Positions 1 to 64,000 of a stretch of DNA of 64,000 nucleotides are shown here, piece by piece. Position 1 is the first letter of the stretch. Every line of letters begins with the position of its first letter. The notes under the pieces were generated by a model, which worked only from the letters and a program-made list of their open reading frames with translations, was not told the origin of the DNA and ran no database searches. Where the stretch lies: positions 1 through 64,000 of the forward strand of contig JAHHIE010000025.1 in NCBI GenBank assembly GCA_019358945.1. The letters are read 5' to 3'. The DNA comes from Stenomitos rutilans HA7619-LM2. Lineage in GTDB: Bacteria > Cyanobacteriota > Cyanobacteriia > Leptolyngbyales > Leptolyngbyaceae. The position numbers were made by a program, and so were the translations under genes.

Positions 1-99
1 GGGAATTTGTTTTAATTGGGCTATGAGGGTCATGGACTGAATCCGTTTGAATTACATCTCAGTCCATCCTCATTTTCTTTTGCTTGTATGAAACCACCC

Positions 100-153
100 T
101 GCCCAAACTTGGGGGCTAGGGGGCGAAAGATGATCGCTTTTGCGTAAGTCCTA
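100..153. repeat. End of a dispersed MITE-like repeat (family B, copy 1)
   Basis: About 45 bases ending in GCGTAAGTCCTAA match, in inverted orientation and with few mismatches, the left end of the element at 49519-49682. The shared block carries the GGGGGCTAGGGGGCGAA stretch and the terminal TTAGGACTTACGC motif. The element abuts a Uma2 reading frame that opens immediately after it. A separate inverted repeat (ATGGACTGA at 32-40 and TCAGTCCAT at 59-67) lies further left. No gene is recognisable in bases 1-150. Confidence 0.55.
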
Positions 154-476
154 ACCTATGATTCTGATACCAACCAGTTAGAAGGCTGGCTGCGATCGGA
201 TGGCTACCTTGATGTCCTAACGGTGATGGACGGCTGGGCTAGCTTACGCTTGGGCATTCGCTTTGTACCCTCCAAAAACCCGCTACACATTATCCGTCCC
301 GATGGCAAGCCCTTTCTGACCTTTGTGGAATTGGGCAACGGCTGGAGCCAGAACAACAGCGAGTCGAAGACGATCGCCAACGAGCCGAAGACGATCGCCA
401 ACGAGCAGAGGCATTGGAGAATCTTTTGCAGCGCTACCGCGATCGCTTTGGTGAATTACCGGAATCGTTACAGTAG
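154..476 (+). pseudogene. Uma2-family endonuclease-like gene, 3' fragment, frameshifted
   Basis: The frame open from 148 reads TYDSDTNQLEGWLRSDGY and continues to LTFVELG. This resembles the C-terminal part of Uma2 (DUF820, restriction-endonuclease fold) proteins, where a 'LEGW' strand leads into a conserved tail. After LTFVELG the sense continues in another frame as a charged coiled-coil tail (EPEQQRVEDDRQRAED, then ALENLLQRYRDRFGELPE) ending at the TAG at 474-476. Such Gln/Arg/Glu tails are typical of cyanobacterial Uma2 proteins. The first half of the gene is missing and the repeat at 100-153 abuts the fragment, so it is both truncated and frameshifted. A GTG at 223 could start a short frame, but nothing suggests it is functional. 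Confidence 0.65.
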
Positions 477-496
477 TTAGAGCTAATCCAAAGCTT

Positions 497-638
497 TGGA
501 ATGAGAATTAAATAAGATCAGCTTTTGTAGGATGTGTTAGGCGCTAGCCGTAACGCATCACCGGCCTCGAAGACGATGCATTACGCGGTGCTAACACATC
601 CTACGCAAATATTCGGTTTTATTAAATCCACGATCCTT
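497..638. repeat. MITE-like palindromic element (family A, copy 1)
   Basis: About 140 bp, nearly identical to 21322-21466 and related to 62907-63057. The ends are imperfect inverted repeats (GGAATGAGAATTAAATAA against the complement of TTTATTAAATCCACGATCC). The centre is a long palindrome built on GTAGGATGTGTTAGGCG and CGCGGTGCTAACACATCC. It has no coding capacity of its own. Repeats with the GTGTTAGGCG/CGTAACGC core are very common in cyanobacterial genomes. Confidence 0.75.
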
Positions 639-703
639 TGGCCGTCAGCCGTCAGCTTTAATTCAAAACTCAAAACTCAAAACTCTACTCCCCCCTCCCC
701 CCT

Positions 704-2185
704 ATGCTCACTCAGGAACCGCCGAAAGAGATCACCCGCGACTGGCAACCGATCGTCCGCGAGTTTGAAGCCATTTTGGGTAAAAACGGAGTTGTACGGA
801 AGCGTGAGGAACTGTTGGTGTATGAATGCGATGGCCTGACTAGCTATCGGCATCGTCCTTCTGTCGTTGTTTTACCCCGTACCACAGAAGATGTGGCAGC
901 CGTCGTCAAGGTTTGCGCTACATATGACGTTCCCTTCGTGGCGCGTGGGTCTGGTACAGGTCTTTCTGGTGGTGCCTTGCCTACAGATGACTGCGTGCTC
1001 ATCGTTACCGCATTGATGAAGCGTATTCTGGACATTGATTTGGCAAATCAACGGGTGGTTGTGCAGCCTGGAGTGATTAACAATTGGGTAACGCAAGCCG
1101 TGAGTGGGGCTGGTTTCTACTACGCGCCTGATCCCTCCAGCCAAATTATTTGTTCTGTGGGCGGTAATGTCGCAGAGAACTCTGGCGGTGTTCATTGCTT
1201 GAAGTACGGGGTGACAACGAATCATGTGCTGGGGTTGAAGTTGGTCTTGCCAGATGGGGCGATCGTCGATGTGGGTGGCACCGTTCCTGAAATGCCGGGA
1301 TACGACCTCACAGGCCTCTTTGTGGGGTCAGAAGGAACGCTGGGCATCGCCACTGAAATTACCCTCAAAATTCTCAAGGCGCCTGAATCAGTGCGCGTAT
1401 TGTTGGCAGACTTTACCAGCGTCGAAGCAGCAGGCGCGACCGTTTCAGATATTATTAGTGCTGGCATCATTCCGGGTGGCATGGAAATGATGGACAACTT
1501 TAGCATTAACGCAGTCGAGGATGTGGTTTGCACCAACTGCTATCCCCGTGATGCCGCAGCCATTTTACTGGTTGAAGTGGATGGGCTAGAAATTGAAGCC
1601 GAAGCCAATAGTCAACGGATAGAAGCCATCTGTCTGCAAAATGGTGCCCGCAACGTGCGGATTGCAACCGATCCCGACGAGCGCCTCACCCTTTGGAAAG
1701 GCCGCAAAGCCGCCTTTGCTGCGATGGGCAAGATTAGCCCTGATTACTACGTGCAGGATGGCGTGATCCCCCGTACCACGCTGGAGTATGTGCTGAAAGA
1801 AATTGCGGCTCTAGGTGAGAAACATGGCTATAACGTGGCGAATGTCTTCCATGCTGGAGACGGCAACCTGCATCCTTTGATCCTGTATGACAACGCGGTT
1901 CCTGGTGCGCTAGAGCAAGTAGAGGCATTGGGTGGCGCAATTTTGAAGCTTTGCGTTCAGGTGGGCGGCAGTATTTCGGGTGAACATGGCATTGGTGCCG
2001 ACAAGCGTTGCTACATGCCAGAGATGTTTACTGAAACCGACCTGGAAACGATGCAATGGGTTCGCCAAACGTTTAACCCCAACGAACTTGCCAATCCTGG
2101 CAAGATCTTTCCCACACCGCGCACCTGTGGGGAAGGGGCAAACGCAGAGATAGCGAAGAAATTTGAAGGTATAGAGCAGTTTTAA
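704..2185 (+). CDS. glcD: Glycolate oxidase/dehydrogenase FAD-binding subunit GlcD
   Basis: A 493-residue FAD-linked oxidase of the PCMH (vanillyl-alcohol oxidase) superfamily. It oxidises glycolate to glyoxylate in the photorespiratory salvage path. The N-terminal FAD domain shows ARGSGTGLSGGA at about residues 82-95 and SVGGNVAENSGG near 150. The C-terminal domain has the family signature HAGDGNLHPL near residue 382 and GGSISGEHGIG near 425. Length and both signatures fit cyanobacterial GlcD. The ATG at 704 is preceded by a C-rich low-complexity stretch without a clear ribosome binding site. No glcE or glcF gene is adjacent, which is usual where the subunits are scattered. The related D-lactate dehydrogenase (GlcD-like) is the main alternative. 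Confidence 0.9.
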   Translation: MLTQEPPKEITRDWQPIVREFEAILGKNGVVRKREELLVYECDGLTSYRHRPSVVVLPRTTEDVAAVVKVCATYDVPFVARGSGTGLSGGALPTDDCVLIVTALMKRILDIDLANQRVVVQPGVINNWVTQAVSGAGFYYAPDPSSQIICSVGGNVAENSGGVHCLKYGVTTNHVLGLKLVLPDGAIVDVGGTVPEMPGYDLTGLFVGSEGTLGIATEITLKILKAPESVRVLLADFTSVEAAGATVSDIISAGIIPGGMEMMDNFSINAVEDVVCTNCYPRDAAAILLVEVDGLEIEAEANSQRIEAICLQNGARNVRIATDPDERLTLWKGRKAAFAAMGKISPDYYVQDGVIPRTTLEYVLKEIAALGEKHGYNVANVFHAGDGNLHPLILYDNAVPGALEQVEALGGAILKLCVQVGGSISGEHGIGADKRCYMPEMFTETDLETMQWVRQTFNPNELANPGKIFPTPRTCGEGANAEIAKKFEGIEQF

Positions 2186-2337
2186 GGGATGGCGGTCAAC
2201 TTTCAGCGGTCAGCTTTCAGCGGTCAGCGGTTAGCTTTCAGCCTGTCATTTGTCACTAAAAGCTGAGCGTTGAAAGCTAATCCAAGATAGGGTGCAGTCT
2301 CTAAGGAGAAACACTGTATTCTAGGCGGTCAGCTGTC

Positions 2338-2441
2338 ATACCAATTTGAATTGAAAATGCGACACATCCTGTAGGGGCAAGGCAATGCCTTGCCCCTACC
2401 CACCGATTGATCTGTAGCCGTCATTCTTTAAATCGGTATCA
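2338..2441. repeat. MITE-like element with perfect hairpin (family C)
   Basis: A short element bounded by ATACCAATTTGAA and the complement-like TTTAAATCGGTAT. It contains a perfect 14-bp inverted repeat with a single-base loop at 2371-2399 (GTAGGGGCAAGGCA and its complement). The flanking DNA (2186-2337 and 2442-2487) is filled with variants of the words GGTCAGCTTTCAGC and AAAGCTGAGCGCTGAAAGCT and holds no gene. Confidence 0.6.
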
Positions 2442-2487
2442 GCTTGTCATTCGGCGCTAAAAGCTGAGCGCTGAAAGCTACTCTGGG

Positions 2488-2661
2488 TTAGCTTTCACGA
2501 ATTAAATCAATCGTCATAGCTTTGGCAGCCAACCAGGAACCCCCTTTCCTTGCTGATGCCGATCGCCAAAGTATACAGAACCGCTCTTTAGATGGACGTT
2601 TGACGATGTAATAATCGTTACCTTTCTCATTAGGATGTTTGCACAGTATCTTGGCAGGCAC
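2488..2661 (-). CDS. Small basic protein, 57 residues, unrecognised, possibly 5'-truncated
   Basis: On the minus strand a frame reads VPAKILCKHPNEKGNDYY, then IVKRPSKERFCILWRS, and ends AAKAMTIDLIRES at TAA (complement of 2488-2490). The amino-acid make-up is protein-like (mixed charged, aromatic and aliphatic) in a region otherwise made of repeats. GTG at 2661 is the first start codon. The frame stays open upstream for about a dozen codons (EAKFVRNDNRR) without a start, until a stop just inside the DUF4142 gene. It may therefore be an intact GTG-started gene or the 3' end of a longer gene lost at the DUF4142 border. I do not recognise the family. Confidence 0.4.
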   Translation of the reverse strand: MPAKILCKHPNEKGNDYYIVKRPSKERFCILWRSASARKGGSWLAAKAMTIDLIRES

Positions 2662-2696
2662 CCGTCGATTGTCGTTTCTAACAAACTTTGCCTCTC

Positions 2697-3380
2697 ATGA
2701 TGAAATTAATTCGTTCTCGCAAATTCATTTCAACCAGTGCCTGTGCGTTTAGCCTAGCGATCGCCTCTTCCCTACTGCCAGCTTCGGCTCAAACCATGCA
2801 GAACGGTTCTATGCAGTCTAGCCCATCACAAAATGGCTCTATGCCGAACGGTTCCATGCAAGATGGCTCCATGCAGAATGGCTCCATGCAAGACGGCTCG
2901 ATGCAGAATGGTTCTACACCGATGCAAAGTGGTAACCGACGTGCGTCTTTAAATGCGGTCGACCGCCAATTTATGATGAAGGCGGCTCAAAGTGATATGA
3001 CCGAAATTCAGACGAGTCAATTGGCATTGAAGCGATCGCAAAATTCACAAGTCAGGCAGTATGCTCAGGAGATGATTCAGCAGCACACGCAATCAAGCAG
3101 CAAGCTAAAGCCTCTAGCGGCTGAAAAGGGGGTTGCGCTGCCCAAGACTCTTGGCGCAGAAAACCAGGCTTTGTTAACCCAATTGACGAAGTTATCTGGA
3201 ACTCAGTTTGACCAGGCTTACATGAATGGGCAAATCAAAGCACACGCCAAAACGCAAGCGGCTTATCAAAACGAACTGAAGCAGGGCCAAGATACAGACG
3301 TGAAAGCGTTTGCAAGTCAGGTACTGCCGATCGTAGCAGGCCATCTTCGCATGGCACAAAGCATGGTTGCAGGGCGTTAG
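2697..3380 (+). CDS. Secreted DUF4142 (ferritin-like) protein with NGSMQ repeats
   Basis: A 227-residue exported protein. Residues 1-32 form a signal peptide (basic MMKLIRSRKF, hydrophobic core, then LPASAQT as a likely signal peptidase I site). Residues about 35-75 are a low-complexity run of NGSM/DGSMQ units, encoded by a roughly 15-base minisatellite. The rest is the DUF4142 domain, a predicted four-helix ferritin-like bundle (DRQFMMKAAQSDMTEIQ, then VRQYAQEMIQQHTQSS, and IVAGHLRMAQSM at the end). Family members are periplasmic proteins of unknown role. ATG at 2697 is chosen over an upstream TTG (2688) because it leads directly into the signal peptide. It stands alone between repeat-rich regions. 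Confidence 0.8.
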   Translation: MMKLIRSRKFISTSACAFSLAIASSLLPASAQTMQNGSMQSSPSQNGSMPNGSMQDGSMQNGSMQDGSMQNGSTPMQSGNRRASLNAVDRQFMMKAAQSDMTEIQTSQLALKRSQNSQVRQYAQEMIQQHTQSSSKLKPLAAEKGVALPKTLGAENQALLTQLTKLSGTQFDQAYMNGQIKAHAKTQAAYQNELKQGQDTDVKAFASQVLPIVAGHLRMAQSMVAGR

Positions 3381-3612
3381 TTTAGCTTTTAGCTTTTAGC
3401 GGTCAGCTTTCAGCTTTATTCCAGGCTGACGGCTGACGGCTGCTTGAGTCAAACACAACATGCTTTTCACAAATGCTCTAGGACTGCTATAGCTGACCGC
3501 TGATGGCTGATCGCTGACCGCTAAAACCAATGCTTATAAACCTGATGAACGACTGACAACTGCCATATCACGCTTTAGCTAGGTTGACTCGTCTAGCTGA
3601 CCGCTAAAACCA
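3381..3612. repeat. Low-complexity GCTGACCGCTGA/GGTCAGCTTT repeat tract
   Basis: Non-coding interval made largely of variants of the words GGTCAGCTTTCAGC, GGCTGACGGCTGAC and GCTGATCGCTGACCGC in both orientations. The same word family occurs at 2186-2290, 2445-2490, 8490-8515 and 57760-57785. No gene or clear terminator is visible. Confidence 0.6.
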
Positions 3613-3616
3613 ACCG

Positions 3617-5305
3617 TCACGCTGATCGCGTCATAGTAGAAGGCATTCGCCAGAGTTGCTCTAAACGAGTCGCTGGCATGGTGAGATAAAGCACATCGCC
3701 AGCGCTCAGGCAAACTTTCAGCAAATCCCAACCGTGAATCGTTTGGCTGCGGGTTTCAAGATATAAGGGCGCAAAGTCAGCGGTGATAGCGGCTTCTTGC
3801 ACTCGCTTGCCGCAAAAGGGATGCCCAGGGGTGATTAACGTTGCCAGTGCTACCCACAGGCTATCAGCCGTCATACCATTGCCCAAAATGCGTCCACCCA
3901 AGGCAGCGGCAGCAAAGGCAGGTGCGACCAATTCCGCAGGGCTAAACACGGCGTCAAACTCAAACACGAGTTGCGCCATCCAGGCAAATTCTGGGTCTTG
4001 ATAGCGGACGATTACCGAAACCTTAGGATTAAGGCTTTTAGCATTGAGAGCAATTTCCAGATTGACCGTATCATTGCTGGTTACAGCCAGAAGTGCCTGC
4101 GCTTGCTCAAAGTTTGCGGCTTTGAGGGCGGCTGGTAGACTAGCATCGCCTTGGATCACCGGAATTTTCATCGCCCGTACTGTACTGAGAAAGCGACAGT
4201 TAGGGTCTTGCTCAATCACGACGACCTCGTGTCCACAGCTATGCAGATGACTGACAATTTGTACACCGACCCCACCCAGGCCACATACAATAAAATGGCC
4301 TCTGTGAGGAATCCGAGCGGCATCCCAAAAGCGATCGAACCGGGTGCCCAATACAAAATCATTGAGAAGTGCGTAGGAAATGCCAATAATGGCGGCTCCC
4401 ACTAGCATTGTGAGCACCGTAAATACCTTGAGATCATCTGGTGCGTGCTCTAAGCCGATGTCGTTGCCGCCAGCCCCTGTAATAATGCCAACGGAAAAGT
4501 AAAGCGAATCGATCCAGTTGGTGTGCAATACAGACGAGGTGTAGATCGTGGTGCTGAGCAGAATCATGATCAGCAGCATCAAAGCACCGAACAGTAAAGC
4601 TCGGCTGTGCTCTCGCAAATATTTCAGCCCCAGCGCCAATTTAGCGATTTTTTGCGTGAGAGAACGTCGTGTAGTACGCACATTTGGTTTGGTGCCAATA
4701 ATGAGCCGATCGCCCACCTGTAAACGGTAGTCTCGCGTAATGGCTGAAACCAGATCCACCTTGTTATCGATCGGCAAGTAGTAAATCAACATGCGATCGC
4801 GGTCTTCCCACAGGTCGCTGAGTTTGCGCCCCAGCCACGGATGGTCATCTTCAACGTGTTCTTCGTGAATCGGCCAGGTTTGCTTGAACAAATGTAGTTG
4901 CCCGATCGCCGCGTTGCCTAACGCTGCAAAGACAAAAATGGGGGCCGCCAGAGATGCCACACTCATGCTGATGTGGTCAGGTAAAGTGGTATCGAGGCGA
5001 TCGCCCAAACTCGTGTTAAAGAGCCGATTGATAATGCGAATACGCGGATTGAGCACCCGTGCCTGCATCAAGACAGCCAGATTCAACCCATCGTCACTGT
5101 CTGTTAACACTAACGTTTGCGCATCCCGAATCCCTGCCTGAATGAGGGTTGATGCCATCTGCGCATCACCAATAATGACATCCTCTTTCTCCACAGCCAG
5201 CGGACGGTTGTGAATGCCCACCACATGCGCTCCCTGCTGCCGGAGCAGACAGAGAATTTTGTAGCCAGTTGCACCCAAGCCGCAAACAATGATGCGTGGT
5301 TTCAT
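3617..5305 (-). CDS. RCK (TrkA-N/C) - two-helix channel-like - RCK protein
   Basis: About 562 residues. Residues 1-115 are a TrkA-N/RCK Rossmann domain (IIVCGLGATGYKIL), followed by a TrkA-C-like part ending in QVGDRLIIGTKP (about 210). Next come two hydrophobic helices (about 235-258 and 295-318) around a pore-like loop, DSLYFSVGIITGAGGNDIG, and then a second Rossmann domain (FIVCGLGGVGVQIV, ending near 450) plus a C-terminal TrkA-C-like region. RCK domains bind NAD(H), cations or nucleotides and gate potassium channels or transporters in the inner membrane. The canonical filter TVGYGD is absent; the pore loop reads TGAGGND. ATG at 5305 is chosen over TTG at 5320 because it starts directly at the Rossmann strand. 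It may be a divergent cation channel or a membrane-anchored redox/ion sensor. Confidence 0.7.
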   Translation of the reverse strand: MKPRIIVCGLGATGYKILCLLRQQGAHVVGIHNRPLAVEKEDVIIGDAQMASTLIQAGIRDAQTLVLTDSDDGLNLAVLMQARVLNPRIRIINRLFNTSLGDRLDTTLPDHISMSVASLAAPIFVFAALGNAAIGQLHLFKQTWPIHEEHVEDDHPWLGRKLSDLWEDRDRMLIYYLPIDNKVDLVSAITRDYRLQVGDRLIIGTKPNVRTTRRSLTQKIAKLALGLKYLREHSRALLFGALMLLIMILLSTTIYTSSVLHTNWIDSLYFSVGIITGAGGNDIGLEHAPDDLKVFTVLTMLVGAAIIGISYALLNDFVLGTRFDRFWDAARIPHRGHFIVCGLGGVGVQIVSHLHSCGHEVVVIEQDPNCRFLSTVRAMKIPVIQGDASLPAALKAANFEQAQALLAVTSNDTVNLEIALNAKSLNPKVSVIVRYQDPEFAWMAQLVFEFDAVFSPAELVAPAFAAAALGGRILGNGMTADSLWVALATLITPGHPFCGKRVQEAAITADFAPLYLETRSQTIHGWDLLKVCLSAGDVLYLTMPATRLEQLWRMPSTMTRSA

Positions 5306-5591
5306 GCTTGAGAATACCAATAAAGTGTTGATGGGTTAGGATAGGTCCTTCATTCTCGATCGCAGTCGCCATCAGGACTGTAGCTGAAAGCACTGTTACT
5401 ATTAAGAAAGGTCAAGGGAGCGTGAGGGATGAGGATGAAAGATGTCGCTTGCTTCCGCTTGCGGTGGGATGGAGTTTAAATGGCGGACAGTCCTTGTCTT
5501 TTATCTTCGCTTCTGCCTCCCCCGCTGCTTCCCCTGCCTCCCCTGCTTCTTCACTGTCCCCTCTGCCTTCATTCTCTCCTACTCCTTCCTC

Positions 5592-6005
5592 ATGACTTAC
5601 TACGTTATTTACGATGGCAACTGTAATCTCTGCTCCACATTAGTGCAGTTGCTGGAGCGACTCGATCACGGCGAGCGGTTTCAGTACATCCCTATGCAGG
5701 CTGATCAGACGTTGAGTCAATTGGGCATTACCTCGCAAGACTGCGAACAAGGCATGATTTTGATCAATGCCGCTGCACCAGAACAACGCTGGCAGGGCAG
5801 TACTGCGGCTGAAGAAATTGGGCGTCTGCTGCCGTTGGGGGATGTGTTTGTGGCTGCTTATCGTGCTTTACCGGGGGTGAAATGGACGGGCGATCGTGCC
5901 TATGCTCAAATCCGCGACAACCGCTACACGCTTTTTGGCAAGCGTGATCGTACGTACCAGTCGCAATACCCAGTGGCGTGCGAGTCGAATCACTGCCGTT
6001 TATAA
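5592..6005 (+). CDS. DCC-family thiol-disulfide oxidoreductase-like protein (DUF393)
   Basis: 137 residues. It begins YVIYDGNCNLCSTLVQLL, the DxxCxxC signature of the DCC (DUF393) family, a thioredoxin-like group named for the conserved Asp-Cys-Cys. The usual middle segment follows (QGMILINAAAPE, AEEIGRLLPLGDVF) and a C-terminal YRDNRYTLFGKRD-like element (here RDNRYTLFGKRD). It ends in two further Cys (CESNHC). The frame extends upstream to 5442, but ATG 5592 is the natural start because the extra segment is C-rich intergenic sequence rich in CCCTGCCTCCCCTGC. The substrate is unknown. Confidence 0.8.
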   Translation: MTYYVIYDGNCNLCSTLVQLLERLDHGERFQYIPMQADQTLSQLGITSQDCEQGMILINAAAPEQRWQGSTAAEEIGRLLPLGDVFVAAYRALPGVKWTGDRAYAQIRDNRYTLFGKRDRTYQSQYPVACESNHCRL

Positions 6006-6253
6006 GGGAACGGATAAGGTCATCAGGATGTCACTTGAGTGTTCAGCACCCGATGCTCCTAATGCCCTTCAGTACAAAGCGTTGAAGCAATCAGGACGTC
6101 AAGCAAAGTATCCGGATCTTTGACACGATCCTTGAAAACAGAGGCAAGGGTGGCTACACGCACAGATGCTTTTATGGCATTGATCGATGCGTTTGTGTTG
6201 GCATGGCGATGAATCAGTCCTGTTTGTGTAGCACGCTGTGAGTTTAGATTGAG

Positions 6254-7609
6254 ATGGCAAAGAAATGGGCGATCGTAGTTGGGATCAGTCAGTATCAGAG
6301 CTTGCAATCCCTTCAGTATGCTGAACAAGATGCCCAGGCAATGCGAGATTTTTTGGTGCGGGAGGCTGATTTTGATCAAGTGTACTATTTGACCGATCGC
6401 TCTCCCGAAATTGAGCTTGAGGGCGTTTCAATCTCCACGCAGCCAACCGTTGCAAATCTAAAACAGTTTCTTGAACTTCGGTTTGCAGTTCCCTTTCTCA
6501 AGCAGGGCGATACACTCTGGTTTTTCTTCAGTGGATACGGGTTGCAGTATGCAAATGCTGATTACCTTCTGCCCAGCGATGCGGCGCTAGACGCGGTAGA
6601 AACAACAGCCATTACAGTAGATGCACTAGCAGACTGCCTGAGCCGCAGTGGTACCACCCACACCGTTTTGTTCTTAGATGCCTGCCGTACCGAAGAACAG
6701 AAGTTTGGGCAGGGCTTTGGCACCGATCCCAGTGGAGTGACAAGCATTTTTTCCGCTGCCTTGGGTGAGACATCGCAGGATCTAGGGGCGTTTCAGCTTG
6801 GCGCGTTTACCTACGTGTTGCTGGAAGGGCTTTACCTAAAGGGACGTAAACCGGGTGCAACCGTGGCGCAACTGTGGCAACATCTATGCGATCGTCTTCC
6901 TGAGGTCACCTTGGGTTACGGGAAGCTGTCTCAATCGCCCCGCCTAAGCCCTAACGCAGCCATAGCACCAGAAGCAATGGTCTTACCCAAAATTGTCGTC
7001 CGCGAGAGTAGCAAGCCGTCTTACAAGAACCAGACTCGGTCAAAAGGTTCAAGGCGAGAGGCTTTGGCAGGTGTTTGGCAACGCATTAACAAGCTTGTTC
7101 AAGCAGGTGCCGCCAGTGGACTTGTTCTAGCGATCGGATTAGCTGGCATTGCGATGTATCGAGAAGTAGAGCGCTACCTCAGTGCCCCAGAAAAATGGGG
7201 TGGTCAACCTTCTGTGGCATCATCGGCTACCTTCAGCTTTAAGGATAATTTTTACCAGCGGCTTCCTAGACCGGGTACCTACTATGCCACAACCTCGCAA
7301 TTTAACTCGTCTTACCGCGAAATTAGCAGTGGCAGTGGGCGCTTCTGCATCAAGGTTGTCAATGCGCCTGCAAAAGCATCTGGCAACCAGCAAATCATCG
7401 TCAGCACTCTTTCGTTTCGTGAGAATGGCGCTTACATCGATGCCACGCGAGAACGCTTACAAATCGATGGGACGTTTACCGAAATTACAGACCGCAAAAG
7501 TACATGGCAGTGGTCCAAGGCTGATATTGATGGCGCTGGGCTGGTAGCCGAGTGTTTAGCCTCAACCACCAGTTATGTGCGCGAGGTAAAAGGCGGCAAG
7601 CCAAATTAA
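6254..7609 (+). CDS. Caspase-like (orthocaspase) protein with His-to-Tyr substitution
   Basis: 451 residues. Residues 1-235 are a caspase p20-like (peptidase C14) domain: strand AIVVGISQY at the start, WFFFSGYGLQYANADYLLPSD around 90-108, and VLFLDACRTEEQ around 138-150. The usual catalytic His (SGHG) is Tyr95 here, while the nucleophile Cys144 (DACR) is kept, so peptidase activity is doubtful. A transmembrane helix lies near 283-302 (AASGLVLAIGLAGIAMY). The remaining about 145 residues form an unrecognised, probably extracytoplasmic domain with KVVNAPAKASGNQQI and a Trp/Ser-rich strand. Cyanobacteria often carry several such genes with varied sensor domains. The ATG at 6254 directly starts the first strand of the domain. 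Confidence 0.8.
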   Translation: MAKKWAIVVGISQYQSLQSLQYAEQDAQAMRDFLVREADFDQVYYLTDRSPEIELEGVSISTQPTVANLKQFLELRFAVPFLKQGDTLWFFFSGYGLQYANADYLLPSDAALDAVETTAITVDALADCLSRSGTTHTVLFLDACRTEEQKFGQGFGTDPSGVTSIFSAALGETSQDLGAFQLGAFTYVLLEGLYLKGRKPGATVAQLWQHLCDRLPEVTLGYGKLSQSPRLSPNAAIAPEAMVLPKIVVRESSKPSYKNQTRSKGSRREALAGVWQRINKLVQAGAASGLVLAIGLAGIAMYREVERYLSAPEKWGGQPSVASSATFSFKDNFYQRLPRPGTYYATTSQFNSSYREISSGSGRFCIKVVNAPAKASGNQQIIVSTLSFRENGAYIDATRERLQIDGTFTEITDRKSTWQWSKADIDGAGLVAECLASTTSYVREVKGGKPN

Positions 7610-7626
7610 GCGCGATCGAGCGTCGC

Positions 7627-8460
7627 TTACGGCAACCACGGATACTGACGGAAATCAGGCGGACGTTTTTCTAGAAAGGCCTGCTTGCCTTCAGCACCTT
7701 CTTCACTCATGTAATAAAGCAAGGTGGCGTTTCCAGCTAGTTCTTGCAATCCTGCTTGACCATCACAATCTGCATTAAAAGCCGCCTTGAGGCAGCGAAT
7801 GGCGATCGGGCTTTTCGCCAGAATCTCCTGCGCCCATTGAATGCCCTCCGCTTCCAACTGTTCTACTGGCACTACACAATTCACCAAACCCATCTCTAGC
7901 GCCTGCGTTGCCGAGTATTGGCGACACAGGTACCAGATTTCTCGTGCCTTCTTTTGTCCTACAATCCGCGAGAGATAGCTAGCTCCAAATCCGCCGTCGA
8001 AACTGCCAACTTTAGGGCCTGTTTGCCCAAAAATAGCGTTATCCGCCGCAATGGTGAGATCGCAAAGAATGTGCAGAACATGACCACCTCCGATCGCGTA
8101 GCCAGCCACCAGCGCAATAATGACCTTGGGCATCGAGCGAATCAGCCGCTGCAAATCTAGTACGTTTAACCGGGGCACACCGTCATCGCCCACATAACCT
8201 GCGTGACCTCGCACACTTTGGTCTCCCCCCGCGCAAAAGGCATACTTCCCATCCGTATGAGGGCCAGCTCCAGTAAACAGCACGACACCAATACGGGTGT
8301 CCTCACGAGCATTCGCAAAGGCATCGTAGAGTTCAAACACAGTCTTGGGACGAAAGGCATTGCGCTTGTGAGGGCGGTTGATAATGATTTTGGCAATTCC
8401 ATCGGCTTTGTAATAGAGAATGTCTTCGTAGGTTTTGGCAACTTGCCAATCGATTTGCAT
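7627..8460 (-). CDS. menB: 1,4-dihydroxy-2-naphthoyl-CoA synthase MenB
   Basis: 277 residues, crotonase family. It catalyses the Dieckmann-type ring closure of o-succinylbenzoyl-CoA to DHNA-CoA in phylloquinone synthesis. Visible signatures are [13 protein letters not shown], the oxyanion-hole region [22 protein letters not shown], and the characteristic MenB block [13 protein letters not shown]; it ends [12 protein letters not shown]. The frame extends upstream to 8562 through repeat sequence, but the ATG at 8460 (MQIDWQ) fits the family start. It is the last gene of the minus-strand run menF-menD-menB and lies 53 bases downstream of menD. The 3' end lies close to the convergent caspase-like gene. 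Confidence 0.95.
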
Positions 8461-8513
8461 GGATGTGAGAAGTAAAAGGCAAAAGGTAAAAGTAGAAGGC
8501 TGACCGCTAACTC

Positions 8514-10355
8514 CTAAATCTTGATTCTGGCAGCAAACGTACCCAAATGCTGCTTTCGCCATTGGGCATCGGCTTTACGATCGGTGCGAATTTCTAGCAC
8601 CCTCATGCCTTTTGTGGGCAAAGGGTTTAAGCGTTGTTCTAACTGTTGCCAGGTTGTGATGCGCTCATATACAACCCCATATGTAGTGCAGAGTTTGGCA
8701 AAGTCGATCGCTTGGGGCGTGGCAAAAAACGCTTCAAAGGGTGGATTATGTTGGGCGATCGGCAGCATCTCGAAAATGCCACCCCCGTTATTGTTAATGA
8801 GGACGATCGTCAAATGCCCAACAAAATGCTGGCGTAAGAGAAACCCATTGGTGTCATGCAGTAGTGCCAGATCGCCTGTGAGCATCACACTGCTTTGCTG
8901 GCGGTGAGCAATCCCCAAAGCGGTGGACAGAGTGCCATCAATACCATTCGCGCCCCGATTGAAGTATGGCAGCACTCTAGAGTTTCCAGGTGCCCAAAAC
9001 CATTCCACATCACGTACAGGCATGCTGCTATTGATAAACAGTGGCGTACCCACAGGCAGCACTTGAGAGAGTAACCAGGCTGCTTTACCTTCAAACAGCC
9101 CGTCTATCTCACGCAGCGTTTGGTCTACGGTTTGCCTGACTTGAGCCTCGATCGTGCGCCACAACGTAAGGTAGGGAGTTTCAATCGCAGCTTGTTGGGA
9201 AAACGACTGGAGGAAAGTGGTGATCGATCGTCGCAGATGCGTCGTGTTGCCATGTAATGGATCGAGGTTTCGACCGTCTGGATCGATAATCCACTGACGC
9301 GGCTGAGTTGTCTCTAACCAGACGCGAAGCTGCTTACTGGTAGGCATTCCACCAATGCGAATGACTGTTTCAGGTGCCAGCTTGTCCGCCAGCTCAGCAT
9401 TTCGCAGGATCAGATCATAGGTCGTAATCAGGTTAGGATTCCAGTCAGCATAGTTGCGCAGGGGCGAAAGCCCTTCCGCTAAAACTGGATAGCCGAGAAC
9501 TTGAGAGAGGTGGGCGATCATACGACAGTAGACCTCCGGAGCCTCAGGTTGGTCAGTGCCAGCGATGATGATGCCGGAGGGGGAGTGAGGAGTAGGGAGT
9601 AGGGAGTAGGGAGTGGGAGGTGGGGAGTGGGGAGTGGGGTATGTCCCTTCGCTGGAGTGTTTTGACTCCTGACTCCTGATTTCTGACTCCTGACTTTTAC
9701 CTTCTCCCTTTTGCCTTTTACCTTCTCCATCCCAATTAGGCGTAACCGAGGCGAAGAAAGCTTCTATGTCGAAGGTAGAGGCAAGGGCTTGGGCTGAAGG
9801 CTCTAGGGTAGGAGCAAGGGGTTCGCGAAAGGGGAGGTTGAGGTGGACGACTCCGGAGACAGGATACAAAGCTCTCTCCCAAGCGTGGATGAGGGTTTGA
9901 CGAAGATAGGCCAGCATCGGCAGCTCCAGGGTTGGCATTGCCAGTTCGGTTTGCCAATTGGGAAAAGTGCCGTATAGTTTGTGCTGGTCGATCGCCTGTC
10001 CGGCATTGCAATCACGCAACTCAGGTGGACGATCGGCCGTCAGGATAAGCAGGGATACTCCGCTTTCTTTCGCCTCAATGACAGCAGGATAGAAGTTTGC
10101 GCCTGCTGTTCCAGACGTACAGATCAGCGCTATTGGACGGTGGCTCTGGCGGGCAAGACCCAGCGCGAAGAAGGATGCCGATCGCTCATCCAGCACGGGT
10201 ATCGCCTCAACGTAAGGATGATTGGCGACCGCGATCGCAAGGGGAGCTGATCGCGAACCTGGACAGACGATCGCAGTCGCCAGTCCCAAGCGATGTAACG
10301 TTTCTACCAGAATAGAAGTCCAGACCAGATTGGTATTCGTAAAATCAATCGGCAT
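8514..10355 (-). CDS. menD: SEPHCHC synthase MenD with an in-frame low-complexity insert
   Basis: 613 residues. This is a thiamine-diphosphate enzyme that joins isochorismate and 2-oxoglutarate (2-succinyl-5-enolpyruvyl-6-hydroxy-3-cyclohexene-1-carboxylate synthase). The N-terminal pyrimidine-binding domain shows [14 protein letters not shown] and the Glu of [15 protein letters not shown]. The C-terminal diphosphate-binding domain has [11 protein letters not shown], about 30 residues before the [14 protein letters not shown] loop. Residues about 207-260 are a Ser/Pro/Thr/His-rich peptide ([14 protein letters not shown], then [13 protein letters not shown]) encoded by intergenic-type repeats. 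It interrupts the link between the first domain and the [14 protein letters not shown] strand. The start ATG lies 2 bases after the menF stop, so the two are probably translationally coupled. Confidence 0.93.
9575..9735. repeat. Repeat-derived insert inside menD
   Basis: The plus strand here reads as near-tandem GGAGTAGGGAGTAGGGAG and TGACTCCTGACTCCTGA words followed by CTTCTCCCTTTTGCC. The same words occur in non-coding DNA at 33500-33570 and 60070-60100. It stays in frame with menD and encodes about 53 residues of low complexity. Confidence 0.75.
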
Positions 10356-10357
10356 GG

Positions 10358-11800
10358 TCAGACGAGTGCTTGCAACAACGCTTGAAGCTTAAGCTGTACC
10401 TCCGCCAGTTCTCGATCGGGATCTGACCCTTCGACAATCCCAGCACCCGCAAACAGTCGAGCGTGGTTTCCATTCAGTATGGCTGAACGAATGCCCACTG
10501 CAAACTCACCATTGCCATGATGATCCACCCAGCCGATCGGCGCAGCATAAAGCGATCGCTCAAACGCCTCATACTGGCGAATGTAGTCACAGGCGATTGG
10601 GCGGGGCATACCAGCAACGGCAGGCGTGGGATGGAGGGTGGCAACCACATCAAGCAGGTGAATGTCGGCAGGCACAGTTGACTGGATCGGTGTTTGCAGA
10701 TGTTGAATGTTTGATAGTTGTAAGAGGCGCACAGGGGATGGTTGAGGACTCAAGCCCAATTGAGTAAGCTGTTGGCAAATGAACTGACTGACGACCCGAT
10801 GCTCATGCTGCTCTTTTATACTTGCTAGTAAGCGTTGTGCCAAGACAGCATCTTCGCTGGTAGTTTTGCCACGGGGTGCTGAGCCTGCTAATGCACCCGT
10901 TTTAAGTTGACCATCTCGGACACTAACCAACCGTTCTGGGCTTGCACCGATAAACTGCTGCCCTCGATCATTACTGGTTAAAAACAGGTAGCAGCCAGGA
11001 TACAGCTTGCGGAGGTGGTGCAGCGCCGCGATCGCATCGAACGGTAGTGGCGAAGTGACATCGACGGCGTGAGCCAGCACAACTTTGTGAAATGTTGTTT
11101 GTTGAATGGCGGTAATAGCCGCCCTTACCGCTTGCTTAAACTGCTGGGTATGAGCAACATCACGTCTTGTAAACAGATCGCGGTGGTCAATCACAGGTGT
11201 AACGAACTCATACCGGATCGATCGGATCGTTTGCCACGTTTGCCAGAGCCGATCAACAGTTTCTTCTAATTTGGTACCAGCCTGAAGCACAACATTCGCT
11301 ACCACGAGACAGTGCTGCCCGTTTCTAGAGACTTGCCATTCTGGTAGAACGATCGTTGCTGCTGGAAAGGCTGAGCTGCTGTCAATTTTCTGATCAAAAA
11401 ACGTGAAGCTACAGAAGAAATGAGGACCTGCCAAAGGTGAGTAAGCGTTTCCACAAAGGGTCGTATGAGCCAATGTTGAACGGATAAATCGCTGAGCAGC
11501 CGTAAAGCGCTCTACCCCACCAACCACGAGTTTGGCAGCAGCACCGATTGCCGCGATCGCCAGCCCTTTATGTGGCTGAACCTCTCGCCCAAGCGATCGT
11601 TTTTCCATATAGAAATGAAGTTGATATCTACTTGTCAAAGCCTGCAAAGCGACAAGCGGATCAACCGTATTGATTTCTATGGAAAGACTAACAATTTGCG
11701 GCTGATTTTTCTCCTCTGAAATCTGCTGATACCTGCCAAGAAAATGGTGCAGCTCTCTACGAGTTTGAAACAGATCAGTGCAGCGAGGGGTAACGGTCAT
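10358..11800 (-). CDS. menF: Isochorismate synthase MenF
   Basis: 480 residues, chorismate-binding family. It converts chorismate to isochorismate, the first committed step of phylloquinone synthesis. The conserved C-terminal half shows KVVLAHAVDVTS, FIGASPERLVSVRDG, TGALAGSAPRGKT, LHPTPAVAGMP and the final FAGAGIVEGSDPDRELAEVQ. These hold the Mg-binding Glu residues and the chorismate pocket. ATG at 11800 is used; an in-frame TTG lies three codons upstream. It heads the menF-menD-menB run, and its upstream region is shared with the divergent menA. Salicylate-type isochorismate synthases are related, but the men context settles the call. Confidence 0.93.
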   Translation of the reverse strand: MTVTPRCTDLFQTRRELHHFLGRYQQISEEKNQPQIVSLSIEINTVDPLVALQALTSRYQLHFYMEKRSLGREVQPHKGLAIAAIGAAAKLVVGGVERFTAAQRFIRSTLAHTTLCGNAYSPLAGPHFFCSFTFFDQKIDSSSAFPAATIVLPEWQVSRNGQHCLVVANVVLQAGTKLEETVDRLWQTWQTIRSIRYEFVTPVIDHRDLFTRRDVAHTQQFKQAVRAAITAIQQTTFHKVVLAHAVDVTSPLPFDAIAALHHLRKLYPGCYLFLTSNDRGQQFIGASPERLVSVRDGQLKTGALAGSAPRGKTTSEDAVLAQRLLASIKEQHEHRVVSQFICQQLTQLGLSPQPSPVRLLQLSNIQHLQTPIQSTVPADIHLLDVVATLHPTPAVAGMPRPIACDYIRQYEAFERSLYAAPIGWVDHHGNGEFAVGIRSAILNGNHARLFAGAGIVEGSDPDRELAEVQLKLQALLQALV

Positions 11801-12135
11801 GGAGGGCAAAAGATAAAAGGTATCAACAAAAACAGCGCTTGGAAAAGGTGGAAAGATCCTAGTTTTGACAATTAGTTTTGAGCCAAATTAATGGTTCGCT
11901 ACTTCGGTTTCTGTCTCCTGCCTCCAACGCCTCCTGAAGTGATTGACTTCTACTTTACCTGTCGCGTCAATCACGTTAACGCCTGACTCTTTGATTCTCA
12001 CACCTCACCCCTCCTCACCCCCTCAAATATTGCGAAATTTGAAGTCTGCACGGTCTAACAGAGCTGTCCGAACCACTGGATCGTAGAATGAGTGAGCTTC
12101 TGAGACTGCATTCAATTTTTGATATTTGCAAAACA
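11801..12135. promoter_or_regulatory. Divergent menF/menA intergenic region
   Basis: 335 bases separating the minus-strand menFDB run from the plus-strand menACE run, so both promoters should lie here. A TTGACA hexamer is seen at 11865-11870, but no convincing -10 box sits at proper distance. A 31-codon ATG frame at 11891 exists but has no supporting features. No repeated operator motif was spotted. Confidence 0.35.
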
Positions 12136-13098
12136 ATGACCCGAGAAACGGTTAATTCTTCAGCAAATGCTTTAGTAGCTGCACCAGCGATTCGCAAAAA
12201 ATTGTGGTTGGCAGCGATTAAACCGCCGATGTACAGCGTGGCAATTATGCCGATCGTTGTGGGCACTGCAATTGCGATCGCCGAAACCAAAACCCTTCAG
12301 GCAGGTATTTTCGCTATCTTTGTCTTCGCTGCCATTCTCATCCTTGCCTGGGAAAACCTTGCGAATGATGTGTTTGATTCAGAGACTGGTGTGGATGTAA
12401 ACAAAGCCCACTCGCTGGTAAATCTCACCCAAAATAAGCCGTTGATTTTTTGGTTGGGGAATTTGTGCCTTGCAACGGGGCTATTTGGTATCGGCGCGAT
12501 CGCCATAATTCAGCATGATCTAACCGTGGTCGGGATTATCCTTGTGTGTTGCATTTTGGGCTACATCTACCAGGGTCCCCCCTTCCGGCTCAGCTACCAG
12601 GGTTGGGGCGAAATTTTGTGCTTCTTTGCTTTTGGGCCTTTAGCTTTTGCTGCTGCCTACTACAGCCAAACCAAGGCGTTTTCAGGCACAAACTTTGCCG
12701 CCTCTGCGATCGTGGGTGTCTCCACCAGCCTGATTCTATTTTGCTCTCACTTCCACCAAGAAGCTGACGATGCTGCAGTGGGTAAGCTATCGCCGATCGT
12801 CCGACTGGGCACAAAACGCGCCGCGCAGTTATTGCCGTGGCTTTGTGGCAGTATTTTTGCGCTCACTGCCCTGAGCGTGTGGTTAGGCAGCTTTCCTGTA
12901 ACGACGCTGCTGGTTTTTGCCAGTCTGCCGATCGCCCTCAAACTCTGCAAGCATGTGGGCAAACACTACAACACGCCCGAAAACGTTAGCAATTGTAAAT
13001 TTATTGCTGTCGCACTGCACTTCTGGAGCGGTATCTTTCTGGGTTTAGGCTTCGTGCTGCCACAACTGCTTGAGTTTGGAGCAGCCTTGCCAACGTAA
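12136..13098 (+). CDS. menA: 1,4-dihydroxy-2-naphthoate phytyltransferase MenA
   Basis: 320 residues from the ATG at 12136 (a further ATG at 12088 in the same frame would add 16). It is an integral membrane prenyltransferase of the UbiA family that attaches the phytyl chain to DHNA. About eight hydrophobic segments are visible. The Mg-diphosphate-binding motif appears as ENLANDVFDSETGVD (about residues 73-87) and the second Asp-rich loop as FCSHFHQEADDAAVGK near 215. The start AAIKPPMYSVAIMPIVVG is typical of MenA. Its stop codon is followed directly by the menC ATG, so menA-menC are almost certainly co-transcribed. In cyanobacteria the product is demethylphylloquinone for photosystem I. Confidence 0.92.
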   Translation: MTRETVNSSANALVAAPAIRKKLWLAAIKPPMYSVAIMPIVVGTAIAIAETKTLQAGIFAIFVFAAILILAWENLANDVFDSETGVDVNKAHSLVNLTQNKPLIFWLGNLCLATGLFGIGAIAIIQHDLTVVGIILVCCILGYIYQGPPFRLSYQGWGEILCFFAFGPLAFAAAYYSQTKAFSGTNFAASAIVGVSTSLILFCSHFHQEADDAAVGKLSPIVRLGTKRAAQLLPWLCGSIFALTALSVWLGSFPVTTLLVFASLPIALKLCKHVGKHYNTPENVSNCKFIAVALHFWSGIFLGLGFVLPQLLEFGAALPT

Positions 13099-14091
13099 AT
13101 GCTTTACCAATGGCAATTTCAACCGTATCGACGGCGCTTTAAGCAGGCGTTGCAGACCAGCTACGGTTGCTGGACGCTGCGCGAAGGCATGATTGTGCAG
13201 TTGGTCAACGAAGCTGGAGCCATTGGTTGGGGAGAGATTGCGCCCATACCGTGGTTTGGCTCCGAAACGCTTGAGCAAGCGGTGGCCTTTTGCCATCAAC
13301 TGCCATCAGAGCTGTCCAACGATCTGATTTTTTCGATTCCTGACGCCTTCCCATCCTGCCAGTTTGCCTTTGAGTCGGCTTGGGAGGAGGTAAAACATCC
13401 ACATCAACACTCAACGTCTGAGCTTTATCCTACGCCCCACTCCGTTCTCCTCCCCACAGGAGAAGCGGCCCTAACCGCCTGGAAACCGCTTTGGGAGAAG
13501 GGCTTCCGCACCTTTAAGTGGAAGATTGGGGTGCAGACGATCGCCACTGAGCTTGAGCTATTGCACACGCTGGCTCGATGCCTTCCTGCTGCCACTAAAT
13601 TGCGTCTGGATGCCAACGGTGGACTCAGCCTTGATGATGCGGCTCGATGGCTAGAGACGTGCGATGCGATTGTTGATGATCCAAGCTTGCCTGTCACCCT
13701 GGAATATTTTGAGCAACCCTTGGCTGTTTCCCAGTTTCAAGCGATGCAGAACTTAAGCCACTGCTACCGTACACCGATCGCTCTGGATGAGTCTGTTGCC
13801 ACACTCCAACAGCTACAAGTTTGCTATGAAAACGGCTGGCGAGGCATTATTGTCATCAAGCCTGCGATCGTCGGTTCTCCCTTCCAGTTGCGACAGTTTT
13901 GCCAGGCTCGTCCTATTGATGCGGTCTTCTCCTCTGCCTTTGAGACTGTAATCGGGCGGCAAGCTGGTCTCCGCTTAGCAACAGCGTTGGGGAATCTCGA
14001 TCGAGCGATGGGCTACGGCACGAATCATTGGTTTGAAGAGACTGAAAGCAGTGATTTTCAGCCATTGTGGCAGACCCCTTTCAGTGGTTAG
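13099..14091 (+). CDS. menC: o-Succinylbenzoate synthase MenC
   Basis: 330 residues, enolase superfamily. It dehydrates SHCHC to o-succinylbenzoate. Catalytic features are visible in order: TFKWKIGV (the Lys-x-Lys pair), LRLDANGGLS and YFEQPL (metal-binding Asp and Glu), IALDESVA, and VIKPAIVGSP (second catalytic Lys). The C-terminal SAFETVIGRQAGL is typical. A short extra stretch at about residues 98-120 (HPHQHSTSELYPTPHS) looks like a small insertion of the YPTPHS-type low-complexity peptide seen in menD. The ATG immediately follows the menA stop codon, and menE starts 20 bases downstream. Confidence 0.92.
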   Translation: MLYQWQFQPYRRRFKQALQTSYGCWTLREGMIVQLVNEAGAIGWGEIAPIPWFGSETLEQAVAFCHQLPSELSNDLIFSIPDAFPSCQFAFESAWEEVKHPHQHSTSELYPTPHSVLLPTGEAALTAWKPLWEKGFRTFKWKIGVQTIATELELLHTLARCLPAATKLRLDANGGLSLDDAARWLETCDAIVDDPSLPVTLEYFEQPLAVSQFQAMQNLSHCYRTPIALDESVATLQQLQVCYENGWRGIIVIKPAIVGSPFQLRQFCQARPIDAVFSSAFETVIGRQAGLRLATALGNLDRAMGYGTNHWFEETESSDFQPLWQTPFSG

Positions 14092-14111
14092 GATCAGTCA
14101 GGGTATAAGGT

Positions 14112-15944
14112 ATGGGGTGTAAGGGTATGCAACGGAAAACAGCGTTAACTGACCTGAAGCAGCGGTCTGAAGATGACTGGCTTATTGGGTACAACAGCCA
14201 GGAGTTTTTTGTGCTGGCAGAACGCGTATTGGAAGAGTTGCGATCGCACCCTCAACCCGCAACGGCCCTCACCATTCTCTTAGCAGAACGTGATCCCCTT
14301 ACCTTTCTCGCTCACTTCATCGCTGCTTGTGCCGCCAACTGCTGCATTGTTCTTGCCAACCCTGACTGGGTACCAGCCGAATGGGACCAAGTGTTTGAGT
14401 TGGTTCAGCCCGATTTGATCCGGGGCGAGGTAGCGAAGGCAGAGGGCAGGAGGCGGAGGGAAGCGGGGAAAGCGGGGGAAGCAGGGAAAGTCACTCAAAA
14501 CTCTCTAGCAACGCGGCGGAAAGCGCTACTTAAAACATCTCCTACAGAAATGCTGCGCGTTTCTGGAATGCCGAAGGCGGCACACAACTCAAAACTTAGA
14601 ACACCCTATACCCTACACTCCACACCCCACATTTTGATCCCCACAGGAGGTACATCGGGCAACATTCGTTTTGCCATTCACACTTGGGAAACCCTCATGG
14701 CATCTGTTGGCGGCTTTTGCCAATACTTTGAAGTCAAACGGGTAAACTCCTTTTGTGTGCTACCGCTCTACCACGTCAGTGGCTTAATGCAATTTCTGCG
14801 ATCGTTCACGACAGGCGGTCAATTAGTTGTGTTGCCGTTTAAAGCCGTTGAGAGGGGCGATCGTAGCTCCATTAATCCCGAAGATTTTTTTCTATCCCTA
14901 GTGCCAACTCAACTTCAGCGCTTGCTCAATCAGGAGGGGGCGAAGGAGCAAACCGCGAAAACGCAGAGAACTGACGAGGCTTCTTCCACTCAACGCTTTT
15001 TCCCAACGTTCGACTCTCGATTCCCGATTCTCAACGCCTCCATCGCCTGGTTATCTCGTTTCCACACTGTTTTTCTGGGTGGAGCACCAGCCTGGTCAGA
15101 CCTACTAGAACAAGCAAGACACCACCACATTCGACTTGCGCCCACCTACGGCATGACCGAAACCGCATCCCAGATTGCCACGCTCAAACCAGACGACTTC
15201 CTCAAAGGACACACCAACGCTGGACAAGTCTTACCCCACGCCCAGATCACCATCCGCGATCCAGATGGCAACATACTGGCACCTCACCAAATTGGTAACA
15301 TCACTATCCAGGCAAAATCACTCGCGTGGAAGTACTATCCAGGTTCTCCAGGCGATCGTGATCGATTGATCGCAACCCTCACCCCTTCGCCAACCCATAT
15401 GTTATTCCCGCGTCAGATCTCATGTTCGGGGGGTTTGGGGGAGTTAGGCCCCCAAAAAGCGGGGAGCCGGGGGGAAGTCCCCCGGACACAATCTCTAGAC
15501 GAAGCCGAGATATTCGCACACTACCATCCGCAGCGAGAAGAGAAAGAATTTCAACCCGATGATTTAGGCTTTTTTGACTCCAACGGCTACCTGCACATCA
15601 TTGGACGATACAGCGACAAAATGATCACAGGCGGTGAGAATGTGTTTCCAGCAGAGGTCGAAGCCGCCATTCGATCGACTGGCTTAGTCCAAGATATATG
15701 CGTTATCGGGGTGAGCGATCGCCATTGGGGACAAGCCATCACAGCCGTCCATGTTCCCCTCCACGCCAGCAGCACCATCGCAGCACTCCAAGCGGCTTTA
15801 GAGGATAAACTCAGCAAATTCAAACATCCCAAATACTGGGTAGCCGTTGCCCAACTGCCACGCAACGCCCAAGGCAAAGTCAACCGTCTCGAAGTAGAAG
15901 CGATCGCTAACGCTCATGCGTCCACTGTGCCAACCATTGACTAA
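14112..15944 (+). CDS. menE: o-Succinylbenzoate-CoA ligase MenE with three in-frame low-complexity inserts
   Basis: 610 residues, an ANL-family adenylating enzyme that activates o-succinylbenzoate to its CoA thioester. The core motifs are present: PTGGTSGNIRFA (ATP loop), PTYGMTETASQIA, GRYSDKMITGGENVFPAEVE, and the C-terminal QGKVNRLEVEAIA with the catalytic Lys. It is much longer than a usual MenE (about 450-500) because of three foreign-looking segments: about residues 107-175 (GRRRREAGKAGEAGK and following), about 275-305 (KEQTAKTQRTDEAS) and about 417-480 (GGLGELGPQKAGSRGE and following). All keep the frame and fall between conserved blocks. ATG 14112 is used; 14127 is an alternative. 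The 3' end overlaps the convergent thioesterase gene by 38 bases. Confidence 0.9.
   Translation: MGCKGMQRKTALTDLKQRSEDDWLIGYNSQEFFVLAERVLEELRSHPQPATALTILLAERDPLTFLAHFIAACAANCCIVLANPDWVPAEWDQVFELVQPDLIRGEVAKAEGRRRREAGKAGEAGKVTQNSLATRRKALLKTSPTEMLRVSGMPKAAHNSKLRTPYTLHSTPHILIPTGGTSGNIRFAIHTWETLMASVGGFCQYFEVKRVNSFCVLPLYHVSGLMQFLRSFTTGGQLVVLPFKAVERGDRSSINPEDFFLSLVPTQLQRLLNQEGAKEQTAKTQRTDEASSTQRFFPTFDSRFPILNASIAWLSRFHTVFLGGAPAWSDLLEQARHHHIRLAPTYGMTETASQIATLKPDDFLKGHTNAGQVLPHAQITIRDPDGNILAPHQIGNITIQAKSLAWKYYPGSPGDRDRLIATLTPSPTHMLFPRQISCSGGLGELGPQKAGSRGEVPRTQSLDEAEIFAHYHPQREEKEFQPDDLGFFDSNGYLHIIGRYSDKMITGGENVFPAEVEAAIRSTGLVQDICVIGVSDRHWGQAITAVHVPLHASSTIAALQAALEDKLSKFKHPKYWVAVAQLPRNAQGKVNRLEVEAIANAHASTVPTID
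14431..14640. repeat. Repeat-derived insert 1 inside menE
   Basis: Contains GAAGCGGGGAAAGCGGGGGAAGC-type runs and CCCTATACCCTACACTCCACACC, words otherwise seen in the intergenic DNA of this window. It separates VQPDLIRG from the ATP-loop segment ILIPTGGTSGN. The segment also carries ATGCTGCGCG and CCGAAGGCGGC, reminiscent of the MITE cores. Confidence 0.6.
15360..15560. repeat. Repeat-derived insert 3 inside menE
   Basis: Contains a G/C-rich hairpin-like block (GGGGGTTTGGGGGAGTTAG followed by GCCCCCAAAAAGCGGGG and GGGGGAAGTCCCCCGG). This resembles dispersed intergenic repeats that include such G-run palindromes. It encodes about 65 residues between SPGDRD and EKEFQPDDLGFFD, a position where MenE homologues normally run straight through. 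Confidence 0.6.
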
Positions 15945-16326
15945 TGTTTGTGGGGAGTGATTGTCGCTTACGGGTGGCTGGATCAATACAAACATGGCGC
16001 GTTCGGGCATGACTCACCGATCGCTCCAGCTTACCCTCCAAAAACACAGCATAGACATTCTCAAACTCTCCCTCATTCATTAATTTCGGAGTTAAGTGAA
16101 TCTCCAAGCGATCGCCGCAAACCATTGGACGAAAAAAGTCAACACCAGCATGAGCGATCGGGAACGCTACCTCAATGCCACTAAAAAAAGTTCTTAAATC
16201 GACTCCTGCTGCTGCCAACGATGCCTCATAAGCTTCATGGCAAATTACCAGCACATTCGCAAAATAGACCACTCCCGCTGCATCCGTATCGCCAAACCGA
16301 ACTGTACGTTGATAAACAAAGGGCAT
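15907..16326 (-). CDS. menI: 1,4-dihydroxy-2-naphthoyl-CoA thioesterase (hotdog fold)
   Basis: 139 residues, 4-hydroxybenzoyl-CoA-thioesterase-type hotdog protein. It begins VYQRTVRFGDTDAAGVVYFANVL; the FGDTDAAGVVYF block holds the catalytic Asp of this family. In cyanobacteria such a protein hydrolyses DHNA-CoA to DHNA, the step between MenB and MenA. Its place next to the men genes supports this role. It converges with menE, and the two 3' ends overlap by 38 bases. ATG at 16326 begins the first strand. Other acyl-CoA substrates cannot be excluded from the sequence alone. Confidence 0.88.
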   Translation of the reverse strand: MPFVYQRTVRFGDTDAAGVVYFANVLVICHEAYEASLAAAGVDLRTFFSGIEVAFPIAHAGVDFFRPMVCGDRLEIHLTPKLMNEGEFENVYAVFLEGKLERSVSHARTRHVCIDPATRKRQSLPTNISQWLAQWTHER

Positions 16327-16463
16327 AAGGTCTCTCCAGCATCCGCACCCTAAACCCTACACCCGATAGCCACAGGATCTTCAGCTCACCCCACACAGTT
16401 CCCGCAACATCTCACCCAAAACTCTCTACACTAGAGATTGGACGATGACGCAAGGAGAATTGC

Positions 16464-17114
16464 ATGACAGAGCCACTGTCCGCTCGTGAGCTATTCCGGG
16501 CTGCCTATGAAAACCGTTATACCTGGGACTCTAGCTTCCCCGGTTACAGCACCGACATCACCGTCAAAAAAGGCGATCAGCTTTACACAGGCAAAGCCCG
16601 CATCAATCACGATCTGACCTACGACATTACCGATATCTCCGATGAGAAAGCCCAGGACTTAATCAAAGGTCAAGTTTGGGAAATCGCCGTTCACCGCGTT
16701 CGCAAGCCATTTGAAGAGACTCACGGTAAGAATATCTTTGAACTGGGCGAAACCGATGAAACCGGAGCAGTTGCCATTGCCGTCAGTGGCAAAGCGATGG
16801 GCGATGGCTACAAAGTACGTGATAACGTTGTTTCCCTGGTGCATCGTCACATTCACGGTGTGGTCGTGACCATCAACACTTTCAGTACGATCGACACTGG
16901 CGAAGGCTACCTCGCAGAACGTTACGATTCTGTCTATCATGACGCCAAAACAGGTGAACTTAAAGGCTCCAGCCAATCTGAAGACACCTACGAAAAAATT
17001 GGTCACTACTACATCCTCACTCGTCGCGTCATTAAAGAAGACCAACCAGGAGAGACTGTGATCACCGAGTATGGCTTCTCCAATATCAAACTGTTGACAC
17101 CAGTGGCAGTCTGA
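16464..17114 (+). CDS. DUF3386 family protein
   Basis: 216 residues, probably soluble, without signal peptide or membrane segments. The start SARELFRAAYENRYTWDSSF and the beta-rich middle (TDITVKKGDQLYTGKARI) match, as far as I can recall, the DUF3386 family found mostly in cyanobacteria and plants. The C-terminal half (YDSVYHDAKTGELKGSSQSEDTYEKIG) reads as a beta-barrel or lipocalin-like sheet with repeated Ser/Thr strands. The function is unknown. A good ribosome binding site (AAGGAG, six bases before ATG 16464) and a possible -10 box (TACACT near 16427) lie upstream. Confidence 0.65.
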   Translation: MTEPLSARELFRAAYENRYTWDSSFPGYSTDITVKKGDQLYTGKARINHDLTYDITDISDEKAQDLIKGQVWEIAVHRVRKPFEETHGKNIFELGETDETGAVAIAVSGKAMGDGYKVRDNVVSLVHRHIHGVVVTINTFSTIDTGEGYLAERYDSVYHDAKTGELKGSSQSEDTYEKIGHYYILTRRVIKEDQPGETVITEYGFSNIKLLTPVAV

Positions 17115-17272
17115 AGAAGAGTTAAGAGCAACAGCGGCAGGAGCAGGAGTAAGAGTTTTGGATTCTTTTAACGGTTTGAGTGAAGTCTCCCTGTTCCGTC
17201 TCCCCTTGCTTCCCCTGCCCCCTCTTTCCGCTACGATCGAAAAAGCTTCAACTAAACCATTACAGGTGAATT

Positions 17273-17515
17273 ATGACCGAAACATTAGAACTAACTCAAA
17301 CAAACGTTGAAACCGTGCTGGACGAAATGCGCCCCTACCTCATGGCAGATGGTGGGAACGTCGAACTCGTTGAAATCGATGGCCCGATCGTCAAGCTGCG
17401 GCTGCAAGGTGCTTGTGGTTCTTGCCCAAGCTCTGCCATGACTCTGAGAATGGGCATCGAGCGACGCTTGCGCGAATTCATCCCCGAAATCGCCGAAGTC
17501 GAACAAGTGCTTTAG
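17273..17515 (+). CDS. nfu: Nfu-type iron-sulfur cluster scaffold (NifU C-terminal domain)
   Basis: 80 residues, the stand-alone NifU C-terminal domain known in cyanobacteria and chloroplasts as CnfU/NfuA. The signature is complete: [23 protein letters not shown], then [23 protein letters not shown] with the CxxC that binds a [2Fe-2S] or [4Fe-4S] cluster between two monomers. It delivers clusters to ferredoxin and photosystem I. It is a single gene between DUF3386 and the GH57 enzyme, all on the plus strand but separated by repeat-rich spacers. Confidence 0.93.
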
Positions 17516-17617
17516 AAAGGCTGAGGGATGTAGCTTGCTTCCGCTCTGCGGTGGGCTAAGGGCTGAGTTGACACGATTCCTTCATCCCTCATACTTCATC
17601 CTTTATCCTTCCTTTCT

Positions 17618-19867
17618 ATGCCCCATCCCCTTTACGTTGCGTTTATCTGGCATCAACATCAGCCACTTTACAAAAGCCGGGTTGAGCACAGCACGTTACT
17701 AGATGGGCAATATCGTTTGCCCTGGGTTCGACTGCACGGCACAAAAGACTACCTCGATCTAGTGCTGCTCTTAGAGGACTACCCCACACTGCACCAAACG
17801 GTGAATCTAGTCCCATCACTAATCTTACAAATCGAAGATTATGTTGCGGGGACAGCATTTGATCCCTATCTAACAGCGGCGTTGCTGCCCACAGAGCAAC
17901 TGAAGCCAGAGCAGAAGAACTTTGTGGTTGAGCATTTTTTTGATGGCAACCATCACACGCTCATCGATCCTCATCCCCGCTACGCCGAGCTTTACTACCA
18001 GCGGCAGGACAAAGGATGCGATTGGTGCTTAAATAACTGGACACTACAAGACTTCAGTGATCTGCTGGCATGGCACAACCTTGCGTGGATTGATCCGCTT
18101 TTTTGGGATGATCCAGACATTGCCCAGTGGTTGGAGCGGGGCAAAAACTTTACGCTGGGCGATCGTCAACGCATCTACTCAAAGCAGCGCGAACTTCTTA
18201 GCCGCATCGTGCCTCAACATCGCAAAATGCAAGATGCTGGACAGCTAGAAGTGATCACATCGCCTTACACCCATCCCATTCTGCCGCTGTTAGCAGATAC
18301 CGATGCAGGACAAATCGCTGTCCCAGGCATGACCTTGCCACATCAACGCTTTCAGTGGGCAGACGACATTCCTCGCCACTTACAGAAAGCCTGGACACTG
18401 TATCAAGAGCGGTTTGGACAACCACCTCGTGGTTTATGGCCCTCAGAACAATCAGTCAGCCCCTCTATATTAGCACCGATCGCAAAAGAAGGCTTCCAGT
18501 GGCTTTGTTCTGATGAAGCTGTGTTGGGCTGGAGCATCAAGCACTTCTTCCATCGCGATGGATCGGGTAATGTTTCTGAACCGCAGTTCCTGTATCGTCC
18601 TTATCGGCTAGAAACCGAGTTTGGTGATCTGGCGATCGTCTTCCGCGACCACCGCCTTTCTGATTTGATTGGCTTCACCTACAGCGCAATGGAACCCAAG
18701 CAAGCGGCTAGCGATTTGGTAGGACACCTGGAAGCGATCGCGCGATCGCTCAAGGCACAGCAATCTAGTGGCAGCACAGCGCTCGAAGAACCTCACCTGG
18801 TCACGATCGCCCTGGATGGCGAAAACTGCTGGGAGTACTATCCGCATGACGGCATTCCCTTTCTGCGATCGCTCTACGAAACCCTTAGCCACTCGCCTGA
18901 TATTCAGCTTGTCACAGTCTCGGAATATCTCGACCAATTTCCGCCCACCGAAACAATTCCTGCTGCCCAGTTGCACAGCGGCTCCTGGGTAGACGGCAAC
19001 TTCACCACCTGGATTGGCGACCCGGCCAAAAACCGCGCCTGGGACTTACTAACCGCTGCCCGACAAGTTCTAGCAAATCACCCCGAAGCAACGGAAGAAG
19101 CAAATCCAGAGGTCTGGGAAGCACTCTATGCAGCAGAAGGCTCCGACTGGTTTTGGTGGTTTGGTGAAGGACATTCATCTAACCAAGACGCTATCTTCGA
19201 CCAGCTTTTTCGAGAGCATCTGGCGGCAATTTATCAGGCATTGAACGAACCCATTCCGCCAGAGGTGCGCCGTCCTGTAGAAGCGCACGTTGCTGGTGGC
19301 GATCGTCCTCCTCAAAGCTTCATTCATCCCTTTATCGATGGACGTGGCGACGAACAGGACTGGGATAAAGCAGGCCGCGTTGAAATCGGTGGTGCACGCG
19401 GCACCATGCACCGCAGCAGCGCTATACAACGACTCTGGTTTGGGGTTGATCACCTAAACTTCTACCTCCGCCTAGACTTTCAAGCAGGGGCACGACCTGG
19501 AAGTGATTTTCCGCCAGAACTGAATTTGCTTTGGTTCTACCCTAACCAGACCATGCACAACAGTTCAATTCCGCTAGTAGACTTGCCCAACCAGGCTCCT
19601 TTAAACTATCTGTTCCACCATCATTTGGGCCTCAACCTGCTAACCCAAACGCTTTGGTTTCAGGAGGCTGGCGAAGATTTACGCTGGCAGTCACGCATGA
19701 CCCGCGCTCGCATCGGCTTAGACACCTGCTTGGAACTGGCCGTACCCTGGGCAGACTTGCAAATTCAGCCTGACTGGTCACTTCAATTGATGCTGGTTTT
19801 ATCTGAAGGCGGTCGGTACCGGAGTTACCTGCCAGAGAATGCACTGGTCTCGATCGAGATCCCCTAA
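17618..19867 (+). CDS. Glycoside hydrolase family 57 (alpha-amylase-type) protein
   Basis: 749 residues. The N-terminal GH57 (beta/alpha)7 barrel begins YVAFIWHQHQPLYK, the first conserved region with its His-Gln-His. Further GH57 regions are FFDGNHHTLIDPHPRY, GLWPSEQSVSPSIL (probable catalytic Glu, about residue 276) and VTIALDGENCWEYYPHDG (probable catalytic Asp, about 397). A C-terminal domain of about 170 residues (from HPFIDGRGDEQDWDKAG) looks like a beta-sandwich often fused to these enzymes. The likely substrates are alpha-1,4-glucans (glycogen or maltodextrin); the exact specificity cannot be read from sequence. There is no signal peptide, so it probably acts in the cytoplasm. Confidence 0.88.
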   Translation: MPHPLYVAFIWHQHQPLYKSRVEHSTLLDGQYRLPWVRLHGTKDYLDLVLLLEDYPTLHQTVNLVPSLILQIEDYVAGTAFDPYLTAALLPTEQLKPEQKNFVVEHFFDGNHHTLIDPHPRYAELYYQRQDKGCDWCLNNWTLQDFSDLLAWHNLAWIDPLFWDDPDIAQWLERGKNFTLGDRQRIYSKQRELLSRIVPQHRKMQDAGQLEVITSPYTHPILPLLADTDAGQIAVPGMTLPHQRFQWADDIPRHLQKAWTLYQERFGQPPRGLWPSEQSVSPSILAPIAKEGFQWLCSDEAVLGWSIKHFFHRDGSGNVSEPQFLYRPYRLETEFGDLAIVFRDHRLSDLIGFTYSAMEPKQAASDLVGHLEAIARSLKAQQSSGSTALEEPHLVTIALDGENCWEYYPHDGIPFLRSLYETLSHSPDIQLVTVSEYLDQFPPTETIPAAQLHSGSWVDGNFTTWIGDPAKNRAWDLLTAARQVLANHPEATEEANPEVWEALYAAEGSDWFWWFGEGHSSNQDAIFDQLFREHLAAIYQALNEPIPPEVRRPVEAHVAGGDRPPQSFIHPFIDGRGDEQDWDKAGRVEIGGARGTMHRSSAIQRLWFGVDHLNFYLRLDFQAGARPGSDFPPELNLLWFYPNQTMHNSSIPLVDLPNQAPLNYLFHHHLGLNLLTQTLWFQEAGEDLRWQSRMTRARIGLDTCLELAVPWADLQIQPDWSLQLMLVLSEGGRYRSYLPENALVSIEIP

Positions 19868-19915
19868 CCAACTTAGGCTCTTTAAAAACACGTTTCGGAT
19901 GTTGGATTACAGTTC

Positions 19916-21022
19916 TCACCGATTACTGTGAGCATCATGCACTAATCGCTGCGTGTTCGGCTTTGCCTCATCAACCTTCAAATAATCAAGCGCCATTTGC
20001 AAGGAAGATAGATCAATTTTGAACGGATCTCGAATAGGAGACTTTAGCGTATCTCGAGGACTCGTATCAAAATCTAAGTAGCGCAGTACTTCAGGTGTAA
20101 TCTGACCACGGACGCCACACCAGCTTCCATTCAAAACGGTGCTAAATTGTCGGTAGGTATGAATTGTGAAACTTGGAGAAAATAACTCAATAATGCGTAA
20201 CCCGCTTCCGTTTTTTGCTTGAGGCGCTAATCCCAAACGATTGAAGATAAAGTTTCCAGTCCCAGCACCATGAACTGCAACAACAACTTTTGCATTGCGA
20301 GCAATTGACCATTTTTCACTCGCTGTGAGATCTTCAAAGTAATAAGTCACAAAACCTCTTTCTTCAAGAAACTTGGCAACTTCATTGTTATTGATTAGAT
20401 GACGGCTACCACGTCGGGCGATAAAAATGCGTTCTTCGGTTGATGGGTTATAGCCCTTGAATTCCAAGTTAAACAGTTCCGCTTCAATACCGTATAACCG
20501 ATACCTATAGTCATAAATGGCTTCAACAACATTTCCATAAACTTCAAAATTAGTACAAAGAATCGGAATGTCTAATGTATTAAAAAGATCTTGTGCAAGC
20601 TTTGAAGCATTCTCTTTCAAAATAACATTAATTTCAACGGGCCGCTTTAAGTGTTGTGAGATGAGCTTTTTTGCTAGCAGAACAGGAGTGCAAATATTTT
20701 CAAGTAGGTGAGCAATATTTTTGTCTGTCTCACCACGAGCATCAAAAATAAAATGACCTTCATAGTCAAGAGATTGCTTATGTCGACCTATTTTAATCAT
20801 CTGCTCAAACAGCTTCCACTTCCAGTTAGTAGCTTGTATTTCCCAAGTATATTTTTTAGCAACTTTGATCTCAACCGGAAGTTCTGGCATATCCTCTTGA
20901 TCTGGCAGAAAAATTTGCTCGACTTTAGGTGTATAAACGTCAGAAGCACATGTAGGATAACCAAACATCATCGTGGGTTCTACGCTAATTGATGGCACCA
21001 CAGTACGCAAAGAAAACTGCAT
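19916..21022 (-). CDS. Glycosyltransferase family 61 (DUF563) protein
   Basis: 368 residues. The C-terminal half carries the GT61/DUF563 pattern: ERIFIARRGSRHLINNNEV, EERGFVTYYFEDLTASEKW, AKVVVAVHGAGTGNFIF and LRIIELFSPSF. This resembles capsule and EPS transferases with a Gly-His-Gly-Ala-Gly motif. The N-terminal half is an alpha/beta domain without a clear motif. It is the most downstream gene of the minus-strand polysaccharide set (GT4, flippase, GT4, GT61) but is set apart from it by an intergenic stretch holding a MITE. Base composition is more A/T-rich than the men genes, as often seen in acquired polysaccharide clusters. Confidence 0.78.
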   Translation of the reverse strand: MQFSLRTVVPSISVEPTMMFGYPTCASDVYTPKVEQIFLPDQEDMPELPVEIKVAKKYTWEIQATNWKWKLFEQMIKIGRHKQSLDYEGHFIFDARGETDKNIAHLLENICTPVLLAKKLISQHLKRPVEINVILKENASKLAQDLFNTLDIPILCTNFEVYGNVVEAIYDYRYRLYGIEAELFNLEFKGYNPSTEERIFIARRGSRHLINNNEVAKFLEERGFVTYYFEDLTASEKWSIARNAKVVVAVHGAGTGNFIFNRLGLAPQAKNGSGLRIIELFSPSFTIHTYRQFSTVLNGSWCGVRGQITPEVLRYLDFDTSPRDTLKSPIRDPFKIDLSSLQMALDYLKVDEAKPNTQRLVHDAHSNR

Positions 21023-21180
21023 CTTAATTCCCCTAGATTTAAGTAAAAGCTTTAGTTTGAGTAAAAAATAATAGATTCTTAAACTAGAACATCTCTATAA
21101 TTTTTAATCGAGAGATTAGGCATTTACTAGCATGTATGCGAAAGCTTTATCCAGTAAGCTCGTATGTAAAGATATAGTAG

Positions 21181-21342
21181 GTAACAACTGTCTTTTTCCA
21201 GAACGATTTGCCAGAACTTCTTCAGCACATTGAATCACATGATGAAAGACCTCATCTCAAACGAAAAATTAGCCTATTGCAAACTGATTTCACCCTGCCG
21301 GACCAGTCCTCTGAGATTTACTTAGGAATGAGAATTAAATAA
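21181..21342 (+). pseudogene. Short coding remnant running into a MITE
   Basis: A frame without a start codon reads VTTVFFQNDLPELLQHIESH, then DERPHLKRKISLLQTDF, TLPDQSSEIY, and ends at a TAA supplied by the adjoining repeat (LGMRIK stop). The composition is protein-like, and a stop lies immediately upstream at 21178. It looks like the 3' piece of a gene interrupted by the element at 21322. I do not recognise the family, and chance cannot be excluded for 53 codons. Confidence 0.3.
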
Positions 21343-21466
21343 GATTGGCTTTTGTAGGATGTGTTAGGCGCTAGCCGTAACGCATCACCAACCTCGGAGA
21401 CGATGCGTTACGCGGTGCTAACACATCCTACGCAAATACTCGGTTTTATTAAATCCACGATCCTTA
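21322..21466. repeat. MITE-like palindromic element (family A, copy 2)
   Basis: About 145 bp, almost identical to 497-638. It begins TTAGGAATGAGAATTAAATAA and ends TTTATTAAATCCACGATCCTTA, so its ends form an imperfect inverted repeat with TTAGGA at each tip. The centre is the same GTGTTAGGCG / CGGTGCTAACAC palindrome. A TA dinucleotide is seen at both borders, the target preferred by IS630/Tc1-type elements. Confidence 0.78.
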
Positions 21467-21509
21467 GAAAGTAAAAATTGAGGGCACTGTGAATCAAAGC
21501 TTGAAGCCA

Positions 21510-22844
21510 CTAGGTGCGTGCTGATGTCGTTGGGAAGCCAACCTTACTTCGAGACGAATGTTCCAGTGTTTTTTGATAAAAGTCACTTGATTGCTTGGCA
21601 ACCACTTTTGGAGCAAAACGCATTGCACACTCTTCACCAGCGTGATGGCCGAGTTTAGCTGCTAGCTCCGGGTTGCTTAACAAGCGGTTTATTTGAGCAG
21701 CCAGATCTGTTGCATCCCCGGTTTGAAATAGTAGTCCAGAAACTTCATTTGTGATAATTTCTGGAATGCCTCCTGCACAAGCCCCTACGATCGGGCAACC
21801 CAAACTCAACGCTTCAAGTGCGGTATAGGGGAAGTTATCATAACGCGATGCAACCACTGTAAGTTGAGCTTTCCGGCGCAGCTCATACAAGGCAGAGGGA
21901 GGCTGTTGACCCAACCATTCAATTTGCCCTAATTCTAAGGCGCCGGGCAGTCGATCCTGCACATACTCCTCAAATTTCCAAGCACGACCATTATCATCAA
22001 TGCACCCTCGATCGGGACCTGCAAAAATCAATCGAGTCTTTGGAAATTCTCGTAGAACTTGGGCGAAGGCATCAATCACAAGGTCGCCTCCTTTATGGCG
22101 ATCGAACCGACCAATAAAGGCAATAACATTGGGATCACAATCCTGCGATCGCCATCGCTGCTCTTTTGGAGTACAAGCAATCGGACAGGGAATGACAACT
22201 GCCTTCTCCAAAGGAAGATTATAGTAGCGACGGGTCTGCTCCAAAACATCATGTGAGGGTGCTGTAATTGCAAACGCTTCAGCAATCGCTTTTCCTTCAT
22301 ACTGAACCCGACGCGCAAAAACTTCATCCTCTGGAAACCCCATCACCTTGCCATTCAAAAACCACGGCCCATGAAGACGTATAACAATGGGTATAGAAAG
22401 GCGATCACGCAGAGCACCTGCAAAACCAAAACTCTCCTCTATCTCGAGTAAGTCTAAGCTAGCCCTGGTCGTTAAAGTATGAATGCCTCGGCATAAACCA
22501 CGAACAAAGGAAGCCCGAAAAGCTGATTCTGGTAAGATTCGCTGTTGCAGCGTATCGAACAAACGACCAACAAATTCATTCGATCGACGAGACGACAACT
22601 GAATTACGTCTTGGCTACTAAGACCTAAAGTCTGAGAGCGATCTAAATAAGGCGTTAGAACATACGATTGATGCTCTAGCTCACGCATTCCATCAACCAT
22701 TGTTGCGACATAGGTAACAATCCCATTGGGAAATGTTTGAGGTGGCCAACCCGGTGTGAAATAGGCAACAGACAGACGATCGCTTTTGGGCTTTCCTAAA
22801 GTAATGGGCGTATTTTCTTTATTGCTTAGCATGTTCTCTTGCAT
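21510..22844 (-). CDS. Glycosyltransferase family 4 protein
   Basis: 444 residues, GT-B fold. The N-terminal acceptor domain contains VAYFTPGWPPQTFPNGIVTYV. The C-terminal nucleotide-sugar domain shows VIAFIGRFDRHKGGDLVIDAF, TRLIFAGPDRG, WLGQQPPSALYELRRKAQLTVVAS and the EX7E-like YTALEALSLGCPIVGACAGGIPEII typical of GT4. It is probably a retaining transferase building a cell-surface polysaccharide together with the flippase and second GT4 upstream on the same strand. The ATG at 22844 is followed by a second ATG four codons on (22832). The sugar specificity cannot be inferred. Confidence 0.85.
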   Translation of the reverse strand: MQENMLSNKENTPITLGKPKSDRLSVAYFTPGWPPQTFPNGIVTYVATMVDGMRELEHQSYVLTPYLDRSQTLGLSSQDVIQLSSRRSNEFVGRLFDTLQQRILPESAFRASFVRGLCRGIHTLTTRASLDLLEIEESFGFAGALRDRLSIPIVIRLHGPWFLNGKVMGFPEDEVFARRVQYEGKAIAEAFAITAPSHDVLEQTRRYYNLPLEKAVVIPCPIACTPKEQRWRSQDCDPNVIAFIGRFDRHKGGDLVIDAFAQVLREFPKTRLIFAGPDRGCIDDNGRAWKFEEYVQDRLPGALELGQIEWLGQQPPSALYELRRKAQLTVVASRYDNFPYTALEALSLGCPIVGACAGGIPEIITNEVSGLLFQTGDATDLAAQINRLLSNPELAAKLGHHAGEECAMRFAPKVVAKQSSDFYQKTLEHSSRSKVGFPTTSART

Positions 22845-22900
22845 GTAACACCCAGGGGTTCAAAATCAAAATATTTAAGTAGCAGTAGTCAGACAGACCG

Positions 22901-24268
22901 TTAATGAGGAACAGAAAGCCCATCAAACGGTGAGCCATAGCCTGCGCTGACACGGATCGCAATCACTAGGCCTAAAATCGCTAAAAACAAGGCGGTCATC
23001 AATAAATCTTGTCGAATTGCTAATAACTTCTCGCGCCACAAACCATACATTACGACAAACCAAATGGGCACATTGCTAAGTGCCACCGCTAAAACAGCCC
23101 CTACTTCATGCAAGGGTGAGTGATAACCCAAAGGAATGCCTATGGCGTAGCATAGAAAGCTCAAAAACGAACCAGCCGTCCAATAGTTTGGCTTTCCCAA
23201 AGCCCATAAGCCTTGATCAATCGTTTGAATCAGCACCAAAGGCCACATGCCTATAGCTAGAAGCGGAAACATCCAGGTCGCTGCTGTATAACGATCGTCA
23301 TACAAAAAGCTAATAATCAAATCTCCTAAACTCACTGTTAAAGCTGTAACAACGGCTGATACCAATAGCATCGGTTGGCGATGATGAACAATCTTGGCAC
23401 GAAACTCCGATCGAGGTAGCTCTACAAACTTTGAGTAGGCGGGGTAAATAACCTTAGTAGCAACGGCAAACACAATTTGGCGAGGAATATCTGAGAGTGT
23501 AAGGGCAATACCATAAACCCCTAATAATTGAAATGTAAAAAGCTTTCCAAGAATGAGGCGATCAGTCGATGAAGAAAGAAAGTAGATAGCAGTAGAAAGA
23601 AAAATCCATTTACCAAATGAGATCAGTTCCTTGATCGAGCTTTTATCCCAGGCAAAGCTGTTACGCAGATTCTCATTGAGTCGGTGACTTATCACTAGTT
23701 GAAAGACTGATGAAACTAGCCCACCGACAACTAGCGCCATAACAGATGGATTAAGCCATGCCCAAACTAACGTCACAACAAGGCCAACAACTTGTCCACC
23801 TAGCTCAAATAGAGCAATTTGCCTTAATGCTAGATGGCGATTAAGTGTGGAGAGAGATGTTGAACAGAAGCCCCCAATTAAAGTGCTAAGCCCAACTAAA
23901 GGAAGTAGCCACAATAGCCTCGGCTCATGATAGAACTGGGCCGCAGGATAGGCAATACCAAGACAACACAGCCATAAAACTACACCTCTTACAATTGACA
24001 GTGTCCAGGCGGTGTTGAGAAAAACAGGATCGTCCCCCCGTTTACTCTGAATGATACTGGCGTTAAGGCCCAGATCAGAAAATAGGTGTAACCCTGTAAG
24101 GAAGACGTTGACAATAGCCATCAGTCCAAACAACTCAGGAAAGAGTAGCCGTGTCAGTATCAGATTACTACCGAAGCGCAAAACCTGGCTGCTACCATAG
24201 CCGACGATCGTCCAAACTGCCCCTCGAATCGCTAATTTTTTGACAGATGGTGTGCTGGTGGATGACAT
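22901..24268 (-). CDS. Polysaccharide flippase (Wzx-like, MOP superfamily)
   Basis: 455 residues with about 12-14 hydrophobic helices spread over the whole length (for example LTLSDIPRQIVFAVATKVIYPAYS and LLAIGMWPLVLIQTIDQGLWALG). The start AIRGAVWTIVGYGSSQVLRFG followed by ILTRLLFPELFGLMAIVNVF matches the lipopolysaccharide/polysaccharide flippase group of the MOP superfamily. It should move lipid-linked repeat units across the inner membrane. It lies between two GT4 genes on the same strand with short spacers (39 and 56 bases), consistent with one transcription unit. Confidence 0.87.
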   Translation of the reverse strand: MSSTSTPSVKKLAIRGAVWTIVGYGSSQVLRFGSNLILTRLLFPELFGLMAIVNVFLTGLHLFSDLGLNASIIQSKRGDDPVFLNTAWTLSIVRGVVLWLCCLGIAYPAAQFYHEPRLLWLLPLVGLSTLIGGFCSTSLSTLNRHLALRQIALFELGGQVVGLVVTLVWAWLNPSVMALVVGGLVSSVFQLVISHRLNENLRNSFAWDKSSIKELISFGKWIFLSTAIYFLSSSTDRLILGKLFTFQLLGVYGIALTLSDIPRQIVFAVATKVIYPAYSKFVELPRSEFRAKIVHHRQPMLLVSAVVTALTVSLGDLIISFLYDDRYTAATWMFPLLAIGMWPLVLIQTIDQGLWALGKPNYWTAGSFLSFLCYAIGIPLGYHSPLHEVGAVLAVALSNVPIWFVVMYGLWREKLLAIRQDLLMTALFLAILGLVIAIRVSAGYGSPFDGLSVPH

Positions 24269-24307
24269 GAATACCTATAACTCAAGGGACAATTAAATCA
24301 CTGTTTC

Positions 24308-25582
24308 TTAAATCGGTTGCTCAAGATTAAAGCGCTTACACGGAGCCTCAACCGACTGAGACATCGGTAATTGCTCAACGTAGAACTGAAACAAAGCTGC
24401 TAGCTTGCCAGCTTCCAGCATTGAGTTATGGTTACTTACAACCCGCTGAGCACCAATATGCCCCATCAGCTCTAGCTTCTCGACAGGTGTTTGCAGAGCT
24501 TTCTGCATCGCAATGACCAAGTCTTCCACTGACCCAGGAGGCACTAACCAACCGCAAACTTCAGACTCAACAAGCTCTGGAATGCCAGCTACATAAGTAC
24601 TAATGACAGGACGTCTCAGTCCCAAAGCTTCCATGATGACAACTGGTAACCCTTCTGCGAAGCTAGGAAGCACTAAGGCTCGAGCAGCTAAGATGATTCG
24701 GCGTACTCGATCGCCGTCTGCCCAACCTGTAATTTCGACATGGTTCTGCAACTTCAGCCGATTGATCGAAGCTTCTAGTTCATTTCTCATTGGCCCATCT
24801 CCCACTAAGGTTAGCTTGAAAGGTAAGCCTTGCTGCATTAGATGACTAGCAGCATCCAGTAGCAGCAGTTGACCTTTCTCAGGACAAAGACGACCAACAC
24901 AAACTAGATGCGGGTCTACAGAAATTGGGGTCGGCACAGCGGTAAGAAACTCTGCATCTACGCCACAGTGGACAATATGAATTTTCGACCAATCTAGTAG
25001 CGGGCACCAGCGATAGAGTTGGCTTCTGCCAAAGTGACTGACAGCAACGACAAATGCAGCTCGAGCGACCTTTTCGGGTAGCGAAATTGCTTTGACTTTG
25101 TCGAATTCTTCTGGACCATGCACAGTGAAACTGTAGGGTGGGCCACCTAGTGCATTGCAGAGTAAAGCTACCGTCGTTGAATTTGTACCAAAATGAGCGT
25201 GCACATGAGCAACCTTAGCTTTCGCAAACCAGTTTAATAAGACGCAAGCCTCAGCAAAGTAGGCTAAGTGGTGCAATACACTCCGTTCAGCACCCTGGCT
25301 TAGCCTTAAAGCCAGTCTTAAAGTTTGAAGAAATCGAACAGGTCGCTTAATCGCCACCCAAAACAGACCAACCAGCAGCCCTACAACTCCATTGCCTAAT
25401 ACGGGCTGTGTCCGATTAACCTCTTCTTGATCTGCTGGATCAACCAATTCAGCGTGGCAAGCACGAATGGCAAAGCGTCTAATTTGCAGACCATGCGCTT
25501 CAAGAGCAGCAATTTCTCGCCGAATAAAGCTGTGGCTCACCTTAGGGTATTGATTGATTAAATAGGCGATCGTTTGCGACAT
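24308..25582 (-). CDS. Glycosyltransferase family 4 (colanic-acid WcaL-like)
   Basis: 424 residues. It begins TIAYLINQYPKVSHSFIRREIAALE, the start typical of WcaL-like exopolysaccharide transferases. It continues with VAHVHAHFGTNSTTVALL, LVCVGRLCPEKGQLLLLDAA, FKLTLVGDGPMRNELEAS and the EX7E region LPSFAEGLPVVIMEALGLRRPVIST. It is the first gene of the minus-strand polysaccharide run. A 535-base gene-free region lies upstream, where its promoter should be. Confidence 0.87.
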   Translation of the reverse strand: MSQTIAYLINQYPKVSHSFIRREIAALEAHGLQIRRFAIRACHAELVDPADQEEVNRTQPVLGNGVVGLLVGLFWVAIKRPVRFLQTLRLALRLSQGAERSVLHHLAYFAEACVLLNWFAKAKVAHVHAHFGTNSTTVALLCNALGGPPYSFTVHGPEEFDKVKAISLPEKVARAAFVVAVSHFGRSQLYRWCPLLDWSKIHIVHCGVDAEFLTAVPTPISVDPHLVCVGRLCPEKGQLLLLDAASHLMQQGLPFKLTLVGDGPMRNELEASINRLKLQNHVEITGWADGDRVRRIILAARALVLPSFAEGLPVVIMEALGLRRPVISTYVAGIPELVESEVCGWLVPPGSVEDLVIAMQKALQTPVEKLELMGHIGAQRVVSNHNSMLEAGKLAALFQFYVEQLPMSQSVEAPCKRFNLEQPI

Positions 25583-26118
25583 TTGGTTCTCTAACAGCGC
25601 TCAGGTCAATGGTAAGCCTAATATGAACGAAGGGTCTAGCAGACTAAATTAATACAGCGTCGTCTTTATCTATTCTTGTTTATCGGAAGCACTTACACAG
25701 GCAGGAATAAAGTTTAGATAAATCCTACCAAAATGTTTTGTAATTTTATTTTTGTCGAATTTTAAAGATTCGGTGATCTGTTATGCTTGAGCTGTGGAAA
25801 TCTAGGTGCAATCTCTTTCCAGCACATCACTAAATCACCCGCAGGCTCTTCTGCCCTTAAAAGCCAGCTCTTACCAGTAGCCTGCCCTACCGGACACAGA
25901 TGGCGCACGTTCCAGTTAAGAGTAGGCGTTGGCAGGAGCCATTTAAGGCCCTATTTTGAGCAGTTTCCCTTGTTTTCGCCTTTTTTTGCGGGATTTAGAG
26001 GCTTTCCACATTTTGCTACAAATAGTGAACCTTTAAAGCATCCAAGGCTTTATGTCAGTCAATCAGGAGCCAGCTTGTTGTAGATCGTCGCTAGCTCACA
26101 TGCTATTGATGGAACCTA
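25583..26118. other. Gene-free interval upstream of the polysaccharide run
   Basis: 535 bases. The first part is A/T-rich (TTTATTTTTGTCGAATTTTAAAG near 25750) and probably holds the promoter of the minus-strand GT4-flippase-GT4 run. The rest contains only a short plus-strand frame (25787-26083) of uneven composition that I do not consider a gene. No repeat family shared with other parts of the window was noticed. Confidence 0.4.
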
Positions 26119-26433
26119 TTAATACTCCGAGAAATCAAAGGTATTGAACTCTGAAGCGGAAGCTTTTGTGGGTTTGACTGTCTCCCCCTCAATGGGTGTC
26201 GCATCGCGCAATTGATGAGCGCTTTGTTCCAGGGTGGTAATTTCGACATCAAGCACGTCCAAGCGGGATTGGATGCGATCGCGCCGTTCTGCCAAGGTGG
26301 TTAACTCTTGCTGGAGGCGCGTCTTCTCGTTCACTAGCTTGTAAATATCCAGATAAGCTGCTGCTTCCGTCTTCTGACGGGGCATGGTGCTAATTTTAGG
26401 GCGGATTTGCGATTGGGATGGATGGGGTCGCAT
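26119..26433 (-). CDS. Small coiled-coil protein, GvpV-like
   Basis: 104 residues. A basic N-terminus (MRPHPSQSQIRPK) precedes MPRQKTEAAAYLDIYKLVNE and a continuous heptad-like coiled coil (about 30-80: RLQQELTTLAERRDRI, RLDVLDVEITTLEQS), then an acidic tail. The 'AAYLDIYKL' block followed by a coiled coil resembles, from memory, cyanobacterial small proteins labelled GvpV (gas vesicle accessory). No other gvp gene lies in this window, so a gas vesicle role is not supported by context. The start is chosen at 26433 because AGGA lies just upstream (complement of 26437-26446); the frame itself extends to 26517. Confidence 0.55.
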   Translation of the reverse strand: MRPHPSQSQIRPKISTMPRQKTEAAAYLDIYKLVNEKTRLQQELTTLAERRDRIQSRLDVLDVEITTLEQSAHQLRDATPIEGETVKPTKASASEFNTFDFSEY

Positions 26434-26594
26434 GAAAATTCCTGATATTGATAGGGTTAGAGTGCCCAATTCAACCGACAAATTGCTACCGCTTGAGCAT
26501 CCGCTCGGATTGAGCAAGGTCAGCTATCGTAGTTGTCGGTAAGGCGCTATCGTTAACAGAAGTAGTGGCCGTTTCGACGTTTGTCAAAGATGCT

Positions 26595-27584
26595 ATGGAG
26601 CAACCTTCTAATCTTTTACTGAAACTGAGCCAGAAACTCTTTGAAGACGCTGGCGATCGCGCACAGTTTATTGATGCATTACTACACCCGAAAGCGTTTA
26701 ATCCTTGTATTCTTTGGTGCCAAGAAAAACCAAGCGATAGCCCATTTGAAACTGAACCACCTCTAATATGGCAGCCTGCTTTTGTGGAACGTTTGGCGAT
26801 CGAGCTAAAGCCAGGTCAACATCCGCTGCACAGTCAGGGGGCTTTCTACTGCCTTGATTTTTCCTCTGTTTTTGCCGCTTCTACCTTACTAACGCTTACA
26901 AAACCTGTAGATTTAGTCATTGATGTTTGCGCGTCACCGGGCGGTAAAAGTATTTTTGCCTGGACTGCTTTAAAGCCAAAGCAACTGCTAGGCAATGAGG
27001 TCATTGGTAAGCGTACAGGTGCGTTGATTTCTAATCTGAAACGATGCCAAATTCATCCGGCGATCGTGCTTCGCTTGGATTCAGAAATTTTAGCGAAAGA
27101 GATTCCTCAAACGGCTCAAGTTGTCATTGTAGATGCACCTTGTACGGGGCAATCGTTGCTAGCAAAAGGCGGAAAAGCGCCCGGTTGCTTTCATCCCATA
27201 ACGATTAATAGTAATGCAAAGCGGCAAAAGCGCATTTTGGCAAACTCAGCCCAGCTTGTTGTCGCTAATGGCTACCTGGCCTATATGACATGTGCGTATT
27301 CTCTCGAAGAAAATGAGCAGGTTGCTGCGTGGTTTTTAAGGCAATTTCCGCAATTTCAAGCGGTAAAGGTACCTCATCTAAGTTTGTATCAATCACACCT
27401 GACGGACTTCCCTTGCTATCGTATGTTTCCGCAACAAGGATTGGGAGCAGGTGCGTTTACTGTGTTATTCCAAAACACTCAGGATGGGCATCGTCGAGAA
27501 TTGCCTGAAACCTTTTTTACTCGTCCTGGGCTAACCGTTCTGCCTTTACCGGACAGAACGATCGCTACGCATTGTGAAGGGTGA
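26595..27584 (+). CDS. RNA cytosine-C5 methyltransferase (RsmB/NOP2/Sun family)
   Basis: About 329 residues. It shows the SAM-binding motif VIDVCASPGGKSIFAW (motif I), VVIVDAPCTGQSLLAKGG (motif IV, with the Cys that helps release product) and LAYMTCAYSLEENEQV (motif VI, whose TC Cys is the nucleophile). These mark an m5C methyltransferase acting on rRNA or tRNA. It lacks the N-terminal NusB-like domain of RsmB, so it is closer to the short Sun/NSUN-type enzymes. ATG 26595 is chosen; an in-frame GTG at 26565 would add ten residues. The 3' end converges on acnB with an 8-base gap. Confidence 0.85.
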   Translation: MEQPSNLLLKLSQKLFEDAGDRAQFIDALLHPKAFNPCILWCQEKPSDSPFETEPPLIWQPAFVERLAIELKPGQHPLHSQGAFYCLDFSSVFAASTLLTLTKPVDLVIDVCASPGGKSIFAWTALKPKQLLGNEVIGKRTGALISNLKRCQIHPAIVLRLDSEILAKEIPQTAQVVIVDAPCTGQSLLAKGGKAPGCFHPITINSNAKRQKRILANSAQLVVANGYLAYMTCAYSLEENEQVAAWFLRQFPQFQAVKVPHLSLYQSHLTDFPCYRMFPQQGLGAGAFTVLFQNTQDGHRRELPETFFTRPGLTVLPLPDRTIATHCEG

Positions 27585-27591
27585 GCAAGGA

Positions 27592-30204
27592 CTATCGCGC
27601 AGTTACGATCGGCATACCCAGGATATCTTCAATCCGAGGCATTTCGTTGAGGGGGATGACGCGACCTTCATCTTCAAAATCAGGGATCTGGTCGAAGTTG
27701 AGGTAGCGATAAAGGTCAGCCGCGAAAGGATCGATCTTTTGGGTGACGATCGCCATATATTCCTCAACCGTGGGAATTTTGCCCAACAGCGCGCAAACCG
27801 CTGCCAGTTCTGCCGAGCCAAGATACACCTGAGCGCCCTTGCCCATGCGATTGTTGAAGTTGCGCGTAGAGGTTGAGAAGACCGTTGTACCGTCTGCCAC
27901 TCGTGCCTGGTTGCCCATGCAGAGTGAGCATCCCGGCATTTCGGTTCTGGCTCCGGCAGCGGCGAAGATGCCATACATGCCTTCTTCTCGCAGTTGTTTT
28001 TCGTCCATGCGGGTAGGCGGGCAAATCCAGAGGCGCACTTTGACGGGACCTGCACCTTCGAGAATTTTGGCGGCGGCGCGATAGTGCCCAATGTTGGTCA
28101 TGCAGGAGCCGATAAAGACTTCGTGGACGGGATCGCCTGCACATTCAGACATCAGCTTCACGTTATCGGGATCGTTAGGAGCAGCAACGATCGGCTCCGT
28201 CACCTGATCCAAATCCACCTCAATAATTTCGGCATAGTCCGCATCGGGGTCAGCAGACATGAGGCTTGGGTCAGCCAACCATTGCTCCATTTTGGCAACG
28301 CGACGCAGAATGGTGCGCGCATCGCCGTAGCCTCGTGCCACCATATTTTTCAGCAAAGCGACGTTCGATCGCAGGTACTCTGCCACCGTATCCGTACTCA
28401 GCTTGATGGTCGAACCCGCACAGGAGCGTTCTGCCGTTGCATCCGTCAGTTCAAACGCTTGCTCCAGCTTCAGATCGGGTAGCCCTTCCATCTCCATGAT
28501 GCGACCGGAAAAGACGTTTTGCTTGTTCTCCTTAGAAACCGTCAGTAGTCCCCGTTGCATGGCGGTATAAGGAATGGCATTCACAATATCGCGTAGGGTG
28601 ACACCTGGTTGCAAGTTGCCTTTGAAGCGTACCAGCACCGATTCGGGCATATCTAGCGGCATCGCACCGAGGGCGGCGGCAAAGGCAACCAGACCGGAAC
28701 CTGCCGGAAAAGAGATTCCCAACGGAAAGCGAGTATGGGAATCGCCACCTGTGCCAACGGTGTCGGGCAGCAGCATCCGATTCAGCCACGAGTGGATAAT
28801 ACCGTCGCCGGGATGCAGCGCCACACCGCCGCGCTCATGCATAAAGTCAGGCAGATCTTTGTGGGTTTTAATATCGACTGGTTTAGGATAGGCAGCGGTA
28901 TGGCAGAAGCTTTGCATCACGAGATCGGCGCTAAAACCCAGGCAGGCAAGCTCTTTAAGTTCATCGCGGGTCATGGGCCCAGTCGTATCTTGCGATCCAA
29001 CGGTCGTCATTAAGGGTTCGCAGGAGGTGCCAGGACGCACACCGGGAAGTCCACACGCCTTGCCGACCATTTTTTGGGCCAATGTGAAGCCTTTGCCTGT
29101 ATCGACTGGCTGATGTGGACGGCGGAACAACGGGCTACAGTCTAGACCCATATCGGCGCGAATTTTATCCGTTAGCGTGCGACCAATTAAGAGTGGTATG
29201 CGTCCGCCTGCCCGTACTTCATCCAGGATGGTGTCGGGCTTGAGGGTGAAGGTGGAAAGCACTTCGCCCGCTTCGTTGGTGATTTCGCCTTTGTAGGGAT
29301 AGATCGTAATCACATCGCCCGTTTCAAGTCTGGTGACATCGCACTCGATCGGCAACGCTCCCGAATCTTCCGCCGTATTGAAGAAGATTGGCGCAATCTT
29401 GCCGCCCAGGATATAGCCACCCGTGCGCTTGTTCGGCACGAAGGGAATGTCGTCGCCAATGTGCCACAGCACGGAGTTGATGGCGGATTTCCGAGAAGAA
29501 CCTGTCCCAACGACATCGCCCACATAGGCAACGGGATGTCCTTTCTGTTTGAGGGTGGCGATTGTCTCCAAACTTCCTGGCTGGCGCGTCTCTAACATCA
29601 CCTGAGCGTGAAGAGGAATATCCGGTCGTGTGGTCGCGTGGGGCGCTGGCGAAAGATCGTCCGTGTTGGTTTCTCCGGGCACTTTGAACACCGTTACCGT
29701 AATCGCAGCGGCTAGCTCCAGGCGGCTCGTGAACCAGTCGGCGTTTGCCCAGGATTCAAGTACCTGCTGGGCATAGGGATTGCCACTTGCCGCAAGTTCC
29801 TGCACGTCATGGTAGGCATCATAAACCAGCAAAATTTTGCTCAACGCTTTGGCGGCTGTGGCTGGAATATCAGCATCGGAAACTTGCAGCAACTCGATCA
29901 ATGAATGAACGTTGTAGCCGCCCATCATGGTACCCAGGAGTTCAACCGCAGCTTGAGGCGACACCAGGGGACTGGTCGTTTCGCCTTTGGCGATCGCGGT
30001 TAAAAAGCCAGCCTTTACATAGGCGGCTTGATCAACACCGGGCGGCACCCGATCGCGCAAGAGCGTGAGCAAGAATTCTGCTTCTCCGACAGGTGGCTGC
30101 TTCAGTAGCTCGCCCAGTTCAGACATTTGTGCTGCACTCAACGGCAAGGGCGGTACCCCTTGAGCCGCACGATCGACCACATGTTGACGGTAGGATTCAA
30201 GCAT
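27592..30204 (-). CDS. acnB: Aconitate hydratase B
   Basis: 870 residues. It interconverts citrate and isocitrate (and is able to use 2-methylcitrate) in the TCA cycle. The N-terminal HEAT-like domain is followed by a swivel domain (GDVVGTGSSRKSAINSV near 230), then the catalytic core with TVGSQDTTGPMTRDELKELA, GTGGDSHTRFP, EVFIGSCMTNIGHYRAAA and PGCSLCMGNQARVADG. The Cys of GSCMTN and the CSLC pair bind the [4Fe-4S] cluster. Length and order match bacterial AcnB, the usual aconitase of cyanobacteria. The ATG at 30204 follows a 260-base upstream region with no gene. Confidence 0.96.
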   Translation of the reverse strand: MLESYRQHVVDRAAQGVPPLPLSAAQMSELGELLKQPPVGEAEFLLTLLRDRVPPGVDQAAYVKAGFLTAIAKGETTSPLVSPQAAVELLGTMMGGYNVHSLIELLQVSDADIPATAAKALSKILLVYDAYHDVQELAASGNPYAQQVLESWANADWFTSRLELAAAITVTVFKVPGETNTDDLSPAPHATTRPDIPLHAQVMLETRQPGSLETIATLKQKGHPVAYVGDVVGTGSSRKSAINSVLWHIGDDIPFVPNKRTGGYILGGKIAPIFFNTAEDSGALPIECDVTRLETGDVITIYPYKGEITNEAGEVLSTFTLKPDTILDEVRAGGRIPLLIGRTLTDKIRADMGLDCSPLFRRPHQPVDTGKGFTLAQKMVGKACGLPGVRPGTSCEPLMTTVGSQDTTGPMTRDELKELACLGFSADLVMQSFCHTAAYPKPVDIKTHKDLPDFMHERGGVALHPGDGIIHSWLNRMLLPDTVGTGGDSHTRFPLGISFPAGSGLVAFAAALGAMPLDMPESVLVRFKGNLQPGVTLRDIVNAIPYTAMQRGLLTVSKENKQNVFSGRIMEMEGLPDLKLEQAFELTDATAERSCAGSTIKLSTDTVAEYLRSNVALLKNMVARGYGDARTILRRVAKMEQWLADPSLMSADPDADYAEIIEVDLDQVTEPIVAAPNDPDNVKLMSECAGDPVHEVFIGSCMTNIGHYRAAAKILEGAGPVKVRLWICPPTRMDEKQLREEGMYGIFAAAGARTEMPGCSLCMGNQARVADGTTVFSTSTRNFNNRMGKGAQVYLGSAELAAVCALLGKIPTVEEYMAIVTQKIDPFAADLYRYLNFDQIPDFEDEGRVIPLNEMPRIEDILGMPIVTAR

Positions 30205-30465
30205 CGTTAGAGTCTCTACAGAGCGATAAAGGAATGTGTAAGGGCAGAGAAATTAAGAGTACAGATCGTCGATCGCTAAGATTACTTTCACCGCGCCACC
30301 TTTGCGGTGGGGATTGATACGTACTGCATAAAGAAGTGTACAAGACAGCGGCTGATCGATCTCAGCGGTTGTGCTTGGCAAGCACTTGATAGAGTCTGTA
30401 TCTCCAGTATGTCTTGCGAACGGTCTGACTTGTGAACAACGATGATGTGGGGCGATCGAGGAAAA

Positions 30466-30903
30466 ATGATGAATGATACAAACTATTGGGTTGGCGTTGC
30501 ATCTCGCAATCACGTTGTCCAGGGCGCAACATCAGGCATGTTTGGGATTGGTCACGGCAAGCGGCAACCCCTTGAGCAGATCGTTCCGGGCGACAAAATT
30601 GTGTTTTATGCGCCGAAAATTGACCATACCAAAACAGATAAAGCCAATGTCTTTCAGAAATTCAAAGGGTTTGGCACCGTGCTGGATGAACCGATTTTTA
30701 CGATAGACATCGCTGGTACGTGTGCGTTTCGGCGCAAAATTCAATTTGAAGGCATTGAGCAGGAAGCTTCTATTCAACCATTGATTGAGGAGCTTGACTT
30801 CATTTCTAATAAGACACGATGGGGGTTTCCCTTTCTACGCGGCTATATAGCCATCAGCAAAAAAGATTGGGATTGCATTATGCAGCACTTAACTGCCGCC
30901 TGA
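30466..30903 (+). CDS. EVE domain protein (UPF0310)
   Basis: 145 residues, a single EVE (PUA-like) domain. The start NYWVGVASRNHVVQG and the blocks PGDKIVFYAPKI, FKGFGTVLDEPIF and RWGFPFLRGYIAISKKDW fit the family. EVE domains bind modified bases in DNA or RNA; the target here is unknown. ATG at 30466 is chosen because GAGGA precedes it by a few bases, whereas the frame extends to 30442. It stands alone, divergent from acnB and convergent with the Rieske oxygenase gene. Confidence 0.83.
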   Translation: MMNDTNYWVGVASRNHVVQGATSGMFGIGHGKRQPLEQIVPGDKIVFYAPKIDHTKTDKANVFQKFKGFGTVLDEPIFTIDIAGTCAFRRKIQFEGIEQEASIQPLIEELDFISNKTRWGFPFLRGYIAISKKDWDCIMQHLTAA

Positions 30904-30985
30904 CGAGCTGAACCCTTCTAGAATTTACGCAAACCTCCGGAGATTTTCACCAAGCATCAGGCATCGTCACCAAGCGTCGTCGCTT

Positions 30986-31002
30986 AAACCTCCGAGGTTT
31001 TG
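30986..31002. terminator. Short hairpin between convergent genes, possible bidirectional terminator
   Basis: AAACCTCCGAGGTTT can fold with six base pairs and a three-base loop, followed by T/G. It lies between the convergent EVE and Rieske oxygenase genes. A related incomplete word (AAACCTCCGGAG) occurs at about 30932. The stem is short, so the call is weak. Confidence 0.3.
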
Positions 31003-31043
31003 GTCAAGAGGCGTCAGTCCTACCTGTAAAAGTGTCACTGGCT

Positions 31044-32036
31044 CTACTGATGCGATCGCGACCCACTAACTGTTCCGAAGCGCAGGCCCATCTCCTGTAG
31101 CCATTTACGATAGGCAATTAAGGTGCGATCGCTATTGAGCAGCAAATCCGTCTGACCACCCAGTGGCAGCAGAGCGGGACGTTGTGCTTGAATGATGGGA
31201 ATGTCCTGGTTCAGAATTTTTTCTTGCCACGCAATCAGTTCGTCCGCAGGCGTTTCGTGATCATAATTCAGCGCCATCCACATCCAGAGCGTGCTGCTCA
31301 AAGCGGCATGGGGTGTGACACAGAAGAGAATGGAAAAGCGGGTGCCTTCGGATTCTTTGGCTAAATAAGCGGTGAACGGACGGAGCGCACGGTAGGTATA
31401 GGCAACCACCCCACCCTGACCCGTACCATAGGGGTTGGGTTGATAGACGCTCACTCCTTTAGAAAGTACACCGTCTGGCTCGATCGTCGTCCCATAATCC
31501 TCAATTTCAGGATAGGCCGCGTCGCCCAAAATACCCTCATGGATAAAGGGAAAGTGCGCCACATCGAGAAAGTTTTCGATCGCCCTTAGCCCACACAGTT
31601 CAAACGCCCCGTAAGGCCCGCACAGCAGCTTGCGATAGGTCGGATCATCCCATTCGGGAAAGGGTGGAATGTCGTGTGTGGGTTCACCGATCGCGACCCA
31701 AATCAAGTTGTAGCGCTCTTCTACACGATACGTTTGCACCTGAGCGCGTTTGGGGATGGTTTGCTCAGGATGCGCTGGGATGTGGACACATTGCCCCTCG
31801 CTGTTATACTTCCAGCCGTGATAGGGACAGACTAAGGTGGCACCATCTACAGCACCACAGGAAAGCCGCGTCCCGCGATGGGCGCACACATCCTGACAGG
31901 CGTAAACTTGACCGCCAGTGCGCCAGAGTACCAACTCTTCTTCTAATAGACGAACGGGCAGCAAGGAGCCTTCTGGCACATCCTCCGATCGAGCCACTGG
32001 ATGCCAATCATTCAGAACCACTGGATCATCAACCAT
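31044..32036 (-). CDS. Rieske non-heme iron oxygenase alpha subunit
   Basis: 330 residues. The N-terminal Rieske domain has CAHRGTRLSCG (Cys-x-His) and LVCPYHGWKYNSEGQC (Cys-x-x-His), which bind a [2Fe-2S] cluster. The C-terminal domain has ENFLDVAHFPFIHEG, the Asp-x-x-His-x4-His site for mononuclear iron. It has the layout of ring-hydroxylating and O-demethylating oxygenases such as vanillate demethylase, PaO-like enzymes and HpxD. It starts 15 bases after the guanine deaminase stop on the same strand, so it is very probably co-transcribed with a purine catabolic gene. No reductase gene is adjacent. The substrate is unknown; a purine is suggested by context only. Confidence 0.88.
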   Translation of the reverse strand: MVDDPVVLNDWHPVARSEDVPEGSLLPVRLLEEELVLWRTGGQVYACQDVCAHRGTRLSCGAVDGATLVCPYHGWKYNSEGQCVHIPAHPEQTIPKRAQVQTYRVEERYNLIWVAIGEPTHDIPPFPEWDDPTYRKLLCGPYGAFELCGLRAIENFLDVAHFPFIHEGILGDAAYPEIEDYGTTIEPDGVLSKGVSVYQPNPYGTGQGGVVAYTYRALRPFTAYLAKESEGTRFSILFCVTPHAALSSTLWMWMALNYDHETPADELIAWQEKILNQDIPIIQAQRPALLPLGGQTDLLLNSDRTLIAYRKWLQEMGLRFGTVSGSRSHQ

Positions 32037-32050
32037 CTTGCGTTCCTCTG

Positions 32051-33394
32051 CTAAGCGCCACCCATCTGCTTATATACCTTATTCTCATACGCCAGCTCAC
32101 CCATGATGTACGTGGCGTGAATCGCACGATCGTCTCCCATCATCATCGTGGCAAAGGCTTGGTCAGCCAGTTCTGCCACTGAGGGTGCGATCGCGGTGGG
32201 ATTGCGCCGTGCCATGAGTGGGGTCGCTTTGGGATCGATCACAATAAAATCAGCTTCCTTCCCTGGCTCAAAATTGCCCAGTGTGTTCTCTAACGATAGC
32301 GCTCTGGCACCTCCCAACGTAGCGAGAAATAATGCTTGGAAAGCGGAGAGATTTTCCCCCCGCAATTGCGTCACTTTATAAGCCTCACTCGCAGTTTGTA
32401 ACATTGAAAAACTCGTCCCGCCGCCAACATCCGTACCCAAGCCGACTTTCACGGGCGCTTCTACAGACTTTGCTTTTTTCAAGTTAAAGAGTCCGCTTCC
32501 CAAAAACAGGTTCGAGGTGGGGCAAAAGGCGATCGCCGAGTGTGCCTCCGACAACCGCTGAAACTCCGCATCGGTCAACTGCACGCCATGAGCAAACACA
32601 GATTTATCACCGACTAGCCCTGCGCGATCGTAGACATCTAAATAGCCCTTACTTTCAGGAAATAACTCTGCGACTAGCCTGACTTCATTCACGTTTTCTG
32701 ATAAGTGTGTGTGCATGTAAACATCTGGAAACTCAGCCAGTAGCTTTCCTGCCAGTCTCAGTTGTTCATCGCTGGATGTCACCGCAAACCGGGGCGTGAT
32801 GGCATACAAGAGGCGATCGTGCTTGTGCCATTTCTCAATGAGTTGTTTGCTCGCTGTATAAGCTGTTTCAGGCGTATCCGTCAAAAAGTCTGGCGCACGA
32901 CGATCCATCAGCACTTTGCCTGCAATCATGCGGAGATGGCGACGGCTCGCTTCTTCAAAAAACGCATCCACCGATTGCGGATAAACCGTCGTAAACACCA
33001 ACGCCGTTGTCGTTCCATGCTTCAACAACTCATCCAAAAAAAATGACGCAATTTCCTGAGCGTAGGCTTTGTCCTTAAACTTACCCTCCGTTGGAAACGT
33101 ATACTTGCTCAACCATTCCAGCAGTTGCGCTCCATACGCTGCAATCATCTCCGTCTGTGGAAAGTGAATGTGCGTGTCAATAAACCCCGGCATAATAAGT
33201 CGATCGGGATAAGCCGTAATGGAAAGACCCGCACAGCGTTCCCGGAGGCTTTCGTAAGCTCCTAATGTTTTAACGTTGCCATCTTCTAAAATCAGCAAAC
33301 CGTCGGGCAGATAACGGACGCTATCTGCCTCTGAGGCATAGAATGGATCATCCACAAAATCGAGAAACGCACCACGAAACGCCTTTAAAGTCAC
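32051..33394 (-). CDS. guaD: Guanine deaminase
   Basis: 447 residues, metal-dependent amidohydrolase. It deaminates guanine to xanthine and ammonia. Signatures seen: PGFIDTHIHFPQTEMIAAYG (zinc-binding His-x-His and the guanine deaminase-specific FPQ), MHTHLSENVNEVRLVAELFP, VFAHGVQLTDAEF, AFCPTSNLFLGSGLFNL and VGLGTDVGGGTSFSML. These are all characteristic of GuaD and not of cytosine or atrazine-type deaminases. The start is GTG at 33394. It heads a two-gene minus-strand unit with the Rieske oxygenase, and it is divergent from HIU hydrolase, 225 bases away. Confidence 0.93.
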   Translation of the reverse strand: MTLKAFRGAFLDFVDDPFYASEADSVRYLPDGLLILEDGNVKTLGAYESLRERCAGLSITAYPDRLIMPGFIDTHIHFPQTEMIAAYGAQLLEWLSKYTFPTEGKFKDKAYAQEIASFFLDELLKHGTTTALVFTTVYPQSVDAFFEEASRRHLRMIAGKVLMDRRAPDFLTDTPETAYTASKQLIEKWHKHDRLLYAITPRFAVTSSDEQLRLAGKLLAEFPDVYMHTHLSENVNEVRLVAELFPESKGYLDVYDRAGLVGDKSVFAHGVQLTDAEFQRLSEAHSAIAFCPTSNLFLGSGLFNLKKAKSVEAPVKVGLGTDVGGGTSFSMLQTASEAYKVTQLRGENLSAFQALFLATLGGARALSLENTLGNFEPGKEADFIVIDPKATPLMARRNPTAIAPSVAELADQAFATMMMGDDRAIHATYIMGELAYENKVYKQMGGA

Positions 33395-33444
33395 GCTATC
33401 AGTCCAAAAGAGTAAGTAAAGGATTGATCAAGGAGATTTGTCTC

Positions 33445-33549
33445 ATGAAATCATACCCTTCCAGCAAGCGCGTATCTAAAGTGACAAAAGCGAGGGCAGA
33501 AAGGGAGAGAGTCGGGAGTCGGGAGTCGGGCGAAAAATACAAAGGCTGA
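33445..33549 (+). CDS. Possible short leader peptide, 34 residues
   Basis: ATG at 33445 is preceded by a strong AAGGAG nine bases upstream. The frame encodes a very basic Lys/Arg/Ser-rich peptide (MKSYPSSKRVSKVTK) whose second half is translated from GAGTCGGGAGTCGGG-type repeats. It lies between guaD and uraH, 71 bases ahead of uraH on the same strand. It may be a genuine small gene spoiled by repeats, or a chance frame behind a real SD-like word. Confidence 0.22.
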   Translation: MKSYPSSKRVSKVTKARAERERVGSRESGEKYKG

Positions 33550-33619
33550 ATTCTGACTCCTGATCCCTCCCCCCTATCCCTTCCCCCCCAATCTCAACTC
33601 TCTTCACCCCTTACTTTCT

Positions 33620-33979
33620 ATGTCTGGCAAACTGACAACACATGTTCTTGATACGGCTCAGGGTTGTCCGGCGGCTGGTTTGGCGATCGCGCTCTGGTTG
33701 ATCGCGCCAGCTGGCGAAAAAACGCTGTTGAAAACGGTACTCACGAATGCGGATGGACGCACTGATAGCCCGCTATTAGCGGATGGAGCATTGCAGGTGG
33801 GGGTGTATGAACTGATTTTTAGTGCTGGTGCGTACTTTGCCCAACACCTTCAGGACTTGCCCAATCCACCTTTTTTGCATGAGATTCCCATTCAATTTGG
33901 TATTGCCGATCCCAATGCTCACTATCACGTGCCGTTGCTGGCTTCACCCTGGTCGTACAGCACGTATCGGGGGAGTTAG
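33620..33979 (+). CDS. uraH: 5-Hydroxyisourate hydrolase
   Basis: 119 residues, transthyretin-like protein. It hydrolyses 5-hydroxyisourate, the product of urate oxidation, to OHCU on the way to allantoin. Family marks are present: KLTTHVLDTAQGCPAAGLAI at the start (with the active-site His), PNAHYHVPLLASPWSYSTYRGS at the end. The terminal YRGS tetrapeptide separates HIU hydrolases from animal transthyretin. It is divergent from guaD and the Rieske oxygenase, suggesting a purine degradation locus. No urate oxidase or xanthine dehydrogenase gene is visible nearby. Confidence 0.95.
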   Translation: MSGKLTTHVLDTAQGCPAAGLAIALWLIAPAGEKTLLKTVLTNADGRTDSPLLADGALQVGVYELIFSAGAYFAQHLQDLPNPPFLHEIPIQFGIADPNAHYHVPLLASPWSYSTYRGS

Positions 33980-33988
33980 GGGTAAGTT

Positions 33989-34564
33989 TCACCAAAGCGA
34001 TCGCAGATTGAGCACCAATCGAGGCAAAACAGCTTCATCTGACAAAGTTACTGGAGCCTCCAGGCTTTCTAATGGTTGATTGGGACGATAGATTTCAACA
34101 GTGCGATGTTTGCGGTTCAGCAACCAGCCAAGCGTTACGCCGTTTTCCATATACTCTCGCATCTTCGCCTGTGCATCGCTAAGGTCATCACTAGGAGACA
34201 TCAGTTCCAAGACGAAATCGGGCGAGATCGGTGGAAATTTTTGCTTTTGTTCTGGAGTCAGTGCATCCCATCGGTCTTGTTTGATCCAGGCCACATCGGG
34301 CGATCGAAGCGCTTGATGTGGCAACCTAAAACACGTTGAAGAATCGAAGACAATCCCAAGTTTCGCGTGTCGATTCCAGATGACAAAGTCTGCATTTAAT
34401 TCCGAGTTGTAGCTGCCTGTTTCGCCGCCTGTTGGTGCCACGATCACTAATTCTCCTCGCGTGGTGCGTTCAAATTTGACATCAGGATTGGCTCGACAAA
34501 GTTGTGCAAAATGCTCGTCGGTCATTTGCACGATCGCGTTGAAGTTGATGGTGAACGCAGTCAT
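33989..34564 (-). CDS. Uma2-family (DUF820) restriction endonuclease-like protein
   Basis: 191 residues. The PD-(D/E)XK-like core is visible: [54 protein letters not shown] and [20 protein letters not shown] (the last Asp/Glu-x-Lys-like region is FVLELMSP with the downstream Lys). These proteins are hugely expanded in cyanobacteria and their biological role is unclear. Its ATG overlaps the mnmG stop (bases 34561-34564), so it is translationally coupled to mnmG. Two more family members are in the window: an intact one at 57166 and a remnant at 154-476. Confidence 0.87.
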
Positions 34565-36474
34565 AAAATCGCTTTTGTTTGTTGACGGGCTTGAATTTCG
34601 AGGTATACCAGCAATGCATTCACATCGGCTGGATTGACTCCCCCAATCCGGGCAGCTTGCCCGATCGTCAATGGTTGCACTTTCGCCAGTTTTTCGCGGG
34701 ATTCCTTCGAGAGGGTCTCGATCGCGCTGTAGTCTAAATCAGGTGGCAGTGAACGATGTTCTTGACGCACGATCGCGTCAATTTGGTGCTGTTGCCGCTG
34801 AATATAACCGGCGTATTTAATATCAATTTCAGCCCCTTCTTTTTCAGCGCGATCGCAGTCTGGATTCCCCAAACCAAACTGTTCTAAGTTGACATAATGA
34901 AAGCCTGGTTTTCGGAGTAAATCGGCTAGCGTCACGGAACCTTTAATGGCTTGTTGGGTATGAGCCGCAATTTGTTTACCCAAGTCGTCATGCTCTTTGA
35001 CGCGCGTTTCGTGCAGGCGTTCTTTTTCGGCGGCAATCCGTTCCTGTTTGCGTGTAAACAACTGCCAGCGACGATCGTCAATTAGCCCAATGTCTCGCCC
35101 TAGCGGAGTAAGGCGTTGATCAGCATTATCCGATCGCAGCAGCAGACGATACTCAGAACGAGACGTAAGGACTCGATACGGCTCCCGCAAATCTTTGGTG
35201 CAGAGGTCATCAATCAAGGTGCCAATGTAGCTATGCTCACGGGGAAAGATGACCATTTCTTGGTTGTGAATCAATCGTACGGCGTTAATGCCTGCCACAA
35301 CGCCTTGAGCTGCGGCCTCTTCGTACCCTGTGGTGCCGTTGATCTGTCCCGCGCAGAACAGCCCTTCAACCTTTTTAGTCATCAACGTGGGGTAGCATTG
35401 GGTGGCGGGCAGGTAATCGTATTCCACCGCATAAGCAGGACGTAGCATGGCGCAGTGTTCGAGGCCGGGGAGCGATCGCAACATTTGCAATTGAATGGCT
35501 TCGGGCAACCCGGTGGAAAAGCCCTGGATGTAAAGTTCTGGCGTGTCTCGCCCTTCTGGTTCAATGAAAATCTGATGACTTTCTTTATCGGCAAAGCGCA
35601 CAATTTTGTCTTCAATGCTGGGGCAATAGCGCGGCCCTTTGGCATCCACCCACCCCCCGTAAACAGGAGACAGGTGAAGATTTTCACGAATGATGCGATG
35701 AGTCTCGGCTGTGGTGCGGGTCAAATAGCAGGGCATTTGCTCTCGTTTTACCCATGCGTCTGGATCAAAGCTGAACCAGCGCACATCAGCATCACCGGGT
35801 TGGGGTTCTAGATTGGTGAAATCGACGGAGCGACGATCAACCCGTGCAGGGGTGCCTGTTTTCAACCGTCCCGTTTCAAAGCCCAGACGGTTCAACGTTT
35901 CGGTCATGCCAACAGCGGCAAATTCTCCCGCACGTCCCGCTGCCATTGACTTATTGCCAACCCAAATTTTGCCGCCTAGAAACGTACCTGTGGTCAGCAC
36001 CACCGCTTTGCACTGAAACGCCACACCAAAGTAGGTTTGCACCCCGATGATTTCGTCGTTGTCACCCAGGATTAGATCGGTCGCCATGCCTTCGCGGATC
36101 GTCAGGTTTGCCTGATTTTCCACGATCGTTTTCATCACCGCCGCATATTCGCGCTTGTCTGTTTGTGCCCGTAAAGCCCAGACCGCAGGCCCGCGTGACG
36201 CATTGAGTACCCGTTTTTGCAGATAGGTGCGATCGGCCATTTTGCCAATCTCGCCGCCCAACGCATCCACTTCATGCACCAGTTGCGATTTAGCAGGCCC
36301 ACCCACTGCGGGATTGCATGGTTGCCACGCGATTTTATCCAGAGTCAGTGTCAGCAAAAGCGTGCGACAGCCTAGCCGTGCCGTTGCCAGTGCTGCTTCA
36401 CAGCCAGCGTGTCCGGCTCCTACCACCACTACATCAAAGGCATCCAAAAATTCAACGGACGATCGCACGGTCAT
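34561..36474 (-). CDS. mnmG: tRNA uridine 5-carboxymethylaminomethyl modification enzyme MnmG (GidA)
   Basis: 637 residues. This FAD-dependent enzyme works with MnmE to modify the wobble uridine of several tRNAs. The N-terminal dinucleotide fold reads [23 protein letters not shown]. Typical blocks follow: [74 protein letters not shown], and the C-terminal helical domain for MnmE binding ([15 protein letters not shown], then [17 protein letters not shown]). It is the usual length. The upstream 50 bases duplicate the 3' end of the glycosyltransferase gene at 37083, with hicBA between the two copies. Confidence 0.96.
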
Positions 36475-36479
36475 AGGAG

Positions 36480-36526
36480 ACTCTACGGCTTGGACTCACC
36501 TCATTTTAGCGGGTACAGCGCCAAGC
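36480..36526. repeat. Direct repeat, left copy, flanking hicBA
   Basis: 47 bases. The last 33 (36494-36526, beginning ACTCACCTCATTTTAGCG and ending GCGCCAAGC) are identical to 37081-37113, and the preceding 14 are near-identical. It lies just upstream of the mnmG start. Together the two copies bracket the hicBA pair exactly. Confidence 0.9.
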
Positions 36527-36589
36527 TTGGGATGCCGCCTTCACGTACTGAGAAGCTATTGCATGGCACGCTAAGATCTTCAGTAAGGC

Positions 36590-36805
36590 ATGATGCGAGT
36601 AGACATGAAAATTAAGGCGGTAATCTGGCAAGAAAATGGTGTGTGGTGCGGCTCTGTACCTGCCCTACCAGGATGCCATACCTGGGGAGAAAGCTATGAG
36701 CAGTTATTAGAGATGCTGGAAGACGCGATTCAAGGTTGGCTTGAAGTGGCTAGTCAGCAGGAAGAGGTTGAGCCTGAAAAGCAATTGATTGAGCTATCCC
36801 TGTGA
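36590..36805 (+). CDS. hicB: HicB-family antitoxin
   Basis: 71 residues. Short HicB form consisting of the partial RNase H-like fold only: KIKAVIWQENGVWCGSVPAL, PGCHTWGESYEQLLEMLEDAI and a tail rich in Glu. It should bind and silence the HicA toxin encoded by the next gene. The order antitoxin-first with a 4-base overlap (GTGA) is common for cyanobacterial HicBA pairs. ATG at 36590 is used; the ATG at 36605 (MKIKAV) is a possible alternative. There is no added DNA-binding domain, so autoregulation would need another factor. Confidence 0.85.
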   Translation: MMRVDMKIKAVIWQENGVWCGSVPALPGCHTWGESYEQLLEMLEDAIQGWLEVASQQEEVEPEKQLIELSL

Positions 36806-37011
36806 AGTCTATTTCTGGTAAAGCTCTCTGTAAGGTTGTTGAACGTAAAGGCTGGCTCTTGAAACGGGTTACTGGCAGTCACCATATTTACGCTAAAAAA
36901 GGAGTTAGCGTCATTCTCTCGATTCCTGTTCACAGCAATCGAGACTTGCCTATTGGCACGCTGAGAAACCTTTTGAAAGATGCTGGTCTCACCGAGGACG
37001 ATTTAGAGTAG
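36802..37011 (+). CDS. hicA: HicA-family mRNA interferase toxin
   Basis: 69 residues, double-stranded-RNA-binding-like fold. It shows the HicA pattern SGKALCKVVERKGWLLKRV, GSHHIYAKKG with the catalytic His, IPVHSNRDLPIGTLRNLLKDAGLT. Toxins of this family cut mRNA and stall translation. The start is GTG at 36802, overlapping the hicB stop. All key residues look intact, so the toxin is likely active. It sits inside a direct repeat that duplicates neighbouring DNA (see 36480 and 37066). Confidence 0.9.
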   Translation: MKSISGKALCKVVERKGWLLKRVTGSHHIYAKKGVSVILSIPVHSNRDLPIGTLRNLLKDAGLTEDDLE

Positions 37012-37065
37012 CGAGCAGATGCAGTTCGGGCACGATCGCTGGCAGTGATCGCGCCGTGATAGCGA

Positions 37066-37113
37066 ACTCCACAGCTTGAAACTCACCTCATTTTAGCGGG
37101 TACAGCGCCAAGC
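37066..37113. repeat. Direct repeat, right copy, flanking hicBA
   Basis: 48 bases matching 36480-36526. This copy contains the last codons and stop (…PAKMR stop) of the minus-strand glycosyltransferase gene, so it is probably the original and the left copy the duplicate. The unit from one copy to the next is 587 bases. Confidence 0.9.
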
Positions 37114-38459
37114 CTTCGTCCTAGCGGTAGCATGATCCGCTGCCTGCACTGCATATAGAGGTGACGCAGCTTCCAGAATTTGCTGGTTTTCATCCAATCC
37201 AGATGGGCGTGTAGATTCTCAAGCTCAGTCTGCAATTGAGTGTGTGTGTGTTGTAGCTGTCCCTGTGTTAGCCGTAGCTGCTCCTGTGTATGCTCCAGTG
37301 CGGTTTCAATGTTGTGGCAGTGCTGTTGAGTGAGCGCCAGCGTTTGCTCTGTCTGCTCATTCGTGATACGGATTTGTGCCAGTTGGGCTTCATACGCGTT
37401 CGTCTGCTGAACCAGTTTGTTTTCATAGTGATAGATCTGCTTCAGACGAGGCGTGAGCCAGTGCAAATAAGCCGCTATAGCCTGACTTTCTGCCGCTGCC
37501 CCGTGCTTACTGAGGGTTACCTCCCGGCTGAGCACCTTTTCGTAGAGCTGAATAATCTGGCTCACGACGGCTTCGCGTCCCCCGGTTGTCCGTATTTGTT
37601 GGGAGACTTTCGCAGCATCCAGCGGGTCGTAGCGAGACAGTTCGCGTACCAGGCCGTCAACGCTAATGGGGTTCTGTAAGGTACGAATGCCAAAATTCAA
37701 CCGTCTGAATTGAGCAAAATTCTCTGTGGTGACCATTGCACCTGTGCCGACTGCATCATGCACGATCACGGCCGCGCCAACAGCCATTGCCTCTAGCGCC
37801 GATCGTCCTTTGGCAAATACAATGTCGTACTTGCCTAACATTTGCTCTGGTTGAGCGCAGGCACTTCCCGCCCCAGCCCCTATGATATCGAGTGTAATTC
37901 CCACGCGATCGCACGCTGCTTGAACCTCCTTAAGGTAGGCTGAATGACTGGCAGCGTTGCTGAAGACTAGGGCGCGCTGCGGAGTTGGAGGAAGTGGCAA
38001 AGGGCGGGGTGAAAAGCGGTCTAAATCCACAAAATTCAATAGCACTTCAATCTGGTCTGCGGGAATGGCGTGTTCATACAGCAGCCGATCACGGCAGGTG
38101 TAATCCACAGTCACATACTGACGAATGCGAGGAAAGCGGGGTGGAGCCTCTTCCCACGGTAGCCAGCCGTGACAAAAATAAATGCAGGGCACGCCTGGAA
38201 AATGCAGCAGCGCCGTCATTGTATCCAGATGATGCTGACCATGAATAATGTCGGGTGGCTCAGCGATCGCGGACAGGTCAGCCACGGCGGGAATGGTTGC
38301 TAGCCGGAGTTCCTCGGCAACCTCGCCTAAATCAGTGCTGTAGGCGATCGGCGTATGACCCCGTGCTAAAAGCGCTGTCGCCAGATCACGCACATAAAGT
38401 TCCGACCCTGCCCGTGCTGCCAGCGTATTGTTGGTGAGTAACACTCGTAGCTTCGACAC
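37083..38459 (-). CDS. Glycosyltransferase (GT4-like) with C-terminal coiled coil
   Basis: 458 residues. The GT-B type N-terminal part reads KLRVLLTNNTLAARAGSELY, IIHGQHHLDTMTALLHFPG, PCIYFCHGWLPWEEAPPRFP. The nucleotide-sugar part has ALVFSNAASHSAY, YDIVFAKGRSALEAMAVGAA and VIVHDAVGTGAMV. From about 340 on it becomes a long Gln-rich coiled coil (QLRLTQGQLQHTHTQLQ). The GTG at 38459 is preceded by AAAGGAG seven bases upstream, a much better start than the far upstream ATG at 38606. Its sugar and acceptor are unknown. Before hicBA arrived it probably lay directly upstream of mnmG on the same strand. Confidence 0.75.
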   Translation of the reverse strand: MSKLRVLLTNNTLAARAGSELYVRDLATALLARGHTPIAYSTDLGEVAEELRLATIPAVADLSAIAEPPDIIHGQHHLDTMTALLHFPGVPCIYFCHGWLPWEEAPPRFPRIRQYVTVDYTCRDRLLYEHAIPADQIEVLLNFVDLDRFSPRPLPLPPTPQRALVFSNAASHSAYLKEVQAACDRVGITLDIIGAGAGSACAQPEQMLGKYDIVFAKGRSALEAMAVGAAVIVHDAVGTGAMVTTENFAQFRRLNFGIRTLQNPISVDGLVRELSRYDPLDAAKVSQQIRTTGGREAVVSQIIQLYEKVLSREVTLSKHGAAAESQAIAAYLHWLTPRLKQIYHYENKLVQQTNAYEAQLAQIRITNEQTEQTLALTQQHCHNIETALEHTQEQLRLTQGQLQHTHTQLQTELENLHAHLDWMKTSKFWKLRHLYMQCRQRIMLPLGRRLGAVPAKMR

Positions 38460-38548
38460 CGACTTTTCTCCTTTGAGGACAAGGCACAGGCAAAACCGCT
38501 TCAGTAAAATGCACGGGTGGAACGGTGAAGGGTTACAGAGCTTGCAGC

Positions 38549-39349
38549 CTATGCCATTGCACACTGGTGTAAAGCCTCTGCCAGTGGATAGAGGTGTTCT
38601 CTGCACCGAATGACGTGCTGATAGAAACCTAAGGCCACTTGCTGCTCCCCGTAGCGTTCGTAAAATTGTGGCTCTGCACCATACAGCAGTATTGCTTCTG
38701 TCTGGCTGACTGGATGCAACTGTTCAACCTGGAATGCTCTTAAACCCATCTGCTGGATGGCTGCATTCACCTCCTGCGCCAATTCGGCATAAGCCTGGGC
38801 AGCCGCTAGTTTACGCGCCAGTGCTGAGTCATCCAACTGGAGTGAGACGGTTAGAGCCTTGAGTGGTGCGCCAGAAACGGGCTGCTGAGGGTAAGCACTG
38901 GGCAAGTTGACTAGAGAAAAGCAAAAATTGGCGATCGACTGCTTGCGGCTGTAGTTTGCTCGTGCCACGGCGGCATTGATCAGCAAACGACAGACATCGT
39001 GACCGGGATTGTAGCCTTCGAGGGCATCTCCTACGACGTACTCGATCGCGTGTTCGACAAACGCTGTTGCCAATTCTTCCACGGCGGCAGCGAATAGCTC
39101 TGTATTGTGCTGTAGTAGCGCTGTGTAAATTTGTCGATCGCTAAACCGCCCGTAGATCGATCCTGGCGTTGCCTGTGCACGCTGAAGAATTTGCGTCGTG
39201 GAGGGGAGCCGCGATACGGTCGATCGTCCAGACCCATCCGTTAAAACAAAGGTCATAGGCTTGGCACACTCTAACCAGTGATGCACGCGCAGTTCATGTC
39301 CAGGGTGTGCAATGACCAAAGCTGCCTTGCGGTCGAGTAAGTCTGGCAT
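38549..39349 (-). CDS. PIG-L/LmbE-like protein with altered metal motif
   Basis: 266 residues. It begins AALVIAHPGHELRVHHWLE, then MTFVLTDGSGRSTVSR. This resembles the PIG-L/LmbE deacetylase start (AHPDDE, then a TDG strand), but the canonical HPDDE is HPGHE here. A later EGYNPGHDVCRLLINAAV could supply the second His ligand. The C-terminal part is helical (LAAAQAYAELAQEVN) and not recognised. Family members remove acetyl groups from N-acetylglucosamine derivatives; the next gene on the same strand is a glycosyltransferase, which fits a glycan role. ATG 39349 is chosen over TTG 39370. Confidence 0.55.
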   Translation of the reverse strand: MPDLLDRKAALVIAHPGHELRVHHWLECAKPMTFVLTDGSGRSTVSRLPSTTQILQRAQATPGSIYGRFSDRQIYTALLQHNTELFAAAVEELATAFVEHAIEYVVGDALEGYNPGHDVCRLLINAAVARANYSRKQSIANFCFSLVNLPSAYPQQPVSGAPLKALTVSLQLDDSALARKLAAAQAYAELAQEVNAAIQQMGLRAFQVEQLHPVSQTEAILLYGAEPQFYERYGEQQVALGFYQHVIRCREHLYPLAEALHQCAMA

Positions 39350-39533
39350 CCGTAAAGCGGACTGTCCCAATTTTTCACCCTTTTACGTATGAACCCAATG
39401 CAATTCAAGCATGGTAACTGATCATAAGCGCATAGATGCCAAACACCCGAAAAAGTAGTCGTCATGTACATTCTGATACTCCGGTCTGGCTTCAGTCTTG
39501 CTAGCGTTAGCCAGTTGTCAGCAAGGTATGGGT

Positions 39534-40355
39534 ATGGCGCGATCGCTCGTTGGCTCAATCGAAACGCTCTGGCGTTATCCTGTGAAGTCGATGCTGGGGG
39601 AAGAACTGGAGGCTTCAGAAGTTACAGAGCATGGGTTGCTGGGCGATCGAGCATATGCACCTTTAGACGTACAGAGTGGCAGGGTTGCCAGTGCTAAGAA
39701 TCCTAAAAAGTGGGCAAAACTGCTGGACTTTCAAGCAGCATACACCGCAGCACCTGTAGGAGAAACGCTTCCTTCAGTGCGGGTTTCCTTGCCGGATGGT
39801 GGGTCGGTAGTGAGTGAGGCGATCGACACCAGCCAGATTCTCTCTGGGTTGCTTGATCGAGAAGTGCAGCTTTTAACCACAGCCCCAGCAACCGCCAGCC
39901 TGGATCAATATTGGCCCAGTGTTGAAGGTACGGCACACCAAGAAGCTATTACCGAACTGGTGCTGCCATCGGGTACGTTTTTCGATTCCTGCTCGATTCA
40001 TGCGCTTACAACAGCAACGCTGGCAAAGCTTCAGGCGCTTTGCCCCGAAGGACAATTTGATTTGCGTCGCTTTCGTCCCAATTTGTTGATCAAGCCAACA
40101 TCGGATGAAATAGCGTTTGTGGAAGATGCCTGGGTGGGTAGTGTATTGACGATCGGCAATAACGTTCGCCTTAGCATCGACACCGCCTGTCCTCGTTGCG
40201 TTGTCACCACACTGGCTCAAGCTGGGTTGCCCAACGACCTGGGCATTTTGCAAACAACAGCGAAGTATAACAACGTGATTGCAGGCATCCGCGCTTCCGT
40301 CTTACAGGGCGGCACCATTCATAAAGATGATCCAATTTGGCTGGAAGCACTGTAA
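39534..40355 (+). CDS. MOSC-domain protein (YcbX/mARC-like)
   Basis: 273 residues. The N-terminal beta-barrel MOSC_N domain reads SLVGSIETLWRYPVKSMLGE, HGLLGDRAYAPLDV. The C-terminal MOSC domain has RRFRPNLLIKPT and a Cys in SIDTACPRCVVTTLAQ, the site that binds the molybdenum cofactor in this family. Relatives reduce N-hydroxylated compounds. ATG 39534 is chosen; the frame is open to 39498. No partner ferredoxin or reductase gene is adjacent. Confidence 0.85.
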   Translation: MARSLVGSIETLWRYPVKSMLGEELEASEVTEHGLLGDRAYAPLDVQSGRVASAKNPKKWAKLLDFQAAYTAAPVGETLPSVRVSLPDGGSVVSEAIDTSQILSGLLDREVQLLTTAPATASLDQYWPSVEGTAHQEAITELVLPSGTFFDSCSIHALTTATLAKLQALCPEGQFDLRRFRPNLLIKPTSDEIAFVEDAWVGSVLTIGNNVRLSIDTACPRCVVTTLAQAGLPNDLGILQTTAKYNNVIAGIRASVLQGGTIHKDDPIWLEAL

Positions 40356-40394
40356 GGAATTGTTAGCCTAAACAAAGTATTTATAGACATGTGA

Positions 40395-40412
40395 GTGTGA
40401 ATTTTTTCACAC
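40395..40412 (+). terminator. Hairpin GTGTGAA-TTTT-TTCACAC after the MOSC gene
   Basis: A perfect 7-bp inverted repeat with a four-base T loop, 40 bases after the MOSC gene stop, followed by GTTTCCTTCTCC. It is a plausible weak terminator, or an operator for the short frame that follows. No long T-run is present. Confidence 0.4.
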
Positions 40413-40443
40413 GTTTCCTTCTCCAATCGTCACTATAAATGCT

Positions 40444-40536
40444 ATGCCTCTAACTCTTTGGGCAGGCGTAATCGGTGGAGTGTCCCCTCTATTGCTTATT
40501 TTGGCGATGATGATCAACTCGTCACGCTTCACATAA
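40444..40536 (+). CDS. Possible 30-residue single-helix membrane peptide
   Basis: The frame encodes MPLTLWAGVIGGVSPLLL, then ILAMMINSSRFT: one hydrophobic helix with a short polar tail, the layout of small photosynthetic or NDH subunits. A TATAAAT word lies just upstream, but no ribosome binding site is seen. I do not recognise it as any known Psb, Psa, Pet or Ndh subunit. It could be chance. Confidence 0.28.
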   Translation: MPLTLWAGVIGGVSPLLLILAMMINSSRFT

Positions 40537-40561
40537 TTTAGACAAACTGAGAAGGTGTGAC

Positions 40562-41212
40562 TCAATAGGCGATCGTCATCTGACTTTGCACAAACTGAGG
40601 TTGTTCAACTTCATCTACGAACGCGATCGCATAATCCTCAACTGAAGTTCGGCTTCTGCCCTCAGTATCGACTAGCAGTTGATTTCTTCCCAGGCGGAAT
40701 TTGCCTATCCGTTCACCCGGTTCAAACTCGGCAGCAGGGCTGAAAAATGTCCAATCAAGATGAGAAGCTTGGTAGATTTTCAGGGAGTCGCGGTGAGCTA
40801 GAGAGGCAGGGCGATACTGGGCTGGAAAGTCAGGAGTATCTACCAATTGCACACCAGGAGCCACTTCGAGACTACCTGCCCCACCTACTACAATCAGTCG
40901 TCGCACGTCTGCGCGGGTCAACCCTTCGATCAGAGCTTTGGCGGCATCAATCACCATTGGCGCTAAGGTTGCATTGTTGGCGATAGCCGCCCCCGGTCCT
41001 GCCGCATTGATCACCGCATCATGTCCTTGAACGATCGCAGCAACGCTATCAGCATCACAGACATTGCCAACCACAACCGTTAACCGATCGCTTGTCATAG
41101 AAAATCGGGATAAATCGCGGACGATCGCCGTTACCTCATGTCCTCGACTCAAAGCTTCTTGGGTAATTTGAGTTCCCGCTGAACCGTTTGCACCAAATAT
41201 TGCCAGTTTCAT
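40562..41212 (-). CDS. NAD(P)-binding oxidoreductase (atypical SDR, NmrA-like)
   Basis: 216 residues. Rossmann fold begins KLAIFGANGSAGTQITQEAL (GxxGxxG), followed by HEVTAIVRDLSRF, GHDAVINAAGPGA and LIVVGGAGSLEVAPG. This is the pattern of short NAD(P)H-binding proteins such as YwnB/flavin reductase-like or NmrA-like members. It is the last gene of a minus-strand set with an alpha/beta hydrolase (61 bases upstream) and an AraC-type regulator. The substrate is unknown; a role in quinone or aldehyde detoxification is common for such sets but is only a guess here. Confidence 0.8.
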   Translation of the reverse strand: MKLAIFGANGSAGTQITQEALSRGHEVTAIVRDLSRFSMTSDRLTVVVGNVCDADSVAAIVQGHDAVINAAGPGAAIANNATLAPMVIDAAKALIEGLTRADVRRLIVVGGAGSLEVAPGVQLVDTPDFPAQYRPASLAHRDSLKIYQASHLDWTFFSPAAEFEPGERIGKFRLGRNQLLVDTEGRSRTSVEDYAIAFVDEVEQPQFVQSQMTIAY

Positions 41213-41273
41213 TGCAACGCCCTCTCAATTGAAAATTGCCTGTTTCAAAAAATCCGGTTCGTTCATGTGTTGC

Positions 41274-42344
41274 TTACGCGTGACGATTAAACCACTCAGC
41301 AATTTGAGTCACGCATTGATCAATGGTTTCTGGCTCTTCGTAAAACTGGAATTGCACGCTGTTTCCTAGCCAAACTAGCTGTTTATCGGGTGTGGCAATC
41401 TGTGCAAAGATGCGCTTTGGCTCAGTAGCTCCAGTAGCAGCGCGATCGGCGTGAATCATCAAGGTTGGTTTATTCAACGTCTTGACCGTTTCATCTACAC
41501 GGTATGTCCACAATTCTGCTTCGCTCATCGCAGTAATGCGGTTTTCCCAATTGCCATGAAACTCCCAAAAGGGTCCTCGGTCTTCCCAGCGTCGATACCA
41601 TTCATAAATCGGTCTACGAGGCAGCAAGGCATCCGGATCATCTAAGCTGACGATGGGCATGTACTCCACTTCGCCCCTTTCCTCGTACTGAGCGCGTGCT
41701 TGTTGACTGCGTTCAATTCGAGTGAGCGTTTTGTCTTCTCCGCCTGTGTAGTCATCAATTCCTGCTGCTGTTAGGTAATGTCCTGCCACGATCGCCAGTG
41801 CCCGAATGCGTGGATCTTCAGTTGTGGCATGAATTGCCCAGTTTGCCCCCTGACACACTCCCAGAAGATAGAGACGATCTTGAGCAACTTCAGGACGAGT
41901 CAACAGGTAATCGATCGCGGCTTTCAAATCAGCAACTTTTGCTGCTGGGCTTTCATATCGACGCGGTTCTCCACCACTCTCGCCATGAAAGCGGGGGTCA
42001 AATGCCAATGATACAAATCCTGCTTTTGCTAGTCGGGTCGCATACTGCACAGGAGATTGCTCTTTGACAAAGGCAACTGGACCCAGCAACGGCACAGCCG
42101 GCGCAGGTTGAGACAGTCGAGTTGGGAGATAAAGCCGACCAATGAGTTCAACTCCGTTACTCAACAAAGTAACTCGCTCTGTTGTATACGCACATTGAAC
42201 ATGGCTTGTCACACCCATCATTCGAGCCTCCGAACGTGGTGGCAGCAAGAAGCTTAGCAGAAATCCCACTGGCGCAAATGTGGCTATTTTGAGGAGCGAT
42301 CGCCGCAGGGAATCCGTTGAGAAAAGATGTCGCTGAAAACGCAT
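41274..42344 (-). CDS. Exported alpha/beta hydrolase with Cys nucleophile motif
   Basis: 356 residues. An N-terminal membrane-targeting segment (RRSLLKIATFAPVGFLLSFLLPP) suggests export or lipid anchoring; a twin Arg (LRRSLLK) hints at but does not prove Tat. The hydrolase core shows FVSLAFDPRFHGESGG and the nucleophile elbow LYLLGVCQGANWAIH, where Cys replaces the usual Ser, as in dienelactone hydrolases. The place where the catalytic His is expected near the end reads WLGNSVQFQFYEE, with no His in that block, though WFNRHA ends the protein. Activity is therefore uncertain. It lies between the AraC regulator and the NAD(P)-binding gene on the same strand. Confidence 0.78.
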   Translation of the reverse strand: MRFQRHLFSTDSLRRSLLKIATFAPVGFLLSFLLPPRSEARMMGVTSHVQCAYTTERVTLLSNGVELIGRLYLPTRLSQPAPAVPLLGPVAFVKEQSPVQYATRLAKAGFVSLAFDPRFHGESGGEPRRYESPAAKVADLKAAIDYLLTRPEVAQDRLYLLGVCQGANWAIHATTEDPRIRALAIVAGHYLTAAGIDDYTGGEDKTLTRIERSQQARAQYEERGEVEYMPIVSLDDPDALLPRRPIYEWYRRWEDRGPFWEFHGNWENRITAMSEAELWTYRVDETVKTLNKPTLMIHADRAATGATEPKRIFAQIATPDKQLVWLGNSVQFQFYEEPETIDQCVTQIAEWFNRHA

Positions 42345-42472
42345 AATGATCCTCTACCCAAGCAACTCAACCGTTTTACACACAGGTAGTGTAAACAAAC
42401 TGCGATGCTTGAGTCTTGGAGATTTTCCCGAAAAATTGCAAAATCAGATGATTGTTTTAATGACAGATGCAA

Positions 42473-43294
42473 TTAGTGCTGTTGACGATATTGTCTAGGT
42501 GTTAATCCTGTGTGACGACGAAAGCTGTTGGTGAAATGGCTCTGATCATAAAACCCCACCGATCGCCCAATTTCCACCAGTGAAAGCTGTTGATTGGCTA
42601 ATAATTGCTTTGCGCGTTCGACCCGACGCTGAGAAACATATTGATGCGGTGAGGCTCCTATACTTTGCTTAAACAATTTACCAAAGTGATGAGAACTCAA
42701 TTGCGTGAGGTTTGCCAGTTCTTCTAGTCCTAAATGACTGTCTAGATGAGTTTGAATATAGTCCAGAACTGTTTGCAGTTTTGAGTTTGGCAATCCTCCT
42801 GATACAAAAGATTCTGCAATTTCCACTGAGCAGTGATGTTGCAGTAAATGGACTGCAATCAAGTTTTTGAGCGAGTCTAGATAGAGAGAATTATGTGTGT
42901 TCTGATTAACTTCAAGGCTGAATGTCAGTAATAGTTGTTCTAGCAACGGATCACACCAGCCGATGCGATCGCGCAATTCAATCGTTGAAGGGACGAGATC
43001 GCAGCTTTCGATCGCTATCTTTTTCAATATTGAGTGCGGTAAATAGAGATTTAACACCTCTACCTCTGACTCCCAGAACCATTGGGGCGATCGAAAAGCT
43101 GGAACAAAGGTGAACGTGCCCGGATAAGTCGGACGGCAAACTAGCTTCTCGCCATCTAATCGACGCTCTAGATTGCGTTCTGTATTACCAGGGTTTGCAA
43201 TGTGAAGCGTAATCCAGTGATCAGAAATTGCAGGGTCGGTAATGCGATCTTGCGGCGGTGTATGAACTGTACGGCACACACATAACTCTGACAT
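42473..43294 (-). CDS. AraC-family transcriptional regulator
   Basis: 273 residues. The C-terminal about 100 residues hold two helix-turn-helix units: LEELANLTQLSSHHFGKLF and the second LLANQQLSLVEIGRSVGFYDQ, finishing with SHFTNSFRRHTGLTPRQYR, the AraC/XylS signature. The N-terminal part (RRLDGEKLVCRPTYPGTF) is a beta-rich ligand-binding region without clear similarity. It likely controls the downstream alpha/beta hydrolase and oxidoreductase genes on the same strand. Confidence 0.9.
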   Translation of the reverse strand: MSELCVCRTVHTPPQDRITDPAISDHWITLHIANPGNTERNLERRLDGEKLVCRPTYPGTFTFVPAFRSPQWFWESEVEVLNLYLPHSILKKIAIESCDLVPSTIELRDRIGWCDPLLEQLLLTFSLEVNQNTHNSLYLDSLKNLIAVHLLQHHCSVEIAESFVSGGLPNSKLQTVLDYIQTHLDSHLGLEELANLTQLSSHHFGKLFKQSIGASPHQYVSQRRVERAKQLLANQQLSLVEIGRSVGFYDQSHFTNSFRRHTGLTPRQYRQQH

Positions 43295-43337
43295 AGGACA
43301 AAAGTTTAGAAATCAGGGTGCAACGATCAAGCTTGCT

Positions 43338-43684
43338 TTGTGTATCCTAACAGTATCATTCTACGCATTTACAGCAGCCCAACACTGCGTTGGTGTGGAC
43401 GGAACAGCAGTTATTGGTGAGAGTTCAAGGTTGGATGACCGAGTAGTTTGGCGGTTCGCACAAGCAAATCAAATGATTTTGCTAACAGCTAATCGGAGTA
43501 TAAAAGGTCATCATTCTCTAGAGCAAGTGATGCGTGAAGAAAATACATCTACATCACTGCCCGTTATTACAACCCGTTATTACAATTGGAGATGCTGATC
43601 GAGTCTATCGGTTTCAGGCGATCGTGATGGCGATCGCAATGGCATTGACAAGAAACCTGCTACTACAACGCAATGCATCCTTGT
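43338..43684 (+). pseudogene. DUF5615/PIN-like toxin-type gene broken by a 13-bp tandem duplication
   Basis: The frame reads RVVWRFAQANQMILLTANRS, then LEQVMREENTSTSLPVIT. This resembles the small PIN-like DUF5615-type proteins common in cyanobacteria (…WRFAQ…LLTANRxMxGxxSLE…REENTxxSLPVxTIGD). At 43560-43585 the 13-mer CCCGTTATTACAA occurs twice in tandem. Removing one copy restores TSLPVITIGDADRVYR, the expected continuation. The duplication is not a multiple of three and shifts the frame into an early stop at 43598. The 5' end and the C-terminal tail also look decayed. Confidence 0.7.
43560..43585. repeat. Perfect 13-bp tandem duplication
   Basis: CCCGTTATTACAA occurs at 43560-43572 and again at 43573-43585 with no base between. 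It is the frameshifting lesion in the pseudogene described above. Confidence 0.95.
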
Positions 43685-44050
43685 CTATAAGCCCCGATCG
43701 CGCTCCAGGTCATGAATCACTTTTTCGTAGACCCAAACGGGCGAGCGATCGGGATTCTGCTCTTGAGCCTGTTCTACCAGATGTCTTGCCAGCGTTTCAT
43801 TGCCGTTGAGCAACATCACTAAGCGGCGATGCAGAGGAGCAACCTGCCAGGCAGTTGTCGCCGCATCTGATGACTGCGTTTGTGTCATCACCTGTTCGCC
43901 CCGTGCAATCAGTTCCTCCACGGTTTGCTGTACCTCGACCTGTACCGCTGCGAGGCTTTCATCCAAACGCTCGATTTTCTCAATCGTGTATGATGCCAAC
44001 CCTGCTCCAAAATAGAGGGTTTTTTGAAGCAGGTTGTTCAAGCTATCCAT
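43685..44050 (-). CDS. Conserved-type hypothetical protein, helical
   Basis: 121 residues, no signal peptide. The N-terminal part NNLLQKTLYFGAGLASYTIEKI followed by a heptad-rich stretch (ESLAAVQVEVQQTVEELIARG) resembles phasin-like or granule-associated helical proteins, but similarity is general. The C-terminal part (RRLVMLLNGNETLARHLVEQ, VWVYEKVIHDLERDRG) looks like a small separate helical domain. I do not know its function. It starts 115 bases from the end of the DUF2330 gene and is transcribed in the same direction. Confidence 0.6.
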   Translation of the reverse strand: MDSLNNLLQKTLYFGAGLASYTIEKIERLDESLAAVQVEVQQTVEELIARGEQVMTQTQSSDAATTAWQVAPLHRRLVMLLNGNETLARHLVEQAQEQNPDRSPVWVYEKVIHDLERDRGL

Positions 44051-44165
44051 AACGATTCGATTCGTTGAGTTGCAGTCCCCTTATTCTGCCTTCAACCCTA
44101 TAGCAACGTCATCCCTATCGAGAGACAATTCCTTGCCTCTTGACGGTTAAACGAGGCGATCGGCA

Positions 44166-45542
44166 CTATTGTCCAACCAGGCTGGACAGAATCCGCTGCC
44201 AGAAGGGGCGCGCATCGCCTTCAATTTGCGGCTGCTTTTTACGAATATCTTGAATGTTCCATCCGGTCAGGCGCGCCAGGTTTTGTGCTTGCTGTTCAAA
44301 GCGACGGGGGAGCGATCGGCGATACTGATACGCCTCCCGGCACGTTGGTTTACCTGTAAACTCGTGACGCAGCACATAGCGACCCTGGAACGTCTCGCGG
44401 TTGCCCGTTTCCTGGAACACCAGATCTTCAGGGAACTTATCGCGGGTGTAGCGGACGTGCAGGCGGGTGATGAATACGTTGGAGGAGGGGAAGCGACGCG
44501 GACGGAATCCACCCGATGGCATGGGAACCGTATCGTCTGGACTGTCGAGCCAGAACACGCCTGCCTGCTTCAGTTCCTCCTGTGACAAAGGCTCTGCGGA
44601 ACAGGGGTCACAGTTTGCCATATCCCAGGCGTATTCCATAAAGGCTACTTTGCGATCTTCGCGATCATATGCCGTCTGAAACATTGCCTTGTAGAAGTCG
44701 CTAAACTCATTTTTGACAAACACTGGGATTTCCGAATCCGACGGTACTTTCACGGTGCGATAGTTTGTGACTTCCGTTTGTCCCTGTGGCGAAAGCACGT
44801 AGATGAGCAAATCCTGTGCCGCTTTCGCGTTGATCATGCCTAACCGAATGGGCAACATAAAGCGCGGCGACTCGTAGGCAATTTGCAGGGGACGGAGGGA
44901 TTGATAGCCCGCTTTGTCGTACTCAGCCAGATTGACCTTCGCCACAAAAAACTTCAGCTTTTGCCGAATGTAGGGTTTCAGCAGTTGATTCGCGCCTCTG
45001 GGAATTTTGTAGCCATTTTGAGTCAGCCAGGTTCGCAGCCCATCCGATTCCTTCGCGCTCAATAACAGGATGTCATACTCGCCTACTGTATACCTTGCTT
45101 CCACAGTGACACCCAGCGAATCTCTACGTGCCCTGTTCGACTCCTGAGCCACTCCTGACGCAGCGGAAGGTGCTGGAACCGCTCGATCGTACAGCCGCTG
45201 TTCACAGGGATCTTCGTCAAAATATTCCACCAAACGCGGCGCACTGAAAGCATCCAGCCGCTCAATGATTTTGGGGTCAGCGACCTTAATCTGATCTTTT
45301 CGCAGCACTACTGGCACAGGCACCACGATCGCAAAATCTTTCACCTCGCCCTGGAAGTCATTTGCCATTGTCAGCACAGTACGGTTGCCTGAGCGTGCGA
45401 TCGCCACCTGCGAAGCCTGGTTATACAGTTTGGCATCTGCCTTCGCCACATAAAAGCCGCAGAACGCCCAGGCACTCGGAGCGACCAGCAGGCAAATAAG
45501 GCAGGTAAACAATAAGGTTAGGAGAAGGCGTAGGGGTTTCAT
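44166..45542 (-). CDS. Exported DUF2330 protein
   Basis: 458 residues. A clear signal peptide (KPLRLLLTLLFTCLICLLVAPSAWA) precedes FCGFYVAKADAKLYNQASQVAI, the DUF2330 start, and the family block VLTMANDFQGEVKDFAIVVPVP. Several Cys (DPCEQRL, MANCDPCSAEP, KPTCREAY) may form disulfides in the periplasm. Function unknown. ATG at 45542 is used because the frame upstream to 45602 is repeat-derived. The RnfD-like membrane protein gene lies upstream on the same strand, with a 174-base repeat-filled spacer; the pair may work together. Confidence 0.8.
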   Translation of the reverse strand: MKPLRLLLTLLFTCLICLLVAPSAWAFCGFYVAKADAKLYNQASQVAIARSGNRTVLTMANDFQGEVKDFAIVVPVPVVLRKDQIKVADPKIIERLDAFSAPRLVEYFDEDPCEQRLYDRAVPAPSAASGVAQESNRARRDSLGVTVEARYTVGEYDILLLSAKESDGLRTWLTQNGYKIPRGANQLLKPYIRQKLKFFVAKVNLAEYDKAGYQSLRPLQIAYESPRFMLPIRLGMINAKAAQDLLIYVLSPQGQTEVTNYRTVKVPSDSEIPVFVKNEFSDFYKAMFQTAYDREDRKVAFMEYAWDMANCDPCSAEPLSQEELKQAGVFWLDSPDDTVPMPSGGFRPRRFPSSNVFITRLHVRYTRDKFPEDLVFQETGNRETFQGRYVLRHEFTGKPTCREAYQYRRSLPRRFEQQAQNLARLTGWNIQDIRKKQPQIEGDARPFWQRILSSLVGQ

Positions 45543-45716
45543 GGGAAGAGTTATGAGTTGTGAGTTATGAGTTGCCGAAAAGGACGCAGAAGGCAGGGGC
45601 AAGGGAGCAGAGGCAGAAGGCAGAGGGCAGAGGGCAGCAGGTAGGAGAGTTATAAGTTTTGAGTTATGAGTTATGAGTGAGAGCTGAGAGCTGAGAGCTG
45701 TCCAGGTTTACGAGCT
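45543..45716. repeat. Low-complexity repeat tract between DUF2330 and RnfD-like genes
   Basis: Built of GGCAGAAGGCAGAGGGCAGA, GAGTTATGAGTTATGAGT and GAGAGCTGAGAGCTGAGAGC words. The same kinds of words are found inside the RnfD-like gene (46395-46580) and inside uvrA (54880-54915). Confidence 0.75.
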
Positions 45717-46751
45717 TTAAGTAACCAGTGCTGTCAATTCTCGCTCTCCCGCCTCCCCTGCCTCCCCTGCCCCCTCTGCTTCTTCCGCTCGACTCCGCCA
45801 AACAAACCGATCGCCCGGAAACACAGCATCAATCAAAATGCTCAACGGTGCCAGCGCGAAGAGTGCCCAGAAAACAGCGGTTGAAAGAAACAGGTAGTTG
45901 CGAAGGAAAAAGGTGAGGAGGGCGATCGCCATTGCCCACAGCACTCGTCCAATCCGAGCATTGGGAATGGTGCGCGGGTCAGTAATCATAAACAGGGAAA
46001 ACATCAGCAGCGAACCACTCATCAGGCGATGCGCCCACACATCCCACGTCCAGCCCAGCAAGATGTTGCGAATCGCTTCTAATACGGCGTAACTACCCAG
46101 AAAGGCGATCGTCGTATCCCACCGTCCCACTCGCCCGACCACCAAACCACCGCAGCTTAAAAACATCAGCGCATACCAGCCTTCTTCGCCCCACTGCCCC
46201 GGTGATACCCAGGCATCCGGCGTGAGGATCAGCGCTGCCACAATGCCAAAGTTGCCGGGGTTGAAGACATGCTTTCCGTTGACCCGAATCAGGAATTTGC
46301 TGGCGATCGCCGCCACACACGCCAAAACCATCGTGCTGTAATGATCGGCGCGAACGAGAATGCTCAGCCCCAGCGAGGTGACAAGGGCACTGGGGAGAGA
46401 GGAGAGAAAGGCAGGGGAAAGGCTAAAGGCTAAAGGCTGAAGGCTGAAGGCTGAGGGATGAAGAATGAGGGATGAGGGATGAAGTGTTGAGTCACTTTCT
46501 GCCTCCTGCCTCTTACCCCCTGTCTCTTGCCTTCTGCCTCCTGCCTTCTGCCTTCTGCCTCCTGCCTCCTGCCTTACAACCGCTACCATCATCCACTGCG
46601 TTATCACACACGTTGCGATCGCCACCGCAATCATGCCGGGTTTCAGCGACCAATCGCGTGTGCCCAACCCCACCACCAGAAAGAGTCCCAAGAAGAGGAT
46701 TTGATACGTGCGGGCATCATCCCATAGACGATCGTCATTCCAGAACAGCAT
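45717..46751 (-). CDS. RnfD/NqrB-like membrane protein with repeat-derived insert
   Basis: 344 residues with about nine hydrophobic helices (LGLFLVVGLGTRDWSL at the start, ALVTSLGLSILVRADHYSTM, VNGKHVFNPGNFGIVAALIL, LMSGSLLMFSLFMITDPRTIP). The GKHVFNPGNFG and MITDPRTIPN blocks fit the NQR2/RnfD family, membrane subunits of sodium-pumping or electron-transport complexes. No other rnf or nqr gene is present, and I do not see the flavin-attachment Ser/Thr-Gly-Ala-Thr motif. Residues about 60-120 (RQEAGGRRQKAGGRRQ, then SALPSA-type Ser/Leu runs) are low-complexity and come from in-frame intergenic-type repeats. The C-terminal tail (EEAEGAGEAGEAGE) also looks repeat-derived. Confidence 0.75.
   Translation of the reverse strand: MLFWNDDRLWDDARTYQILFLGLFLVVGLGTRDWSLKPGMIAVAIATCVITQWMMVAVVRQEAGGRRQKAGGRRQETGGKRQEAESDSTLHPSSLILHPSAFSLQPLAFSLSPAFLSSLPSALVTSLGLSILVRADHYSTMVLACVAAIASKFLIRVNGKHVFNPGNFGIVAALILTPDAWVSPGQWGEEGWYALMFLSCGGLVVGRVGRWDTTIAFLGSYAVLEAIRNILLGWTWDVWAHRLMSGSLLMFSLFMITDPRTIPNARIGRVLWAMAIALLTFFLRNYLFLSTAVFWALFALAPLSILIDAVFPGDRFVWRSRAEEAEGAGEAGEAGERELTALVT
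46395..46580. repeat. Repeat-derived insert inside the RnfD-like gene
   Basis: The plus strand reads AAAGGCTAAAGGCTGAAGG, GAGGGATGAGGGATGAAG and then CTTCTGCCTCCTGCCTTCTG in near-tandem fashion. It is in frame with the minus-strand gene and sits between two membrane-helix regions. Confidence 0.8.
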
Positions 46752-46929
46752 CGGCAGCCCTCAGTGAAGAACATTGGATGGCTGCTATTATGGCCTCGCT
46801 AAAATGAAAACCTGGAATTGTTACAGTTTAGGTAACGGCGTGATTTAGGTGCGCTCTGTGCCGAGCGATGAGGTTAGCCACGACAAAAAGCTGTCTATTC
46901 TAAAGACAAACCTAATTCCCTAAGACTGT

Positions 46930-47247
46930 ATGGATATAGATGAGTTTGTTGGCTTTACAGCGCGGGAAAAATATATTCGCAATGCCTATCGCGATCGAGA
47001 CCTCTCAAAGCCATCGCGCTATACAGTGCGAGAACTGACGGTTATCATTCCGTCACTACTTTTTGTTGGGCTTTACTTCTGGTATGAAGATGTCACATTA
47101 GTCTTTGTTGGTTATGCTTTGCTGCTCTGGCACTTAGTGTCTGGACTTAAGCAGAATCCCTTTTATTTGGAATCATACCGAAGTATTTTCTCAAAGTATG
47201 AGGCAAAAATAAAAGAACTCGCTGAAGTGCAGCAAGAAGAGGAGTAG
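46930..47247 (+). CDS. Small membrane protein, unrecognised
   Basis: 105 residues. A soluble basic N-terminal part (MDIDEFVGFTAREKYIRNAY) is followed by two adjacent hydrophobic helices (ELTVIIPSLLFVGLYFWY and DVTLVFVGYALLLWHLVSG, about residues 35-75) and an acidic C-terminal helix (KYEAKIKELAEVQQEEE). This hairpin layout suggests an inner-membrane protein with both ends in the cytoplasm. I do not recognise the family. It converges with the large repeat protein at 47286. Confidence 0.6.
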   Translation: MDIDEFVGFTAREKYIRNAYRDRDLSKPSRYTVRELTVIIPSLLFVGLYFWYEDVTLVFVGYALLLWHLVSGLKQNPFYLESYRSIFSKYEAKIKELAEVQQEEE

Positions 47248-47285
47248 GTTGAAACGCCTCCCTTGTAATGTTTAAAGCTATTTGG

Positions 47286-49361
47286 CTACTGCCTGATCGC
47301 CCGCTTCCATGCCTGAATCTCTTGCTGTGCCTCTGCATAGACCCCAGCACGCGACGGAATTTTTTGGGCCACCGCGATCGCTCCCGGAACATCGTAAACT
47401 GACTGGCTCTTAGCCACCTGTAAAAGCTGGCTACTCCATTCATTGATAGCATTATCCGCATCCGATCGCAGCGCACTCCCCGCTGGCACCTGATCCGCTG
47501 TCCGAATGGCATTTGCCAAGCCTTCGGGAGATCCTGAGTTTGCCAACTGACGAGCCGTTTGCAGGTTTTGCTCTGCCTGCGCCTGAAGCTCCTGATTGCG
47601 TAGCTGCTTGCGCCACTGTTTGACATCTACCTGTGCATCGGCATAGAGCGATCGCCCCGACCCAATTTGCTCCGCCATTCTAATCGCAGAGGACAGATCG
47701 CCCGCGTTGGCAAACTCTCTAGCCCGATCGAGATAAGGCTGATCCTGAATCTGCTGCACTTGCCCTGTCCAGGTACGCGCTTTGCCCTGAGCTTCTTTAT
47801 ACAATGCCCGTCCTGGTGCAATTTGATTAGCCTGTGCCGCCGCTGCCTGCAAAGAGGCAACATCGCCCTGTGTCGCAATTTGCTCTGCTTGATCCAAAAT
47901 GGGACGATCTTCAATGGTTTGGACCTGCGCTGTCCAGGTTTGAATTTGCTTTTGGACTTCGCCCCAGCGCGGATTTGAGCGCGAAATAGTCGAGGCTTCC
48001 GCGATCGCCGCTGATAGATCGGCAACCGTACCAGGTTGAGACAGAATGCGTGCTTTTTCTAATTGGGCGATCGCTTCAATTTCAAGCTGCCAGCGAACGA
48101 TGAGCTGCTGCGCTTTGCGGTAGAGCGGACGATTGGGCTGAATGCGCTGCGCCTGAGAAATCGCTTCTTCAATGTCCGGTACCGTGTTCAGCCAAACCTG
48201 AGACTGGGCATTTGCCAGCACGGTCAGGTCTTTCACCTGCTCATCGAGGTTAGCAACCTCTGGAATTTTGCTTAGTACATTTAACGCTCCCTGCAAGTCC
48301 CGTTGATCGAGCAACGTCTGTGCCAGATCCACCATCTTCTGCCCAAATTCTCCGATCGCTTTCTGCGCCGCTTGATGCACATAACTCTTCTCACCAATGG
48401 ACTGCGCTAGTTTGATCGCTTCTAGTAAATTGGTCAGCCCACCATCGTCAGCAAGTCGTTGTGCCTTGCCGAGCGTATTGCCATCCTCTCGTGAGGCTGT
48501 AATTTTAGTGGTCAGTTCGTTGTACTTCGTGGTTTGCCAGAAGTCGTTGTCTACGTCGAGCAAGCGCACCGCATAGGAAAATGCCTGTCGCCAATCGAGG
48601 TCTCGCAGTGCTTGTTCTGCTTTGCGGTAAAGGGTCTCCGCTTTGGACCAGATTGTTTGCCAGCGCTGCACCCGTTCTTCAACCAGCTTATAAGCAGACA
48701 CTTTTGGCGAGATCCGCCGTGCTGCCGCGATCGCCTCATTCAATTTCCCAGCATTGAAATCGGCTTCGGCAAGCTTTAAGACTTCCAGTGACCAGAGTTC
48801 GACCAGGCGATCGGCTTCGTCCCGTAGCGGATGATCCTTGGGCAGAGAATCGACCAACGCGATCGCTTCCAGCAAGTCGTTTGAAGTCTGCTTGCTAGCT
48901 GCCAGTCGCGCACACTCAAAGCGCAGAGACGCTGAAGCCAGCGGCCAAAAAATGGCTGGACAGTTGGGTAATCCAGGCAACTGGAGCAGTAGGGCCAATG
49001 CCAGCGCGCCTGTGCCCACACAGCCAACTCCAGTCACCAACAACCAAACTTTCCAGCTATAAAGCCAGCGAAACCAGCGACGGGGTACCCTAACCCTACT
49101 AGAAGGCTGACTAAGCGCTGGCCCCTCTGGGCCGATTTGCTTAACAACGCGCGGTTTAGGCTGCTTCGAGGGTCTGGGTGGTGGCGGTACAGGCCGCGAG
49201 GGTTGCGGTCTAGGTAAGCCTGATGTCTGTGGGCGAGGCTGTGAGACAGAGGCCGCTGCAACAGGGTGTGACGTTGTTTGCGGAGGCAACGTCCCATCGT
49301 TTCTACCTTCGTGCGATCGCCTTGACGGCTGACGGTCTGGTGTGCCCGAATCTCTAGTCAT
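47286..49361 (-). CDS. Large membrane-anchored helical repeat protein
   Basis: About 691 residues. The first 90 are Pro/Ser/Arg-rich and probably disordered (PRPQPSRPVPPPPRPSKQ). One transmembrane helix follows (VWLLVTGVGCVGTGALALALL, about 98-118). The rest is a chain of degenerate helical repeats of roughly 40-55 residues with the recurring pattern 'ALY-EAQ-…-W-x-x-Q-V-Q-x-I-x-D-x-P-x-L-D-x-A' (ALYKEAQGKARTWTGQVQQI, SLYADAQVDVKQWRKQL, GVYAEAQQEIQAWKRA). It is TPR-like in feel; automatic annotation often calls such proteins 'chromosome segregation ATPase', but no ATPase motif is visible. ATG at 49361 is chosen over a start at 49400. Confidence 0.65.
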   Translation of the reverse strand: MTRDSGTPDRQPSRRSHEGRNDGTLPPQTTSHPVAAASVSQPRPQTSGLPRPQPSRPVPPPPRPSKQPKPRVVKQIGPEGPALSQPSSRVRVPRRWFRWLYSWKVWLLVTGVGCVGTGALALALLLQLPGLPNCPAIFWPLASASLRFECARLAASKQTSNDLLEAIALVDSLPKDHPLRDEADRLVELWSLEVLKLAEADFNAGKLNEAIAAARRISPKVSAYKLVEERVQRWQTIWSKAETLYRKAEQALRDLDWRQAFSYAVRLLDVDNDFWQTTKYNELTTKITASREDGNTLGKAQRLADDGGLTNLLEAIKLAQSIGEKSYVHQAAQKAIGEFGQKMVDLAQTLLDQRDLQGALNVLSKIPEVANLDEQVKDLTVLANAQSQVWLNTVPDIEEAISQAQRIQPNRPLYRKAQQLIVRWQLEIEAIAQLEKARILSQPGTVADLSAAIAEASTISRSNPRWGEVQKQIQTWTAQVQTIEDRPILDQAEQIATQGDVASLQAAAAQANQIAPGRALYKEAQGKARTWTGQVQQIQDQPYLDRAREFANAGDLSSAIRMAEQIGSGRSLYADAQVDVKQWRKQLRNQELQAQAEQNLQTARQLANSGSPEGLANAIRTADQVPAGSALRSDADNAINEWSSQLLQVAKSQSVYDVPGAIAVAQKIPSRAGVYAEAQQEIQAWKRAIRQ

Positions 49362-49518
49362 ACTCACAAAACAAGCAGCAACGCTGCGTGAAAGCCTCAA
49401 ACCATCTGCATAGATGCCATGCTACTCTTCAAGTTCCAAAAAGCCAAATGGGTTTGTAGGTTACTGAAGTCAGACCGCATTAGAACACAAAAGCGTCATT
49501 TCTGCAAAAGTCGCTTTC

Positions 49519-49682
49519 TTAATTAGGACTTACGCAAAAGCGGTCATCCTTCGCCCCCTAGCCCCCAATTCATAGCCCTACCGGGCATACCCTTCGGGAA
49601 GCAAGCTACAAGAAAGGGGGGAACCGAGCCAATGAAAGCCCCCAGAGTTAGGAGTTTGGGGCAAATGCGTCAGCTCTATTAA
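49519..49682. repeat. MITE-like element (family B, copy 2)
   Basis: About 160 bp from TTAATTAGGACTTACGC to ATGCGTCAGCTCTATTAA, with imperfect inverted ends. The left 45 bases are the inverse of 108-153. It carries a block GCATACCCTTCGGGAAGCAAG as a small internal palindrome. The remaining DNA of the 49362-49849 gap shows no gene. Confidence 0.6.
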
Positions 49683-49849
49683 TGTCCAGTGTTGTGCTTG
49701 AGCCTCACTCAGCGATCGCCAGACTAAACGCAGCGATGACCAACAACGGCGATCGAAACAACGACAGAACTCGCAAGACGCGCTAGCCTTTTACAGACAA
49801 CGCTAACGCTCAACTCTACGAACTCTTACTTGGAGTACAGTGCCTCAGA

Positions 49850-50632
49850 ATGAACTTGCGAACAGTCATCGCAACACGCTACGTGACTCCACTACGTGAA
49901 GGAGGTTCCCTACCTGCCATTGTCGAAGCCGATGACGATGGTATGTACGTGCTCAAATTTCGTGGGGCTGGGCAGGGAGCCAAAGCACTCGTGGCAGAGC
50001 TGGTTGCAGGCGAAATCGCTCGTGCGATCGGGATGCCAGTCCCCGAAATTGTCTTCGTGACACTTGACCCTGATCTTGCACGCACGGAGCCTGACCCCGA
50101 AATTCAAGACTTGATCCGGGCGAGTGCTGGACTGAACCTTGCGCTGGACTATCTGCCTGGTTCCATGACCTTTGACCCGATCGCAGGACAAGTTGAGGCG
50201 AAGCTTGCGTCGGCGATCGTATGGTTTGATGCCTATATTACGAATATCGATCGCACACCGCGCAACGCCAATATGCTGGTCTGGCATCGACGGCTTTGGC
50301 TGATCGACCACGGAGCCGCGCTGTACTTCCATCACACCTGGCAAAATTACCGCGATCGTAGTCGAGCACCCTTTCCAGCTATCAAAGATCATGTGCTACT
50401 GCGCTTCGCCAGCGAACTACAAGTAGCAGATGAAGCGCTCACCGCACGACTCACCCCCACTATCATCGACCAGATCGTGCAACTGATTCCTGATAGCTGG
50501 GTGGTAGACAGTGCTCCCTTTCCAGATGCAAAACACTATCGGGACGCGTTCATTGAATATTTGGTGAGACGATTAGAAACACCCCGCGCGTTTCTGGAGG
50601 AAGCCCTACGTGCCCGATCACTTCACGTATGA
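49850..50632 (+). CDS. HipA-like kinase
   Basis: 260 residues. HipA-family (PI3/4-kinase-like) fold: MYVLKFRGAGQGAKALVAELVA contains the ATP-binding Lys, IVWFDAYITNIDRTPRNANML has the catalytic Asp and the Asn of the D-x4-N motif, and LWLIDHGAALYFHH gives the metal-binding Asp (DFG-like). It is shorter than HipA toxins and lacks their N-terminal domain and a HipB partner. The next gene, overlapping by 23 bases, encodes a DUF3037 protein. This two-gene set recurs in bacteria as far as I recall. The substrate is unknown; I would not call it a toxin on present evidence. Confidence 0.82.
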   Translation: MNLRTVIATRYVTPLREGGSLPAIVEADDDGMYVLKFRGAGQGAKALVAELVAGEIARAIGMPVPEIVFVTLDPDLARTEPDPEIQDLIRASAGLNLALDYLPGSMTFDPIAGQVEAKLASAIVWFDAYITNIDRTPRNANMLVWHRRLWLIDHGAALYFHHTWQNYRDRSRAPFPAIKDHVLLRFASELQVADEALTARLTPTIIDQIVQLIPDSWVVDSAPFPDAKHYRDAFIEYLVRRLETPRAFLEEALRARSLHV

Positions 50633-51026
50633 CTACGCCATTATTCGCGTCGTCCCCAAAGTTGAGCGTGAAGAGTTTATCAACGTGGGCGTGATTGTCT
50701 CCTGCGCCAGCAACGGCTTTCTTGAGGCCCGCATTGAGTTGAATGAGTCGCGGTTGTTGGCGATCGACCCCACGCTGGATCTCGACCTCATCCGCAGCTA
50801 CCTGGCAGTAATTCCAGTGATGTGTGCAGGTGGCAAAGCGGCTGGCGCGATCGGTCAACTACCCATGAGAGAACGCTTTCACTGGCTTGTTGCGCCTCGT
50901 AGTACGATCATTCAAACCTCGCGAGTTCATACAGGTCTCTGCAAACACTTACCAGATGTCATAGAACATCTACTTAACCTTATGGTGCGAACATCTCGCC
51001 ATAGAGATGGTGAAGACATCTGCTGA
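50610..51026 (+). CDS. DUF3037 protein, partner of the HipA-like kinase
   Basis: 138 residues. The DUF3037 start FTYDYAIIRVVPKVEREEFINVGVIV is unmistakable. The middle part (LLAIDPTLDLDLIRSYL) and QLPMRERFHWLVAPRSTIIQ, SRVHTGLC also match the family. Function unknown. It starts with GTG at 50610 inside the 3' end of the kinase gene in another frame, so the two are translationally coupled. The tail after about residue 115 (HLLNLMVRTSRHRDG) ends seven bases before the tRNA-Gln gene on the other strand. Confidence 0.82.
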   Translation: MPDHFTYDYAIIRVVPKVEREEFINVGVIVSCASNGFLEARIELNESRLLAIDPTLDLDLIRSYLAVIPVMCAGGKAAGAIGQLPMRERFHWLVAPRSTIIQTSRVHTGLCKHLPDVIEHLLNLMVRTSRHRDGEDIC

Positions 51027-51032
51027 TGAAAA

Positions 51033-51104
51033 CTGGGGCGCTAGGATTCGAACCTAGGGATGGCGAGACCAAAACCCGCTGCCTTACCACTTGGCGACGC
51101 CCCA
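51033..51104 (-). tRNA. tRNA-Gln (anticodon UUG)
   Basis: 72 bases on the minus strand fold as a tRNA. The acceptor stem pairs UGGGGCG with CGCCCCA, with G73 as discriminator. The D-arm has CCAAGUGGUAAGGC, the anticodon loop reads UUUUGGU with UUG, and the T-arm is CUAGGUUCGAAUCCUAG. The U1-A72 pair and G73 are known identity elements of glutamine tRNA. CCA is not encoded. It lies at the end of the DUF3037 gene. Confidence 0.95.
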
Positions 51105-51256
51105 ACGCGTTACCAGAGTATATAGTAGCAGTTTACGTCCCAGACATGTCAAGAATTAAAAGTAAAAGACGCAGTGAACAGCGATCGAAACGTCAACAGC
51201 CCCTTCTTGACTGCTTTTACGCCTACCGATGCCTTTAAGCAGCGGCTGGCAGACGT

Positions 51257-51673
51257 TCAAGGTAGCTTATAGCTGGTCACACGTAGCGTCAGTTGGCCCT
51301 GTTCTGGGTCATGGTTAAAAATAAAGGCTCCTTCCACTTTCTCTCTTTTAGATAAGAAATCGACTTCTAGATGGCCTGTTTCAACAATCGTGCCACCAAC
51401 TCGTAGCTCTGCCAGGATATATACCGACTCAGCCGTTTGTCCACCGTTATTTGTGACAACGAACGGCACATAGAATTGCCCATTAGCGGCACGAATCTTT
51501 TCAGTGTTGCGTACAGAAAGGACAGGCGGTTGTTGTTGTTGCTCATCCAGCCAGGTATAGCCAACTAGCCCCACCACGATCGCCAAGATAAAGGACGCCA
51601 TGCCAAAGGTAATCCATTCAGCACGCGATCGCGGTGGTTCGTCAGTGCGAGGAGTTTGCGCTGGCTGATTCAT
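51257..51673 (-). CDS. TIGR02588-type small membrane protein
   Basis: 138 residues. One transmembrane helix near the N-terminus (AEWITFGMASFILAIVVGLVGYTWL) is followed by an extracytoplasmic immunoglobulin-like beta domain (FYVPFVVTNNGGQTAESVYI, KVEGAFIFNHDPEQGQL). This matches, as far as I can judge, the TIGR02588 family, regularly found next to TIGR02587. ATG 51673 overlaps the upstream gene's stop by four bases. Function unknown. Confidence 0.75.
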   Translation of the reverse strand: MNQPAQTPRTDEPPRSRAEWITFGMASFILAIVVGLVGYTWLDEQQQQPPVLSVRNTEKIRAANGQFYVPFVVTNNGGQTAESVYILAELRVGGTIVETGHLEVDFLSKREKVEGAFIFNHDPEQGQLTLRVTSYKLP

Positions 51674-52554
51674 ACTGCTAGCCTGCCTGCCGCGCCGCCT
51701 ATGGTGGTTGGCAAACCCAGCAATAATGTTTGCTCTAACCACATCGTCCACGGGTCGCTGAGAGTAAGACGCTGAAAGAACCACAGCATCATCACAGCAG
51801 CGACTAATGACACCAGGTAAGACATCACCGTTTCACTCAGGGGACGTTGAAAAATACCTTGCTGCTGCCGACGTTTGCGCTGATCTGAAAAACCTGCCTC
51901 AAAGACAATGCCATACGAAATTAGCAGGGATGCTGCCATGATTCCTAGCAGCCACGGCGCTGAAACAGCCGCCGCTAGCATTGGAATCTCATCAGTAGGC
52001 GAAATATTAAAGCCAATGACGATCGCGCCAATGAGAGTCGCACCAATATCAGCCAGGGTTGCATTGAGTGGGCTTGCGGCCTCCGCTTTGGATGGCGAAC
52101 TACTATCGAGTGTTTGTGGCTCAGCGGCGCGAGTATCTCCCAAAAATTGACCAGCCAACGCAACTCCCAACGCAAACGGCACCGACTCAAAAATCACTTT
52201 GCCTAACGATTCGCGCAAAGGTGCGTCAAACGTCAATTCCCTCAAAAGCAAGAGCACAGAAGCCGAGCAAACTAAACCGATCGTCATTGCTTCTACCGTA
52301 TCGGTAAAGGCTTCGTAGGGGCGAGACCGCCTCGTTCGACGAAAACCTTCGGTGCGGTTGAGCCAAAAAACACCGATAAACGTACCGACGATCGCCATCA
52401 CGATTCTGGGCGCTTCAGCCATCGAGCCAACCCACCAAACCTCCATTGTGTAAAGCAGCGGAATACCAAACAAAAAGCCGCCACACGCTCCCCGCACAAG
52501 ATCGTTCAGCTCAGTGGCCCACGCTGATTGGTGTCGTTTTTTTGCTAAAACCAT
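51670..52554 (-). CDS. TIGR02587-type integral membrane protein
   Basis: About 294 residues with seven or so hydrophobic helices (GACGGFLFGIPLLYTMEVWW, IVMAIVGTFIGVFWL, AMTIGLVCSASVLLLL, VPFALGVALAGQFLG, and three in the C-terminal half). It ends GLPTTIGGAAGRLAV. The N-terminal motif ELNDLVRGACGGFLFG and EVWWVGS are typical of the TIGR02587 family. ATG 52554 is preferred over TTG 52593 because of a purine-rich stretch just upstream. It forms a coupled pair with the gene at 51257. Confidence 0.75.
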   Translation of the reverse strand: MVLAKKRHQSAWATELNDLVRGACGGFLFGIPLLYTMEVWWVGSMAEAPRIVMAIVGTFIGVFWLNRTEGFRRTRRSRPYEAFTDTVEAMTIGLVCSASVLLLLRELTFDAPLRESLGKVIFESVPFALGVALAGQFLGDTRAAEPQTLDSSSPSKAEAASPLNATLADIGATLIGAIVIGFNISPTDEIPMLAAAVSAPWLLGIMAASLLISYGIVFEAGFSDQRKRRQQQGIFQRPLSETVMSYLVSLVAAVMMLWFFQRLTLSDPWTMWLEQTLLLGLPTTIGGAAGRLAV

Positions 52555-52732
52555 TTTTAGTCTCTCTTCCGCTCTCACAGCAGCGTTAGCCAACCGCTTG
52601 TAGAACTCGGTTGCACTTTCTGGGACGGCATTGAGCGCGCAAGCTTTTCAAGCTTTCCATGCCCCATTCACGACCCCCAAAATAACGTCAATCCCTTCTT
52701 GAGCGTCTATGCGAAATTGACAGATTACTAGT

Positions 52733-53158
52733 TTACGAGTGATTAACGGACAAAAGCTGATGGTTGAGAAAGATGACCAATTCTTCGACTGTAGAAAAAC
52801 TTTGCGGATCGAAATGATTGCTCAGATCCAGCCCAAATGAGACTAAGAAATCTTCAGTGAAGGATGTTTGCCAATCAAACCAGCAAACGAGTGGAAGGTA
52901 GAGATCTTCAGTTAGACGGTCATTTGGCCGCACTCTAGAAAACTCTAGCCCAGAATACGCCTGCATCTGGCTGTAGACAAAAGCGGCAACTGGCTGGGTA
53001 ACTCCTTGCACCTGCCAGAATTGCTCAAACCACTCATCACTGCTTAGGGCAGGGCGATCGCGCAGAAACCGATTAACCTGTTGGCGCGTGCGCAGATCAG
53101 GACTGAGATCAGCGTAAGCCCTTAAACTATCAAAAATGTTCCTGAGCCGTCGCCACAT
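52733..53158 (-). CDS. Hypothetical protein
   Basis: 141 residues, acidic, no signal peptide or membrane segment. It begins MWRRLRNIFDSLRAY, and contains NRFLRDRPALSSDEWFEQFW, RVRPNDRLTEDLYLPLVCWFDW and a C-terminal SFSTVEELVIFLNHQLL. The pattern 'RPNDRLTEDL…W' followed by 'TVEELVxFL' is reminiscent of DUF1493/acyl-carrier-like proteins, but no phosphopantetheine Ser motif is seen. I do not assign a function. Confidence 0.5.
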   Translation of the reverse strand: MWRRLRNIFDSLRAYADLSPDLRTRQQVNRFLRDRPALSSDEWFEQFWQVQGVTQPVAAFVYSQMQAYSGLEFSRVRPNDRLTEDLYLPLVCWFDWQTSFTEDFLVSFGLDLSNHFDPQSFSTVEELVIFLNHQLLSVNHS

Positions 53159-53198
53159 GCGTCTAACATTGCCAAACTTTCCTTCAGTATTCCCACCC

Positions 53199-53435
53199 TC
53201 ATAGGGATCTCTCTAGTGGAAAAGACTCTTGTATACGCTTGCTTACTGCTTGCCAGACAATCAGTTCAATGACAACTGACCTCAGCAAAACTGGATTTTT
53301 AACATCCAATTCAGGACATGGATTCCGCATAAGCAAAAAATTCCCTTTCCATTGCAAATCAGGAATTTTACTGAGCTGTATGGGGACGAGATGAGGGAAC
53401 GCTAAGAATGTAACATCCACTTGGGGAGTGTTCAA
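53199..53435 (-). CDS. Doubtful 78-residue protein
   Basis: A frame of ordinary composition (MNTPQVDVTFLAFPHLVPIQ, IPDLQWKGNFLLMRNP, VVIELIVWQAVSKRIQES). It is divergent from the prepilin gene, and its start lies just upstream of that gene's start. I cannot relate it to a family. The interval 53159-53439 would otherwise hold no gene. Confidence 0.22.
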   Translation of the reverse strand: MNTPQVDVTFLAFPHLVPIQLSKIPDLQWKGNFLLMRNPCPELDVKNPVLLRSVVIELIVWQAVSKRIQESFPLERSL

Positions 53436-53439
53436 GCGA

Positions 53440-53985
53440 GTGAAAACTACGTTTGAGGCTAAATTTTTGCAAGCTTTCGCTCAGCAACGTCGGGAGCAAG
53501 GGTTTACGTTGATTGAATTGCTGGTTGTGATCATTATTATTGGCATCCTGTCATCGATCGCACTCCCGTCTTTTCTGAACCAGGCAAGCAAAGCAAAAGA
53601 GTCTGAAGCCAAGCAATACATTGGTGCCTCTAATCGTGCGCAGCAGGCGTATTACCTGGAGCGCAGTCAATTTGCTGTGAATTTTGTCTCGCTGGGTATT
53701 GGCATTAAAACCGACACCAACAATTTCACATATGGCATTGACACAACCGCAGGCAGTACATCAGCGATTATCCGTAACGTTGCCTATCCCCGAAATACTG
53801 GGGTGCTGCGCGCCTATACCGGAGCCGTCGAGATTGATAATGTCAATACGGCAGTCTTTACCGCGATCGCCATTCTCTGTCAGTCTCAAGCACCGTCAGG
53901 TGGCGATCCTACAGGTGTACTGTCGAATGTAGCGACTGGCACCCTCTCGCGCTGCAACACGGGCTGGCAAGAGTTGACGAAATAG
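53440..53985 (+). CDS. Type IV pilin-like prepilin (general secretion/pilin family)
   Basis: 181 residues. It has a long positively charged leader and the prepilin motif QGFTLIELLVVIIIIGILSS (cleavage after Gly, N-methylated Phe, Glu at +5), which builds the long N-terminal pilin helix. The C-terminal globular part has two Cys (AILCQSQAPS and LSRCNTGWQ) likely forming a disulfide loop. It resembles the minor/major PilA-like pilins of cyanobacteria. GTG 53440 is preferred over GTG 53428, since GGGGAG lies about 11 bases upstream and homologous starts read MKT. Pilus, competence or adhesion role. Confidence 0.85.
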   Translation: MKTTFEAKFLQAFAQQRREQGFTLIELLVVIIIIGILSSIALPSFLNQASKAKESEAKQYIGASNRAQQAYYLERSQFAVNFVSLGIGIKTDTNNFTYGIDTTAGSTSAIIRNVAYPRNTGVLRAYTGAVEIDNVNTAVFTAIAILCQSQAPSGGDPTGVLSNVATGTLSRCNTGWQELTK

Positions 53986-54070
53986 GGTTCACTCAGTAGA
54001 GGTCGTCCTTGCATCGGTGACTCGGAGCTGAGAGCGATAGAATAGGAAAGATTATTTTTCCCCTGCCCCT

Positions 54071-57000
54071 ATGCCCGATCGCGCCGACGGTTCTAAGCAA
54101 GCTAACGGTTCTAAGCATCCTATAGCTGAATCGCATGACCATCCCGCCAGTCATGCCATCGCCCAAAATACGATTCGCATTCGAGGCGCACGCCAGCACA
54201 ACCTGAAAGATATTGATCTGGAGCTACCCCGCGATCGCCTGATTGTGTTTACAGGCGTGTCCGGTTCGGGGAAGTCTTCGCTAGCCTTTGACACGATTTT
54301 TGCCGAAGGGCAGCGCCGCTACGTAGAATCACTCAGCGCCTACGCTCGCCAGTTTTTGGGCCAGGTTGATAAACCCGATGTGGACGCGATCGAAGGCTTG
54401 AGTCCGGCCATCTCCATTGACCAAAAATCGACCTCCCATAATCCTCGCTCTACAGTCGGCACCGTCACCGAAATTTACGACTACCTGCGCCTGCTGTACG
54501 GACGGGCAGGCATTCCCCATTGTCCCCACTGCGATCGCTCCATTTCGCCGCAGTCCATCGATCAAATGGTTGATCGAGTGATGGAACTGCCCGATCGCAC
54601 GCGCTTTCAGATTCTCGCGCCCGTCGTCCGAGGCAAGAAAGGGACGCATAAAAAGCAGTTATCCAGTCTGGCCGCTGATGGCTTTGTGCGTGTGCGTATC
54701 AATGGTGAAGTGCGAGAACTCAGCGATGCGATCGAGCTTGACAAAAACCAGGCGCACACGATCGAGATTGTGGTCGATCGTTTGATCAAAAAAGCAGGCA
54801 TTGAAGAACGTCTGACCGACTCTCTCGGCACCTGTCTCAAGCATTCCGGTGGGATTGCAGTTATTGACGTTTTGCCGGACGAGGCAGAGGGCAGAGGGCA
54901 GAAGGCAGAAGGCAACGTAGTCGAACTTCCCACAGGCCAAGCTCTCCGTGCTGCCGAAAAAGGCGGCAACTACGGTATCTCCGACCCCACACCCCACACC
55001 CCACACCCTACTCCCCTCATTTTTTCCGAAAACTTCGCCTGCCCCGAACACGGCGCTGTGATGGAAGAACTGTCCCCCCGCTTGTTTTCCTTTAATTCAC
55101 CCTACGGTGCTTGTCCTGCCTGTCATGGGTTGGGCAGTCATCGCAAGTTCTCCGCCGAACTGGTGGTGCCCAATCCGGATTTGCCCGTGTATGCGGCGAT
55201 CGCGCCCTGGTCAGATAAAGACAATACCTATTACCTGTCGCTGCTTTGTAGCGTCGCCACTGCCTTTGGGTTCGATATTCAAACGCAGTGGAGCCAGTTG
55301 ACAGAGGAACAACGCCACATTTTGCTGCACGGGTCTCAAGAGGCGATCTGGATTGAAACTGATTCTCGCTATCGGCAGAATAAAGGCTACCAGCGTCGCT
55401 ATGAAGGCGCGTTGCCGCTGCTAGAAAAACAATATCAGGAAGCCAATTCAGACGTTTATAAGCAGAAACTAGAGCAATACCTGGTCGATCAACCCTGCGA
55501 AGACTGCAAGGGCAAACGGCTGAAGCCAGAAGCACTCTCTGTCAAGTTGGGACAGTTTCGCATTGCTGATTTGACGAGCGTTTCAATTCGAGACTGTTTA
55601 AATCAGGTGAACAGCATTGAGTTGAGCCAACGACAGGCACAGATTGCCGATCTGGTGCTGCGTGAAATCAAAGCACGCTTGCAATTTCTCTTGGACGTGG
55701 GGCTAGATTATCTCACCTTGAACCGGACGGCTATGACGCTTTCGGGTGGCGAGGCGCAACGTATTCGTTTGGCAACCCAAATTGGCTCTGGACTAACGGG
55801 CGTTCTCTACGTCCTGGATGAGCCGAGCATTGGGCTGCATCAGCGTGACAATGCCCGGTTGCTCAAAACCCTGCATCGGCTCCGCAATTTAGGCAATACG
55901 CTGATTGTGGTGGAGCATGATGAAGAAACGATTCGCGCTGCCGATTATGTGGTGGATATTGGTCCTGGTGCAGGAGTGCACGGTGGGCGTATTGTGTCTC
56001 AAGGTAGCCTGCAAGCGATGCTGGATGCTCCCGATTCGTTGACAGGCGCTTACTTGTCAGGTCGAGAAGTGATCGCAACACCTGCTCAGCGTCGATCGGG
56101 TAATGGTCGCGCCCTCAAAATCCGCAATGCTTACCGTAATAATCTGAAGCAAATTGATGTCGAAATTCCGCTGGGCAAATTGGTGTCTGTGACAGGCGTT
56201 TCAGGTTCGGGTAAATCCACGCTCATTAACGAACTGCTCTATCCGGCGCTGCAAAACCACTTTGGCAGCAAGATACCCCAGCCCAAGGAAATGGAGCCGA
56301 TCGCAGGCTTGAGTGCATTAGACAAAGCGATCGTCATTGACCAATCTCCGATCGGGCGAACCCCTCGTTCCAATCCCGCGACCTATACGGGCACCTTTGA
56401 CATCATTCGGGATGTCTTTGCCGAAACGATCGAAGCCAAAGCCAGAGGATACAAGCCCGGTCAATTCTCCTTTAACGTTAAAGGGGGACGCTGTGAAGCC
56501 TGCGGTGGTCAGGGCGTCAACGTCATTGAAATGAACTTTTTGCCCGATGTCTATGTGCAGTGCGAAGTCTGCAAAGGTGCCCGCTATAACCGCGAAACGC
56601 TTCAGGTGAAGTTCAAAGGCAAATCGATCGCGGATGTGCTAGGCATGACCGTTGATGAAGCGCTGGAGTTTTGCAAAAATATTCCTCAAGCCGCAGCACG
56701 CTTGCAAACATTAGTAGATGTCGGTCTAGGCTACGTTCGCTTGGGACAAACCGCACCCACTCTTTCCGGTGGTGAAGCCCAACGGGTCAAGCTGGCAACG
56801 GAACTCTCTCGCCGCGCGACAGGCAAAACCCTTTACCTCATCGACGAACCCACAACAGGTCTCTCCTTTTATGACGTTCACAAGCTTTTAGACGTGCTGC
56901 AACGTCTGGTAGACAAAGGCAACACGGTTTTAGTGATCGAGCATAATCTGGATGTCATCCGCTGCTCTGATTGGGTGATTGACTTGGGGCCAGAGGGGGG

Positions 57001-57127
57001 CGATAGAGGGGGCGAAATTATTGCTGTCGGTACTCCCGAAGAAGTGGCCGAAAACACTCACTCTCACACAGGTCACTACCTCAAACAGGTACTACAGCAA
57101 TACCCACCCGTCCCTGCAACCGCATAA
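54071..57127 (+). CDS. uvrA: Excinuclease ABC subunit A (UvrA) with in-frame low-complexity insert
   Basis: 1018 residues. UvrA recognises bulky DNA lesions and recruits UvrB in nucleotide excision repair. Both ABC domains are complete: Walker [16 protein letters not shown] (about 60) and [15 protein letters not shown] (about 710), signatures [16 protein letters not shown] and [16 protein letters not shown]. Zinc-binding Cys pairs are seen in [24 protein letters not shown] and [16 protein letters not shown]. An extra 50 or so residues at about 270-320 ([12 protein letters not shown], then [12 protein letters not shown]) interrupt the usual sequence between VIDVLPD and [12 protein letters not shown]. 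They derive from low-complexity repeats, in frame. Confidence 0.97.
54877..55030. repeat. Repeat-derived insert inside uvrA
   Basis: Includes GAGGCAGAGGGCAGAGGG, CAGAAGGCAGAAGGC and CACACCCCACACCCCACACC, words that also fill the intergenic DNA at 45595-45640 and 62310-62340. It is in frame and adds about 50 residues. Confidence 0.8.
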
Positions 57128-57165
57128 GGCATGATAGAGAAACGCAAGTAGGAAGAGTATTAGCA

Positions 57166-57717
57166 ATGGTCATCTCTACAGTTGCTCTGAATCAGCCTCC
57201 CGTCGTCTTGATCGAAGACTACCTGCTCAATCCTCCCGATCACATGGAATGGGTGGATGGGCAACTCGTAGAAAAGAATGATATGACGCTGAAGACAAGC
57301 CGAGTGCAGTTAACGTTGGGGCGGTTGTGGAGTGACTACAAAAATACACACAATCTCGGCGGAGAGTGTTACACAGAGACACCTTGTCGTACCAATCAGC
57401 AAATCCGTCGTCCTGATCTGGCGTATTTGACACCCGAACTGCTGGCCCAATTTGGTGAACCGAACGTCTTTCCCCAGGTATTCCCGCTGCTTGCCGAGAT
57501 TGTTTCGCCAACCGACTGTGCTGAGGACGTGTTCAACAAGGCAAGTGAGTATCTGGAAGCTGGCTGCCAGGAGGTGTGGCTGGTCTTCCCCGACAGTGGT
57601 TGGATTGTAGTATTAACACCACAAAGCCGATCGCTCGTTACCAGAGGCGAAAACGTCAGCACTCAGACCATTCTGACTGGATTTAGCGTGCCCATAGATG
57701 ACTTACTGGGTCGATAA
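57166..57717 (+). CDS. Uma2-family (DUF820) restriction endonuclease-like protein
   Basis: 183 residues. The Uma2 pattern is clear: DHMEWVDGQLVEKNDMTLKT, RRPDLAYLTPELLAQFG, PLLAEIVSPTDCAEDVFNKA and CQEVWLVFPDSGWIVVLTP. The core Asp and Glu of the PD-(D/E)XK-like site (RPDLAYL, LLAEIVSP) are present. The ATG lies 38 bases after uvrA. The biological role of these proteins is not known; it is one of three family members or remnants in this window. Confidence 0.88.
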   Translation: MVISTVALNQPPVVLIEDYLLNPPDHMEWVDGQLVEKNDMTLKTSRVQLTLGRLWSDYKNTHNLGGECYTETPCRTNQQIRRPDLAYLTPELLAQFGEPNVFPQVFPLLAEIVSPTDCAEDVFNKASEYLEAGCQEVWLVFPDSGWIVVLTPQSRSLVTRGENVSTQTILTGFSVPIDDLLGR

Positions 57718-57818
57718 AATGCAATCATGCGAATCTGTACAGCCTCGATCGCAAAGCTGAATGCTGATCGCTGATCGCTTTCAACTGCCCTACTACCAAA
57801 AACTCGGTGATACCCTTC

Positions 57819-59090
57819 ATGACTCCCAGTGTTGAAATTATCTGTGTTGGTACCGAATTGCTCTTGGGCGACATTCTCAACAGCAATGCTCAATTCTTAG
57901 CGCAAGCATTGGCCCAGCTAGGGATGGCTCACTACTACCAAACAGTGGTGGGAGACAATCCAGAGCGTATTAAAGACGTTGTGAAGATTGCCAGCGATCG
58001 AGCCCAACTCCTCATCTTCACAGGTGGCTTAGGGCCTACCCCTGACGATCTGACCCATGAGACGCTAGCAGCTTGCTTCGGTGTGCCCCTCGTGGAGCAT
58101 CCCGAGATTCTTGCAGACATTACCCGTAAGTTTGCCCAGCGCGGGCGCACCATGACGGCTAACAATCGCAAACAGGCACTCTTGCCGGAAGGCGCAGTCG
58201 TGCTGACTAACGACTCTGGCAGCGCCCCAGGTATCATCTGGCAACCGACACCAGGACTCACCATTCTGACCTTTCCAGGCGTACCCGCAGAAATGCAGCG
58301 CATGTGGCGCGAGGTAGCCGTTCCGTATCTGCAAAGCCAGGGCTGGGGGCAAACAACTATCCACAGCCGCACGCTAAAATTTTGGGGCATTTCAGAATCG
58401 GCACTGGCAGAAAAGGTCAACACCTTTTTCGACCTTCAGAACCCGACGGTTGCTCCCTATGCCAATCATGGTGAAGTGAAACTCCGGATTTCTGCCCGTG
58501 CAAACTCCGAAGCAGAAGCTCAGCAACTGATCGCACCTGTAGAGCAGCAGCTTCGCCAGATTGGTGGCATCAACTGCTACGGTGCAGACAGCGATTCGCT
58601 TGCGTCTGTCGTGGGTGCCTTGCTCAAAGCCGATCGGTCAACGCTTGCGGTTGCTGAGTCATGTACAGGAGGAGGCTTGGGCGAAGCGATTACGTCCGTC
58701 CCCGGTAGCTCTAGCTATTTCTGGGGTGGGGTCATTTCTTACGACAACGTTATCAAGGTACGGCTGCTGGATGTCAGTGAGCAAGATCTGGCTGCACAGG
58801 GTGCGGTTAGTCATATTGTCGCCAAACAAATGGCAGTTGGGGTGCGATCACGCCTTGGCACCACTTGGGGATTAAGCATTACAGGCATCGCTGGCCCGGA
58901 CGGTGGTACAGCAGACAAGCCAGTTGGGTTGGTCTATATCGGGCTGGCAGAAGCGGATGACGTGCAGAGCTTTGAGCATCAGTTTGGCACCTTACGGGGA
59001 CGGGATTGGATTCGTAGGCTCAGCGCTGCTATTGCGCTAGATCTTTTACGACGAGCAATAATAAACAAATCATTAATAAAGTTGACATAA
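57819..59090 (+). CDS. cinA: CinA-like protein (competence/damage-inducible, NMN amidohydrolase type)
   Basis: 423 residues. The N-terminal half is the MoaB/COG1058 fold (VEIICVGTELLLGDILNSNA, IFTGGLGPTPDDLTHETLA, MTANNRKQALLPEGAVVLTN). The C-terminal half is the nicotinamide mononucleotide deamidase domain (LAVAESCTGGGLGEAITSVPG, YFWGGVISYDNVIK, GIAGPDGGTADKPVGLVYIG). These full-length proteins recycle NMN and ADP-ribose. ATG 57819 is chosen over 57807. It follows Uma2 but with a repeat-containing spacer. Confidence 0.93.
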   Translation: MTPSVEIICVGTELLLGDILNSNAQFLAQALAQLGMAHYYQTVVGDNPERIKDVVKIASDRAQLLIFTGGLGPTPDDLTHETLAACFGVPLVEHPEILADITRKFAQRGRTMTANNRKQALLPEGAVVLTNDSGSAPGIIWQPTPGLTILTFPGVPAEMQRMWREVAVPYLQSQGWGQTTIHSRTLKFWGISESALAEKVNTFFDLQNPTVAPYANHGEVKLRISARANSEAEAQQLIAPVEQQLRQIGGINCYGADSDSLASVVGALLKADRSTLAVAESCTGGGLGEAITSVPGSSSYFWGGVISYDNVIKVRLLDVSEQDLAAQGAVSHIVAKQMAVGVRSRLGTTWGLSITGIAGPDGGTADKPVGLVYIGLAEADDVQSFEHQFGTLRGRDWIRRLSAAIALDLLRRAIINKSLIKLT

Positions 59091-59130
59091 TTACTAGAGG
59101 TACTTGCTTATCTGCAACGTTTGATTAAGA

Positions 59131-59223
59131 CTTAGATAAGGTGACCCAAATTTATGGAATCTCTACAGTCTTTTTCCGGGCTGTTAACTAATTGATAAAT
59201 TGGGTACAATTTTAGATAAGTGA
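59131..59223. promoter_or_regulatory. Repeated TTAGATAAG boxes upstream of a small gene
   Basis: TTAGATAAGGTGA at 59132 and TTAGATAAGTGA at 59212 are direct repeats 80 bases apart. Between them CCCAAATTTAT (59145) is an imperfect inverted partner of ATAAATTGGG (59195). The unit lies 80-170 bases upstream of the 44-residue protein gene and could be a paired operator. No known regulator motif is assigned. Confidence 0.35.
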
Positions 59224-59301
59224 TCAGGTTGAATCGGCCCCGCGATCGGTGGTGACGACTGTGGGTGACGACCAGACCATAGCGAAGGAGCAATCTGTTC
59301 A

Positions 59302-59436
59302 ATGGATTACCTTGAGAAGGTACTTGAAAAAGTAAAAGAATGGGCGCGCAAGCTGATTGAAGCGATTCTTGGGCCTGAAGGACAGCCCGAAGGTGAGCTG
59401 ATTCCCATTCCGGTCAAGGATTCTCAGCGTCGCTAA
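59302..59436 (+). CDS. Small amphipathic protein, 44 residues
   Basis: The frame reads MDYLEKVLEKVKEWARKLIE, then AILGPEGQPEGELIPIPVKD and ends SQRR. The first 25 residues form a strongly amphipathic helix (Leu/Val on one face, Lys/Glu on the other); the second part is Pro/Gly-rich. AAGGAG lies 11 bases before the ATG. The non-random sequence and the structured upstream region argue for a real gene. I have a feeling of similar short cyanobacterial proteins but cannot name a family. Confidence 0.6.
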   Translation: MDYLEKVLEKVKEWARKLIEAILGPEGQPEGELIPIPVKDSQRR

Positions 59437-59548
59437 CCTGTTTTGTAGCTGTCTTGTTCATGATTGAACCAGGCGCTTCGTTTGAGGTGGTTTTGATGCG
59501 AAGAGTACGCAACCTTCCCTTGTGACAGCTTCTGGCGCTTGCTCACCT

Positions 59549-60028
59549 ATGCATACACCTAAGAGAGAAGGCTTTAGAGGTTTGCTTAGTCTTCTAGTTC
59601 TCCACGGTCCAAACTTGAATCTATTGGGCAAGCGGGAGCCAAGTATTTATGGCTCTATGACCCTTGATAGTATTACGCGGCAGCTTGAGCAGTCTGCCGA
59701 ATCCCTTCGAGTAAAGCTTTCGTCGCTTCAGTCTAATCATGAAGGCGCTCTCGTTGATGCGATCCACGCGGCTCTGGGGCAGCATCAAGGGATTTTGATC
59801 AATGCAGGTGCTTACACGCATACCAGCGTTGCCATTCGCGATGCGATTGCGGCTGTCGCCATTCCCACCGTCGAGGTGCATCTTAGCAACCTTTATCGCC
59901 GCGAGACGTTTCGCCATCATTCTTACATCGCGCCAGTTGCGATTGGGCAAATCAGCGGGTTTGGAGCAGACAGCTATCGTTTAGGGTTAGAGGCACTGGT
60001 ACATTACCTGAATCATACCGAGGGCTGA
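59549..60028 (+). CDS. aroQ: 3-Dehydroquinate dehydratase, type II
   Basis: About 159 residues. It catalyses the third step of the shikimate path, reversible dehydration of 3-dehydroquinate. The type II (AroQ) pattern is complete: [20 protein letters not shown] (with the active-site Arg and Tyr), [49 protein letters not shown]. The true start is uncertain: ATG 59549 is used, but TTG 59582 (LLSLLVLHG) behind an AGAGG word would match typical family starts better, and GTG 59522 is also possible. The product is soluble and assembles as a dodecamer in other bacteria. Confidence 0.92.
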
Positions 60029-60224
60029 GAAGCAGTCAGCAATAGCGGTTAGAGTACTTTCGACTGTTGGCTTTCACTTTTGCCTTTTACCTTCTCCCCC
60101 CTACTCCTCAATCCTTCCAAGCAATCGCGCTCAAATTTCTTCGTGCGGGTGTTATTGATACAGCAAATGTGGTTCAATCGGGTGACATTGGTTGCGGAAT
60201 CATGAGCGTATCGCCCCGAATGGA

Positions 60225-60641
60225 ATGAAGACAACGGTTTATCTTGCTGTAAACGGTACCCTGATGCGGGGGCTGGAACTGAACGCCAACATGGAACTTG
60301 TGGAAGCAGAGTTTGTGCGGGAGGCGTTCACAGAGCCGACGTATCGCCTGTGGTCGATTAACGATCGCCATCCAGCGATGATGCGGGTCAGCGCAGGTGG
60401 CACTGCGATCGCGGTTGAGGTTTGGGCCGTGCCTGCTAGCAAAATGGCGTTTCTGCTGCTGCTGGAACCACCTGGACTTTCGATCGGCAAAGTGCGCTTA
60501 GCCGATGGCGAAGAGGTGCTGGGTGTGATCGGTGAACCCATTCTCTGTGAAGGGAAGCGAGAAATTACGGCATGGGGCGGTTGGCGAGCATATATTGCCG
60601 ATCCAGCGGGACAAAAAGCAACGGCAACGGAGATGGTATGA
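60225..60641 (+). CDS. Gamma-glutamylcyclotransferase-like domain (allophanate hydrolase C-domain type)
   Basis: 138 residues. It begins TTVYLAVNGTLMRGLELN, the pattern of the AtzF/allophanate hydrolase C-terminal domain and related gamma-glutamylcyclotransferase-like (BtrG) folds. RLWSINDRHPAMMRVSAGGT and VEVWAVPASKMAFLLL follow. In allophanate hydrolases this domain removes the carboxyl product; here it is a free-standing protein. It overlaps the next gene (AtzG-like) by ATGA, and an AtzE-like amidase follows, so the three form an operon. ATG 60225 is chosen over 60192. Confidence 0.72.
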   Translation: MKTTVYLAVNGTLMRGLELNANMELVEAEFVREAFTEPTYRLWSINDRHPAMMRVSAGGTAIAVEVWAVPASKMAFLLLLEPPGLSIGKVRLADGEEVLGVIGEPILCEGKREITAWGGWRAYIADPAGQKATATEMV

Positions 60642-60826
60642 CAGAAAATCCAGTTGATACAGCCGTTTTAGTGGATTACCTTGCGGCACTGGTCGCCTTG
60701 CCGCTACAGCCGGAGCATCGATCAGGGGTGGTTGATAATTTTGTCCGCATTGTGGCGATCGCGCAACTCGTCAATGAATTTCCCCTGCCAGACGACATTG
60801 AGATCGCATCCATCTTTGAACCCTAG
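60638..60826 (+). CDS. AtzG-like small subunit (DUF4089)
   Basis: 62 residues, a helical protein of the DUF4089 group: VDYLAALVALPLQPEHRSGV, VDNFVRIVAIAQLVNEFPLP, EIASIFEP. AtzG is the small partner of the amidase AtzE and covers its hydrophobic surface (established for the cyanuric acid pathway). The ATG overlaps the stop of the previous gene (ATGA), and the AtzE-like gene follows 36 bases later. The small-plus-large subunit order is as expected for an AtzGE complex. Confidence 0.8.
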   Translation: MTENPVDTAVLVDYLAALVALPLQPEHRSGVVDNFVRIVAIAQLVNEFPLPDDIEIASIFEP

Positions 60827-60862
60827 CCGTTGCCTTCGACATTGAATTCATCACCTTAAACC

Positions 60863-62266
60863 ATGAGCCAGGACTACCCAGATGCTAGCAGCATCGCCGC
60901 TAGTGTGCGAAGTCAGGAAATTTCTGCCCGATCGGTCGTAGCTGTAGCTTTGAAACGAATCGCTGATCACAATGACACACTGAACTGCTTCACCAGTGTC
61001 ATTGCAGAACAAGCCCTTAAGGATGCAGATGCCATTGACCAAGCGATCGCGGATGGCAGAGACCCTGGACCATTGGCTGGTGTACCATTTGGGGTCAAGG
61101 ATCTGTATGATGTGGCAGGCTTGACGACTCTAGCTGGCTCCAAAATTAACGCCGATCGTCCTCCTGCCATTCAAGATGCCACGTTGGTGGCACGCCTAAA
61201 GCAGGCTGGTGCCGTTTTGGTCGGTGCCCAGAATATGGACGAATATGCCTATGGCTTTGTGACTGAAAACAGTCATTATGGCCCGTCCCGCAATCCCCAC
61301 AACTTAAACCGTATGACAGGTGGTTCCTCTGGTGGTTCCGTGGCTGCGGTTGCTGCGGGTCTGGTGCCCCTTAGCCTTGGCTCCGACACCAATGGTTCGA
61401 TCCGCGTGCCTGCCTCACTGTGCGGTATTTTTGGGCTAAAGCCAACCTTTGGACGCTTATCCCGCGCCAGAACCTATCCCTTTGTTCACAGCCTGGATCA
61501 CCTTGGCCCTTTTGCCCGATCGACCCGTGATCTTGCCCTTACCTTTGATCTGCTCCAAGGCCCAGATCGGGATGATCCAGCCTGTACCGATCGCCCTGTG
61601 GCGCTAACCCTACCCGAACTAGCGAAAGGGATTGATGGGTTGCGCATAGCTGTCGCCGATGGCTACTTTACTAAAGGCGCTGAACCCAATGTGCTGGCAG
61701 CCGTAGAGTCGGTTGCCACTGCTTTAGGTACCACCCAGTCAGTCACCATTTCTGAAGCCCATCGCGCCCGTGCTGCCGCATTTATTATCACAGGATCGGA
61801 AGGAAGTAACCTGCATCTGGACGACCTTCGCACCCGTCCTCAAGATTTTGACCTTGCTACTCGCGATCGCTTTCTGGCAGGTGCCCTCATTCCCGTCACC
61901 TGGTATCTCCAAGCGCAACGGTTTCGCAGTTGGTACCGCGATCGTGTCCGTGAACTGTTCACGCAGGTTGATATTATTCTTGCGCCTGCAACCCCCTGCC
62001 CTGCACCGCTCCTTGGTCAAGCCACGCTGGTGCTAGATGGCGAAGAAGTGCCACTCCGCCCCAACTTAGGGGTTTACACGCAGCCGCTTTCCTTCATTGG
62101 CGTGCCGATCGTCGCCGTACCTGTGCAGCAGCCTGGAACATTGCCGATCGGAGTACAGATTATTGCAGCCCCCTATAAAGAAGCGCTGGCCTTGCGAGTC
62201 GCGGCCTTCCTGGAAGCTAAAGGCGTGGTAGCGGCTCCCGTACCCACCTGGAAACCTCTTTCCTAA
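60863..62266 (+). CDS. AtzE-family amidohydrolase (amidase signature)
   Basis: 467 residues. Amidase-signature enzyme with the Ser-cisSer-Lys triad: Lys in LAGVPFGVKDLYD (about 77), the GGSSGGS stretch in MTGGSSGGSVAAVAA (about 152), and the nucleophile Ser in LGSDTNGSIRVPASLCG (about 177). The AtzE family hydrolyses 1-carboxybiuret and similar compounds with its AtzG partner, releasing ammonia. The adjacent AtzG-like gene supports this subfamily over GatA, which would not be next to DUF4089. The true substrate in a cyanobacterium is unknown. Confidence 0.85.
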   Translation: MSQDYPDASSIAASVRSQEISARSVVAVALKRIADHNDTLNCFTSVIAEQALKDADAIDQAIADGRDPGPLAGVPFGVKDLYDVAGLTTLAGSKINADRPPAIQDATLVARLKQAGAVLVGAQNMDEYAYGFVTENSHYGPSRNPHNLNRMTGGSSGGSVAAVAAGLVPLSLGSDTNGSIRVPASLCGIFGLKPTFGRLSRARTYPFVHSLDHLGPFARSTRDLALTFDLLQGPDRDDPACTDRPVALTLPELAKGIDGLRIAVADGYFTKGAEPNVLAAVESVATALGTTQSVTISEAHRARAAAFIITGSEGSNLHLDDLRTRPQDFDLATRDRFLAGALIPVTWYLQAQRFRSWYRDRVRELFTQVDIILAPATPCPAPLLGQATLVLDGEEVPLRPNLGVYTQPLSFIGVPIVAVPVQQPGTLPIGVQIIAAPYKEALALRVAAFLEAKGVVAAPVPTWKPLS

Positions 62267-62420
62267 AACACTCTAGAGCAGGATCGTTGCCCTACCTCTA
62301 GTGTGGTCAGGCAGAAGTAGGAAGGCAGAGGGCAGAAGGCAAAAACTTTGTTTTGAAGACATCTATAATGAGGCGATCGCTTTTTGATCAGCTTTGAATT
62401 TTAACACGCTGGCGTGTAGA

Positions 62421-62909
62421 ATGTCTAGTCAGGGCGAGAGTAAATATCAACCATTGTTGGCACACTTGAGTCGAAGCGATCGATTGCAAGTCACATTAAC
62501 CTTTGCCGAAATCGAAGCCTTGCTGGGTGAGAAGCTGCCTCCTTCTGCCCGTAGCAAGCGCGGATGGTGGAGCAATCGCAGCGCAGGAGCACTGCAAGCC
62601 ACAGCCTGGATGAGAGCGGGCTATCTTGTTGCCACGATCGACCTGAGCGGTGAGCAGGTCATCTTTACTAAACCGCCCCAGGTCTACCGCGTACAGTGCA
62701 TAGATGACACGTTGCAGTGGAATAGCGAGTTGATTCGAGCATTACGGTTGCATATGGGATTGACGCAAGCGGACATGGCAAAGGAGTTAGGCGTGCGTCA
62801 ACAAACCGTCAGTGAGTGGGAAAAAGGCGTTTATGCTCCCACTCGCGCCAGTTCAAAGCACCTGACTCTGGTTGCTGAGAAAGCAGCATTTCGCTATGAG
62901 GTCTACTAA
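62421..62909 (+). CDS. HTH (Cro/CI-type) protein with N-terminal DUF7662-like domain
   Basis: 162 residues. The N-terminal part (YQPLLAHLSRSDRLQVTLTF, AEIEALLGEKLPPSARSKRG, WWSNRSAGALQATAWMRAGY) matches the DUF7662-type domain also found next to restriction or mobile genes. Residues about 108-150 are a Cro/CI helix-turn-helix (LRLHMGLTQADMAKELGVRQ, TVSEWEKGVYAPTR). It may be a transcriptional regulator or antitoxin-like protein. ATG 62421 is chosen over 62394. Its stop codon coincides with the left end of a MITE (62907). Confidence 0.72.
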   Translation: MSSQGESKYQPLLAHLSRSDRLQVTLTFAEIEALLGEKLPPSARSKRGWWSNRSAGALQATAWMRAGYLVATIDLSGEQVIFTKPPQVYRVQCIDDTLQWNSELIRALRLHMGLTQADMAKELGVRQQTVSEWEKGVYAPTRASSKHLTLVAEKAAFRYEVY

Positions 62910-63057
62910 GGAATGAGAATTTAATAAAGTAGGGTTTGTTAGGCGAAGCCGTAACGCATCATCTGAGCAGCTTTGGTGCGTTACGCCGCACTTTTCCTGA
63001 ATGCCGAAGGCTATACACACCCTACGAAAATAACAGCTTATTTAATTCATAATCCTA
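62907..63057. repeat. MITE-like palindromic element (family A, copy 3)
   Basis: About 150 bp. It begins TAAGGAATGAGAATTTAATAA and ends TTATTTAATTCATAATCCTA, so the ends are clear inverted repeats, with TA at each border. The interior is GTTTGTTAGGCGAAGCCG, then GTGCGTTACGCCGCAC and GCCGAAGGC palindromic blocks. It is more diverged from copies 1 and 2 than they are from each other. Confidence 0.78.
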
Positions 63058-63245
63058 AAGAAGCGGGAGAGCCTTTTTAAGTATGTCGTCAGGTTATGGA
63101 GATGTAGGGTGCAGGTGTAGCTGGGAACATGGCGGCAATGGCTGTAGACAAAGCAATGGAAATAATCCAGTTGGCGCTGCATGAGCGATCGCGCTTAAAC
63201 TGGGGATAATAACGCAAGCACCGTTTTGACTGAAGAACTCCCCGC

Positions 63246-64000
63246 ATGCACGTCCTTTTTAACGTCATCAGACAAGACCAAACCTCTATCCCAAACGTCG
63301 AAACCTTCACGCTCGACGTTGACCCCGGCAGCACGATTTTGGACTGCTTAAACCGCATTAAATGGGAGCAGGACGGGACGCTTGCCTTTCGTAAAAATTG
63401 CCGCAATACCATCTGTGGCAGTTGTTCCATTCGCATCAACGGACGTTCCGCCTTGGCTTGTAAAGAAAATGTTGGTAGCGAGCTTGCGCGACTACGGCCA
63501 ACAACCCCTGCTGGCAAAGACAATTCTGTTGCTGAAGCGATTCCCACCATCACACTAGCACCGATGGGCAATATGCCAGTCATTAAAGATTTGGTGGTAG
63601 ATATGAGCAGCTTTTGGCACAATCTGAAAGCGATCGACCCCTACGTCAGCACAGCCGCACGCCAAATCCCTGAGCGCGAGTTTCTGCAAACCCCTGAAGA
63701 ACGGGCAAAGCTTAACCAGACGGGCAATTGCATTCTCTGTGGCGCTTGTTATTCAGAGTGCAACGCCTATGAGGTCAACCCGAACTTTGTGGGGCCGCAT
63801 GCATTAGCAAAAGCCTATCGCATGGTGGCTGATTCGCGGGATGATGACACTGAAGCACGACTGGAAAAATACAACCATAGTACTGATGGCGTATGGGGCT
63901 GTACGCGCTGCTATTACTGCAATGCTGTCTGTCCAATGGAAGTCGCTCCGCTGGATCAGATTAGCAAAATCAAAGGCGAAATTTTAGACCGTAAGGGCGC
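63246..64000 (+). CDS. sdhB: Succinate dehydrogenase/fumarate reductase iron-sulfur subunit, partial
   Basis: 251 complete codons are in the window, and the gene continues beyond the right edge. The N-terminal ferredoxin domain carries a [2Fe-2S] ligand set (CRNTICGSCSIRINGRSALAC). The C-terminal part shows two Cys clusters for the [4Fe-4S] and [3Fe-4S] centres: CILCGACYSECNAYEV and CTRCYYCNAVCPMEV. It should pass electrons from the flavoprotein SdhA to the quinone pool. The first cluster ends CYSECN, not the common C…CP. The ATG at 63246 follows a 190-base region with a MITE upstream. No stop is seen before base 64000. Confidence 0.93.
   Translation, partial: MHVLFNVIRQDQTSIPNVETFTLDVDPGSTILDCLNRIKWEQDGTLAFRKNCRNTICGSCSIRINGRSALACKENVGSELARLRPTTPAGKDNSVAEAIPTITLAPMGNMPVIKDLVVDMSSFWHNLKAIDPYVSTAARQIPEREFLQTPEERAKLNQTGNCILCGACYSECNAYEVNPNFVGPHALAKAYRMVADSRDDDTEARLEKYNHSTDGVWGCTRCYYCNAVCPMEVAPLDQISKIKGEILDRKG

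What the first reader, a model, noticed from the sequence alone, without database searches (positions are those of the whole stretch)
9575..9735. Intergenic-type repeat carried in frame inside menD
Residues about 207-260 of MenD ([14 protein letters not shown], then [13 protein letters not shown]) are translated from the same GGAGTAGGGAGTAGG / TGACTCCTGACTCC words that fill non-coding DNA in this genome. It falls at a domain border and keeps the frame, so an essential enzyme has gained a disordered loop from 'junk' repeats. Similar insertions in menE, menC, uvrA and an RnfD-like gene suggest a general process that favours protein-border insertion of repeats without breaking reading frames.
Basis: partly seen in the sequence, partly recalled or inferred. 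Interest (0 to 1): 0.72.

Follow-up and report, generated by a model that had tools for sequence, protein, structure and literature searches.

The report
Heptamer-repeat islands translated inside protein loops
In this cyanobacterium and its sister species, 7-letter DNA repeats that mostly fill non-coding DNA also sit in frame inside loops of MenD, UvrA and dozens of other enzymes, and each species fills the same loop with different repeat words, so "junk" DNA appears to keep rewriting the disordered parts of ordinary proteins.

Summary
MenD (8514-10355, minus strand) carries two period-7 arrays in frame at 9579-9643 and 9663-9695, in the linker between its first two domains. Period 7 is specific: 207 arrays in 1.63 Mb of this genome, against 0-3 for periods 5, 8 and 10. 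Forty of 1,514 called genes hold arrays; coding density is about one eighth of intergenic. Across the seven genomes of the genus (Stenomitos group), loops of MenD, UvrA, RecJ, AnmK, RsmG, squalene-hopene cyclase, Mfd and an RnfD-like protein hold arrays at the same sites with different words. Words are shared between loci within a species more than between species (p about 0.002; flanking DNA shows nothing). In paired arrays the G-rich arm precedes the C-rich arm (28:0). A 7-nt unit reads as one heptapeptide in any phase, so a stop-free word is open in every frame. Best reading: heptamer (STRR-type) islands spread between loci and survive in genes only where in frame, stop-free and in a tolerant loop. 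Targeting to borders or frames is not shown: two orthologues have a frame break at an array, and menC is not a convincing case. Word-swapping at fixed coding sites is the surprising part.

The parts
8514..10355 (-). menD, 613 aa (P0001)
   Evidence: Pfam TPP_enzyme_N 15-126, TPP_enzyme_M_2 from 260, TPP_enzyme_C 475-577; PDB MenD hits to 1e-109; MenD found in 57 of 58 genomes
9579..9643 (-). C-rich sense arm: ACTCCCC/ACTCCCT heptamers, reads [21 protein letters not shown] (residues 238-260)
   Evidence: (TRF 9576-9639, period 7, 9.3 copies)
9663..9695 (-). G-rich sense arm: GGAGTCA heptamers, reads [11 protein letters not shown] (residues 221-232)
   Evidence: (TRF 9663-9695, period 7, 4.7 copies)
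9694..9726 (-). degenerate array (GGAGAAGGTAAAAGGCAAAAGG in sense) completing the MenD island; residues about 207-220
   Evidence: (period 14 and 21 rows within 9663-9726)
54879..54917 (+). uvrA loop 1: GGCAGAG/GGCAGAA heptamers in frame (residues 270-283)
   Evidence: orthologous loop with other words in congeners
54977..55018 (+). uvrA loop 2: CCCCACA heptamers in frame (residues 303-317)
46524..46577 (-). RnfD-like gene, G-rich sense arm (GGCAGGA/GGCAGAA), residues 59-77
   Evidence: (PF03116)
46410..46485 (-). RnfD-like gene, C-rich sense arm (CATCCCT/CAGCCTT), residues 89-115
14504..14528 (+). small dispersed element (TCTAGC...GCGCTA, 25-nt form) nested in an AAAACTC stretch inside menE
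14603..14631 (+). menE C-rich array, reads PYTLHSTPH (residues 159-169)
45608..45700 (.). composite intergenic heptamer island (reference for the non-coding form)

Best explanation
The MenD insert is one copy of a genome-wide family of heptanucleotide tandem-repeat islands. A typical two-arm island is a G-rich array followed by a C-rich array, often with AAAACTC units and sometimes a nested small dispersed element. Islands spread and exchange words between loci (inferred; ectopic recombination or template switching is most likely). In genes they persist only when total length keeps the frame, the stop-free strand is the sense strand, and the site is a tolerant loop (selection, inferred from the pattern). 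A 7-nt unit reads as one heptapeptide in all three phases (shown by the sequence), so any stop-free word stays open wherever it lands and however the array is phased. The insert is therefore most likely translated as a disordered linker with no function of its own (inferred).
For: In-frame arrays in MenD and 39 other called genes. Period-7 specificity. The same words occur in intergenic arrays. Orthologous loops in the genus carry different words at the same place (MenD, UvrA, RsmG/AnmK/RecJ/SHC, PurL/Mfd, RnfD-like). Pooled lag-7 identity of 53 loop inserts is 0.556, against 0.30-0.33 at lags other than 7 and 14. Islands of different genes in one species share words more than between species (0.123 against 0.073, permutation p about 0.002), while four flanking-DNA controls give p 0.33-0.89. 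Mean insert identity between species is 45-70% by gene where 5' flanks are 75-88%. G-arm precedes C-arm in 17:0 coding and 11:0 non-coding pairs, and in halves of the loop inserts 36:2. A loop in frame and without stops was recovered from all 53 ortholog sites tried. Array midpoints fall in Pfam stretches 4 times of 52, 26.8 expected. AlphaFold gives residues 206-254 pLDDT below 50 and no secondary structure.
Against: No donor-recipient pair was traced, so movement between loci rests on the species-shared words. No expression or proteome data were available. The Pfam test is partly circular, because HMMER splits a domain at an insert and only best stretches were used. The genes were chosen because they hold arrays in G000. 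The AlphaFold model is shallow (mean pLDDT 65).
Confidence: 0.72

Rival explanations
1. The arrays arise in place: short seeds in tolerant linkers expand by replication slippage and drift by point mutation, with no movement between loci.
For: Words form mutational series inside single arrays (GGAGGCA, GGAGCCA, GGAGTCA at C13:42250-42327); tandem arrays slip readily; the MenD linker is length-variable in all cyanobacteria compared.
Against: Words are shared between unlinked genes within a species beyond the between-species level; fixed G-then-C order of two arms; whole-array difference at near-constant length in Mfd (GGTCAGC, GGGAGTC, GGGGAGT, CTCACAC in different species).
Confidence: 0.18
2. 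A dedicated process targets insertion to protein domain borders and preserves the frame.
For: Arrays avoid Pfam stretches; all 53 orthologous loops of the main set are in frame and open.
Against: Coding density is about one eighth of intergenic, as a survival filter would give; several inserts lie within one enzyme domain (AnmK, RsmG, SHC); PurL of G005 and MenD of G010 have a frame break at a heptamer array; no shared insertion target in the flanks was seen by eye.
Confidence: 0.04
3. The insert acts at the RNA or DNA level (hairpin, quadruplex, bypass or removal before translation) and its translation is incidental.
For: G-rich then C-rich arm order suits a hairpin, and some islands fold better than shuffles (SHC in G001, G002, G005, z -2.7 to -4.2); related G-rich heptamers form quadruplexes in vitro (PMC4692102).
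Against: Median fold z over 37 inserts is about 0; coding arms are not complementary words; antisense frames of the inserts are open only 19-25% of the time while the coding frame is open at all 53 sites, which a removed or bypassed segment would not need.
Confidence: 0.06

Closest known systems
Heptanucleotide tandem repeats of cyanobacteria (STRR type; Calothrix PCC 7601 case cited in PMC4692102)
   Same: 7-nt tandem units, several words per genome, mostly non-coding, cyanobacterial
   Different: here in frame in dozens of protein genes, with species-specific replacement of words at fixed coding sites
P6b stem-loop of the tRNA-Leu(UAA) intron in Nostoc (PMC4476775)
   Same: 7-nt repeats on both sides of a stem; one repeat class replaced by another as a whole region, repeatedly
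   Different: an RNA stem in one intron, not a translated loop; here many protein genes
Heptameric G-rich repeats GGGNATC / GGGGAYT in Xanthomonas and Nostoc (PMC4692102)
   Same: dispersed heptamers, over-represented in non-coding DNA
   Different: that study reports under-representation in coding regions; in-frame loop insertion is not described in the passages read
Rickettsia palindromic elements inserted in genes (own knowledge, papers not read here)
   Same: repeat DNA kept in frame within protein genes, at tolerated sites
   Different: those are families of homologous palindromes of about 100-150 nt; here the islands share grammar (period 7, G-then-C) and not one sequence
Small dispersed repeats (SDR) of Nostoc punctiforme (Elhai 2008; reference seen in PMC3116915, content from memory)
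   Same: tiny elements embedded in heptameric repeats, like the TCTAGC...GCGCTA element found here
   Different: core pattern found in 7 of 7 genus members and 0 of 32 other genomes; several copies are inside genes

Membership tests
STRR (short tandemly repeated repetitive heptamers) | tandem units of exactly 7 nt, many per genome | tested here: met
   207 period-7 arrays in 1.63 Mb against 0-3 at periods 5, 8, 10
STRR (short tandemly repeated repetitive heptamers) | mainly non-coding location | tested here: met
   403 arrays per Mb intergenic against 49 per Mb coding
STRR (short tandemly repeated repetitive heptamers) | same words as the published STRR families | not tested
   the original papers were not read; word lists were not compared
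Rickettsia palindromic element (RPE) type | in-frame presence in conserved protein genes | tested here: met
   MenD, UvrA, RecJ, Mfd, PriA, AnmK and others
Rickettsia palindromic element (RPE) type | members homologous to one consensus sequence, palindromic | tested here: not met
   arms of coding islands are not complementary (overlap 0.005) and words differ between copies
MITE / miniature transposon | terminal inverted repeats and target-site duplication | tested here: inconclusive
   no inverted repeat in the MenD region; the RecJ site without array in G004 shows no obvious duplication by eye
SDR-type element (for the nested TCTAGC...GCGCTA unit) | under 60 nt, dispersed, embedded in heptamer arrays | tested here: met
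   49-nt and about 25-nt forms flanked by AAAACTC units; 22 copies in this genome by exact pattern
SDR-type element (for the nested TCTAGC...GCGCTA unit) | sequence match to a published SDR family | not tested

The most novel reading that the evidence does not exclude
An active genome-wide exchange process replaces whole heptamer arrays at fixed sites, including inside protein genes, so that the linkers of many conserved enzymes evolve in concert with the species' current repeat vocabulary instead of with their own gene.
Probability: 0.4. Interest if true: 0.75.

Novelty: new variant of a known kind. Interest (0 to 1): 0.58.

Why it matters
It shows repeat DNA supplying fast-changing, apparently translated loops to DNA-repair and metabolic enzymes (UvrA, Mfd, RecJ, PriA, MenD) in a free-living bacterium, in about 2.6% of called genes. 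It gives a simple reason why a repeat of period 7 is tolerated in genes: any stop-free word is open in all three frames. It also offers a test system for how non-coding repeats move, because coding copies must keep the frame and sit at fixed sites, so each replacement leaves a readable record. Phylogenetic and structural work on these proteins should mask such loops.

Tried and rejected
Hairpin as the selected unit: rejected as a general account, median fold z about 0. Conserved-domain explanation for the insert: rejected, the MenD linker does not align between relatives and falls outside the aligned stretches of PDB MenDs. menC as a further case: not supported. Plasmid match: one weak 74% match in Kovacikia minuta only. 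The RnfD and G003 RsmG rows picked a neighbouring ORF; RnfD was redone by BLAST and RsmG by anchored motifs. Possible slippage frameshifts in MenD of G010 and PurL of G005: seen, not separable from sequencing error.

Full report
What is there. The menD gene on the minus strand (8514-10355) encodes a 613-residue MenD with all three TPP-enzyme domains and clear PDB homologues. Between domains I and II it carries two tandem arrays of 7-nt units, read in frame: GGAGTCA units (9663-9695, [11 protein letters not shown]) and then ACTCCCC/ACTCCCT units (9579-9643, [21 protein letters not shown]), preceded by a degenerate purine-rich stretch (9694-9726). AlphaFold2 on a 10-sequence alignment gives residues 206-254 pLDDT below 50 and no secondary structure, between a helix ending at 201 and a strand starting at 261; the model as a whole is only moderate (mean pLDDT 65).

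Is it more than chance. Period 7 stands alone. The window has 16 such arrays and none at periods 5, 6, 8, 11 or 12, two at 9. In 1.63 Mb of the same genome there are 207 period-7 arrays against 0-3 at periods 5, 8 and 10. With a simple gene caller (1,514 genes, 82% coding), 66 arrays fall in 40 genes, 116 are intergenic and 25 touch gene ends. Density is 49 per Mb in coding and 403 per Mb in intergenic DNA.

What the relatives show. The genome belongs to the genus that includes Stenomitos frigidus ULC18 (G001) and Leptolyngbya sp. FACHB-321 (G003), identified by matching contig lengths. MenD was found in 57 of 58 genomes. The linker between FFASV and GIIIAG is highly variable in length among cyanobacteria. 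In most congeners it is built of heptamers too, but of other words: GGCAGAA/GGGGACA then ACCCTAT in G006, GGTCAGC then TCACTCC in G002, CCATCAC in G003, and the repeated peptide SGQRSAV in G001. UvrA, with proteins 91-97% identical in the genus, shows the same in two loops. RsmG, AnmK (two loops), RecJ and squalene-hopene cyclase, PurL and Mfd and the RnfD-like protein repeat the pattern. In Mfd a loop of about 12 residues is GGTCAGC, GGGAGTC, GGGGAGT, CTCACAC or CTCACCC in different species at nearly constant length. RecJ of G004 has no array.

Quantified. Over 53 orthologous loop inserts at eight sites, identity at lag 7 is 0.556 (0.491 at lag 14) against 0.30-0.33 at the other lags up to 15. 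Mean insert identity between species is 45-70% by gene, where 200 bp of 5' flank is 75-88% identical. Cyclic 7-mer profiles of inserts in different genes are more alike within a species (0.123) than between species (0.073), p about 0.002 by shuffling species labels within genes; four sets of flanking segments of equal length give no effect (p 0.33-0.89). This is concerted evolution of words across loci. The inserts come from genes known to hold arrays in G000, which does not create the species effect but limits statements about rates.

Grammar of the islands. Where two arrays of opposite skew lie within 150 bp, the G-rich one comes first in 17 of 17 coding pairs and 11 of 11 non-coding pairs. 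The order is its own reverse complement, so it is a property of the DNA and not of transcription. Coding arms are not complementary words, and inserts do not fold better than dinucleotide shuffles overall (median z about 0), although the AAGGATA...TATCCTT form in squalene-hopene cyclase of three species does.

Why genes tolerate it. Three 7-nt units make 21 nt, so a run reads as one heptapeptide whatever the phase; a word without stops in that cycle is open in all three frames of its strand. The commonest sense-strand words in genes are AAAACTC, ACTCCCC, AAGGCAG, AGGAGTC and AGCGGTC, all stop-free, while the reverse strands of AAAACTC, AGGAGTC and AGCGGTC contain a stop. Off-frame sense readings of the inserts are open in about half of cases and antisense readings in 19-25%. 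Intergenic arrays are open in 43% of frames. A filter requiring a frame-keeping length (about one third) and an open frame (0.43) would by itself pass about 14% of random insertions, close to the observed coding to intergenic ratio of 12%; this is rough arithmetic, not a fitted model, and ignores loss of copies that damage folding.

Do arrays ever break genes. All 53 loops of the main set are in frame and open. Outside that set, PurL of G005 is frame-shifted exactly at its CTCACTC array, and MenD of G010 is split into two frames at a CGCTATC-type linker. G005 is a fragmented metagenome assembly, and sequencing error cannot be excluded in either. If real, they show that arrays do break frames, which speaks against a frame-sparing process.

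Where in proteins. Of 52 arrays in 30 Pfam-scanned genes, 4 have their midpoint in a matched stretch, 26.8 expected if uniform. The test is partly circular because HMMER breaks matches at inserts. AnmK, RsmG and squalene-hopene cyclase show inserts inside a single enzyme domain, so the sites are loops in general and not domain borders in particular.

A second passenger. A small element, 49 nt (TCTAGCGTTCGCG...GCGGCGCAAAGCGCTA) or about 25 nt, sits inside AAAACTC arrays, including in-frame copies in rsmG, priA, anmK and, in a diverged form, menE of the window. Its core pattern occurs in all 7 genus members (22 copies here, 28 in G001) and in none of 32 other genomes. It resembles the SDR elements that Elhai and colleagues described as embedded in heptameric repeats (reference in PMC3116915; content from memory).

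Known and new. Heptamer repeats in cyanobacteria are known, and one study reports them under-represented in coding regions (PMC4692102). Whole-region replacement of one heptamer class by another is known in the tRNA-Leu intron of Nostoc (PMC4476775). In-frame repeat insertion in genes is known in kind from Rickettsia (own knowledge). I found no report of heptamer islands translated in dozens of conserved proteins with species-specific word replacement, but the library is limited to open papers and I ran few searches.

Limits. Movement between loci is inferred from shared words; no donor was traced. No transcript or protein data were available. MenD essentiality is doubtful: phylloquinone is reported as not essential under photoautotrophic conditions in Synechocystis 6803 (PMC7133116). 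Genes were called with a home-made method, and 22% of the genome was sampled, from contigs that carry a GGAGTAGGGAGTAGG match, which may raise the density slightly. A 102-kb duplicated stretch in contig C70 holds no arrays and so does not inflate the counts.

Noticed in passing
window 14504-14528; also G000 C39:131655-131703, C93:125195-125243, C70:251305-251353: A genus-specific small dispersed element (TCTAGC...GCGCTA, about 25 or 49 nt) nested precisely in AAAACTC heptamer arrays, several copies in frame inside genes.
   Followed up: partly
L038 1400-1620 (G010 MenD linker); L212 (G005 PurL): MenD of G010 and PurL of G005 have a frame break exactly at a heptamer array; a slip by one 7-nt unit would shift the frame, but sequencing error cannot be excluded. 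G041 and G013 MenD also show frame breaks near the linker.
   Followed up: partly
G005 contigs C2 and C324: The MenD gene of G005 is broken between contigs at the linker (residues 207 and 254), so draft assemblies may lose these islands.
   Followed up: no
G000 C13:19263-20015 and 20103-21743: Two divergent neighbouring genes share the same stretch with a nested element and heptamers, suggesting an inverted duplication.
   Followed up: no
G000 C70, about 8-110 kb and 110-212 kb: About 102 kb is repeated nearly identically at an offset of 102,201 bases and holds no heptamer arrays at all; it may be a plasmid assembled more than once or a real duplication, and its lack of arrays contrasts with the rest of the genome.
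   Followed up: partly
L213-L219, Mfd residues about 112-142: A second Mfd loop is an AAGGATA/TATCCTT-type hairpin in G000, G003 and G004 but a long island, mostly with the nested element, in G001, G002, G005 and G006.
   Followed up: partly
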